This document shows, in pieces, positions 1-36,766 of a DNA stretch of 36,766 nucleotides (the first letter of the stretch is position 1; each line of letters begins with the position of its first letter). Both the position numbers and the translations under genes were made by a program. The stretch is from assembly GCA_015234065.1 (NCBI GenBank), contig JADFWS010000004.1, positions 1 to 36,766 on the forward strand. Direction: 5' to 3'. A model generated the notes under the pieces. It ran no database searches. It was not told where the DNA came from and worked only from the letters and a program-made list of their open reading frames with translations. Source of the DNA: Candidatus Omnitrophota bacterium. Its GTDB lineage: Bacteria > Omnitrophota > Gorgyraeia > Zapsychrales > Fredricksoniimonadaceae.

Positions 1-257
1 ACAGCGCCCGCCTTGGCCGCAACCGGCGACCAGATCTTGCTGATCTCAGCGCCCGGCGAACTGAGCACGATATCAACGCCCTTGAATACATCCGCATTAA
101 GCGCCAACAACGGCAAGCCGTGCATCGTCCCCTTGGCGCCGCTCGGCGAAATCAGGCGCAGCTCACTCACCGGAAACTTACGCTGTTTCACAATATCATA
201 CATGCACTGCCCGACCGCAGAACGGGCCCCGAGAATGGCAACAACATACTTTTTCAT
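1..257 (-). CDS. asd: aspartate-semialdehyde dehydrogenase, N-terminal part (runs off left edge)
   Basis: Reverse-strand translation MKKYVVAILGARSAVGQCMYDIVKQRKFPVSELRLISPSGAKGTMHGLPLLALNADVFKGVDIVLSSPGAEISKIWSPVAAKAGA; N-terminal Rossmann pattern and 'DIVLSSPG' typical of ASADH. Confidence 0.85.
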   Translation of the reverse strand, partial: MKKYVVAILGARSAVGQCMYDIVKQRKFPVSELRLISPSGAKGTMHGLPLLALNADVFKGVDIVLSSPGAEISKIWSPVAAKAGA

Positions 258-266
258 AACAACCCC

Positions 267-1322
267 TTACAGATGTTTAACGACCAGATCCCCGACTTCC
301 GCCGTGGAATATCCCATTTTTCCTGCCGCAAGATCCTTGATCTTTGTGGTCACGACCAAACGGATGGACTTTTCGATCGCATTCGCGGCCTTATCTTCCC
401 CGACTTCGCGTAACAGCATGGCCACAGCGCCAATGGCGGCCAGCGGATTGATGACACCCTGCCCCGTATACTTGGGAGCGGATCCGCCGATCGGTTCGAA
501 CATGGAAACGCCGTCGGGATTGATATTTCCGCCTGCCGCGATCCCCATGCCGCCCTGGATCATGGCCGCGAGATCCGTAATAATGTCGCCGAACATATTG
601 TCGGTCACGATCACATCAAACCACTCCGGGTTCTTGACAAACCACATCGTGATCGCATCCACATGCGCGTAATCCGTCTTGATCTCCGCATACTCTTTAG
701 CCACCTCATTAAAGGTACGCTGCCACAGATCAAACGCATACGTCAAAACATTCGTTTTGCCACACAGTGTCAGCTGTTTCTTACGGCTATATTTCTGGGT
801 GTATTCATAGGCATAACGGACACAACGTTCGACGCCAAAACGCGTGTTGATACTTTCCTGGATCGCCACTTCCTGCGGCGTGTCTTTAAAAAGATTCCCG
901 CCTGCACCGGCGTACAGGCCTTCGGAATTCTCACGAATGACCGTAAAATTAATATGCTCCGGGCCCTTGTCCTTGAGCGGGCAAAAACGCGCATCAAAAA
1001 GCTGAACCGGACGGAGATTGATATACTGATTCAAGTCAAAGCGAAGCTTGAGAAGAATCCCCTTCTCCAGAATGCCGGGCTTCACATCCGGATGCCCGAT
1101 CGCACCCAGAAACATGGCGTCAAATGTTTTAAGCTCGCCGATCGCCGACGCGGGCAATACTTCCCCGGTACGAAGATACCTGGCACCACCAAAATCATAA
1201 TTGACGGTCTCATACTTGAACCCGAACTTTTGTGCCGCCGCCGCAAGAACCTTAAGGCCCTCGTTGACCACTTCCGGCCCTGTCCCGTCGCCAGGGATCA
1301 CTGCAATTTTATAATTATTCAT
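267..1322 (-). CDS. leuB: 3-isopropylmalate dehydrogenase / isocitrate-isopropylmalate dehydrogenase family
   Basis: 351 aa; IPGDGTGPEV, TVIRENSEGLYAG, VTDNMFGDIITDLAA, EPIGGSAPKYTGQGVINPLA motifs. Confidence 0.85.
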   Translation of the reverse strand: MNNYKIAVIPGDGTGPEVVNEGLKVLAAAAQKFGFKYETVNYDFGGARYLRTGEVLPASAIGELKTFDAMFLGAIGHPDVKPGILEKGILLKLRFDLNQYINLRPVQLFDARFCPLKDKGPEHINFTVIRENSEGLYAGAGGNLFKDTPQEVAIQESINTRFGVERCVRYAYEYTQKYSRKKQLTLCGKTNVLTYAFDLWQRTFNEVAKEYAEIKTDYAHVDAITMWFVKNPEWFDVIVTDNMFGDIITDLAAMIQGGMGIAAGGNINPDGVSMFEPIGGSAPKYTGQGVINPLAAIGAVAMLLREVGEDKAANAIEKSIRLVVTTKIKDLAAGKMGYSTAEVGDLVVKHL

Positions 1323-1337
1323 ACAAACCTCTGATCC

Positions 1338-2582
1338 TTATTCCTTGAATTTCTTCACCGCGATCGTGGCATTGTGCCCGCCAAACCCGAGAGAATTGGA
1401 GATCGCAAACTCAACCTTTGCTTTACGCGCCACATTCGGAACATAATCCAAATCACATTCCGGGTCCGGCGTCGTGTAATTGATCGTCGGAGGAATGACC
1501 TGATCGCGGATCGCCAAAACGCACGCCGCAAATTCAACCGCCCCGGCCGCACCGAGCAAATGCCCGGTCATAGACTTGGTCGAGCTAATCGCCACCTTGC
1601 GCGCATGATCGCCAAAGGCGGTCTTGATCGCCTTGGTCTCGATCTTGTCATTCAAAGACGTTGATGTCCCGTGCGCATTGATATAATCAACCGCAGAAAG
1701 CTCATGCCCACCCCATTTGACGGCCTGGACCATGGCTCGCGCCGCGCCATCGCCGGAATCTTCAGGAGCTGTAGAATGATACGCGTCCGATGTCTGGCCA
1801 AACCCGACTACTTCCGCCAAAATATTCGCACCGCGCTTTTTCGCGTGCTCTAGGGATTCAAGCACCACGACACCAGCGCCTTCTCCCATAATAAACCCGT
1901 TACGTTCTTTATCAAACGGGCGGCTCGCCTGCTCAGGCGCATCATTGCGCGTGGAGAGCGCCTTGAGCGAACAGAACCCGCCAATACCCAAAATGGAAAT
2001 GGATGCTTCAGTCCCGCCGGCAAGCGCCACATCGATCTCGCCGTACTGGATCATTCTATACGCATCGCCGATACACGTTGTTCCCGTCGCACATGCCGTG
2101 ATCGAACAGGTTGCCGGGCCTTTGGCTCCGCAATCCATGGAGATCTGGCCTGCCGCCTCATTAATGATCATCTTGGGGATAAAGAATGGCGATATCCGAC
2201 CAGGGCCTTTCTCAATGAATTTCTGATACTCTTCCTCGGCGGAACCGATACTGCCGATGCCAGACCCAACCACCACACCTACTCGATGCGGATCCGTATC
2301 TGAGATTTTCAAATTGGCATTGATCAACGCTTCCCGCGAAGCAACGACACCATATTGAATGAACGCGGAGATCTTGCGAGCATCCTTGATCCCGAAATTC
2401 GCCTCGGCGTCATAGCCTTTCAGCTCTGCCGCGATCCTGGCGTCAAAAAGGGATGCGTCAAACTTCGTAATAGGCCCAACGCCGCTCTTTCCGGCCAAAA
2501 GCGCCTTCCAGAAGTCCTCGACATTACTTCCAACCGGGGAAAGAACCCCCAAACCTGTGACAACAACGCGTCTTTTTTCCAT
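1338..2582 (-). CDS. fabF: beta-ketoacyl-ACP synthase II (likely start MEKRRVVVTG, not the longer track ORF)
   Basis: MEKRRVVVTGLGVLSPVG; active site TACATGTTCIGDA; NAHGTST; STKSMTGHLLGAAG; SNSLGFGGHN. Confidence 0.95.
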   Translation of the reverse strand: MEKRRVVVTGLGVLSPVGSNVEDFWKALLAGKSGVGPITKFDASLFDARIAAELKGYDAEANFGIKDARKISAFIQYGVVASREALINANLKISDTDPHRVGVVVGSGIGSIGSAEEEYQKFIEKGPGRISPFFIPKMIINEAAGQISMDCGAKGPATCSITACATGTTCIGDAYRMIQYGEIDVALAGGTEASISILGIGGFCSLKALSTRNDAPEQASRPFDKERNGFIMGEGAGVVVLESLEHAKKRGANILAEVVGFGQTSDAYHSTAPEDSGDGAARAMVQAVKWGGHELSAVDYINAHGTSTSLNDKIETKAIKTAFGDHARKVAISSTKSMTGHLLGAAGAVEFAACVLAIRDQVIPPTINYTTPDPECDLDYVPNVARKAKVEFAISNSLGFGGHNATIAVKKFKE

Positions 2583-2605
2583 AAAATGAGTTATCCTGTA
2601 AATGA

Positions 2606-2635
2606 TGAGCCCCGACACAGACATGTCGGGGCAGG
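2606..2635 (-). other. RNA hairpin in acpP-fabF intergenic region
   Basis: Perfect 8-bp inverted repeat CCCCGACA-cagaca-TGTCGGGG at 2610-2631, between acpP stop and fabF start. Confidence 0.55.
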
Positions 2636-2669
2636 GTTGTTACCAAAATACTGGATAAGGAAAATGGCC

Positions 2670-2906
2670 TTAAGCCTTGGCCTTCTCCTCGATATATTTA
2701 ATGGCATCCGAAACCTTGGTCATCTTCTCGGCATCCTCGTCAGGAATTTCAACATTGAACTCCTCTTCAAGGGCCATGATGAGCTCAACGGTATCGAGAG
2801 AATCCGCGCCAAGATCATCGATGAACGATGCCTCAGGCTTCACTTCCTCGATCTTAACCCCTAACTGCTCTGCGATGATGGACTTAACCTTTTCTACAAC
2901 AGCCAT
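2670..2906 (-). CDS. acpP: acyl carrier protein
   Basis: 78 aa; [32 protein letters not shown] phosphopantetheine site. Confidence 0.97.
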
Positions 2907-2944
2907 GAAAGCCTCCTTTTTGCCTTTCTTGATGTTCTTCCCTA

Positions 2945-3688
2945 TTAATACATGACCATGCCGCCATCAACAAGGATGGTCTGGCCTGTCACATAATCAG
3001 CCTCTTTGGACGCGAGGAACAGACACACATTCGCGACGTCAACCGGAGACCCCATTCGCCCGAGCGGAACTGCCTCGAGGATCTTGTTCTTAACGTCATC
3101 GCTCAGCTTGTCCGTCATATCCGTCTTGATATAACCGGGTGCCACCGCGTTCACGGTAATGTTACGTGATGCAAATTCTCTTGCCAAAGATTTTGTCAGC
3201 GCAATAACACCGGCTTTACTCGCCGCGTAATTGGCCTGACCGGCATTACCCATCACACCGATCACAGATGCAATGCTGATGATCTTTCCCTTACGGGCCT
3301 TAAGCATGGCTCTTGAAACCGCCTTGCAGGAATTAAACGTGCCCTTTAAATTCACTGTCAGGACCGCGTCCCAATCCTCTTCCTTCATACGCAGGAACAG
3401 GTTATCGCGCGTAATGCCTGCGTTGTTCACTAATATATCAATGCGGCCGTGCTTTTCAATAACTTTATCAATTGTTTGCTCAACCTCAACAAGGCTGGTC
3501 ACATTGCATGGAAAACTATCCGCCTTCAGGCCGCTGGCGTTGATCTCGTCAGCCGTCTTCTGGCATGATTCAGCGTTAATATCGGAAATAATGACCAAAG
3601 CGCCTTCTTTGGCAAATACTTCCGCGATCTGACGGCCGATACCGCGGGCAGAACCTGTAATAAAGACAATTTCGTCGTTAAGCCTCAT
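2945..3688 (-). CDS. fabG: 3-oxoacyl-ACP reductase
   Basis: SDR fold [30 protein letters not shown]; FabG-type C-terminus [15 protein letters not shown]; adjacent to acpP/fabF. Confidence 0.95.
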
Positions 3689-3766
3689 GATCTCCCCTTC
3701 TTTAAAAAACCGACACTATGGTAGCAATAAAACGTCCTATTGCAAGCGAATTTTTTGAGAATTTAG

Positions 3767-4228
3767 TTACTCAACGATCTCGGCATCCTCAACACGGCCC
3801 CGGCCTGCGGCGGGCGGCGGCATCCGGTTCGCTTGAACAGCCTCGCCCGGATGAGAAGCCCGCCTGGACAGATCGGCACCGATCTTTCTTAAAATAAGCC
3901 AACGAAACAGCCAACGGGTCAGAGGAAAAACGAAAAACACGCCCAGAATATCGCTTAAAAATCCTGGGATCATAAAAAGAATACCGCCCGCGAATAACAG
4001 CAGCCCATCCACCATCTCAACTGTGGGCGCCTTGCCCTCTGCCAGGCACGCCTGGATCCGCCTGAGCGTGATCGCTCCCTGCCATCTGGCCAGATAAACC
4101 CCGAACATAGCCGAAAAGATCAATAAGAACAACGTATCCCAAAAACCAAGCCAGCTGCCTACCTTAATAAGGACATAGATCTCGGCTGCCGGGAACGCGA
4201 GAATAAGAAGGGCTATCAGGCAACCCAT
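3767..4228 (-). CDS. fxsA: FxsA family membrane protein (start at MGCLIALLILAF)
   Basis: FPAAEIYVLIKVGSWLGFWDTL, GALILF/GGILFMIPGFLSDILG pattern typical of FxsA. Confidence 0.85.
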   Translation of the reverse strand: MGCLIALLILAFPAAEIYVLIKVGSWLGFWDTLFLLIFSAMFGVYLARWQGAITLRRIQACLAEGKAPTVEMVDGLLLFAGGILFMIPGFLSDILGVFFVFPLTRWLFRWLILRKIGADLSRRASHPGEAVQANRMPPPAAGRGRVEDAEIVE

Positions 4229-4229
4229 G

Positions 4230-4595
4230 CTATTTCCCTCCGGACATTCTGACCGCGACCGAGCGAGCGCCCTTGAGAGCCGAAAGTTTATCAATCGTGA
4301 CCTGGGTAGAAACAATCTTCTTATCCAAAAGAACAACCTTGATGATCTCAGCCGCCAGCTTCTCTATAAGAAGGAATCGCGACGCCTTTACCAGCTTAAC
4401 CACGCGGTCTCTCAACGCCTCGTAATCCACGGCCTCATGAAGATCGTCGCTTTTAGAACAGGCGGCGGCATCATATTGAAATTTCAAATTGATCTGCAGC
4501 GTTTGCGGCGTTTTACGCTCATGCGGCTTGGTGCCGAGGATCGCCTTGACCGCAAGGTCTTTCAAATAAACTGTTGTCAGGGATTTTGAGCTCAT
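4230..4595 (-). CDS. folB: dihydroneopterin aldolase family
   Basis: [50 protein letters not shown]; next to folE. Confidence 0.85.
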
Positions 4596-5131
4596 CGGAT
4601 CAGGCTTAAAAATTCGCTGCGTGTGGAGCTATTAGAGCGAAAGGTGCCGGTCATGCACGACGTTTTCATGACGGAATTCTGTTTTTCAACACCGCGCATC
4701 ATCATGCACAAATGCTTGGCTTCAATAACAACGCCAACGCCGCGGGCATCGGTATATTTCATGATGGCATCCGCCACCTGCTTGGTCAAGTTTTCCTGGA
4801 TCTGAAGGCGGCGCGCAAACACATCCACGATACGCGCGATCTTGGAAAGCCCGAGGACTTTGCCGCGCGGAATATAACCCACATGACATTTCCCAAAAAA
4901 CGGCAGTAAATGATGCTCACACAACGAGTACATTTCGATATCCTTGACGATGATCATTTCATCATTGTCGGATTCAAAGATAGCGCCATTCACGACCTGA
5001 TCCAGGTCCTGGGTGTACCCTTTGGTGAGGAATTTATACGCCTTGGATGCCCGAGCCGGCGTTCCGCGCAAGCCGTCCCGCCCGAGATCTTCGCCGACAG
5101 ACTTCAAAAGGTCATGAAATATTCTTTCCAT
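4592..5131 (-). CDS. folE: GTP cyclohydrolase I
   Basis: [48 protein letters not shown]; overlaps folB by 4 nt. Confidence 0.95.
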
Positions 5132-5315
5132 AAGGATTGGATATTAGCATACGACGCTCGAGAAGTCAAAAACACATCATCCTTGCCCGACCCCGGGCCA
5201 CTTTCATATTCGGCAATTGAACGCCTGGCAACCGACATTATATTTTTCTCGCATTCTAAATACATCGTCATTTTTATGCTATAATTCAGCCTATTATCAA
5301 CACACGAAAGGTTTT

Positions 5316-6122
5316 ATGAGCCCGATCATTTCTGATTATCACATGCACACGCCGCTTTGCGGGCATGCCAAAGGCGATCCGCAGATGTACGCACAACATG
5401 CGGTCACAACAGGGTTACGCGAGATCGGATTTACCGACCATGCGCCTTTATTTACTCACCGAGACCCGACAATCTCCATGGACCACTCGCAACTTCCGGT
5501 CTATCATCACATGATCGAAAGTGTGCGTTCGGAATTCGCGGATAAATTGACCGTACGCGTCGGAATCGAAGCTGATTATATCCCCGGATATGAAGAGCGG
5601 ACCAAAAAGATGCTCGCGGAATACCCTTATGACTATGTCATCGGGTCTGTGCATTTCATGGAAAAATGGGGTTTTGACGACCCTATCCAGATGAAAGAAT
5701 GGAGTGCTCGCGACGTCAATGAAGTGTATCGCGAATATCACCGGCTCCTGCGTAAAAGCGCCCTGTCACGCTTGTTTGATATTTTAGGGCATGTGGACCT
5801 GGTCAAGAAATTCAACTTCCGCCCCACCATCGATATCACGTCAGAGATCGAAGAAAATGCCCGCGTGTTCAAGCGCACGGGCGTTGTTATTGAGATCAAT
5901 TCTTCAGGATTGCGCAAACCGGCTCAAGAGATCTATCCATCCCTGCATGACCTTAAAATATACCAGGCCAAGGGTGTCCCGATCACATTCGGCTCTGATG
6001 CCCATGAGCCAACGGATGTCGGGCGGGATTTTGACAAGAGCCTCGAGCTGGCTCGTGCGGCGGGATATACGGAATATGTGCAGTTTGAAGGACGAAAGAT
6101 CGCCCGAACAATTAAATGGTGA
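5316..6122 (+). CDS. PHP-domain phosphoesterase, histidinol-phosphatase (HisK/HisJ) family; start MSPIISDYHMHTPLCGHA
   Basis: DYHMHTPLCGHA, EADYIPG, DYVIGSVHFME, DILGHVDLVKKF, TFGSDAHEP. Confidence 0.85.
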   Translation: MSPIISDYHMHTPLCGHAKGDPQMYAQHAVTTGLREIGFTDHAPLFTHRDPTISMDHSQLPVYHHMIESVRSEFADKLTVRVGIEADYIPGYEERTKKMLAEYPYDYVIGSVHFMEKWGFDDPIQMKEWSARDVNEVYREYHRLLRKSALSRLFDILGHVDLVKKFNFRPTIDITSEIEENARVFKRTGVVIEINSSGLRKPAQEIYPSLHDLKIYQAKGVPITFGSDAHEPTDVGRDFDKSLELARAAGYTEYVQFEGRKIARTIKW

Positions 6123-6140
6123 CAGGCACCATTATTTTTT
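6115..6140 (+). terminator. Rho-independent terminator overlapping the stop codon of the PHP gene
   Basis: AATGGTG-acagg-CACCATT followed by ATTTTTTG; TGA stop is at 6120-6122, inside the left arm. Confidence 0.65.
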
Positions 6141-6158
6141 GTCGTCGGGGAAAAATGG

Positions 6159-7385
6159 TCATATTGACCGGTCCTTAAACCTGTCCGCAACATATTTCTC
6201 AAAAAGAACAAGAAATTCTTCCTTGATCTTATCGCCTTTAAGCGTTGCCACGCGCTGCCCGTCAATAAAGACCGGCGCCAGCGGCTCTTCAAAAGCACCC
6301 GGCAGGCTGATGCCGATATCCGCATGCTGACTCTCGCCGGGGCCGTTCACGACACAGCCCATGACCGCCACTTTTAATGTTTCAACACCGGGATATTCTA
6401 TGCGCCACTCCGCCATTTTCAGCGCAATATGCGTACGGATATCGCGGGCTAATTCTTGAAAATACGCACTCTTTGTACGCCCGCATCCGGGGCAACTCAC
6501 GACACTTGGAATAAAATAACGAAAGCCCATGCCCTGCAGTAACGCCTGACACGCCTCAACCTCGCGCGCACGCGCAACGCCAGGCTCCGGCGTGAGCGAA
6601 ATACGGATCGTATCTCCGATCCCCTGCTGAAGAAGGATCGCTAATGCTGCCGCGCTCGACGAAACGCCTTTGATCCCGCCGCCCGCTTCTGTCAACCCCA
6701 CATGCAACACATAATCGCACATCCGGCTTAAACGCTCATACACCTCGATCGTATCCTGAACATCCGACAGCTTGGCGCTCACGACCAGTTTATCTTTGGA
6801 CAGGCCAAGCTCCTCGGCATAGTGGCAACTTTCCAGCGCACTTTCGATCACCGCCTGATACATGACTTCTTTAACCGCTTTGGGCGATCGTGACTTGGCA
6901 TTATCATCCATCACCGCGGCCAGGACCTCACGGTCAAGCGAGCCCCAATTCACACCGATACGCACCGCTTTTTTAAAACGGATCGCGGTCTTAACGATCG
7001 ACGCGAAATTATCATCCTTGCGCGCACCCCGCCCCACATTCCCGGGATTGATCCTGTATTTGTCCAGAAGTTCCGCAAGCTCCTGATGTTTTTCCAACAG
7101 CGTATGCCCGTTAAAATGAAAATCACCGATGATCGGCGTCAAAACGCCATGACTGCGCAAATGCCTGATCGCCTGGACTGCGCCGAGCGCCGCCGCATCA
7201 TCATTAATGGTCCAACGGACCATTTCAGAACCGGCTTCAATAAGCTCGACCGTCTGACGCAGTGTGGCTTCAACATCCGCGGTCGGGGTGTCGGTCATGG
7301 ATTGCACCGCGATCGAATGCGCGCTGCCGAGAAGAACATTACCCACCGCAACTGAAGGCGTCTTTCGACGAAGAATTTTAGGCAT
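6159..7385 (-). CDS. ispG: 4-hydroxy-3-methylbut-2-en-1-yl diphosphate synthase
   Basis: AVQSMTDTPTADVEATLRQ; Fe-S motifs SCPGCGRTK and VAVMGCVVNGPGE. Confidence 0.96.
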   Translation of the reverse strand: MPKILRRKTPSVAVGNVLLGSAHSIAVQSMTDTPTADVEATLRQTVELIEAGSEMVRWTINDDAAALGAVQAIRHLRSHGVLTPIIGDFHFNGHTLLEKHQELAELLDKYRINPGNVGRGARKDDNFASIVKTAIRFKKAVRIGVNWGSLDREVLAAVMDDNAKSRSPKAVKEVMYQAVIESALESCHYAEELGLSKDKLVVSAKLSDVQDTIEVYERLSRMCDYVLHVGLTEAGGGIKGVSSSAAALAILLQQGIGDTIRISLTPEPGVARAREVEACQALLQGMGFRYFIPSVVSCPGCGRTKSAYFQELARDIRTHIALKMAEWRIEYPGVETLKVAVMGCVVNGPGESQHADIGISLPGAFEEPLAPVFIDGQRVATLKGDKIKEEFLVLFEKYVADRFKDRSI

Positions 7386-7449
7386 TTTAATTCACTCCAT
7401 TCCCAAGGATGTTATAATTTAATTCTAATCGAACACGCAAGGAGAATCA

Positions 7450-8370
7450 ATGCAGATCTTCCTCGCCCGCACCCAGGGTTTTTGTGCCGGGGTCGCGCGC
7501 GCGATCACAACTGTTGACCAGGCGCTCCTGAAATTCGGGACACCGCTCTACGTCTTTCACGAGATCGTCCACAATACCGCGGTTGTGGATGATTTCCGCC
7601 GGCGCGGCGTTATCTTTGTGGATGACCTGAATAACGTCCCCGACGGTTCCAGGCTTATCTTCAGCGCGCATGGCGTTTCACCTGCCATTATTGAAACAGC
7701 CCGGCGCAAACATTTAAAGACCATCGACGCCACTTGCCCGCTCGTCACCAAAGTCCACCACGAGGCGGCCGCCTTCTCGTCACAGGATGTTGACGTGATC
7801 CTCATCGGGCATAAAGGCCATGAAGAAGTTGTCGGCACGTCCGGATATGTCAAACCCGGGCTGCTTCATATTGTTCAAAACGCCGCGGACATAGAAAACA
7901 TGTCAATCCCCGCGCATAAAAAAGTCGCATTTATCACGCAAACGACATTGTCCATCGATGCCGCACGCGAACTCATCCTGAAACTGCGCGCTCGTTTCCC
8001 GAGGCTCACCGGCCCTTTAAAAGACGACATTTGTTACGCCACGCAAAACCGCCAGGACGCGGTCAAGGAACTGGCCGCGCTATCGGAAGTTATTATTATC
8101 TGCGGATCACCTAAAAGTTCCAACTCGAACCGCCTGCGTGAAAAAGGCGAACATCTTGGACGGCCGAGCTATATTGTGGATAATGCCAGTGAGCTTGATC
8201 TGGGCATCCTGAACGGGAAAACAAAAGTCGGCATCAGTTCCGGAGCCTCAGTCCCCCGGCATCTGGTTGACGCCATCATTGCCAAGATCCAGGCTGCTTT
8301 TTCACCTGTGGACATAATAACGTTTGATGACCCTGAGCAAAAAATTATTTTCCCGAACCCGGAGATCTGA
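7450..8370 (+). CDS. ispH: 4-hydroxy-3-methylbut-2-enyl diphosphate reductase
   Basis: GFCAGVARAI, HEIVHNTAVVDDF, FSAHGVSP, DATCPLVTKVHHEA, DDICYATQNRQDAV, CGSPKSSNSNRL, GISSGASVP. Confidence 0.97.
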   Translation: MQIFLARTQGFCAGVARAITTVDQALLKFGTPLYVFHEIVHNTAVVDDFRRRGVIFVDDLNNVPDGSRLIFSAHGVSPAIIETARRKHLKTIDATCPLVTKVHHEAAAFSSQDVDVILIGHKGHEEVVGTSGYVKPGLLHIVQNAADIENMSIPAHKKVAFITQTTLSIDAARELILKLRARFPRLTGPLKDDICYATQNRQDAVKELAALSEVIIICGSPKSSNSNRLREKGEHLGRPSYIVDNASELDLGILNGKTKVGISSGASVPRHLVDAIIAKIQAAFSPVDIITFDDPEQKIIFPNPEI

Positions 8371-8373
8371 TCC

Positions 8374-9345
8374 ATGAGCGACGAACAGCTTCACAGCATT
8401 CTTTCAAATTTGAAACTTCCGGTCATACATCATGCCGCGCTGAAAGACCACACCACGTTCCAGCTCGGCGGGCCGTGCAAAGCCATGATCACCTGCCGCA
8501 ATGCCAAAGAGGCGGTTTCCGCCGTAACGGCCCTGCGCACAGGCAATGTCCCGTTTCTTCTCATGGGCTTTGGGTCCAATATTCTGGCGTCGGACCATGG
8601 CGTTGACCGGGTGATCATCCGTTACAGCTCGGATACGCCTGATATTTCCCGCCAGCACGATGAGATCCTCTGCGACGCGGCGACCCAACTTGATCATCTG
8701 GTCGAATACGCGATCAAGAACAACTTTGACAATATGACCGCGCTGAGCGGCATCCCCGGGACGGTAGGCGGCGCCATTACCGGCAACGCCGGCGCGTACG
8801 GAAAACAGATCTCCAATGACATCACTTCGATCATCGTGCTAACGCCTGAAAATAATGTGATCGCTGTACCAAAAGACAGGATCCGCTTCGACTACCGCGA
8901 TTCTGATATTAAACACAACGGCATGATCATCCTCGCCGCGATCTTTGCCCTTCCCCAGGGCGACAGCGCCGCCATGCAAAAAGACCGCGAAGAAAAACTG
9001 AAAACCCGTGAAAGCAAGCATGGCAACTGGAAAACAACGCCCTGTGCCGGGTCCTTCTTTAGAAATGTTGAGCCCACATCCAAAGCCGGCCCTCGCCAGT
9101 CTGCAGGCTGGTTTCTCGAAGAAGCCGGCGCCAAGAATATTACCGTCGGCAACGCCCATCCCTATGCTCACCACGCCAATATTGTGACACGCGATGATGG
9201 CGCCACAGCCCAGGATGTCTACGCCCTGACCCGGCAAATGGCGAACATGGTGAAAGCGAAATTTCAGGTCGACCTTATCCGGGAAGTGCGCCTGCTCGGA
9301 AAATTCGACGGCGCTGAGAACTGCCATGAACAGGGCTTCTGGTAA
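8374..9345 (+). CDS. murB: UDP-N-acetylenolpyruvoylglucosamine reductase
   Basis: TTFQLGGPCKAMI, LLMGFGSNILASDHGV, SGIPGTVGGAITGNAGAYG, CAGSFFRNVEP. Confidence 0.93.
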   Translation: MSDEQLHSILSNLKLPVIHHAALKDHTTFQLGGPCKAMITCRNAKEAVSAVTALRTGNVPFLLMGFGSNILASDHGVDRVIIRYSSDTPDISRQHDEILCDAATQLDHLVEYAIKNNFDNMTALSGIPGTVGGAITGNAGAYGKQISNDITSIIVLTPENNVIAVPKDRIRFDYRDSDIKHNGMIILAAIFALPQGDSAAMQKDREEKLKTRESKHGNWKTTPCAGSFFRNVEPTSKAGPRQSAGWFLEEAGAKNITVGNAHPYAHHANIVTRDDGATAQDVYALTRQMANMVKAKFQVDLIREVRLLGKFDGAENCHEQGFW

Positions 9346-9348
9346 ACC

Positions 9349-10062
9349 ATGAGTACCCGCCTTGCAGAACTGCGCCGCGAGCTTAAATCTTTAGCAAGCC
9401 CTGACAAAGCCAAAGTCCTTTCCGGCTTTTTCAAGACCGGGAAAGGCCAATACAGTGACGGCGATATCTTTTTAGGGATCACGGTCCCGGCACAGCGCCT
9501 GGTGGCAAAAGCGTTCAAAGACATTTCCTTAAAAGACCTCGGCACACTTATCCAAAGCCCTTACCACGAAGAACGCTTCGTTACCCTTTTGATCCTCATT
9601 GAACAATTTAAAGAAGCGGCCTCTGCCGAACGCGACGCGATCTATACATTTTATTTAGAGAATACGGCTTTTATCAACAACTGGGACCTGGTGGACTTTT
9701 CGGCGTATAATATTGTCGGCGCCTATCTCGACGGCAAAAGTTTTCCGATCCTAAAAAAACTGGCACACTCAACAAATATCTGGGAACGCCGCATTGCCAT
9801 CGTGTCCACATTTCACGACATCCGGGCCCGCCGGTCAAAGCCAACATTTAAGATCGCAGAAATTCTTCTCCATGACAAGCATGACTTGATCCATAAGGCC
9901 ACGGGCTGGATGCTGCGCGAAGTCGGGAAACGCGTATCCATGCCCCAACTCGAAACATTTCTAAAGCGCTGGTACACATCCATGCCCCGCACCATGCTGC
10001 GCTACGCCATTGAACGCCTCCCGAAAAGCCGGAGAAAAGCATATCTTCAAGGCGACACCTGA
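9349..10062 (+). CDS. DNA alkylation repair protein (AlkD-like HEAT repeat)
   Basis: 237 aa; SGFFKTGKGQYSDGDIFLGITVPAQR, NNWDLVDFSAYNIVGAYL, WERRIAIVSTF, KATGWMLREVGKR, MLRYAIERLP. Confidence 0.9.
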   Translation: MSTRLAELRRELKSLASPDKAKVLSGFFKTGKGQYSDGDIFLGITVPAQRLVAKAFKDISLKDLGTLIQSPYHEERFVTLLILIEQFKEAASAERDAIYTFYLENTAFINNWDLVDFSAYNIVGAYLDGKSFPILKKLAHSTNIWERRIAIVSTFHDIRARRSKPTFKIAEILLHDKHDLIHKATGWMLREVGKRVSMPQLETFLKRWYTSMPRTMLRYAIERLPKSRRKAYLQGDT

Positions 10063-10064
10063 TC

Positions 10065-12917
10065 TTATTGGGTTATCCCAAGGAATTCCGAGAGGCTGTC
10101 CAGAGGTTGAATATTCATAATAACGGGAATAAACCCCGAAGCATTCTGCAACGCGGCTATTTGAGCCGGATCAATATGAAACTCGATGCCTTGCCCGTCG
10201 CTTTGAACATTCAACTCAAGACGATCCGTATTAAGATCAATACCACCATCATTGGTTTTAGTCCCACTCCTGCGGGGCGTGATCTTCTTTTCAATACAGA
10301 TATTTGATACAGCCGAAGAACTCACGCCTAACATGGTCGCGATCTGTTCACGGGTTTCAGGAATACTGACATAATCTCTCGGGCCTATTGCCGGCGCATT
10401 CTCTTGAATAGCACGCTCGACCGCCAATTTCCGCACATTATCCGCCCAATCACGCACTGCCTGGCCTTTAGGAGAAATGGCCCTGCCCACAGGGCCGCGT
10501 GTCGTAAACCCGCGGGCCGACAATACGGCACTGGCCGTCTCCTCCGAAATATGGAATTTGCTTGTCAGCGCCTCCCTCGTCAAGGGCAATACTTTCAGTC
10601 CATTTCTCACATCTAACAAATCTTTATTCTGTATCCCGAGCCAATCAATGAACGCCTGTGTCTTTTCAGAGACAGCGCCGCGGCGCCCTTTGGTCTTAAT
10701 ACCAAATAAACTGAAGATCTCCTGAACGGTATACTGCGGGACCTTATATTCCTCAGCAATTTCCGGCTGCGTTCTATCAAGCTCAGCTCCGAGATTAATT
10801 CTTGCCCATTCATACAGCTTAAGCGCATTTTTAGATAACCTTCCCAAAGGCTCAACATGATAAAGTTGAAAAACAGCCGCAATAGTCCGACGATAAATGC
10901 CGTACTTCTTCTCAAGGTCCACAAGAGTATAGGGAACACGTTTCCTGCGGTTCTCATTTGCAAAGGCATGGAGCTCCTGCATCGCCTTGGCCCGATCCTT
11001 GGGTGACAGAACGATCATGGCATGCTCAGTCTGCTCTCCCGCCACTCCCTCAAAATACGCTTTGACCTCATCGGCGGCTCTTCGGCTTTCTTCAATCGTA
11101 CGATAAAAAATATGCCCTTCTGATGTAGATATTTCCTCTGTGACGGCCGCACCATAGGCGGCTGCGCGTGAAAACCCTGCCTGAACATAATCCTCTGCCG
11201 AAAGCAAAGGATGCACAACAAGCGCTGTATTGGAATCTTTCAATACATGATGTTCCAAATATGATTGAACAACAGCGCTCAAGAACGCATTGCGTAAAAG
11301 AGGGCTTTTGCGCTCGATCAACCATGCTGTTAGTTTGCAGGTATTCTTTTCCAGGAAATAATTATTCCGAGAAAACAACTCCTGCCGTTGATACGCGGCA
11401 AACCCTATGATCCGGCCGACGCCATTCTTTAGAAACACAACGCCTTCTATTTTCCCTGCCCGAATAGCCGCTTCGACCTTTAACGGAGAATCTGCAGTGT
11501 CCGACGAGAAGAATGACTCTTCATCAACCAGGACGGATGTATTCTCAACATCCTGAAACCGCAAATAATTCCTTAATCGCGCGACAACAGCATCTTCAAA
11601 CCCTGACAGACCGCGATGAAATGTTTCCGTGGAAAACTTTTCAGCGCCTAATATAAATTCTGTTGGCATACCTAATGTCGTGATCATCGCTGATTCAGAA
11701 TTCTTCACTCTCGAATGAATGACCATGGAATGGTCGTTTTGAAGCTCTTCAGCTGAAACTGTTTGGGCAGATTCAACCGGGACTTTCAGCACAATACCGC
11801 CAGAGAAGTATTTTCTTGGGATAACGTCACCAGACAGCGCGTCTTTTTCTTCACGGATCAAATCAACAGCGCCCTTCTTAAACGCTTCAACATATTCAGC
11901 CCAAATCTTTTCAGCCATTTTCAAATCATCGATATTCACGCCATTGATCTTTTTCTGATCAATATAAACTTTACTCAAGAGGCTTTTGTTGATCTTTTTC
12001 TTGTACCACGCGGCGAGGATCAGGGCATTGTAAATCTGGCGGAGCTTGGAGAAATTAGCGCCTTCATTGATTTCCTTTTCAAGGACCGGAATAACAATCT
12101 CGCGCAAGATCGCTTTCGAGACCGCCCCGACCCCGGAGGTTATGTCGGTCGTTGATGATTCGTCAAATTCCAAATCCTTACTCATTGATCCGTGCTTCTG
12201 TGCCGCTACATAATCGCTCTCGAGCATGACTTTAAGCCGGGATTCCGTAATATAGGCAACCGAGGATTTCTCATAAACAACTGCTTTCTGTGGAAGAATC
12301 CAGACCTTGTTGAACGTATCCACCGGGATATCGGTAGTCCCATACTTCTCGGCAGCCTGCTTATAAATCTCGGCCCAGAACTTTTTACCTGTCTCGCCTT
12401 CGGGATACAAGAGCGATGCTGTCACCTGTTTCAAAATATAATCTTGCGCCAACAGGTCTCGGCCCATTTCCGTCTGACCGAATTCATTCGGAATGATGCG
12501 GTCTTTTTCATAGGGTGACAGGTTGACCCACAGGTCTTTCTCGGGAACGGTGAGCGAGGCCAAGAAATATTTTATCAGCTTCTCGGATTCAACTCGAAGG
12601 CCGTCTGCGCTTGAAGACGCGTAGCCCTGCAGCGCATCTTCTTCCGAAGCAACATGTCCCCTGGCGGCCAACGGCGTGCGAACATCAAGTTGTGAACCTT
12701 TATCCAAAATAAAATCAAAGCGAAAAGGGTCATTGACGTATACCTTGACACCCTTAAGCATTGGCGGATTGACCGCCTGGCTCAATCCCACCATGCTCCC
12801 GGGTTCAGGAAGCACGCCCGCTCCGATGCCAAGCGACAAGCCCTCTGCTCGGACCGACAAAGTGCTATTGACAAAGAAAACGATGAGAATAAAAGTAGAT
12901 ATAAGTTTTTTAATCAT
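10065..12917 (-). CDS. large secreted modular protein with a C-terminal helix-turn-helix array (Omnitrophota-type, function unknown)
   Basis: Signal peptide MIKKLISTFILIVFFVNSTLSVRAEG; N-terminal block VNLSPYEKDRIIPNEFGQTEMGRDLLAQDYILKQVTASLLYPEGETGKKFW; four HTH-like units; C-terminal tail FHIDPAQIAALQNASGFIPVIMNIQPL. Confidence 0.8.
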   Translation of the reverse strand: MIKKLISTFILIVFFVNSTLSVRAEGLSLGIGAGVLPEPGSMVGLSQAVNPPMLKGVKVYVNDPFRFDFILDKGSQLDVRTPLAARGHVASEEDALQGYASSSADGLRVESEKLIKYFLASLTVPEKDLWVNLSPYEKDRIIPNEFGQTEMGRDLLAQDYILKQVTASLLYPEGETGKKFWAEIYKQAAEKYGTTDIPVDTFNKVWILPQKAVVYEKSSVAYITESRLKVMLESDYVAAQKHGSMSKDLEFDESSTTDITSGVGAVSKAILREIVIPVLEKEINEGANFSKLRQIYNALILAAWYKKKINKSLLSKVYIDQKKINGVNIDDLKMAEKIWAEYVEAFKKGAVDLIREEKDALSGDVIPRKYFSGGIVLKVPVESAQTVSAEELQNDHSMVIHSRVKNSESAMITTLGMPTEFILGAEKFSTETFHRGLSGFEDAVVARLRNYLRFQDVENTSVLVDEESFFSSDTADSPLKVEAAIRAGKIEGVVFLKNGVGRIIGFAAYQRQELFSRNNYFLEKNTCKLTAWLIERKSPLLRNAFLSAVVQSYLEHHVLKDSNTALVVHPLLSAEDYVQAGFSRAAAYGAAVTEEISTSEGHIFYRTIEESRRAADEVKAYFEGVAGEQTEHAMIVLSPKDRAKAMQELHAFANENRRKRVPYTLVDLEKKYGIYRRTIAAVFQLYHVEPLGRLSKNALKLYEWARINLGAELDRTQPEIAEEYKVPQYTVQEIFSLFGIKTKGRRGAVSEKTQAFIDWLGIQNKDLLDVRNGLKVLPLTREALTSKFHISEETASAVLSARGFTTRGPVGRAISPKGQAVRDWADNVRKLAVERAIQENAPAIGPRDYVSIPETREQIATMLGVSSSAVSNICIEKKITPRRSGTKTNDGGIDLNTDRLELNVQSDGQGIEFHIDPAQIAALQNASGFIPVIMNIQPLDSLSEFLGITQ

Positions 12918-13090
12918 ATTTCCAACCATCAACCACAAATCAGAAAATGCAGGTGGTCCTTCGGCCTTACGGCATCAAGATAACACAGCCCAGCATAACG
13001 AATCCCCTATAAGTATTATCTATAGATATGTGAAAAGAAAGGGCAAAATCAAGATCACAAGAAAACGTTTTCCGCTAAAAGATCGCGCAA

Positions 13091-13126
13091 ACAAAAAAGC
13101 CCTGGCTTACGCCAGAGCTTTTTATG
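13091..13126 (-). terminator. Rho-independent terminator downstream of cyclophilin gene
   Basis: Minus strand AAAAAGCTCTGGC-GTAA-GCCAGGGCTTTTTTG. Confidence 0.75.
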
Positions 13127-13142
13127 TTTTGTTGAAAGATCA

Positions 13143-13177
13143 ACAACCGCCATAACCCCGGAGGTTATGGCGGTTGT
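13143..13177. repeat. 15-bp perfect inverted repeat, 5-nt loop
   Basis: ACAACCGCCATAACC-CCGGA-GGTTATGGCGGTTGT between the cyclophilin stop and the downstream terminator. Confidence 0.85.
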
Positions 13178-13189
13178 GTAACCGTTGAT

Positions 13190-13753
13190 TTACTCAGCGG
13201 ATTTTAACGTCGCCTTGATGATCTTTTGCTCAGAGACCGGACGGTCGCCGGCAGCAACGGAAGTATTCTCGATCTTTTGAACTGCATCATACCCCTTTAC
13301 AACCTCGCCAAAAATCGTATGCTTGCCATTCAACCACGGCGTTGCAACGGTCGTAATAAAGAACTGACTGCCATTCGTCGACGGGCCAGCATTCGCCATC
13401 GCCAAAAGGCCCATCTTGTTAAAGGTCACCTTCGGCGTTACTTCATCCTCAAATGTTCCGCCCCAAAGGCTTTCACCGCCACGGCCTGTGCCGGTCGGAT
13501 CGCCCCCCTGGATCATAAAATTCTTGATCACACGGTGAAAAATGATCCCGTTGTAATACCCCTTCTTAACCAGGCCGCGAAAATTCTCACACGCCTTGGG
13601 CGCCACATCATCATACAACGCCACCTCAATAACACCTGCATTCGTTTCCAGAACAACATTTTCCTTCTTCATTTCTTCTCCTTTTTGCGCCTGAACACAC
13701 CCTGCCATGAACAACACTGTTAAAACTCCGACTGCGATCCCCATTGCCTTCAT
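13190..13753 (-). CDS. peptidyl-prolyl cis-trans isomerase, cyclophilin type, probable lipoprotein
   Basis: Lipobox MAGC; NFRGLVKKGYYNGIIFHRVIKNFMIQGGDPTGTGRGG; SQFFITTVATPWLNGKHTIFGEV. Confidence 0.95.
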   Translation of the reverse strand: MKAMGIAVGVLTVLFMAGCVQAQKGEEMKKENVVLETNAGVIEVALYDDVAPKACENFRGLVKKGYYNGIIFHRVIKNFMIQGGDPTGTGRGGESLWGGTFEDEVTPKVTFNKMGLLAMANAGPSTNGSQFFITTVATPWLNGKHTIFGEVVKGYDAVQKIENTSVAAGDRPVSEQKIIKATLKSAE

Positions 13754-13762
13754 ACCCGCCTC

Positions 13763-14185
13763 CTAAATATGCTTTTCCGATTCAACCCCAGACAGCCGGC
13801 TTTGAAGCTGAAGATTCTCTTCAAAAACCTTGCTGATCTCTTCTTTTAAACGCCTGTTCTGCTCTTTCAACTCCTCGATCTGTTTTTGCAAAATATCTCT
13901 CAGGCTTTCAAACTCCCGACGATGCCGCTCTTCGGCAAAAAGCTCGCGTTCAAAACGCTCAAGCGCACGATTCTTTTCTTCAAGCATCCGCTCAAGCAAA
14001 AGATATTTCTCCTGCGCCGCCCCTGTCAGCGATTCGGCCGAAGAAAGCCTTTGCGGCTCAAGATCCGTCGGCTGCACGGCGGAAGGCACAATAACTTCAG
14101 GCCCAGCTTCATTCTTCTCTGCCAAGAAACTCCAGACAAAGAAAATGATCCCCGCAATAATGATTATAGGAAAAACAACGATCAT
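13763..14185 (-). CDS. membrane-anchored coiled-coil protein, unknown function
   Basis: N-terminal TM helix MIVVFPIIIIAGIIFFVWSFL then heptad-rich charged region. Confidence 0.65.
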   Translation of the reverse strand: MIVVFPIIIIAGIIFFVWSFLAEKNEAGPEVIVPSAVQPTDLEPQRLSSAESLTGAAQEKYLLLERMLEEKNRALERFERELFAEERHRREFESLRDILQKQIEELKEQNRRLKEEISKVFEENLQLQSRLSGVESEKHI

Positions 14186-14187
14186 AT

Positions 14188-14514
14188 TTATTTGAACACC
14201 ACGACTTTTGCCGTATGCCGGACAAGAATGCCCGACGGTTCACTACGCACATCCGTGATGGCATCTCCACCAAGAACGGACGCTTCATAACGCATTTTAG
14301 TCACAACTTCAGCCATCGGGCGCGAACGCTCCGTTGCCACCGTGACGATCCCGATAATATCATGCGGCTTCTCGACCTTTTCCAAGAACTGAACCCGCTC
14401 CGGCGTGTTCTTCGGAGGATAAAAATCAAGGGTCGTATCCTGGGAATCAATGCGATAGACACTGCACCCTGCCAGGAAGATAATCGCTATCAACAATAAA
14501 ATCAGACGCCTCAC
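14188..14514 (-). CDS. small lipoprotein, unknown function
   Basis: MRRLILLLIAIIFLAGCSVY lipobox; 108 aa, 2 nt upstream of the next gene. Confidence 0.7.
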   Translation of the reverse strand: MRRLILLLIAIIFLAGCSVYRIDSQDTTLDFYPPKNTPERVQFLEKVEKPHDIIGIVTVATERSRPMAEVVTKMRYEASVLGGDAITDVRSEPSGILVRHTAKVVVFK

Positions 14515-14581
14515 AAAAATCTCCTATCTATACTTTTATGATAATAAGATTTTACGGAAGAATCAAGGGCTCCGGGCACTT

Positions 14582-16441
14582 TTATCTCTGTTCTGCCTGA
14601 TAATCCCGTATCGCCGCATCCACAACCGCAGGATCCCATCCGTTCTGAAGGCATGCCGCCTGAATATCTTTAAGGGCATCGCCCTGAGAAATCCGCGTGC
14701 GCATATAGCTTAATAACACGATCACATGAAATTTCTGCGCCGCACCAAGCCGCCACTCCAACGGCCTTTCTTCATCAGAGTCTCGGATCAGCCACGCCGT
14801 GATCGCCCACAGAAGCGGCAACACAAGAACGCCCCACGCGCTCCAGAAATATAATGGCTTCACACTGCCCCACAAACAGCCAGCGCTCCCCCAGAACGCG
14901 TCAAATAAAAAGTGTGCCACAAGAACAACGATCAATCCGTACCGCCAATACACAACACCTAATAACAATCCAAGAATCGTAACCTCAACCCCGCGGAACC
15001 ACATGGGAAAGACCATATATCCTGAATGACCGAATCCCCAAATAACCGCTGACATAAAGATCGCAAACAGCCCATTCTTCGTCCATGCAAAAACACGGCT
15101 TGTGGTATAGACACGAAAGACCGTCTCCTCAAGGAGCGCCGCGCGAAACGCCAAGGTCAAGGCGGCCAGCGCCGGCCAGTACGCACTTGAAAATTGTGTG
15201 AGCCACATCTGCCCCGACCAGACATCACAATACTTTTGGCCAAACGCGAACAAAAGCGCCTGAAGCCCAAGCATCATACACGCGACCAAATATCCTAAAA
15301 TAATCCTGGATGCCACTGCTGTTGAAAAAAAGCTCGACTGAACATACTTCAGCACCGACCCCGCCCCTGCTTCTTTTCTGGCCAAAAAACGAAAAGACTC
15401 CCCGGCCAATGCAAAAATAACCAGGCCAACACACGCAAAAAGGACATTAACGCCGGCCCCTGTGACCGCCCGCATCAAATACGACGCAAATATCTGGGTC
15501 GTCGGAAAACCATTCAATATGTATTCAAACATATTCCATTGGCCAAGCATCATAAGCGCCCATAACACAACGGCAAGCCTTATGAAGAATAGCCGCGTCA
15601 CGTGCATGACCAGATGCTGACGGCACACGGCCACATGATGCACGGCGGTGATCACCAGAAGCAGATAAACCAGGCTGAAGAACATCGAGAGATTCCGGCC
15701 CAATTCCTGGTCACGATCCAGCGAACGGGAAAACTTCTCGGGAATATCCAGGTCGGCCTGATAAAAAGAAAGCACTTCATGCCCGGAAACAACGATCCCC
15801 GTCAAAAGCCTGGCGCTCCCGGAATCCTTTTCTTTGGACCAAGGGATATCCACCTCTTTATGCTTCCAGGAAAACCCGTAATCCACCCGCTGTTCCCGGC
15901 GGGTCTTCTCCTCATCCTTAAGCTCATACTTTGAAAAATCCGTCCCAAACTGCTCTGCTAAAGTCTTTTGAGCCAGCGCCCGGGCGTCATCCAGCGTCAT
16001 GTCTGGTTTCTTAGCCGTATCATCAATACTATGCAAAAAACTGCGCACCTTGCCGCCACGTGGATCTACGGTCACCCAGAATTCTTCTTTCTGCCCTTCA
16101 CGAAAGAATCGCACAGACCAATGAAAAAGTTCATACCTGTACCGCTCAAGAAAGGCGAGCTCCTGCTTTTGACCGATCGCCTTCTGAAGATACCGGTCTG
16201 TCTCGACTTCATTGCCAAATGTCACCGCCGTCTTGAAAACCCGCGGGTCAATATGCTCTTGTTCTTTAAGGAATGCGCTGGCGATCACGCGCGCTTCGGC
16301 GCGGTCAACGGAAAGATGGACATACGAAGCTTTTGGAAATTCAAAATGAAACCAGGCCATCGCCCCGGCAATTGCGGCAAGAATAAATATTAACCAGGCA
16401 CGCGACGTCATTGTTGCGGATTTTAGAAAAATATTTCCCAT
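14582..16441 (-). CDS. CPBP-family intramembrane metalloprotease with extended N-terminal extracytoplasmic region
   Basis: Multi-TM; EETVFR and GFGHSGY and HFLFDAFWG motifs in order. Confidence 0.85.
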   Translation of the reverse strand: MGNIFLKSATMTSRAWLIFILAAIAGAMAWFHFEFPKASYVHLSVDRAEARVIASAFLKEQEHIDPRVFKTAVTFGNEVETDRYLQKAIGQKQELAFLERYRYELFHWSVRFFREGQKEEFWVTVDPRGGKVRSFLHSIDDTAKKPDMTLDDARALAQKTLAEQFGTDFSKYELKDEEKTRREQRVDYGFSWKHKEVDIPWSKEKDSGSARLLTGIVVSGHEVLSFYQADLDIPEKFSRSLDRDQELGRNLSMFFSLVYLLLVITAVHHVAVCRQHLVMHVTRLFFIRLAVVLWALMMLGQWNMFEYILNGFPTTQIFASYLMRAVTGAGVNVLFACVGLVIFALAGESFRFLARKEAGAGSVLKYVQSSFFSTAVASRIILGYLVACMMLGLQALLFAFGQKYCDVWSGQMWLTQFSSAYWPALAALTLAFRAALLEETVFRVYTTSRVFAWTKNGLFAIFMSAVIWGFGHSGYMVFPMWFRGVEVTILGLLLGVVYWRYGLIVVLVAHFLFDAFWGSAGCLWGSVKPLYFWSAWGVLVLPLLWAITAWLIRDSDEERPLEWRLGAAQKFHVIVLLSYMRTRISQGDALKDIQAACLQNGWDPAVVDAAIRDYQAEQR

Positions 16442-16448
16442 ACAGGGA

Positions 16449-17150
16449 TCACATTAAACTGATGACTTCTTTAGGAAGGTTCTTGAGCTCTTCGGTCCCG
16501 AGAGCCTTGATCGCCCAACGCAACAACTGAAGCTTCCCTTTAAGTTTCGGCTCTTCAGGGTTAGCATTCGACAATTTCTTGCGGGCGAGAAAGAATATCT
16601 TGCGCAGCGTGTTAAATTCGATCCGCGCCTCACGCGCATGGATGGTCCCGGTATTATTGATATCATCAACAGCCCTGTACGCGATCTCCGTCACCGCCGG
16701 ATCATAGTGATCGATCTTCTGGATCAGCACCGGGACCATGCCGTCAAAATAACGGTACCGGTCCATAATGACGAGCGTGTGCATGATCTCGATCTGCGTA
16801 TAAATGGAATCTACCCGCTCGAGCTGCCGCAACAACATCCGCTCGATGAGGACCCGTTCTTTCTGAACCACAAAAGAGGCAAACTCCTGACGGAAAACAC
16901 GAACTGCCGCCGCCTTCCGGTAGGCGTACAAGCTGTCATCATTGATCATGGCCAACAGCGTATCTTTAGACGCGTCTTTCAATTTCGCGGAATACCCGTC
17001 GATCAAAAGCTTATCATCAAAAATAGCCGGCATCTGTTCAGCCGCGGCAACAGCGGAAGCCGCCCCGGACACGCCCTGCGCATGCAAAGGCGCAGCACTG
17101 CACAACAGCGTAAGAAGAAACGCCAAAAATACCTTAAAGAAATGTCTCAT
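16449..17150 (-). CDS. secreted HEAT-like repeat protein, unknown function
   Basis: Signal peptide MRHFFKVFLAFLLTLLCSAAPLHAQG followed by helical repeat-like sequence. Confidence 0.6.
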   Translation of the reverse strand: MRHFFKVFLAFLLTLLCSAAPLHAQGVSGAASAVAAAEQMPAIFDDKLLIDGYSAKLKDASKDTLLAMINDDSLYAYRKAAAVRVFRQEFASFVVQKERVLIERMLLRQLERVDSIYTQIEIMHTLVIMDRYRYFDGMVPVLIQKIDHYDPAVTEIAYRAVDDINNTGTIHAREARIEFNTLRKIFFLARKKLSNANPEEPKLKGKLQLLRWAIKALGTEELKNLPKEVISLM

Positions 17151-17998
17151 TCCTCGAGCTCCAGCGTCATATCGATCGCCTGACGGGAATGAGTCAATGA
17201 GCCGATGGAAATACGGTCAACGCCTGTCGCGGCAACTTCCCGGACATTTGCAAGCGTGATCCCGCCCGACGCCTCAAGCAGGGGGCGCTTTTCAGGGCAT
17301 ATTTTTTTAGCGAGCGCCACAGCCTTTTTAAGCTCGTCATTCGTCATATTATCCAGCAGGACCATTTCCGGATGCGCGAGAAGGACATCCTCGAGCTCCC
17401 ATAAATGATCCACTTCGATCTCAACCTTTTTATGCGTCTTGCGATGCAGCCGGCGGACCGTATCCGACAAACGTTCGCGCTGGCGTGAAATGATCCGATG
17501 ATTATCTTTCACCAAGACCATGGCGTTCAAATTAAACCGGTGATTCACCCCGCCGCCGCATTCAACAGCATAGCGCTCCATCAAACGAAGCCCGGGCGTT
17601 GTCTTTCGAGTATCCAGGATCTTCGCTTTATACCCATCGACCGCATCGCAAAAACGCTTGGTCCTCGACGCGATCGCTGAAAGGTAACTTAAGAAATTAA
17701 GCGCGACGCGCTCCCCCGTCAAAATAGAGCGCGTTTTCCCTTTCAATGTAATGATCTTACTGCCCGCCTTGACTTTTTCTCCGTCTTTTGCCAGAAAATG
17801 TACTTCCATCGAAGGGTCCAGGGCAAGAAAAACTTCCCGCGCAAAAGGCAACCCGCAGATAACAGCCTCTTCGCGGGTCAAGATATATCCCTCGGTCTTA
17901 TGGGACGCTGTCACCAAAAGATTGGTTGTAATATCGCCGCGCCCGACGTCTTCACGCAAGGCTAAATGCACAATTTTCCGGATCTCTTCACGTTTCAT
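17147..17998 (-). CDS. nadC: nicotinate-nucleotide pyrophosphorylase (carboxylating)
   Basis: LREDVGRGDITTNLL, ILDTRKTTPGLRLMERYAVECGGGVNHRFNL, VLVKDNH, EIEVDHLWEL, LLEASGGI, ISIGSLTHS. Confidence 0.95.
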   Translation of the reverse strand: MKREEIRKIVHLALREDVGRGDITTNLLVTASHKTEGYILTREEAVICGLPFAREVFLALDPSMEVHFLAKDGEKVKAGSKIITLKGKTRSILTGERVALNFLSYLSAIASRTKRFCDAVDGYKAKILDTRKTTPGLRLMERYAVECGGGVNHRFNLNAMVLVKDNHRIISRQRERLSDTVRRLHRKTHKKVEIEVDHLWELEDVLLAHPEMVLLDNMTNDELKKAVALAKKICPEKRPLLEASGGITLANVREVAATGVDRISIGSLTHSRQAIDMTLELEE

Positions 17999-18138
17999 AT
18001 AATAAATAATAGTTAAATGTATTTAAGCTGAAAAAACGTTTGATTATAACGTCGCTAAAGGCGAGTTTCAACACATTATTGCGGCAATATCTCCCCACAG
18101 GATACCCCAACACCAACCTGAATATCCTGACCGAAAGC

Positions 18139-18720
18139 TTAATGCGCTGTCAGCCGATTCGATCTAATATCCTGGACAATGCGGTCCGGAGGCTCTAATA
18201 ATGGAGGGACCACGGCCTTGTGTTGATCAAAAACAGTTTGACCGCCTTCTCCCACAATAGACTGGTGAACTTTATTGATCAAGGCAAGCCGGTCTGATTC
18301 GATCTTTTCACGCGCCAAACGCTGTTGATTCTGAGCCGTGATATTCGCGGCAACCTGTTGCCGGGCCGGCACAGCATTCATAATCTCTTCAGAAACAGGT
18401 TGAACCTGCGCCGATCCCTCCTGATTCGGTACAATATCCTTCAAGGCCGCGCTCTCGGAAATGCGGCTTTTGCCCTGCTGTACAGGCACTGCCCGGCGAT
18501 GGGCAGAAACAGGCCCGGAGCCAGATACAACATTCCCTGCGCGCTCGACGGAGGCCGCCACGAATGGCGCACGCGATGGCTGTTGCGCCGGACTTTCTTT
18601 TGTCACAACAGCCGTATACTCCTGGATCTTATATATCCCAAACCCGATGGCCGCTAACAATAGAAAGAACACGGACCATCCAACTCTTTTCCCGACATCT
18701 TCATGCTTGTCTAAAACCAT
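18139..18720 (-). CDS. single-TM hypothetical protein, likely part of the pilin-like operon
   Basis: 193 aa, one N-terminal TM helix, Gln-rich periplasmic region; 17 nt downstream of the PilX-like gene. Confidence 0.55.
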   Translation of the reverse strand: MVLDKHEDVGKRVGWSVFFLLLAAIGFGIYKIQEYTAVVTKESPAQQPSRAPFVAASVERAGNVVSGSGPVSAHRRAVPVQQGKSRISESAALKDIVPNQEGSAQVQPVSEEIMNAVPARQQVAANITAQNQQRLAREKIESDRLALINKVHQSIVGEGGQTVFDQHKAVVPPLLEPPDRIVQDIRSNRLTAH

Positions 18721-18737
18721 AATTTCCTCAACGTCGT

Positions 18738-20006
18738 TTAGAGCTCCTGAAAGCTCGTTTTCACATAAAGTATCTTGCCATTGGAATTAACAGCAACCGG
18801 GAATCCCGGAGGAATGATTGTTTTTAACCGCGAATCATAATACTGCAATTGATTATAACCTCCGTACAACGTCCCGGAAGACGGGTCAAATATCCCCGTC
18901 GGACCGCAATAATTATTAATAAGGCTGCCGTATTGGACCATGTTCCCTTTACCGCCCAACCACCACTGGTCCACTTGAAACGCGCCATTGATCGCCACGA
19001 TCACGGCATCCAGTTCAAGATTGGTAGGCGCAGACTGCGCGGTCACGGTCACATTGTTCTTGGCCACGAGGCCCAGAAGATCTGTGCTGGTAGGATCAGT
19101 CCTCGGGTCTTTGTCATACATTAAATTCCCGCTAACATAAATATCGCCTTCACTCGCGACCGTCACCCGTCCCTTGATCGTCCCCTCGACCGTCGGTGTT
19201 CCGTTCTGCACATAGATAACGCCATTGGAAGGGATCCACATGCTGTGATTGCTCCACCCGTTAGCCGCATTGGTAACGTTCATGGTTCCGTCTGAATGGA
19301 AAACAATGGCACTATCCCCGGATAAAATCAGGCCGGAAGATGACGCCTCGGCAGAAATGTTATTGAGCATCGCCGCCGGTAAAGCGAGTGTCGCCGGATC
19401 ATAGATAACGCCATCCACGAAATCCGGACTGTTATCCGCCCCGTTCCAATAGTTGATCGTCGGGTTTGATTGAGTAACCGGGCCGTCAAAAATAGGCTTT
19501 CCCCATAAATTCAGCTGCCCGTTCGTCCGAACAGGGCCAACAGTTGTCATTCCCGTTATCCACCACAATCTCCCGAAAGTAGGATTGATCTCCGTATTAC
19601 TAAAATATGCGTAGGTCGATAATGCGGATTGCTGAACCTTGAGGATAAGGGTCTTACTGACACCATTGTAGGTCCCAACAGACGTGAGCGTGTATTGGAT
19701 CCACGTAGCACCCGAACCTTGAACCGTTACCGCATAAGAGCCTGTTTTGCTTCCACCGATCACATAATTTGACTCTCCGACCCTGAAAATCATCGGCGGA
19801 TTAGGATTGTTCTTTAATGCGATGAACGCCTCTGCCAGGCCGGCATCCGCAAGATAATATGCCCGCTTCAGATCCATCGCCTTCCGGGTCAACGTAAGCC
19901 CGCCTGTGACCGTTGAAAACAAAAGCGCCACCGAAGAGACCGTCAGTAACAAAAAGGCCAGCGAAAAAACTAAAGCAAACCCTTTTTTATTACTCAGATT
20001 TCTCAT
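18738..20006 (-). CDS. PilX-like / DUF4900-like type IV pilus-associated protein
   Basis: KKGFALVFSLAFLLLTVSSVALLFS...AYYLADAGLAEAF, then beta-rich region with GPVRTNGQLNLWGKPIFDGPVT. Confidence 0.75.
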   Translation of the reverse strand: MRNLSNKKGFALVFSLAFLLLTVSSVALLFSTVTGGLTLTRKAMDLKRAYYLADAGLAEAFIALKNNPNPPMIFRVGESNYVIGGSKTGSYAVTVQGSGATWIQYTLTSVGTYNGVSKTLILKVQQSALSTYAYFSNTEINPTFGRLWWITGMTTVGPVRTNGQLNLWGKPIFDGPVTQSNPTINYWNGADNSPDFVDGVIYDPATLALPAAMLNNISAEASSSGLILSGDSAIVFHSDGTMNVTNAANGWSNHSMWIPSNGVIYVQNGTPTVEGTIKGRVTVASEGDIYVSGNLMYDKDPRTDPTSTDLLGLVAKNNVTVTAQSAPTNLELDAVIVAINGAFQVDQWWLGGKGNMVQYGSLINNYCGPTGIFDPSSGTLYGGYNQLQYYDSRLKTIIPPGFPVAVNSNGKILYVKTSFQEL

Positions 20007-20572
20007 GGGTGATTCCTCAAATTGACCAGGGTTGTCAGACTCCCGGTAACAGGGCTTCCAAAAATATTCTGTACCAAAGCCACACTCACCCCCACGTCTT
20101 TATTACTTGCCGCCAGCGGCCAGAAATACAGGGTGATCGTTGCGCCCACGGGCGCATGATAGAGGATCTCGTCGTCCCCGCCAGGGCTGAGCGGCGTGGG
20201 ATGATGATAGATGAAGGCTGTCCTGGACTCGTTCAAATAATACCAGCGCTCTACACCATCCGTACCCCAGTAATGAAGCTGCGCCGCATCAGGTGTGCTG
20301 CAGGAAGCCGGACGAGCCCCGGAACCTATACAATAGGAAACGCCCTGAGATAAACGATAGATGCCTCCCGGCTCTATCGCGCCTTGAATGATCCTGGCCA
20401 CAATAATATTCGCCCCGTCCTGCAAAACCTGTCCGGCCAGGCCCAAACGAAACGCGGTCCTGAGAATATTATTATAATTGAATACCCCCACCATGAGGAC
20501 CACGGCACAGGCCGTCGCCAGGAGCATCTCGACAAGAGTGAACGCGTTGTTATTGTTTCTTTTCACACACAT
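20003..20572 (-). CDS. prepilin-type N-terminal methylation protein (PilW-like); start MCVKRNNNNAFTLVEM
   Basis: NAFTLVEMLLATACAVVLMVGV prepilin motif; GGAGAAGG 7 nt upstream of ATG at 20572. Confidence 0.8.
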   Translation of the reverse strand: MCVKRNNNNAFTLVEMLLATACAVVLMVGVFNYNNILRTAFRLGLAGQVLQDGANIIVARIIQGAIEPGGIYRLSQGVSYCIGSGARPASCSTPDAAQLHYWGTDGVERWYYLNESRTAFIYHHPTPLSPGGDDEILYHAPVGATITLYFWPLAASNKDVGVSVALVQNIFGSPVTGSLTTLVNLRNHP

Positions 20573-20610
20573 ACGCCAACCTTCTCCCCTGTGAGGGGGC
20601 CATTCAGCAT

Positions 20611-21042
20611 TCAATTAGGCACCGGGTCATTAACAATGATCGTTGAATAATACTCTTTCATGGTCACGTTTTTATTATCCTGCATCTTTTCCTGCCAATC
20701 GACCTCGACATTGATTTTATCGCGATCCGGATCAATATTCACGACGCTGATAAACGCCGTCCCATATAAATACGTCCCTGTATTGCTGAAGTCTCCATTG
20801 AAATCGAGAATAACCGGGCCTGACGTGTTCAGCGACACGGTTGAAAACGGCTGACGCCGGTACTGCTCAAGGATCTGCTGCGCCGCATACATCGCCTGGA
20901 CCTGATGCCGGGAATAAGATCCCAGAAAACGGCTGTTCAAAATACCTTCCGTCGCAGTGACCAGCAGGACCGTGACAATGGCCAAACTGACCAGCGCTTC
21001 TACAAGTGTCAATCCCGTTTCAGCATTCTTGTGCGTATGCAT
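20611..21042 (-). CDS. prepilin-type N-terminal methylation protein (PilV-like)
   Basis: AETGLTLVEALVSLAIVTVLLVTATEGILNSR prepilin motif. Confidence 0.85.
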   Translation of the reverse strand: MHTHKNAETGLTLVEALVSLAIVTVLLVTATEGILNSRFLGSYSRHQVQAMYAAQQILEQYRRQPFSTVSLNTSGPVILDFNGDFSNTGTYLYGTAFISVVNIDPDRDKINVEVDWQEKMQDNKNVTMKEYYSTIIVNDPVPN

Positions 21043-21178
21043 ATTTTCTTTCCAGAAACTATTTTAAAAAACATACCCTGGCCATATAAACTCCAGTTCA
21101 AATCATAACACGAACACTCCTCGAAAACATCTTCGTTCTATTGCAAATATGTGCACCGTGTCTGCGGGCACTTGACAA

Positions 21179-21212
21179 TAAAAAAGAGCCTGCCCGGCAA
21201 CCCTGGACAAGC
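21179..21212 (-). terminator. terminator-like hairpin with U tract upstream of the pilin-like operon
   Basis: Minus strand GGCTTGTCC-AGGGTTGC-CGGGCAGGCTCTTTTTT (stem includes G-U pairs). Confidence 0.6.
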
Positions 21213-21215
21213 CCC

Positions 21216-21236
21216 CCATATCCCGCGTTCTCGCGG
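21216..21236 (-). other. structured RNA motif copy 1: hairpin plus GATATGG
   Basis: Minus strand CCGCG-AGAA-CGCGG then GATATGG. Confidence 0.4.
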
Positions 21237-21286
21237 ACTTCCCTGACTAAAGTATAACCTATAAACGGATAAAAAAGAAGGTGGCC

Positions 21287-21670
21287 TCAGGATGACGTGC
21301 GGCGCATCTCAAGATATTTAAACATCAATTCTTTTAGCTTGTCGACATCGATGGGCTTGGGGATAAATTCATTCATCCCAAGGTCATAACACTTCAAAGA
21401 AACTGCCTGGGCTGTGTGGGCGGTCACGGCAAAGATCGGGATATCCTTATCAATTTCCTCGCGAATGATCTTCGTCGCCTCGTAACCGCTCATGCGCGGC
21501 AGGCGAAGATCCATTAAAATCAGATCGAACTTCTCGGTCCGCATGAGCTCCACTGCCTTCTCGCCAACAAGCGCCGCCGTATACGCGAACCCCATTTCCT
21601 TAATAACAAGCTCCATCAAATACTGACTGGCGCTGTCATCTTCAACAACAAGGATTTTCTTGGCGCCCAT
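21287..21670 (-). CDS. orphan receiver-domain response regulator (CheY-like)
   Basis: KKILVVEDDSASQYLMELVI, DLILMDLRLPRMSGYEATKIIR, PIFAVTAHT; no output domain. Confidence 0.92.
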   Translation of the reverse strand: MGAKKILVVEDDSASQYLMELVIKEMGFAYTAALVGEKAVELMRTEKFDLILMDLRLPRMSGYEATKIIREEIDKDIPIFAVTAHTAQAVSLKCYDLGMNEFIPKPIDVDKLKELMFKYLEMRRTSS

Positions 21671-21812
21671 ACCTGCTCCTTCAACTCGCAGCATCAATCA
21701 CCACAAAGATCATGATTGGACCAAATCCCACCTTTTCTTTATACCAGAGGTTCGCACAGAAAGCAACTGCCGCACGCTACCTTGCAGATGGTTTAATTTG
21801 GGGATGGGGTCA

Positions 21813-21836
21813 CCATATCCCCACGTTGTCGTGGGG
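21813..21836 (-). other. structured RNA motif copy 2: hairpin plus GATATGG
   Basis: Minus strand CCCCACG-ACAA-CGTGGGG, with GATATGG starting at the last G of the stem. Confidence 0.4.
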
Positions 21837-21853
21837 CGTATCATGCGCCTTGA

Positions 21854-22720
21854 CTAATAAACGCATTCCCAGCTTACACAATTCAAAACACCGCCTTCCT
21901 TGGCAAGGACGGTTGATTCGATCGGCACAACCTTCTCCCCGGCAAACGCGCGCCTTAAGATCTTGATCGCACGCTGATTCCACTCAGGATAGCCGACATA
22001 CGTGGGAACGAGCACTAAATCACCCGCGTTCAAGAAATTCACATAGTTCCCGACAGCAGAATGCTTGTTTTTAGAATCCTTTTCAATAAAATACGGCAGA
22101 TCAATCCACCTCAACCCATGTTGACGTAAAACATCTCTTAGCTTGCGACCAAAGATCTTTTGGCCTGGCGCGATTTCATTGATCATCACAGTATTTTTAT
22201 TCACGAACCGCACACATCCATCTGCATGACCGTACGGGTCGCCAGGCTCCTCAGGGATCATGATCAGTTCATCCACATTCAATAGATCCGTTAGAAGTGC
22301 GTACACCGTTGCTTTTCGATATCTGGGGTTTTCTTTGAATACCCGTTCCGTCATGATCGCCTTATAACCATATTGAACAACATTTCCCCCATCAACAACG
22401 AGATCAAAGTGCTTAGGGGTGATCCCGATCGCTTGGCATGTCTTAACAGGGTTAGTTATGGTGGCTCGCCAGCGAGGTGACTTCAAATACGAAGGACGAT
22501 ATTTGAACTGCATGAAATAACCAGGCTCATAATGATTCAAGACAGAAATACTTTCTGGCGGCCTCCAGACAGGCATATAATCCCGGCACCAAATGTCCTG
22601 CGTATATGGTAGAAGCTTAAAGTCGATACGCGCGCCTGAAAGCGCACGAGAGATCTGATCAAAACACTCTGGAAAGCGTTTAGGAAGAAGGGCTGAGAAA
22701 TACAACATCTGTCCAGACAT
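21854..22720 (-). CDS. agmatine deiminase / peptidylarginine deiminase (PAD_porph-like) family; start MSGQMLYF
   Basis: DIWCRDYMPVW, VDGGNVVQYG, EEPGDPYGHADGCVRF, GNYVNFLNAGDLVLVPTY, putative catalytic Cys in EGGVLNCVSWEC. Confidence 0.85.
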   Translation of the reverse strand: MSGQMLYFSALLPKRFPECFDQISRALSGARIDFKLLPYTQDIWCRDYMPVWRPPESISVLNHYEPGYFMQFKYRPSYLKSPRWRATITNPVKTCQAIGITPKHFDLVVDGGNVVQYGYKAIMTERVFKENPRYRKATVYALLTDLLNVDELIMIPEEPGDPYGHADGCVRFVNKNTVMINEIAPGQKIFGRKLRDVLRQHGLRWIDLPYFIEKDSKNKHSAVGNYVNFLNAGDLVLVPTYVGYPEWNQRAIKILRRAFAGEKVVPIESTVLAKEGGVLNCVSWECVY

Positions 22721-22721
22721 T

Positions 22722-23447
22722 CTACGCCTCCTGTGTCGGTTGATATTCACTCTCACTCAAACCGAATGTCCATGCCACCGCCTCACGCACTGTCTGCATC
22801 TCCGGGGGCACGCGCAGAACATAAAAAGCACCTGTTGATGGGCAACAAACCTTGACCAAGGCAATCGGCTCTTCATCAGGCAACGATGAACCAATACGGA
22901 CCAATGCTTGAGGACCATCTTTGTGGATCACCTCATACGGTGCCTGAGCTAAAAACCGTTCATAGCCAAGTTCCTGCAAGAAAATACGCCGTATTTCCGC
23001 ATTCTGTGCGGCCATCACATGACCAGCATTGATCGGCGTTCTTTCAATAGAATCATTTAAATCTTTTGAAGCCAGTTGATCTGCAAGAAATAGTGACTGA
23101 CATTTAAACTTCCCCTGATCATCCCATTCAATAAATAACCCGTGCTTGTGATCAGCCTCATAGGCACTCTTTTTGATCAACATCCCGTTATGTGCCCACT
23201 CAAGAACAACGCCATCCAACTGCCCACGATTATACGGCTCTTGCCGTTTGTTTTTCCCATCAGGATAATAGACCATCCCGACTCCATGCAAGCGCCGGGC
23301 ATGCATCGGATAATCGAACATAAGAGCCCCATTAGGATAAAATCCTTTGGACTCAGCCCTGATCTTTAAAGCCGCATGCGACCGGACATAACACAAACTC
23401 CCACTCGCCCAACGGAATTCCTTTGGCTCTTCAAATCTCTTCTTCAT
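22722..23447 (-). CDS. YwqK/MORN-like repeats fused to DUF6745-like C-terminal domain
   Basis: Repeats GVGMVYYPDGKNKRQEPYNRGQLDGVVLEWAHNGMLIKKSAYEADHKHGLFIEWDDQG; C-term NAEIRRIFLQELGYERFL...LPDEEPIALVKV...FYVLRVPPEMQTVREAVAWTFGL. Confidence 0.7.
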   Translation of the reverse strand: MKKRFEEPKEFRWASGSLCYVRSHAALKIRAESKGFYPNGALMFDYPMHARRLHGVGMVYYPDGKNKRQEPYNRGQLDGVVLEWAHNGMLIKKSAYEADHKHGLFIEWDDQGKFKCQSLFLADQLASKDLNDSIERTPINAGHVMAAQNAEIRRIFLQELGYERFLAQAPYEVIHKDGPQALVRIGSSLPDEEPIALVKVCCPSTGAFYVLRVPPEMQTVREAVAWTFGLSESEYQPTQEA

Positions 23448-24367
23448 GATGCATCCTCGCTACGAAATGAACATCGCAAACTCTTATCATCGAAATCCAA
23501 GTCTGAATATGTATCGCCAGGAAATTTTCGTTTAATATGCCACAAACGCCGTCTGGGATATACTTTCGGCAATTCCAATACGGGATCAATATCCATTTCC
23601 ATGTCGAGAACGGAAATATTATCTGAAACCCGTGCCAGATCTCCCTCAAGTGCTGCAATCTTGTGCAACTTTGGTTCAACATAAGGTCTTGGTAATTCTT
23701 TCTGCAACGCATCTGACATCTTCAAACTGACGATGATGGCGATATCCAACGAAACAGCCAATGCTTTCAACCTTGCGCAAAACCTTTCCCGCCCGGCCCT
23801 GATCACTTCAATATCAGCCGCATATAAGAGACCGATCTCATCAAGACCATCGATAACCACAAGCTGTATTCTTTTCTCACGTACACACGCCTTGATAGAA
23901 TCCTCTAGCCGTATAATATCGAAACATCCGTCAGCGATATATATAGGAGCTTCAGACAACACTCCTGCGGCTGCTGTTAAACGCGGAAGGAGCTCATCTG
24001 CTTTTGCCGTTCTCACGTGCGGTTCTGCAAGACTAACACCGCTTAACTGACACAACATCCGTCTAAGCAATAACTTTGCCGGCATATCAAAAGAATAATA
24101 GGCGCATGGCATATCTCTGCGGGCAGTCACATGCAATGCTATCGATGACAAAAATGCAGTAACCCCAACCCAGGGACATCCTAAAACAAGAGCCAACTGA
24201 CCTCGCCGTACATCAAAAGCACCACGATCATAAGCTCCTGTCGGCATCCCCTGTGTTGAAGGGACCGACTGCTGTAAATCTTCGATCACATCTGAGACAA
24301 TATCTCTGGCACGAACAACATCCTTCCTGTGACGCGCCTTAATTCTTTGAAACAAGTCTAAGAACAT
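23444..24367 (-). CDS. DnaB-like RecA-fold protein with degenerate Walker A
   Basis: RRGQLALVLGCPWVGVTAFLSSIALHVTARRDMPCAYYSFDMPAKLLLRRMLCQLSGV aligns by eye to the DnaB C-terminal domain; Walker B-like IQLVVIDGLDEI. Confidence 0.7.
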   Translation of the reverse strand: MFLDLFQRIKARHRKDVVRARDIVSDVIEDLQQSVPSTQGMPTGAYDRGAFDVRRGQLALVLGCPWVGVTAFLSSIALHVTARRDMPCAYYSFDMPAKLLLRRMLCQLSGVSLAEPHVRTAKADELLPRLTAAAGVLSEAPIYIADGCFDIIRLEDSIKACVREKRIQLVVIDGLDEIGLLYAADIEVIRAGRERFCARLKALAVSLDIAIIVSLKMSDALQKELPRPYVEPKLHKIAALEGDLARVSDNISVLDMEMDIDPVLELPKVYPRRRLWHIKRKFPGDTYSDLDFDDKSLRCSFRSEDAS

Positions 24368-24576
24368 TTTCTGACTCCCCGTCTTTGTTTATCTGCCTTT
24401 ACTGGAGGATCATCGTCCTCATCAGGCCAGATCGGCGCGACCCTAAAGACTAACTTTCCCTTAATGTACACATCCCTAACAACAAGTCGGTCTTCCATGT
24501 CATAGGCCTCATACACCCCATGCAAGCTCGCTATAAACTTCTTACTGTATTTCTTCTTCCATTCGTTATAAGTCAT
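24358..24576 (-). CDS. 72-aa hypothetical protein
   Basis: Sits in a coupled operon (10-bp overlap with the downstream start, 8-nt gap from the upstream stop); YNEWKKKYSKKFIASLHGVYEAYDMEDRLVVRDVYIKGKLVFRV. Confidence 0.65.
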   Translation of the reverse strand: MTYNEWKKKYSKKFIASLHGVYEAYDMEDRLVVRDVYIKGKLVFRVAPIWPDEDDDPPVKADKQRRGVRKCS

Positions 24577-24584
24577 GACCTCTC

Positions 24585-25964
24585 CTAAACTCGACCGGCA
24601 AAACCCATTGGCTGTTTATTTTCTTTTAGGAACATCCCATCCTGCTCCATACGCGCACCAAAGAGAAGATCTTCCATCGTAATTGATGTGCGTTTCTCCT
24701 GAGCCAGGCGCCGTAAAGCATTCATGACCGCGTTCTTGATATATCCTCCGCTCATAACAAATTTCTGCCCCAACTCATTAAAATCAACATCTGCGGCGAT
24801 CGTGACTTTTGAAGGAATATGTGCCCGCCAAATACCTGGACGCAGCGCCTGATCTGGCGGAGTAAATTTAATTTTAAGGGAAACTCTCCGTTCCAAGGCC
24901 GGATCGAGGGCCGTATCAAAGTTCGTCGTCAGGCACAATACGCCTTCGAAACGTTCAATCTCCTGAAGCATCACATTCACAAAAGCAATATCCCTTTCAT
25001 GCTCCATACGCTGCCGACTGTAAAGCAGGGAATCGGCCTCGTCAAAACAGATGACCGCATTCCTGGCCTTAGCTGTCGTAAATAGATTCGCGATATTCTT
25101 TTCAGTCTCGCCAAAAAGTTTATCCGTGATCTGCGGCATGGCAACCTGAAGGATCTTCTTCCCAAGATGGCGGGCAATGGCATCCGCGAGCATACTTTTA
25201 CCGGTTCCCGGAGGCCCATAGAAAAGAAATGCCGCCCCACGCCCTTTTTTAATCTTTTCTTCTATGCCGAGATCGCCCATTCCACCCTTCCAGGAATCAA
25301 TATGAAAGAGAACATCATCCTTTATCTTCTGCGGCAGGACAACATCATCCATCCCATACTCCGGTTCACGAAGATTTCCCGTTTCCTGCAGAGGATCATC
25401 TTTCCCTGCAGTAGGGATCTCTATATTCTTGCCCGACATAAACTCAACCAGAGCTGAGCGCATCGCCGGATTTAAGACAATGTCCGCGTCGTGGTGGCTT
25501 CCGGATGTCCTTGGCTTTAAGATCAAAATATTACGTTTAAAAAGAGGGCTTTCCGCACAAAGAGCCTTATGAAATCGTAATTTTGAATCCCAGGAAGGCT
25601 CAGTATCTACCATGGCTACAAGCTCGTTCACCTGCCAGCCGCAAACAGGATGGAAGAGGTTGGTATAAAGCAAAAACAAAACAGCCTTTTTCTCAAATAG
25701 TCCAAGCTCATTTTCATGGGAAAAGTCATCAAAAAAGAACTTGGCGCCATTTTTGCGCGCATTTTCCACATCCCGCCAGAAGATGACCTCTTCTTCTCTT
25801 AAAAACGCATCAAACCGCTTCAGCTCCCCAAGATCCTTCCAGTACTCGCCTTCGCATGTACTTTTACGTACACGCTCCCAGAGCTTTTCCAAAATAGCCC
25901 GTTTTTGAAGAAAGAATTCGCACAATGTAAAATATTCACTGAAATAATCCTGATCGTTCTTCAT
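24585..25964 (-). CDS. AAA+ ATPase (classical AAA, FtsH/spastin-like module) with unknown N-terminal domain
   Basis: Walker A FYGPPGTGKSMLADAIA; Walker B AVICFDEADSLL; sensor LCLTTNFD; SRH LDPALERRVSLKI. Confidence 0.93.
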   Translation of the reverse strand: MKNDQDYFSEYFTLCEFFLQKRAILEKLWERVRKSTCEGEYWKDLGELKRFDAFLREEEVIFWRDVENARKNGAKFFFDDFSHENELGLFEKKAVLFLLYTNLFHPVCGWQVNELVAMVDTEPSWDSKLRFHKALCAESPLFKRNILILKPRTSGSHHDADIVLNPAMRSALVEFMSGKNIEIPTAGKDDPLQETGNLREPEYGMDDVVLPQKIKDDVLFHIDSWKGGMGDLGIEEKIKKGRGAAFLFYGPPGTGKSMLADAIARHLGKKILQVAMPQITDKLFGETEKNIANLFTTAKARNAVICFDEADSLLYSRQRMEHERDIAFVNVMLQEIERFEGVLCLTTNFDTALDPALERRVSLKIKFTPPDQALRPGIWRAHIPSKVTIAADVDFNELGQKFVMSGGYIKNAVMNALRRLAQEKRTSITMEDLLFGARMEQDGMFLKENKQPMGFAGRV

Positions 25965-26071
25965 GACAACCTTTCCCTTCCTGAATTAACATTCTCCTGA
26001 ATGCAAACAAAAGTTCTTTCTATTTGTCCGTAAAAGTCTTTCATGTCTTCCGGTAAATTGTCAGCTTTCAT
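25961..26071 (-). CDS. putative 36-aa small ORF, translationally coupled to the AAA+ gene
   Basis: MKADNLPEDMKDFYGQIERTFVCIQENVNSGRERLS; AGGG 5 nt before ATG; stop overlaps AAA+ start (ATGA). Below the ORF-track length cutoff. Confidence 0.4.
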   Translation of the reverse strand: MKADNLPEDMKDFYGQIERTFVCIQENVNSGRERLS

Positions 26072-26149
26072 CTTTTCCCTAACCATAAAAAGGGCATCAT
26101 CGGAAACAATGCCAATGGCAAAAAACCCTTTCAATATAAGTACACTAAA

Positions 26150-26183
26150 AGTATAAAACAGGAACGCGACAGCCTTGTGTCGC
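26150..26183 (-). promoter_or_regulatory. putative promoter with operator O3 for the AAA+ operon
   Basis: GCGACA-gccttg-TGTCGC palindrome at 26166-26183; minus-strand -10 TATACT at 26150-26155, so the palindrome covers the expected -35 position. Confidence 0.6.
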
Positions 26184-26184
26184 C

Positions 26185-26229
26185 TATAAAAAGAAAACCG
26201 GCCGCGCGGGCTTTAACCCATGCGGCCGC
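26185..26229 (-). terminator. Rho-independent terminator ending the WYL/GIY-YIG operon
   Basis: Minus strand GGCCGCATGGG-TTAAAG-CCCGCGCGGCC followed by GGTTTTCTTTTTATA. Confidence 0.75.
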
Positions 26230-26285
26230 AAAGAAATTGAGAAGCCATAAATTATTTTAGTGCCACAAACGTTCAAAAAAGACAT

Positions 26286-26819
26286 TTATTTCTGGCATAA
26301 GATTGGCCAACCATAATGTGCCCTCCAAGCACATTCCATAGTTCCCGCGAATTCTTTATAAGAATGTTGGGTGCGAAAAACTTCTGGCAAGTCATGCCAA
26401 CAAACATAAGAAAATCCCCACTTGTCCAGATTCCTTGTCGAAGTGCCGCCTATCGCCAAGGCCCCTGTTCCTTGCCCCCCTTTAAATTCTTGGGATATAC
26501 GCCGACGCAAGTCTACAGCCTTGCCGTTATACACAACTCGATATTGATTGTCCCTTCCCCCCGTAAAATTACAGATATGTTCAAGCTCGCTGTGCCATTG
26601 AACGCATTTATCAATAGGCGCAGCCCCTGACAGGTCACTTAACTTAGATTGACCAATCGCATTATTTGTATACGATGTATAAATCCAATAAAGACCCGCC
26701 ATCTTGACCGGAAGATCTGCTGGAAACTTAAAATCATCATCCCATGCGTGCAGAACAACATCCAGTCTACAAAATCGGCCGGACTGAATCGAATTTATCT
26801 TCTCAATCACTTCTTTCAT
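26286..26819 (-). CDS. divergent GIY-YIG-like nuclease domain protein; likely start MKEVIEKINSIQ
   Basis: GLYWIYTSYTNN (GIY-like) and YRVVYNGKAVDLRRRISQEF (YIG...R-like). Confidence 0.55.
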   Translation of the reverse strand: MKEVIEKINSIQSGRFCRLDVVLHAWDDDFKFPADLPVKMAGLYWIYTSYTNNAIGQSKLSDLSGAAPIDKCVQWHSELEHICNFTGGRDNQYRVVYNGKAVDLRRRISQEFKGGQGTGALAIGGTSTRNLDKWGFSYVCWHDLPEVFRTQHSYKEFAGTMECAWRAHYGWPILCQK

Positions 26820-26855
26820 ATGGATGCCCTCTAAATAGTCAAAGAAACACATTCT

Positions 26856-27830
26856 TTAACATGACTTTAGATATACCCCCACCGTCTCTCGTATCCTCGC
26901 CTTGAACTCCGCCGGTTCAAGAACAGACAAGCAAGGAATCCAATGCATAATGAGATGCGAAATCTCATCCGGATGCGCAGGAAAAGTCTCAAGGACCAAT
27001 GAACCATCCTTCTTCTCCTCAACAATCTTTTGAAGGGGGAAATATTTACGATGCTTGAAATACTGCGCGGCCTCAGGGGCAACGCGAATAAGCACACGGT
27101 TCGGGCGATCCGTATCGAACCAAATATTAACACTCTGCTCAAGGATCTTGTCAAAGCCCGCCATTGGCACAAAAGAGTCTTCAGTCTGAGTAGCCTTACG
27201 GATACGATCCAGACGGAACTTAATGATTTTCTTGTTCGCATCCTGAGTTAACAAATACCAGAAGCCATCAAAAAACGCGATCTTAAGAGGCTCCACAAGG
27301 TATTCCTTCTCCTCACCATTAGAACGAAGATAAAGGATCTTGAGCTTCTCATAACCATCCACAGCCTTCTGTATCTCTGTAAGGCAGTCAGACTGCGGAA
27401 GAAATGTTCCGGATGGTATCTTGGCATAGAAAGGCGTGTCGGTATGAGGAACCATGACGCGTTTGAAAAGCTCACGAAAAGTCTTCTCAAAGGCGTCACC
27501 TAAAGACGATGAAATACCGTGCATGAAGGAAAGTAATGACGCCTGCTCTTCTGTCAATTCCACCTTGCCAAGATTAAACCCTGCCATGAAAGAATGCTTA
27601 CCCTTTTCAGGGGAATAAATCGGATAAAAACCAGCCAGTAGCACAATGTCACGCTGGATCGTGCGCATATCAACACCGATATCTGCGGCGAGGCCTGATG
27701 ATGTTACAAATTTATTTGTATTCAGTTTGGAAAGAATCAAAATCAAACGTTCAATGGTCTTCATGTAATCCTTGGCAGGCTTACCCGAACCTTTGCGCTT
27801 AAATGTCACGATTTTCTTTTTTGCTGGCAT
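26856..27830 (-). CDS. WYL-domain transcriptional regulator with N-terminal HTH
   Basis: VTSSGLAADIGVDMRTIQRDIVLL (HTH); YEKLKILYLRSNGEEKEYLVEPLKIAFFDGFWYLLTQDANKKIIKFRLDRI (WYL). Confidence 0.9.
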   Translation of the reverse strand: MPAKKKIVTFKRKGSGKPAKDYMKTIERLILILSKLNTNKFVTSSGLAADIGVDMRTIQRDIVLLAGFYPIYSPEKGKHSFMAGFNLGKVELTEEQASLLSFMHGISSSLGDAFEKTFRELFKRVMVPHTDTPFYAKIPSGTFLPQSDCLTEIQKAVDGYEKLKILYLRSNGEEKEYLVEPLKIAFFDGFWYLLTQDANKKIIKFRLDRIRKATQTEDSFVPMAGFDKILEQSVNIWFDTDRPNRVLIRVAPEAAQYFKHRKYFPLQKIVEEKKDGSLVLETFPAHPDEISHLIMHWIPCLSVLEPAEFKARIRETVGVYLKSC

Positions 27831-27843
27831 GGCACATCCTTTC

Positions 27844-29418
27844 TTAAGATCTAACGATCTCTTTTAATTTCTTCAATATATCCACCATCGCCTGCGTATC
27901 TAGCCCACAATACGCCTCGAGATCTGCATAAACTTTGGCACGATCGGTCGGATTTACATTTTCATCGTAAGTAACACGCGCATACTCTGACGACGCCAAT
28001 CCACCTTCTCCAATGGCCATACCCGCATAAGTTTTACCAATAAATGCCGGTAAAACCTTCTTGAGCGACGCCGACCCATGCTGATCAGGATGGTGATAAT
28101 GATACTTACTAAAAGGGATCATCAAATCTTCTGTCCTGGGCAAGACATCTTGGGCCCACTGGGAATATTCAGGGAAAGCCTCCCCCAACTCTTTGATCCT
28201 GCCTTCCTCAAAACTTTTATTCCAGGCCAGGATCGTGCCATCAGAGCCAAGACAAGCTTTAAGCGCCTTTACAAAAGCAGGGCGAGGATCGTCAGATGAC
28301 TTATGCAGAAATTCAAAATGCTTCGGCGTTGCTCCAGGGGTTTCCTCAAGATGCACGGAAAACTGGAACGGCACCTGTTGATACGGTCGCGTTCCATCAA
28401 ACCGCGGGATAGCCTCAAAGATAGTCTCAAAATCCATATGCCGAAGAGGATAGCTGATCGCCTGAAGGAAACCCGAAATCTCTGGCTGATCCACATGCGC
28501 CTGATTACTAATAGTGCACAATCGCTGGATCATCTGATTATCCGTTAACTTAAAACCATCAGGTATATCTACCAAACGAAGAATGCCCTGGTCCACGAGG
28601 TCAAACCCCTTCTTCTTCCCGCGCGTCAGCTCAAGAACATTAAAGGCTGGCAAGAACGCCCAGCATACAGGCTTCATCGGACAATCATATCGAACCCCTG
28701 ATTTCTTGGTACAACCCTCACTAATAGAAATATTGGGACATGCCGGCATGTCTATAGTCTGAAAGAATCCTTTCAAAAGCACAGCAAGCTGAACAAAGAA
28801 AGGCACGATCTCCTCAGTAACATCTTCCAAAGTAAAGAACGCCTCAACATCAATCTCACCATGGCGCACATACTCATTATTAATGTGCATCAAAAAACAA
28901 CGACCGACCTTGATCCCCGCCTGTTCATAGCAATAACGTTGAAACGCTACGTCCTGTAGATATATCTCTTTCACACTCGTTCCGCATTTAACTTCAACAA
29001 CATCCCATGCGCCGGAATTTGTCTTTGACGGGACAAGGATATCAGCACGAGCATAAAGCCGTCCAGTCTTAATCCCAGCCTCATAAATAGGCCGCGGATC
29101 AACAGCACTCAATAAAGACTTTGTTTCTTGGATATTCTCCATGAAATTCTCTTCCTGGACATGAACGCCACCAGGGAACCTTTTCATGGCCAAAGAGCCG
29201 ACCCTATGCCCTGTATCAAAAACCCTCTGAAGGCTATCAGGTGTCGGCGGGATCTGGTCAGGAGCATTACAACGTATCCATAAAAGTTTAGGACACTGCA
29301 GAGCATTTAAGAACTTCGACTTTGTCAGCGTCTTTGGATCTTTGACCGCTTTCAGATCCCGAACAGAATCATAAACAAAATCATTCTGCAGTTTGCTAAA
29401 TTCAAATTCATCATCCAT
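27844..29418 (-). CDS. DUF2779-family protein: Cas4/PD-(D/E)XK-like N-terminal region plus DEDD exonuclease-like C-terminal region; likely start MDDEFEFSKL
   Basis: SKFLNALQCPKLLW; RADILV...WDVVEVKCG; CX8CX9CX5C cluster CPNISISEGCTKKSGVRYDCPMKPVC; RHMDFETIFEAIPRF; DLEAYCGLDTQAMV. Confidence 0.8.
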   Translation of the reverse strand: MDDEFEFSKLQNDFVYDSVRDLKAVKDPKTLTKSKFLNALQCPKLLWIRCNAPDQIPPTPDSLQRVFDTGHRVGSLAMKRFPGGVHVQEENFMENIQETKSLLSAVDPRPIYEAGIKTGRLYARADILVPSKTNSGAWDVVEVKCGTSVKEIYLQDVAFQRYCYEQAGIKVGRCFLMHINNEYVRHGEIDVEAFFTLEDVTEEIVPFFVQLAVLLKGFFQTIDMPACPNISISEGCTKKSGVRYDCPMKPVCWAFLPAFNVLELTRGKKKGFDLVDQGILRLVDIPDGFKLTDNQMIQRLCTISNQAHVDQPEISGFLQAISYPLRHMDFETIFEAIPRFDGTRPYQQVPFQFSVHLEETPGATPKHFEFLHKSSDDPRPAFVKALKACLGSDGTILAWNKSFEEGRIKELGEAFPEYSQWAQDVLPRTEDLMIPFSKYHYHHPDQHGSASLKKVLPAFIGKTYAGMAIGEGGLASSEYARVTYDENVNPTDRAKVYADLEAYCGLDTQAMVDILKKLKEIVRS

Positions 29419-29442
29419 TGCAGGCCGCCCTTCCACATTAAA

Positions 29443-29458
29443 CGACACATTTGTGTCG
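29443..29458. promoter_or_regulatory. putative operator O1
   Basis: Perfect palindrome CGACACA-TT-TGTGTCG just downstream of the putative -10. Confidence 0.65.
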
Positions 29459-29461
29459 CCA

Positions 29462-29497
29462 TTTATAAATATACCACAAAATCTGACAAAGCGACAA
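29462..29497 (-). promoter_or_regulatory. putative sigma70-type promoter of the DUF2779-WYL operon
   Basis: Minus strand TTGTCG-N18-TATATT (or TTGTCA-N16-TATAAA). Confidence 0.5.
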
Positions 29498-29507
29498 CTT
29501 GTTGTCG
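29492..29507. promoter_or_regulatory. putative operator O2
   Basis: Perfect palindrome CGACAAC-TT-GTTGTCG (GCGACAACTTGTTGTCGC), overlapping the putative -35. Confidence 0.65.
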
Positions 29508-29533
29508 CCACGCATCTGGTGCGCCACGCGAAA

Positions 29534-31642
29534 TTACCTTACTATAAACTGCACCGTCGAGCTCCGCCCAAAGTTATCCGCACATGTAATTTGGTACATC
29601 CCCGGCGTCATTGGCAGGAATAGCTTCTCCTGCGGCAACGCGGTCTTGTATAGCGCACCGTTGACGAACCAATAAAGTTTCTCAGCCTCGTGTGGCACCT
29701 TAGCCTGCAGATCGATCTCATGCGTGCTGCCAGCAACACCGGAAACAAAGTATTCTGCCCCGCCCGCTGGTGAAACGATCTCTGGCCGTTTGGCAGGATC
29801 AACGAAGGCGCCGCGGGTCATCGTGTTCTTGTCCAACCCGATTGATTTGACTGACAAGCCGTCGTTAGCTTCAGCTAAGACTGTTCCGGGCTTTACGTAC
29901 CAGACAACCGCGTTATTTGCATACATCCAATCAAAGAGCCTCACCGCCAGCGGTGTCGCTGCCTCTATGCCAACCAACGCCTTGGACGACTTGCCATTGA
30001 AATTCCCTAACCAGACGCCCACCGTGAACTCGGGATTATAAGCAAATGTCCAGGCATCACGCTGACCATAAGACGTGCCTGTCTTAAACGCGATCTTTGG
30101 ATTGATCTTCTCATTCCGATACAACCCGATTGACTGAAGCCGACCGGTATCCGAAAGAATGTCCGCGATAATATACGCAGCACCTTCATTAAGAAGCCTG
30201 CGTCCTAATGTCCCATCGTCTGCTTCAACCAAGGTGAACGGCTTGTAAACTCCCAGGCGGGCCATCATGGCATACGCATTGGTTAGTTCAATAAGACGAA
30301 CATCCGGCGACCCCAGCGTCAAAGACAGGCCATACCGATCCGGGTCCGGTGATAATGTCTTTAGTCCTGCATCCCGCAAAAGCTCATGCAGAACGCGATA
30401 GCCAACATCGTCCAGAACCTCGACCGCTGGGATGTTCAAAGAATCAACCAATGCGTCTCGAAGCGTAACCTGCCCACGGAAGGTTTTGTCATAGTTGTGC
30501 GGCAAATACTCGGCATAGCGAGACGGCACATCATCCAGAATGGTTCGGGTTGAATATCGGCCGGTTTGAAGTGCCAAGGCATAAGTGAACGGCTTGAGCG
30601 CCGATCCCGGAGAGCGACTGCTCAAAGCGCCGTTAACCTGACCCTGATCCGCCGCTGACATGAAGTCCGCAGAACCAACCAGCGCGCGCACCTTCCCGGT
30701 CCTGTTTTCTATGATGACAATCGCGCCGTTCGATACGCCCTGTCCTTTCAAATGATCGACCGTCTCTTTTAAGGCACTTTGGGCAAACTGTTGCAGGCGA
30801 GAATCGAGGCTGGTACGCACCGCCTTCTCACTCGTGAAGCGGCTCTTTATGTACAGTGCGAAATGCGGCGCTTCCTTGGGAAACTCGTAATAGCCAACGA
30901 TAACTGGCTGTTGTATCGCCTGCGCGTAAGCCTTCTGATCGATGTCCCCTGTCCGTAACATACTCGCCAGCACCCTGTCCCGGCGAACCTTGGCTCTTTG
31001 GGGATAACGATCCGGCCGTAGTCTGGATGGCGACTGTGGCAGCCCCGCAAGCAAAGCTGATTCAGCCAGCGTCAGGTCATCCGGTTCCTTGTCGAAATAA
31101 CGCAAGGATGCCGCCCGCACTCCATGAATGTTTCCGCCGTACGGAGCGAGCTCAACATACATCTTGAGGATCTTGGCCTTTGAATACAACTGCTCAAGGC
31201 GAATGGCATGGACAATCTCAATGACCTTGTTGACCATACTCCGCTTGCGCCCTTCGATAAGACGGATGGTCTGCATACTTATCGTCGATGCACCAGAAAT
31301 GATCCGGCCATTGCTCAAGTTGAGAAACGATGAGCGAATGATCGCCGACACATCAACGCCAGGATGCCGGTAGAAATTATGATCTTCTATCGAAAGCATA
31401 GCCTTGATAAAACGATCATCAAGTTTCGTCAGTTCCATCGGCAACTGCCACCGACCCTGGTCATTTAGGAAGGTGTAAAGAAGCCTCCCATCCTTATCAA
31501 GAACCTCTGTCGAATAGTGGATGTTCTTGATCGCATCTGTCGGTAATGGAACAATAGTCAAAACCAGACCATACAGGCCCACCGATAACGCGATCAGCGC
31601 CACACATCCGAACAGGATTCGCTTAAGGATCTTTATCCGCAT
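29534..31642 (-). CDS. pbpC: penicillin-binding protein 1C; start MRIKILKRILFG
   Basis: GT51 SIEDHNFYRHPGVDVSAIIRS...GASTISMQTIRL; transpeptidase SRSPGSALKPFTYALAL and KTGTSYGQRDAW; C-terminal beta domain. Confidence 0.93.
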   Translation of the reverse strand: MRIKILKRILFGCVALIALSVGLYGLVLTIVPLPTDAIKNIHYSTEVLDKDGRLLYTFLNDQGRWQLPMELTKLDDRFIKAMLSIEDHNFYRHPGVDVSAIIRSSFLNLSNGRIISGASTISMQTIRLIEGRKRSMVNKVIEIVHAIRLEQLYSKAKILKMYVELAPYGGNIHGVRAASLRYFDKEPDDLTLAESALLAGLPQSPSRLRPDRYPQRAKVRRDRVLASMLRTGDIDQKAYAQAIQQPVIVGYYEFPKEAPHFALYIKSRFTSEKAVRTSLDSRLQQFAQSALKETVDHLKGQGVSNGAIVIIENRTGKVRALVGSADFMSAADQGQVNGALSSRSPGSALKPFTYALALQTGRYSTRTILDDVPSRYAEYLPHNYDKTFRGQVTLRDALVDSLNIPAVEVLDDVGYRVLHELLRDAGLKTLSPDPDRYGLSLTLGSPDVRLIELTNAYAMMARLGVYKPFTLVEADDGTLGRRLLNEGAAYIIADILSDTGRLQSIGLYRNEKINPKIAFKTGTSYGQRDAWTFAYNPEFTVGVWLGNFNGKSSKALVGIEAATPLAVRLFDWMYANNAVVWYVKPGTVLAEANDGLSVKSIGLDKNTMTRGAFVDPAKRPEIVSPAGGAEYFVSGVAGSTHEIDLQAKVPHEAEKLYWFVNGALYKTALPQEKLFLPMTPGMYQITCADNFGRSSTVQFIVR

Positions 31643-31643
31643 A

Positions 31644-34600
31644 TTATTCCACAACCTGAACTCTGCCCTGTCCATTCACACTGACAATCGACGGATCATA
31701 CATTTCTTCCGCCTTAACCGCAGGCAGAACAAAGCCGCCCTTGGTGACTGCCCGGACAATATACCGATAATGCTCAACCCCGCCCTTAACATCTAAGAAC
31801 AGCACCAACCGATCATCACGAATGTCCATGTGAACCGGCTCGATCATGTCGCCAGAAATCCAGTCCATCTTCTCAGTCGTCTTAAGCCGCGGATTTTCGA
31901 TCTCGAAACCAGCCGGCAATAGATCTTCGACAACGATATTATCCAAACCTGCCGCTCCTTCGATCTTAAAATCCACAACCACAGTATCGCCGTGCTTTAT
32001 TGCATTGAGATCTACGGGCTTACCGTCACGATTCAAAAAAGTCCGGCGAATCTTAATTCCACTGTCCTTCTCCTGGGCCGTCCCAGCTGTTGGCACACCC
32101 TCGGATGTCCAATAAACATACGCCGTTCCTTTACCGGCAACTGAAACCTCAACCGTCTTACCGGCAAGGTCGAGATCAGACACTTCCAAACCGTTATGAC
32201 TGGTGAACTCACGCACAGCGTCACCAATCTTGACGGTTCCGTTGAACTCGATATTCTCCTGGGTAAAATAACGGGCATATTTACCCAGAGCGATCAACGC
32301 CTGAGCATTTTCCTGAGTTGATGCCCACTGGCCGTTAGTCATGGCCTTCTCAAGACGAGAAACAAGAACAGGAACCATTGCGTTCTGCGGCTCAAGATCC
32401 ATATAGATCGACAAGACCACGGCATTTTGCCTGACATACGACATCAGATTTCCGCCGAGTTCGCGCTTAACCTGGTCGTCCGGGAAACTCTGCCCTAAGG
32501 TTTCCTCCACAGCCTTTCTATCACCAAGAGCGCTCAAAGCCGCCGCAACATAACACCTTGATTCAGCGGGCAGCTTATCTTTCATCTCCTGCAGACGACG
32601 GATCCAGGACGCATTGATCCTCCCCGCCTTGGCCAGAACATACGCCGCGTACGCCTTGAGCTCTGGGGTATATGCTTCGTCCTTCTTTGCTAACACACCT
32701 TCAAGGTACCCCAATGCCAATATCTTGGCGAATTGCGGAACGGCATATCCCGCCTTATCAGCTTCAACTAGGAAGTCCGTGGCATAGACGCTGCCGTAAA
32801 CATATTCATTGCGCTCCCCCTGCCACATTGAGAACCCGCCCCACAATGTCTGCATGGAAAGAACCCGTTCTATGCCGGCATTAACGAGTTTGCTTATGGT
32901 ATCGGGATTGTATTTCCGGCTATCCATGGTCATCGCCAGATCCCTCAAATACAACAGCGGAAATACCGTCGATGTGGTTTGCTCAATACAACCGTAAGGA
33001 TACTTAAGAAGATACCCCAAACCACCGGAGATCTTTAAGGACGGCATACCGGAAATGATCAGCTTCGTGCGGGCCGTTCCATCAAGCCAGCCAGCCGGGA
33101 TCGTCAACGGTTTCGCAGATCCCGCAGGCACTTCAAGAACACCGTTCAATGTGGACCAACCGACCGGTGGTCTGACCGCGATCTCTGTGGTCCTGGACAC
33201 GTTATCATTCCGCAGTGTTGCGCTGATCTTAATTTCACCTTTTTGCGGCGTGGCCGGGGCCTTCAACTTAAAGGTAACAACGCCTTCCTTATTCGGGGCG
33301 AGCGTCACTACCTGCTTCTTCTCACCCGTCACTGCAAAGCTGTTCGGCACATCCAGTGAAACAACTACATCCCCCGCCTCTTTTGTCATATTCGATACGG
33401 AAATAGACAGAAGGAACTCATCGTTCATGGATAAGAAGCGCGGCAGGAACGGATTCAAGACCACCGGCTCAACAACCTTCACTTCTCCATCCTGAGCGAC
33501 AAAGTCACTTTCACCAGCACCGACAATGATCCACTTCAACTTACCGTTGAATTCCGGTATGGTGAACTCAACCTGGGCTTTTCCGTCAGCATCAGTCACG
33601 ATCTGACTCTTCCAAAGTGCGATGCTCTTCACCCTCTTGGCATTGACCGGATTGTAATGTTTAGCATCATACGACTTGTCGCCGGACGGTGAAGAATCCG
33701 CGGCAGCCTTACTTTCTTCCAACTCCGGCATTAGAAGAGAATAAATATCACTCGTCTGGAAGCCATTCGTGCGCTTGCCATAGAAGAAGTTAAACGCATC
33801 CGGAGTCTTATAACCTGTCAGACGCAAGATCGCGTCATCGACCAGGGCAACAGAGAACTCAATAGGCTTCCCTGCCGGACCTTTAATATCCAACTTAACC
33901 GTGTCATTTGGACGCGCCTCAGCGGGAACACTAACATCAACCACGGTCTTATGAGCATCATTGTTCACCATGATCGGGACAATCCCATACCCACGATGTG
34001 ACGTCCACTGTCCTCCAACCGTAACCGGCCGGATCACCGTGAGTGAACAATAAGCATTAGGCGAAAACTCCTCAGTGACCGAAATAGCTTCCTGCTGGGC
34101 AGCCGCTCCCACATCCAGCGTCTTACTCAGAAATACCTTATCTGTTGCGCAAGTCAGCAAGGCTTTGCCGGCAAGCGGGGACTTGATGGATAACTGCGCT
34201 GTTTCTCCAACAGCATATGAAACTTTATCAAAGGCCAGGTCAATCCTGTCCGGCCGTTCCTTGGCCCAACTAACGACGCCTGGCCCTTCAACAAAAAGCT
34301 TAACCGAAGACGCATGAGCATTATCCCCTGATCCCTTGAATCTCAGGATATAATCGCCTGCGGATTGCGGCGTGAAAGCAAATGTTCCTGCCCCGTCTTG
34401 CGGCGTTAATGTTTTATGATCAAAGCAATCCTCACGGCTTTCTGTGATCCATTGCCACTCGCCCTTATCGCCCTTCTTAATCATGCTGCTCCAAATGACC
34501 TTGCAGACATCCGCGCTAACTTCTGCCGCGGGTGCCTTTGTGCCATCCGGCAAAAGGGCAACATAATCAAACTTCACTTCTTGACCCAGAATGCCGTTCC

Positions 34601-36506
34601 CCTCGATCTGAGGCTTCACACCGACGTAATAAGGATAAACATCAATGTTCCTGTCCTCGTAAACTGAAGATCCGCGCCCACCGATCTCTTTCGCAGTCAC
34701 GCGAACAGACATCTCCAGGGCTGACGGCGGCAACTTAACATCACCAATCTTGATCTCAAACGCAGCATTGCCATTCTCGTCCGACTTCTTAATGGCCAGA
34801 TACTCACGCTTAAAGGTAAACGCACGCGTGTCATCAGAAAATGAAAAGCCCTTGTAGTCTTTCGGCTCAAACTTAACCGCTTTGAGGTTGTACGACACAT
34901 CGATATCCCGTCCTGATGCCGGCGCGCCAAAGTTCTGCTGAACATTAACCTCGACCGGAACCGCCTCTTCCTTCTTAAAGCGCTTGTCCGCAACCTTCGC
35001 CGCAACCTTCAGACTGTCCGGCACAAACTCTTCAACATTTAACTTAGCCTCACCTATCGGCTTGTCGCTACCTGGGATCTTCAAGGCGATCTTATATTCG
35101 CCGGTCAAAGCGTAGTCAGGCAGCTCAACTTCAACATCCGCTGTGCCAAACTTATTAAGAACCGCGTTATAGTCCTTGAACTTCTTTCCATCGGGACGGG
35201 AAATCTCAAAAATAACCGGAAAACTATCTGGGATCTTTACGCCAGGCGCACGAACAATCGTTCGCACATTAGCCTTCTCTCCGGGACGATATACGCCACG
35301 GTCGCTATAAATAAACCCTTCATAACCTGCGCTCAGATACGGCCGGCCCTGAATATCAAAGTCCGTCTCGGAGATCGTATTGCTGGCAACCTCCAGATAT
35401 GACATATCCGCATCTTTGGAAACCGTAACAACAAATGGCTCCCTGTCCTTGCCAAAATCAACATCCTTAAATCTCATCAAACCATTCTCATCTGTCTGTC
35501 CCTCGACGATTAGCTGATTGGTTTTACTTAAAACCTTAACAGTTGCACCGGCCACAGGTGTTGTGTCCTTTAGAGAACAAGCCCAGACCAGGAGCTCCCG
35601 AGGCCCCTTCTTTAAGAGAATACCAATGTCCGTAACAAGGACGATCTTAGAATCCCCGCTGCCCTCTCCTGTTGGGTCAGACGCCGTGATATGAAATAAC
35701 CCTTGCTGGTTCTCGGGCAAAAGGCTTTTCAGATCGATCTGCGCTTCCTTAATAACATTAAGTCCGGCGACAATAGGAATGTCCCTGGTTACAAGATCAA
35801 CCCCAATGTCCTGCGGTCCTCGGTAATCTCCGGTGTTGTTCAAGAAATATACGACGTTATTATCATAAAGACGATGCACGGCAAGATGCACCTTGCTCAG
35901 GTTTACAGCCTCAAATGGAATGATCCTGTTCCCCTTCAACCCCAAATACATCCCCGGAACCTTAAATCGCACAGTCGGCTCATAATCAGGAATAACAACA
36001 TCCGCAGTATCGCCCTCTTTGAGTACAGCACCGTCTTCAGACTTTAAGCCAGCCAAGATCTCAACGTGGTAAGTTTGTCCGGGCTTAAAGTCGCCGTGGA
36101 TCCTCATGCCTTCATAATCATCATCGACATAGAACTTTACCTCAGGCTTTATATCTACATATCCCTTAACATCGGCTTTACCAAGCGATTCGTTTAACTT
36201 CACAGCGATCGAGACATCTGTTCCGGACACTTCCGGCTTAATCTCGTTAACAGAGAGCTTGTTAGTCATAGACTTGACCGCATCCTGAACGTCCTTCGCC
36301 TTCTTTTGAAACAGATGCGTTAACGCCTCAAACCGGGCTCCGATAACATCAAAGATAGCGGGTCGTTGGAAGGATCCATTGCCCTCCATCACGCCCACAA
36401 TCTTTACCAGCCCGACGATATTTATCGTCGCGAACAGGACTGTGATCCAGAACCATCTTTGCTTGAACATGTCTTTCATTGTCCTGCTCCCCTCTGAATT
36501 AAACAC
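31644..36506 (-). CDS. bacterial alpha-2-macroglobulin (YfhM-like)
   Basis: 1620 aa; SDRGVYRPGEKANVRTIVR; thioester motif YPYGCIEQTTS (CIEQ codons 32979-32990); MG-domain organisation; next to pbpC. Confidence 0.93.
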   Translation of the reverse strand: MFNSEGSRTMKDMFKQRWFWITVLFATINIVGLVKIVGVMEGNGSFQRPAIFDVIGARFEALTHLFQKKAKDVQDAVKSMTNKLSVNEIKPEVSGTDVSIAVKLNESLGKADVKGYVDIKPEVKFYVDDDYEGMRIHGDFKPGQTYHVEILAGLKSEDGAVLKEGDTADVVIPDYEPTVRFKVPGMYLGLKGNRIIPFEAVNLSKVHLAVHRLYDNNVVYFLNNTGDYRGPQDIGVDLVTRDIPIVAGLNVIKEAQIDLKSLLPENQQGLFHITASDPTGEGSGDSKIVLVTDIGILLKKGPRELLVWACSLKDTTPVAGATVKVLSKTNQLIVEGQTDENGLMRFKDVDFGKDREPFVVTVSKDADMSYLEVASNTISETDFDIQGRPYLSAGYEGFIYSDRGVYRPGEKANVRTIVRAPGVKIPDSFPVIFEISRPDGKKFKDYNAVLNKFGTADVEVELPDYALTGEYKIALKIPGSDKPIGEAKLNVEEFVPDSLKVAAKVADKRFKKEEAVPVEVNVQQNFGAPASGRDIDVSYNLKAVKFEPKDYKGFSFSDDTRAFTFKREYLAIKKSDENGNAAFEIKIGDVKLPPSALEMSVRVTAKEIGGRGSSVYEDRNIDVYPYYVGVKPQIEGNGILGQEVKFDYVALLPDGTKAPAAEVSADVCKVIWSSMIKKGDKGEWQWITESREDCFDHKTLTPQDGAGTFAFTPQSAGDYILRFKGSGDNAHASSVKLFVEGPGVVSWAKERPDRIDLAFDKVSYAVGETAQLSIKSPLAGKALLTCATDKVFLSKTLDVGAAAQQEAISVTEEFSPNAYCSLTVIRPVTVGGQWTSHRGYGIVPIMVNNDAHKTVVDVSVPAEARPNDTVKLDIKGPAGKPIEFSVALVDDAILRLTGYKTPDAFNFFYGKRTNGFQTSDIYSLLMPELEESKAAADSSPSGDKSYDAKHYNPVNAKRVKSIALWKSQIVTDADGKAQVEFTIPEFNGKLKWIIVGAGESDFVAQDGEVKVVEPVVLNPFLPRFLSMNDEFLLSISVSNMTKEAGDVVVSLDVPNSFAVTGEKKQVVTLAPNKEGVVTFKLKAPATPQKGEIKISATLRNDNVSRTTEIAVRPPVGWSTLNGVLEVPAGSAKPLTIPAGWLDGTARTKLIISGMPSLKISGGLGYLLKYPYGCIEQTTSTVFPLLYLRDLAMTMDSRKYNPDTISKLVNAGIERVLSMQTLWGGFSMWQGERNEYVYGSVYATDFLVEADKAGYAVPQFAKILALGYLEGVLAKKDEAYTPELKAYAAYVLAKAGRINASWIRRLQEMKDKLPAESRCYVAAALSALGDRKAVEETLGQSFPDDQVKRELGGNLMSYVRQNAVVLSIYMDLEPQNAMVPVLVSRLEKAMTNGQWASTQENAQALIALGKYARYFTQENIEFNGTVKIGDAVREFTSHNGLEVSDLDLAGKTVEVSVAGKGTAYVYWTSEGVPTAGTAQEKDSGIKIRRTFLNRDGKPVDLNAIKHGDTVVVDFKIEGAAGLDNIVVEDLLPAGFEIENPRLKTTEKMDWISGDMIEPVHMDIRDDRLVLFLDVKGGVEHYRYIVRAVTKGGFVLPAVKAEEMYDPSIVSVNGQGRVQVVE

Positions 36507-36527
36507 ACACTTAAAATATCCTTGTGA

Positions 36528-36766
36528 TTATATCCCTTTTCCCAGCAAAGGGTTATAAGAACTCCTTAACAATCTTGTACGAAGAAAGACATCAGTCGAT
36601 GCCGGCAACAAAAGTGTTTTCTCTTTGTCACAACATGGTGACAACTTCAGCTCTTGAATAAAATCAATGTCCACATATGGAAACTTTACTTTAACCAACC
36701 AATAGTCTGTGATCTCTATTAATCCGGGATCATCTATATCCTTAATTCCTACTGTCTCATTAATAA
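36528..36766 (-). CDS. C-terminal part of an unidentified protein (runs off right edge)
   Basis: Open frame INETVGIKDIDDPGLIEITDYWLVKVKFPYVDIDFIQELKLSPCCDKEKTLLLPASTDVFLRTRLLRSSYNPLLGKGI*. Confidence 0.55.
   Translation of the reverse strand, partial: INETVGIKDIDDPGLIEITDYWLVKVKFPYVDIDFIQELKLSPCCDKEKTLLLPASTDVFLRTRLLRSSYNPLLGKGI

What the first reader, a model, noticed from the sequence alone, without database searches (positions are those of the whole stretch)
21854..29507. Candidate undescribed WYL-controlled two-operon island (nuclease module plus AAA+/pseudo-DnaB/DUF6745/deiminase module)
Seen: nine ORFs on one strand flanked by ordinary genes. Operon 1 is DUF2779 nuclease-like, WYL regulator, GIY-YIG-like, ending at a hairpin terminator. 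Operon 2 is a small ORF, AAA+ ATPase, 72-aa ORF, DnaB-like protein, YwqK+DUF6745-like protein, deiminase-like protein, with ATGA or near-zero spacing at almost every junction. The same palindrome sits at both promoters. Known: WYL regulators frequently control phage-defence and DNA-damage loci. Inference: this is one co-regulated system, plausibly defence or DNA-damage related, that matches no named system I can recall. Function is untested.
Basis: partly seen in the sequence, partly recalled or inferred. Interest (0 to 1): 0.85.

Follow-up and report, generated by a model that had tools for sequence, protein, structure and literature searches.

The report
WYL-switched bacterial defence-gene island
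In an uncultured Omnitrophota bacterium, two small gene clusters share a DNA switch (CGACA-six bases-TGTCG) that relatives also place in front of CRISPR, restriction and other anti-virus genes, which suggests that one WYL-type regulator turns on a whole set of defences at once.

Summary
Nine minus-strand ORFs form two operons separated by a terminator, with the same palindrome at both promoters. The 'one co-regulated, defence-like set' reading also holds, but as a regulon of recombining modules rather than one fixed machine. Modules: DUF2779/WYL/GIY-YIG; AAA+ and a 72-aa protein; DnaB-like; a 96-aa histidine-rich protein with YwqK-DUF6745; deiminase; TPR; others. They are shuffled among WYL-positive genomes (18 of 286 in the phylum), near serine recombinases and known defence genes. 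The palindrome CGACA-N6-TGTCG occurs 39 times in 246 kb of WYL-linked loci and never in 118 kb of WYL-less DUF2779 loci. Only one half-site spacing is enriched. In 33 of 61 oriented sites a -10 hexamer starts exactly 19 nt from the operator centre, so the site replaces the -35 box. The same promoter type heads dispersed type I-C CRISPR-Cas, Hma, HKD-Snf2 and type I methyltransferase operons. The WYL profile and half-site match DriD, an ssDNA-activated activator. Most likely this is a DriD-like, damage- or phage-triggered defence regulon. Binding, trigger and phage resistance are untested; what operon 2 does biochemically is inferred. The 96-aa/DUF6745 pair is an uncharacterised unit also found on phages, plasmids and other phyla.

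The parts
27844..29418 (-). DUF2779 protein (524 aa): Cas4-like PD-(D/E)XK region (EVK) with CPKLLW...C...C...CW cysteines, then DEDD-type exonuclease-like DUF2779 domain (DFE ... YCxLDT)
   Evidence: Pfam DUF2779 4.8e-41; PADLOC Cas4 weak 0.0045 here, 5e-10 in homologue L213; motifs read from sequence; no solved relative
26856..27830 (-). WYL regulator (HTH-WYL-WCX, 324 aa), proposed DriD-like master regulator
   Evidence: Pfam WYL 1.5e-13, WCX 5e-11; subfamily profile hits DriD 9pfq 3.3e-11 and PafBC 6sj9 3.7e-12, BrxR-type 7qfz only 0.0073; invariant R56, R60, D61 in HTH
26286..26852 (-). GIY-YIG-like protein (188 aa), motif level only
   Evidence: no Pfam hit; weak UvrC-type matches E 0.01-0.09; true GIY-YIG in same slot of L060, 6e-9
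29492..29507 (.). operator CGACAACTTGTTGTCG, operon 1, overlapping the -35 of TTGTCG-18-TATATT
29443..29458 (.). second operon 1 operator CGACACATTTGTGTCG, just downstream of the -10
26198..26228 (-). intrinsic terminator of operon 1 (hairpin then U-rich tail)
26167..26182 (.). operon 2 operator CGACAGCCTTGTGTCG; -10 TATACT at 26155-26150 starts exactly 19 nt from its centre
25961..26134 (-). 57-aa ORF, no family match, possibly not a gene
24585..25964 (-). AAA+ ATPase (459 aa), Cdc48/Vps4-like classic AAA with N-terminal domain; Walker A GPPGTGKS, Walker B CFDEAD, arginine-finger RR intact
   Evidence: Pfam AAA 8.2e-27; homologue L049 carries N-terminal WHD PF22977 4.8e-9; PDB Cdc48-type 2e-47
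24358..24576 (-). conserved 72-aa protein following the AAA+
   Evidence: homologues L034 3e-21 and L212 5e-18, same position; no family
23444..24367 (-). DnaB-C/RecA-like ATPase with Walker-A Lys lost (GCPWVGVT)
   Evidence: Pfam DnaB_C 1.9e-18; intact GK[TS] in L035, L049, L050, L258
22722..23447 (-). YwqK/MORN_2 repeats + DUF6745
   Evidence: Pfam; AF2 pLDDT 94.4 with MORN-like sheet, DUF6745 part without PDB relative
21854..22720 (-). agmatine/peptidyl-arginine-deiminase-fold enzyme; WCRD, GHAD and C-terminal NC aligned with the 1xkn deiminase motifs
   Evidence: PAD_porph 1.6e-25; 1xkn 1.4e-12 with alignment; close homologues only in G131, G155 and WWE3 L072
36528..36764 (-). C-terminal part of a recurrent operator-linked small family ('MTWDEF'), cut by the contig end
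   Evidence: all-vs-all clustering

Best explanation
The island is two operons of a WYL-controlled defence regulon. A homodimeric DriD-type WYL regulator, encoded in operon 1, recognises [G/A]CGACA-N6-TGTCG[C/T] (CGAC-N8-GTCG). At most target promoters this site sits where the -35 box should be, 19 nt from the -10, so the regulator most likely recruits RNA polymerase at promoters with a poor -35, as DriD does. The inferred trigger is single-stranded DNA from phage replication or damage, bound by the WYL domain. Activation would switch on in trans (a) exonuclease/nuclease genes (DUF2779, GIY-YIG), (b) an AAA+/DnaB-like/96aa-DUF6745 module plus variable effectors (deiminase, TPR, ARH-PPP, HAD, MBL), and (c) dispersed classical systems (type I-C CRISPR-Cas, type I RM, Hma, HKD-Snf2). 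In operon 2, the AAA+ ATPase and DnaB-like protein are taken as the sensing/remodelling motor and the arginine-type deiminase as the effector. Shown computationally: gene families, operator, promoter geometry, association with WYL and defence genes. Inferred: WYL binds the operator, activation rather than repression, ssDNA trigger, the roles of operon 2 proteins, phage resistance.
For: Operator: 39 sites in 246 kb of WYL-linked loci (nearly all chosen by gene), 34 intergenic, against 0 in 118.5 kb of DUF2779 loci without WYL. Only the 8-nt spacing between CGAC and GTCG is enriched, 47 against at most 4 for any other spacing. All 18 WYL-positive genomes have at least 2 sites, against 56 of 268 others, Fisher 5e-12 (hand tally of the table). 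Sites in WYL-negative genomes lie inside ORFs 18 of 21 times. The -10 starts at +19 in 33 of 61 oriented sites against 0.54 expected; 23 of 50 in gene-chosen WYL loci against 2 of 21 in WYL-negative controls, p=0.003. Operators lie 30-65 bp upstream of WYL itself in L049, L259, L261, L266. Dispersed operators head Cas3c in the window's own genome, Cas3c-Cas5c-Cas8c, HmaA, C3a139 twice and HsdM. DriD's site ATACGAC-N7-GTCGTAT overlaps the -35 at fixed distance from the -10, and ssDNA activates it (PMC12340889); the WYL profile matches DriD 3e-11. Modules co-occur with WYL: DUF6745 in 7 of 9 genomes, p=4e-8, and lie beside SspB/SspD and other defence genes.
Against: No binding or expression data exist. 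Operon 1 of the window has no -10 at +19 from either operator; its two sites bracket a TTGTCG-18-TATATT promoter, which suits repression better. The WWE3 genome carries operators and modules but no detectable WYL of this subfamily, so another protein could bind there. Twenty of the dispersed loci were picked by me partly on resemblance to the consensus, and sites from related genomes are not independent. The deiminase may be metabolic, and a heat-shock operon near one site (L252) shows that not every match is defence.
Confidence: 0.72

Rival explanations
1. Same regulon, but the WYL protein is a BrxR/CapW-type repressor. Sites over the -35 block RNA polymerase until a ligand made during infection releases it.
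For: BrxR and CapW bind inverted repeats at defence promoters and repress them (PMC9122601; PMC9122588). Operon 1 here has two operators bracketing a plausible sigma-70 promoter.
Against: Rigid +19 spacing to the -10 with no consensus -35 at most sites is what an activator replacing the -35 requires. The profile is closer to DriD/PafBC (about 1e-11) than to BrxR (0.007).
Confidence: 0.22
2. Unrelated genes that accumulated in one insertion hotspot beside PBP1C/alpha-2-macroglobulin, with no functional link between the two operons.
For: The hotspot is real: islands abut the same pair in the window, L035, L050 and L051. Module order and content vary widely.
Against: Shared operator geometry, co-occurrence away from the hotspot (L049, L060, L211/L212) and in WWE3 (L072), significant association with WYL.
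Confidence: 0.06
3. A damage-repair or stress regulon rather than anti-phage defence: exonuclease, AddB-like nuclease, DnaB-like and HspR/ClpB genes respond to DNA damage as in DriD or PafBC regulons.
For: DriD and PafBC regulons are damage responses. The operator precedes an AddB-type PD-(D/E)XK gene (L250) and lies near HspR-Hsp20-ClpB (L252).
Against: The clearest members are phage-specific (CRISPR-Cas I-C, Hma, RM), and the HspR site has no -10 at +19.
Confidence: 0.2

Closest known systems
DriD regulon (Caulobacter WYL activator)
   Same: HTH-WYL-WCX regulator; CGAC...GTCG pseudo-palindrome over the -35 at fixed distance from the -10; several promoters in trans (PMC12340889)
   Different: Spacer 8 instead of 7 and no ATA/TAT outer arms; targets are phage-defence operons rather than didA, bapE, recJ, dnaG
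BrxR / CapW WYL regulators of BREX and CBASS islands
   Same: WYL protein encoded in a defence island, inverted-repeat operators at defence promoters
   Different: Here closer in sequence to DriD/PafBC; inferred activator; acts on many dispersed systems rather than one local island
Gac/Rsm-coordinated innate defence in Pseudomonas (PMC11888443)
   Same: One regulatory pathway coordinating many defence elements genome-wide
   Different: Gac/Rsm pathway there; DNA-binding WYL protein and palindromic operator here
IetAS
   Same: AAA+ ATPase weakly matches IetA (1e-30)
   Different: No subtilase IetS partner; different operon companions
STM4011-4015 clusters with 96aa-DUF6745
   Same: Same 96aa + DUF6745 gene pair
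   Different: Radical-SAM cluster, no AAA+, DnaB-like protein or WYL

Membership tests
DriD-type WYL activator regulon | wHTH + WYL + WCX architecture | tested here: met
DriD-type WYL activator regulon | CGAC/GTCG pseudo-palindrome overlapping -35 at fixed distance from -10 | tested here: met
   met at operon 2, not at operon 1 of the window
DriD-type WYL activator regulon | ssDNA-stimulated DNA binding and activation | not testable with these tools
   needs protein
BrxR/CapW repressor family | closest sequence relationship to BrxR/CapW | tested here: not met
   7qfz 0.0073 against DriD and PafBC about 1e-11
IetAS defence system | adjacent subtilase IetS | tested here: not met
   no subtilase among island ORFs
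PAD/agmatine deiminase (guanidino-modifying) superfamily | conserved catalytic Asp, His and Cys motifs | tested here: met
   alignment to 1xkn
PAD/agmatine deiminase (guanidino-modifying) superfamily | AguA equivalog score | tested here: not met
   30 bits against a 382-bit cut-off; not agmatine deiminase itself
DnaB replicative helicase | Walker-A lysine and full-length DnaB | tested here: not met
   Lys absent, 307 aa, no N-terminal domain
GIY-YIG nuclease (26286-26852) | Pfam GIY-YIG match | tested here: not met
   no match at E up to 1
Known PADLOC defence system (whole operon 2) | match to named system components | tested here: not met

The most novel reading that the evidence does not exclude
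A single DriD-like WYL activator with a rigid promoter code commands an SOS-like immune regulon that coordinately induces CRISPR-Cas, restriction, Hma and a previously undescribed AAA+/DnaB-like/96aa-DUF6745/deiminase system, carried by shuffling islands in Omnitrophota and reaching other phyla such as Desulfobacterota and WWE3.
Probability: 0.5. Interest if true: 0.88.

Novelty: new variant of a known kind. Interest (0 to 1): 0.8.

Why it matters
How bacteria switch on many separate defence systems together is poorly known; WYL regulators have mostly been tied to single local systems. A sequence-readable operator with fixed promoter geometry makes a defence regulon directly testable, predicts new defence genes by their promoter alone (including several families without any annotation), and gives a first handle on 96aa-DUF6745, a widespread phage- and bacterium-borne gene pair of unknown function.

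Tried and rejected
Single named defence system: rejected (PADLOC and NCBIfam). Fixed two-operon machine: rejected by module shuffling. Chance palindrome: rejected by spacing, location and WYL-negative controls. DnaB-like protein as replicative helicase: rejected (lost Lys, truncated). Fold search for the 96-aa model (pLDDT 91.5) and the DUF6745 domain found no PDB relative apart from MORN sheets for the YwqK part. DUF6745 is in no held paper. DUF2779: the paper search listed only WYL papers, none with the word, but because of ranking limits it does not exclude one. IMG/VR scan: DUF6745 is common on viral contigs, often with the 96-aa gene, but none of those loci carried the AAA+/DnaB/WYL set.

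Full report
Observation. The nine ORFs, the terminator hairpin and the repeated palindrome are all present. Two starts need correcting: DUF2779 at ~29418 and the deiminase at 22720. The GIY-YIG label is motif-level only. The 57-aa ORF is doubtful.

What the parts are. Pfam gives DUF2779, HTH-WYL-WCX, AAA, DnaB_C, MORN_2-DUF6745 and PAD_porph. PADLOC names no system. The DnaB-like protein has lost the Walker-A lysine in the window and in two same-family relatives, but keeps it in L035, L049 and L050. The deiminase aligns with the agmatine-deiminase-like structure 1xkn across the WCRD, GHxD and C-terminal Cys motifs, but is far below the AguA equivalog cut-off.

Neighbourhoods. DUF6745 occurs in 9, DUF2779 in 22, this WYL subfamily in 18 and this deiminase subfamily in 3 of 286 phylum genomes. 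The window genome G000 is itself counted in all four tallies. DUF6745 genomes carry WYL in 7 of 9 cases (p=4e-8). The full gene set lies together in G131:C34 (L033/L060): AAA+, two YwqK-DUF6745, 96aa, DnaB-like, DUF2779, GIY-YIG, WYL, an HNH-like protein, then TPR and deiminase. Other islands keep subsets: L034, L035, L049, L050+L218, L051, L052, L065, L085, L211+L212. A WWE3 contig (L072) has deiminase, HAD, DUF2779, 96aa and YwqK-DUF6745. Serine recombinases occur in four loci. Neighbours include SspB/SspD, PtuA, AbiEii, type II methyltransferase + Vsr, HEC-06, and a HAD protein that is the PADLOC candidate PDC-S34.

A conserved 96-aa protein. Relatives have a 96-aa protein before YwqK-DUF6745 that is missing from the window and from its genome (85.7% complete). 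Across 75 homologues His37, His65, Glu67, His68, Gln83, Glu85 and Asp96 are invariant, which suggests a metal site. AlphaFold gives an all-beta model (pLDDT 91.5) with no PDB match. The 96aa-DUF6745 pair also occurs with STM4011-4015 radical-SAM clusters, in Microcystis phage LMM01 and on many IMG/VR contigs.

The operator. The palindrome CGACA-N6-TGTCG recurs in these islands across phyla. In WYL-linked loci, nearly all chosen by their genes and not by the motif, there are 39 sites in 246 kb, 34 intergenic; DUF2779 loci lacking WYL have none in 118 kb. Scanning CGAC-Nk-GTCG for k=3-13 gives 47 sites at k=8 and at most 4 at any other spacing. WYL-positive genomes average 5.1 sites and the others about 0.9 (hand tally of the table). 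In WYL-negative genomes sites fall inside ORFs 18 of 21 times.

Promoter geometry. Orienting 61 sites toward the nearest gene, a -10 hexamer (at least 5 of 6) starts exactly 19 nt from the operator centre in 33 (0.54 expected). In gene-chosen WYL loci, either orientation, it is 23 of 50, against 2 of 21 in controls (p=0.003). The operator therefore occupies the -35 position. Operon 2 of the window fits (TATACT at 26155-26150). Operon 1 does not: two operators bracket TTGTCG-18-TATATT, so operon 1 may be differently regulated or autorepressed.

Dispersed members. In the window's own genome an operator lies about 50 bp upstream of a Cas3c gene. In G131 one lies 64 bp upstream of cas3c-cas5c-cas8c; others precede HmaA (G005), HKD-Snf2 C3a139 (G131, G018), HsdM (G009) and an AddB-like nuclease (G155). 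These 20 loci were chosen partly by consensus quality, so they illustrate rather than measure enrichment.

Mechanism. DriD binds ATACGAC-N7-GTCGTAT over the -35 and is activated by ssDNA (PMC12340889). The WYL subfamily profile matches DriD (9pfq, 3e-11; identity confirmed) and PafBC better than BrxR. HTH residues R56, R60 and D61 are invariant in the 15-member alignment. A DriD-like activator of a defence regulon is the best reading; a BrxR/CapW-like repressor is the main rival. The roles of AAA+, DnaB-like, DUF6745 and deiminase remain inference: motor/sensor, nucleic-acid-binding scaffold and arginine-modifying effector.

Limits. All evidence is computational, mostly from MAGs. Site counts from related genomes are not independent. 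WWE3 shows the operator without a detectable WYL of this subfamily.

Noticed in passing
window 29534-36506; L035, L050, L051: The PBP1C + alpha-2-macroglobulin gene pair is flanked by WYL/DUF6745 islands in four genomes, on either side of the pair: an apparent insertion hotspot for defence islands.
   Followed up: partly
L140-L210, L058: 96aa-DUF6745 pair (PHROG 27831 and 31813, unknown function) is common on viral contigs and sits between DNA polymerase and uracil-DNA glycosylase/clamp-loader genes in Microcystis phage LMM01.
   Followed up: partly
L054, L056, L057, L128, L137: 96aa-DUF6745 next to STM4011-STM4015 radical-SAM clusters in Deinococcus, Methylobacterium and Streptomyces; function unknown.
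   Followed up: no
L052, L220, L226, L262: WYL/TPR or DUF2779 genes follow a terminase/ParB-like phage gene cassette shared between genomes; possible prophage or satellite carrier.
   Followed up: no
L077-L139: Melainabacteria/Obscuribacterales genomes carry many DUF6745 copies per genome.
   Followed up: no
L252:5029: Perfect operator upstream of an HspR-Hsp20-ClpB operon without the +19 -10; possibly chance or a heat-shock link.
   Followed up: no
L238:2113-2720 (G000:C144): Operator-preceded 'MTWDEF' gene followed by a 49-aa WYL C-terminal remnant: a decayed second regulon locus in the window's own genome.
   Followed up: partly

Follow-up and report, generated by a model that had tools for sequence, protein, structure and literature searches.

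Sites and operons

Two leftwards-transcribed operons in the window (the whole 36,766-nucleotide stretch of DNA analysed) have copies of the palindrome CGACA-N6-TGTCG at their promoters, raising the questions of which protein binds them and whether it silences or switches on the genes behind them. The three copies described in the initial annotation are all confirmed, each read on the minus strand: O2 (29492–29507; CGACAACAAGTTGTCG) just upstream of the operon 1 promoter, O1 (29443–29458; CGACACAAATGTGTCG) directly past the operon 1 -10 element, and O3 (26167–26182; CGACACAAGGCTGTCG), which is canonical and oriented, spanning roughly -39 to -24 in the operon 2 promoter. A fourth exact match (2613–2628, plus strand), attributed there to chance, was rightly discarded: its flank differs (CCCGACA...TGTCGGGG), it falls where a fabF-like ORF begins, and it folds into a 10-bp RNA hairpin (-21.3 kcal/mol, z -3.6); its core is also off-consensus and there is no -10 at +11, and we reject it as an operator. 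Four exact matches in the window compare with 0.03 expected, none of 100 shuffles reaches four, and the same arms at the other spacings from N4 to N8 give no further match. The genome-wide scan that had been proposed, carried out like all of the genome-wide work by pattern searches, shows the motif to be rare, with seven exact matches in the whole 1.75 Mb genome versus two for a reversed-pattern control.

Operon 1 (all coordinates minus strand) encodes a DUF2779 protein (27844–29418, start codon assigned by homology; Pfam PF11074, E 4.4e-41) with an N-terminal PD-(D/E)XK-like motif recognised by eye, a predicted wHTH-WYL-WCX regulator (26856–27830) that is the proposed site binder, and a small protein (26286–26852) without a Pfam match that looks GIY-YIG-like by eye (GLYWIY...GKAVDLRRRI). 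A predicted intrinsic terminator, a GC-rich hairpin followed by a T-run (26199–26228; -24.2 kcal/mol, z -3.75), separates it from O3. O3, placed by the initial annotation at the expected -35 of operon 2, ends exactly 11 nt before the -10 element TATACT (26150–26155, minus strand). Behind it, on the same strand, are genes for an AAA+ ATPase (24585–25964; best PADLOC match IetA, 1.2e-30), a 72-aa small protein (24358–24576), a DnaB_C-like RecA-fold ATPase (23444–24367; PF03796, 1.9e-18), a MORN_2 and DUF6745 protein (22722–23447), and a peptidyl-arginine/agmatine deiminase-like protein (21854–22756; PF04371, 1.6e-25). Homologues of the AAA+ ATPase have a fixed-phase site upstream in 8 of 9 loci searched, and identical copies of the O3 16-mer precede AAA genes in two genomes (G006 and G023); in G006 and G019 the AAA gene is likewise followed by one for a protein similar to the 72-aa protein.

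Promoter geometry

A generic sigma-70 scan of the region performs no better than shuffles, and aligning the sites with one another is therefore the basis of the promoter assignments. The layout shared by O3 and the majority of sites has the palindrome ending 11 nt before the -10, a directional core and no -35 box. TANNNT occurs at +11 from the palindrome in 48 of 62 sites, versus about 3% at other offsets, and the asymmetric core, nRAnGY, runs in the direction of the gene (56/62 have A at position 8 and 50/62 have G at position 10), with G at -14 in 34/62. Matches to the -35 hexamer are at background (2.27 of 6, versus 2.59), and the sites lie a median of 47 nt upstream of the start codon. The resulting promoter code is GCGACAnRAnGYTGTCGC-N10-TAnnnT. 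A fixed phase would also be possible for a repressor centred on the -35.

The two sites at the regulator's own operon misfit this activator geometry. Both cores are off-consensus (ACAAGT in O2, CAAATG in O1), O2 lacks a -10 at +11, and O1 overlies the predicted operon 1 transcription start, as placed from the -10. The best -35/-10 pair here (29462–29489, minus strand) lies between O2 and O1 and consists of TTGTCA (29489–29484), N16 and TATAAA (29467–29462), with 10 of 12 consensus bases. The initial annotation had O2 covering the -35 and O1 just past the -10; the O1 part stands, but the pair using the TTGTCG of O2 with TATATT (18-bp spacer, 9/12) is the runner-up. O1 and O2 bracket a promoter close to consensus, are arranged unlike the other sites, and probably serve negative autoregulation of the DUF2779-WYL-GIY operon.

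The sites had been interpreted as regulatory, and this is upheld; repression had been proposed for both promoters, and it is not supported as a general rule, given that O3 and most sites share a fixed phase, the lack of a -35 and the layout of DriD and PafBC activator sites. It is plausible only at operon 1 itself, acting through O1 and O2.

The WYL protein and its relatives

The regulator is a single 324-aa protein with Pfam matches to WYL (1.5e-13) and WCX (5e-11), a match to HTH_11 (2.8e-4) that is below the cut-off for that family, and an FRLDRI motif in the WYL domain; its residues R56, Q59 and R60 are conserved. PDB profile and fold searches rank PafBC and DriD, its nearest solved relatives, above BrxR and CapW (fold search: PafBC 3e-14 and DriD 7e-13, using a query model with pLDDT <50 in its bundle region). 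Confidence in the AlphaFold model is modest, with a mean pLDDT of 67 and values below 50 in the three-helix-bundle region (residues 87–144), where the model is too weak for domain-level claims.

DriD of Caulobacter crescentus is a homodimeric WYL activator of an SOS-independent DNA damage response, and its sites are at a constant distance from the -10, overlap poor -35s, and have a conserved G-14 (PMC12340889). The Omnitrophota sites share with it the CGACA/TGTCG half-sites, the -35 overlap, the 11 nt to the -10 hexamer, the G at -14, the poor -35 and unlinked target promoters, and the protein proposed to bind them has a predicted wHTH-WYL-WCX make-up like that of DriD; three DriD promoters printed in that paper have the same 11-nt phase and G-14. 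However, the DriD binding probe (CGACAGTAACTGTCG; PMC12340889) contains CGACA-N5-TGTCG, giving CGAC-N7-GTCG rather than the CGAC-N8-GTCG (N6) seen here, the proteins have only 15–18% identity in structural alignment, and the DriD regulon is didA/bapE/recJ/dnaG rather than defence systems. Because of the half-site spacing we describe the protein as DriD-like and do not file it as a DriD orthologue.

PafBC of mycobacteria, a heterodimeric WYL activator that acts by sigma adaptation, is the best PDB sequence and fold match and has a contact element at about -26, between the -35 and -10 (PMC11804915, PMC10693628). Membership of this group is rejected, since PafBC-type regulators are heterodimers or fused pairs whose site is not palindromic, and the PafBC regulon differs, whereas a single gene and a palindromic site are seen here. 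SiwR of Mycobacterium smegmatis is likewise a single WYL activator with a palindrome upstream of the -10 (19 bp, imperfect, at -26, a region needed for activation), but it is reported to control adjacent genes and its site differs in sequence, with a conserved GGA at -26 (PMC10693628).

We consider it likely that CGACA-N6-TGTCG is bound by the product of 27830–26856, acting as a DriD-like activator, probably one that senses single-stranded DNA, of a multi-system defence regulon, with autorepression through O1 and O2. The WYL domains would probably bind single-stranded DNA that arises when phage infects or DNA is damaged; a homodimer would grip the two half-sites, one on each side of the degenerate -35 region, and help the housekeeping RNA polymerase onto promoters with a good -10 and no -35. 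Operon 2 would be switched on through O3, as would a regulon of defence and DNA-processing operons at other places in the genome, with O2 and O1 providing negative autoregulation of operon 1.

A less probable reading, which widens the repression model of the initial annotation, is that the WYL protein binds the same sites as a CapW/BrxR-type repressor and that the regulon as a whole is de-repressed on phage infection. CapW and BrxR are local WYL repressors of CBASS and BREX defence islands that act via palindromes (PMC9122588, PMC9122601), O1 and O2 flank the near-consensus TTGTCA-N16-TATAAA promoter, and a palindrome over the -35 region is where a repressor would block polymerase. However, CapW sites overlap the -10, and the targets of BrxR are 11-bp inverted repeats, spaced by 5 bp, that lie downstream of the -10 (PMC9122588, PMC9122601), whereas O3 and most sites lie at -39 to -24 in a multi-locus regulon and only O1 is placed as such an operator would be. 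The fixed 11-nt phase and oriented core are unexpected of repressor sites, the fold and profile rankings favour DriD and PafBC, and the LexA-repressed lexA promoters of the phylum keep TTGACA (6 of 6 bases), whereas de-repression should leave the regulon promoters weak, as they have no -35.

Association of the motif with WYL genes

The initial annotation named the WYL protein encoded between the sites as their likely regulator and suggested a comparison of orthologous loci. Exact sites adjoin 16 of 17 out-of-family WYL orthologues (36–44% identity, from other Omnitrophota families and classes), with 0.06 expected from composition over all 17 loci; 15 of the 16 are within 0.8 kb of the WYL gene and the furthest is at 1.7 kb. 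When these loci are scanned without bias (all 5-mer arms, spacings 0–12), CGACA-N6-TGTCG comes out as the leading dyad. A per-genome tally of every exact match among relatives reaches only moderate significance (p 0.003), since genomes lacking WYL have chance matches within genes; nearly all exact matches in these relatives fall in housekeeping genes. The directional promoter CGACANNANGNTGTCG-N11-TANNNT removes the chance matches, and is found in 24 of 384 phylum genomes, in 16/21 with the WYL gene versus 8/363 without (p = 1.7e-18); its reversed-pattern control has no match in any genome listed. Three of the eight motif-positive genomes scored as WYL-negative have a WYL gene that is diverged or truncated, and in two of these it adjoins the site. 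Two genomes (G022 and G029) have the WYL gene and no exact site, G022 having a one-mismatch site at the position matching O3, and one WYL copy in G284 has no site nearby. Six viral contigs emerged from the promoter search: four have the motif inside coding frames, likely by chance, a fifth (L286) has no recognisable context at the motif, and the one convincing case is L285, where two oriented sites enclose a diverged WYL gene. In L281, a viral contig found through its WYL gene, a site lies between DUF2779 and WYL. For Campylobacterota WYL homologues (mostly 23–31% identity) the dyads are all AT-rich and the CGACA motif is missing, which suggests that the code is confined to this WYL clade. Given this co-occurrence and physical adjacency, the regulator acting through CGACA-N6-TGTCG is very probably the linked WYL protein.

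It is improbable that another regulator, either LexA or an unrecognised island-borne factor, binds the palindrome with WYL a mere neighbour. The phylum LexA box (TACCACAC-N4-GTGTGGTA) is a dyad with the same ACA-N6-TGT skeleton, and five motif-positive genomes have no WYL match. However, lexA boxes read CCACAC-N4-GTGTGG (CCACA-N6-TGTGG, not CGACA) and accompany a consensus -35, LexA is present in most relatives without intergenic CGACA sites, and no LexA match was found in the window's own genome; an SOS box is accordingly rejected on box sequence, presence/absence and -35 quality. Moreover, the half-site equals that of DriD, the motif tracks WYL phylum-wide, and no other gene is seen at every site-bearing locus.

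A predicted defence regulon

The scope of the initial annotation, two local promoters, is too narrow: as read from the sites and the genes behind them, this is a genome-wide regulon, beyond a local operator. The window's own genome has one further site upstream of a cas3 gene, and in relatives the sites precede cas3-cas5, addAB, hsdM/S, Hachiman-type and other helicase genes, and DUF2779, AAA and DUF6745 genes, with HmaA, an HKD+Snf2 helicase, a type IIG methylase and an SLFN-g3 helicase among the named targets. That the palindromes are instead Xer- or integron-like recombination sites, or chance repeats, is highly improbable: although each operon of a 20-kb island in G019 has one and some are close to genes for integrase, terminase or ParB-like proteins, the palindromes precede genes, are gene-oriented and locked to the -10, and have arms of only 5–6 bp.

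Known defence WYL regulators such as CapW and BrxR are described as local repressors of a neighbouring system. We see an even chance that a single DriD-like WYL activator is instead an antiviral master switch of the Omnitrophota, its shared operator wiring unrelated, horizontally exchanged systems into an ssDNA-triggered, LexA-independent regulon. If so, newly acquired defence operons would plug in by carrying the promoter, and the systems wired in this way would include type I CRISPR-Cas, type I and IIG restriction-modification, Hachiman-like and Snf2 helicases, an AddAB-like nuclease, and the DUF2779/AAA/DUF6745 clusters. A trans-acting activator with a readable promoter code would show cell-level coordination of many acquired defence systems and would tie DNA-damage sensing to immunity outside SOS. 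The code would also provide a search string for defence genes, whether already known or not, in a phylum that lacks genetics, and it predicts a defence role for the uncharacterised DUF2779, AAA+, DnaB_C-like, DUF6745 and metallo-beta-lactamase operons.

Palindromes in the window and in the host genome

All three copies of the palindrome CGACA-N6-TGTCG reported in the initial annotation are exact, with O1 (29443-29458) and O2 (29492-29507) at the promoter of operon 1 and O3 (26167-26182) at that of operon 2. The products of operon 1 are a DUF2779 protein, a wHTH-WYL-WCX protein (26856-27830, minus strand; the WYL protein) and a small protein judged GIY-YIG-like by eye. Operon 2 has genes for two ATPases, one AAA+ and one DnaB_C-like, with a small-protein gene between them, followed by those for a MORN_2/DUF6745 protein and a deiminase-like protein. 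The closest named relatives are in Candidatus Omnitrophica/Omnitrophota MAGs. Type II secretion or type IV pilin-like genes with prepilin signal peptides (18738-21042) adjoin the cluster and are apparently unrelated to it.

A further exact match at 2613 makes four in the window against 0.03 predicted by chance; it was discarded as a regulatory site because its flanks differ and it forms a 10-bp hairpin where a fabF-like ORF begins. Genome-wide (1.75 Mb) there are seven exact matches versus two for a reversed control pattern, three of the seven falling outside the window. The first (contig C149, position 933) is 43 nt upstream of a cas3 HD start codon, the second (C30:3105) precedes an operon of metallophosphatase and DUF2779 genes, the DUF2779 product sharing 69% identity with that of the window, and the third (C144:2755) adjoins a second WYL gene, of which a C-terminal remnant is left, and another site with one mismatch. 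This remnant (73-75% identical; 2113-2235 of L029, the C144 locus) has a replicative DnaB gene on one side and two palindromes on the other, and the locus is a decayed island copy within the same genome.

Association with the WYL protein

The prediction that the WYL protein regulates through these palindromes is well supported. In family relatives with a WYL orthologue, intergenic palindromes precede related operons; in relatives without one, nearly all exact matches are intragenic, for example in gyrA and gyrB. One exception is G023 (an assembly 78% complete), which has the O3 16-mer before an AAA homologue and no WYL match. Of 17 WYL genes from families or classes outside those already examined, whose products are 36-44% identical to the WYL protein of the window, 16 lie at a distance of 9 bp to 1.7 kb from an exact palindrome, with 0.06 expected over all 17, and an unbiased scan of these loci for all 5-mer dyads with spacers of 0-12 ranked CGACA-N6-TGTCG first (16 loci, 33 copies). 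A survey of 384 genomes from the phylum found the directional promoter form in 16 of 21 with the WYL gene and in 8 of 363 without it (Fisher p 1.7e-18), and the reversed control pattern matched in none of the genomes listed in that search. In three of the eight motif-positive exceptions a WYL gene is present in diverged or truncated form, and in G293 and G316 it adjoins the site.

Site geometry and comparison with DriD

Alignment of 62 sites, each oriented by the gene downstream, reveals a composite element, G-CGACA-nRAnGY-TGTCG-C, followed, 11 nt past the final base of the palindrome, by a TAnnnT hexamer, which occurs at this offset (+11) in 77% of sites and at any other in about 3%. G is favoured at -14. 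Several of the sites that do not fit are divergent, with a promoter pointing in the opposite direction. The central six bases are asymmetric, with an orientation that follows the gene. The palindrome thus spans roughly -39 to -24. The hexamer 17 bp before the -10 matches TTGACA at 2.2 to 2.3 of 6 positions, no better than background (2.59). The lexA promoters of the phylum, controlled by TACCACAC-N4-GTGTGGTA, match TTGACA at 6/6; this sequence appears to be the phylum's LexA box, with a TTGACA -35, at lexA in Omnitrophota relatives (loci L115-L143). A search of the window's own genome, which is 85.7% complete, found no LexA DNA-binding domain. Promoters that combine a good -10 with a missing -35 and a factor site at constant phase bear the hallmark of activation.

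DriD, a WYL activator that acts as a homodimer, binds ssDNA through its WYL domain and holds sigma domain 4 between its DNA-binding domains around the -35; its sites keep a constant distance to the -10, its promoters match the -35 at only 1-2 of 6 positions with G-14 conserved, and its binding probe includes CGACA-N5-TGTCG (PMC12340889). In our own reading of the register, all three DriD promoters printed there place the hexamer (a poor match in bapE) exactly 11 nt after the right half-site and carry G at -14. The half-sites and the phase are common to both systems. The spacer here is one base longer, and we therefore call the WYL protein DriD-like rather than DriD. PafBC and DriD rank above BrxR and CapW in PDB profile and fold searches, though the AlphaFold model is of modest confidence.

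Repression by the WYL protein, as initially proposed, probably does not apply to O3 and the regulon, most of whose sites are at fixed phase and lack a -35, and may be right for the operon 1 promoter. There the cores of O1 and O2 are off consensus and neither site is followed by a -10 at +11; the two enclose TTGTCA-N16-TATAAA, which agrees with consensus at 10 of 12 bases, and O1 covers the expected transcription start, a repressor layout that fits autoregulation. DUF2779-WYL operons elsewhere are mixed: those of G006 and G019 have an activator-type site, with an additional site near the start codon in G019.

Possible mobility of the island, and regulon content

The literature searched yielded no description of the DUF2779-WYL pair and, on defence regulons of this kind, only local WYL regulators. 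In several genomes (loci L196, L201 and L204) ParB-like, small-terminase-like and large-terminase-like genes lie beside the WYL gene, a hint that the island moves together with phage-like elements. Two IMG/VR contigs classed as viral carry WYL genes, one with DUF2779 (L281) and the other diverged and flanked by two oriented sites, of which one precedes a RecA-fold ATPase gene (L285). A region of about 20 kb in G019 (L088; C18:110500-130000), where the genes nearly all share a strand and almost every operon has a fixed-phase site before it, those with genes for a DnaJ-domain protein and metallophosphatases included, is a possible unknown defence island.

Sites precede DUF2779, AAA, DnaB_C-like, DUF6745 and metallo-beta-lactamase operons, the AAA operon promoter being kept at 8 of 9 loci with AAA homologues. 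They also lie upstream of cas3 in the genome of the window itself, cas3-cas5 and an HKD+Snf2 helicase (G016), AddB/AddA-like nucleases (G019, G192), hsdM (G010, G063, G200), a Hachiman-type HmaA helicase (G059; 1740 bits), an HKD+Snf2 helicase (G072), a type IIG methylase (G076), a Schlafen-type helicase (G220; PDC-S41) and a cas3 HD gene (G361). The sites are thus associated with unlinked loci for defence and DNA processing, and their scope is far wider than the two operon promoters to which the initial annotation had confined them.
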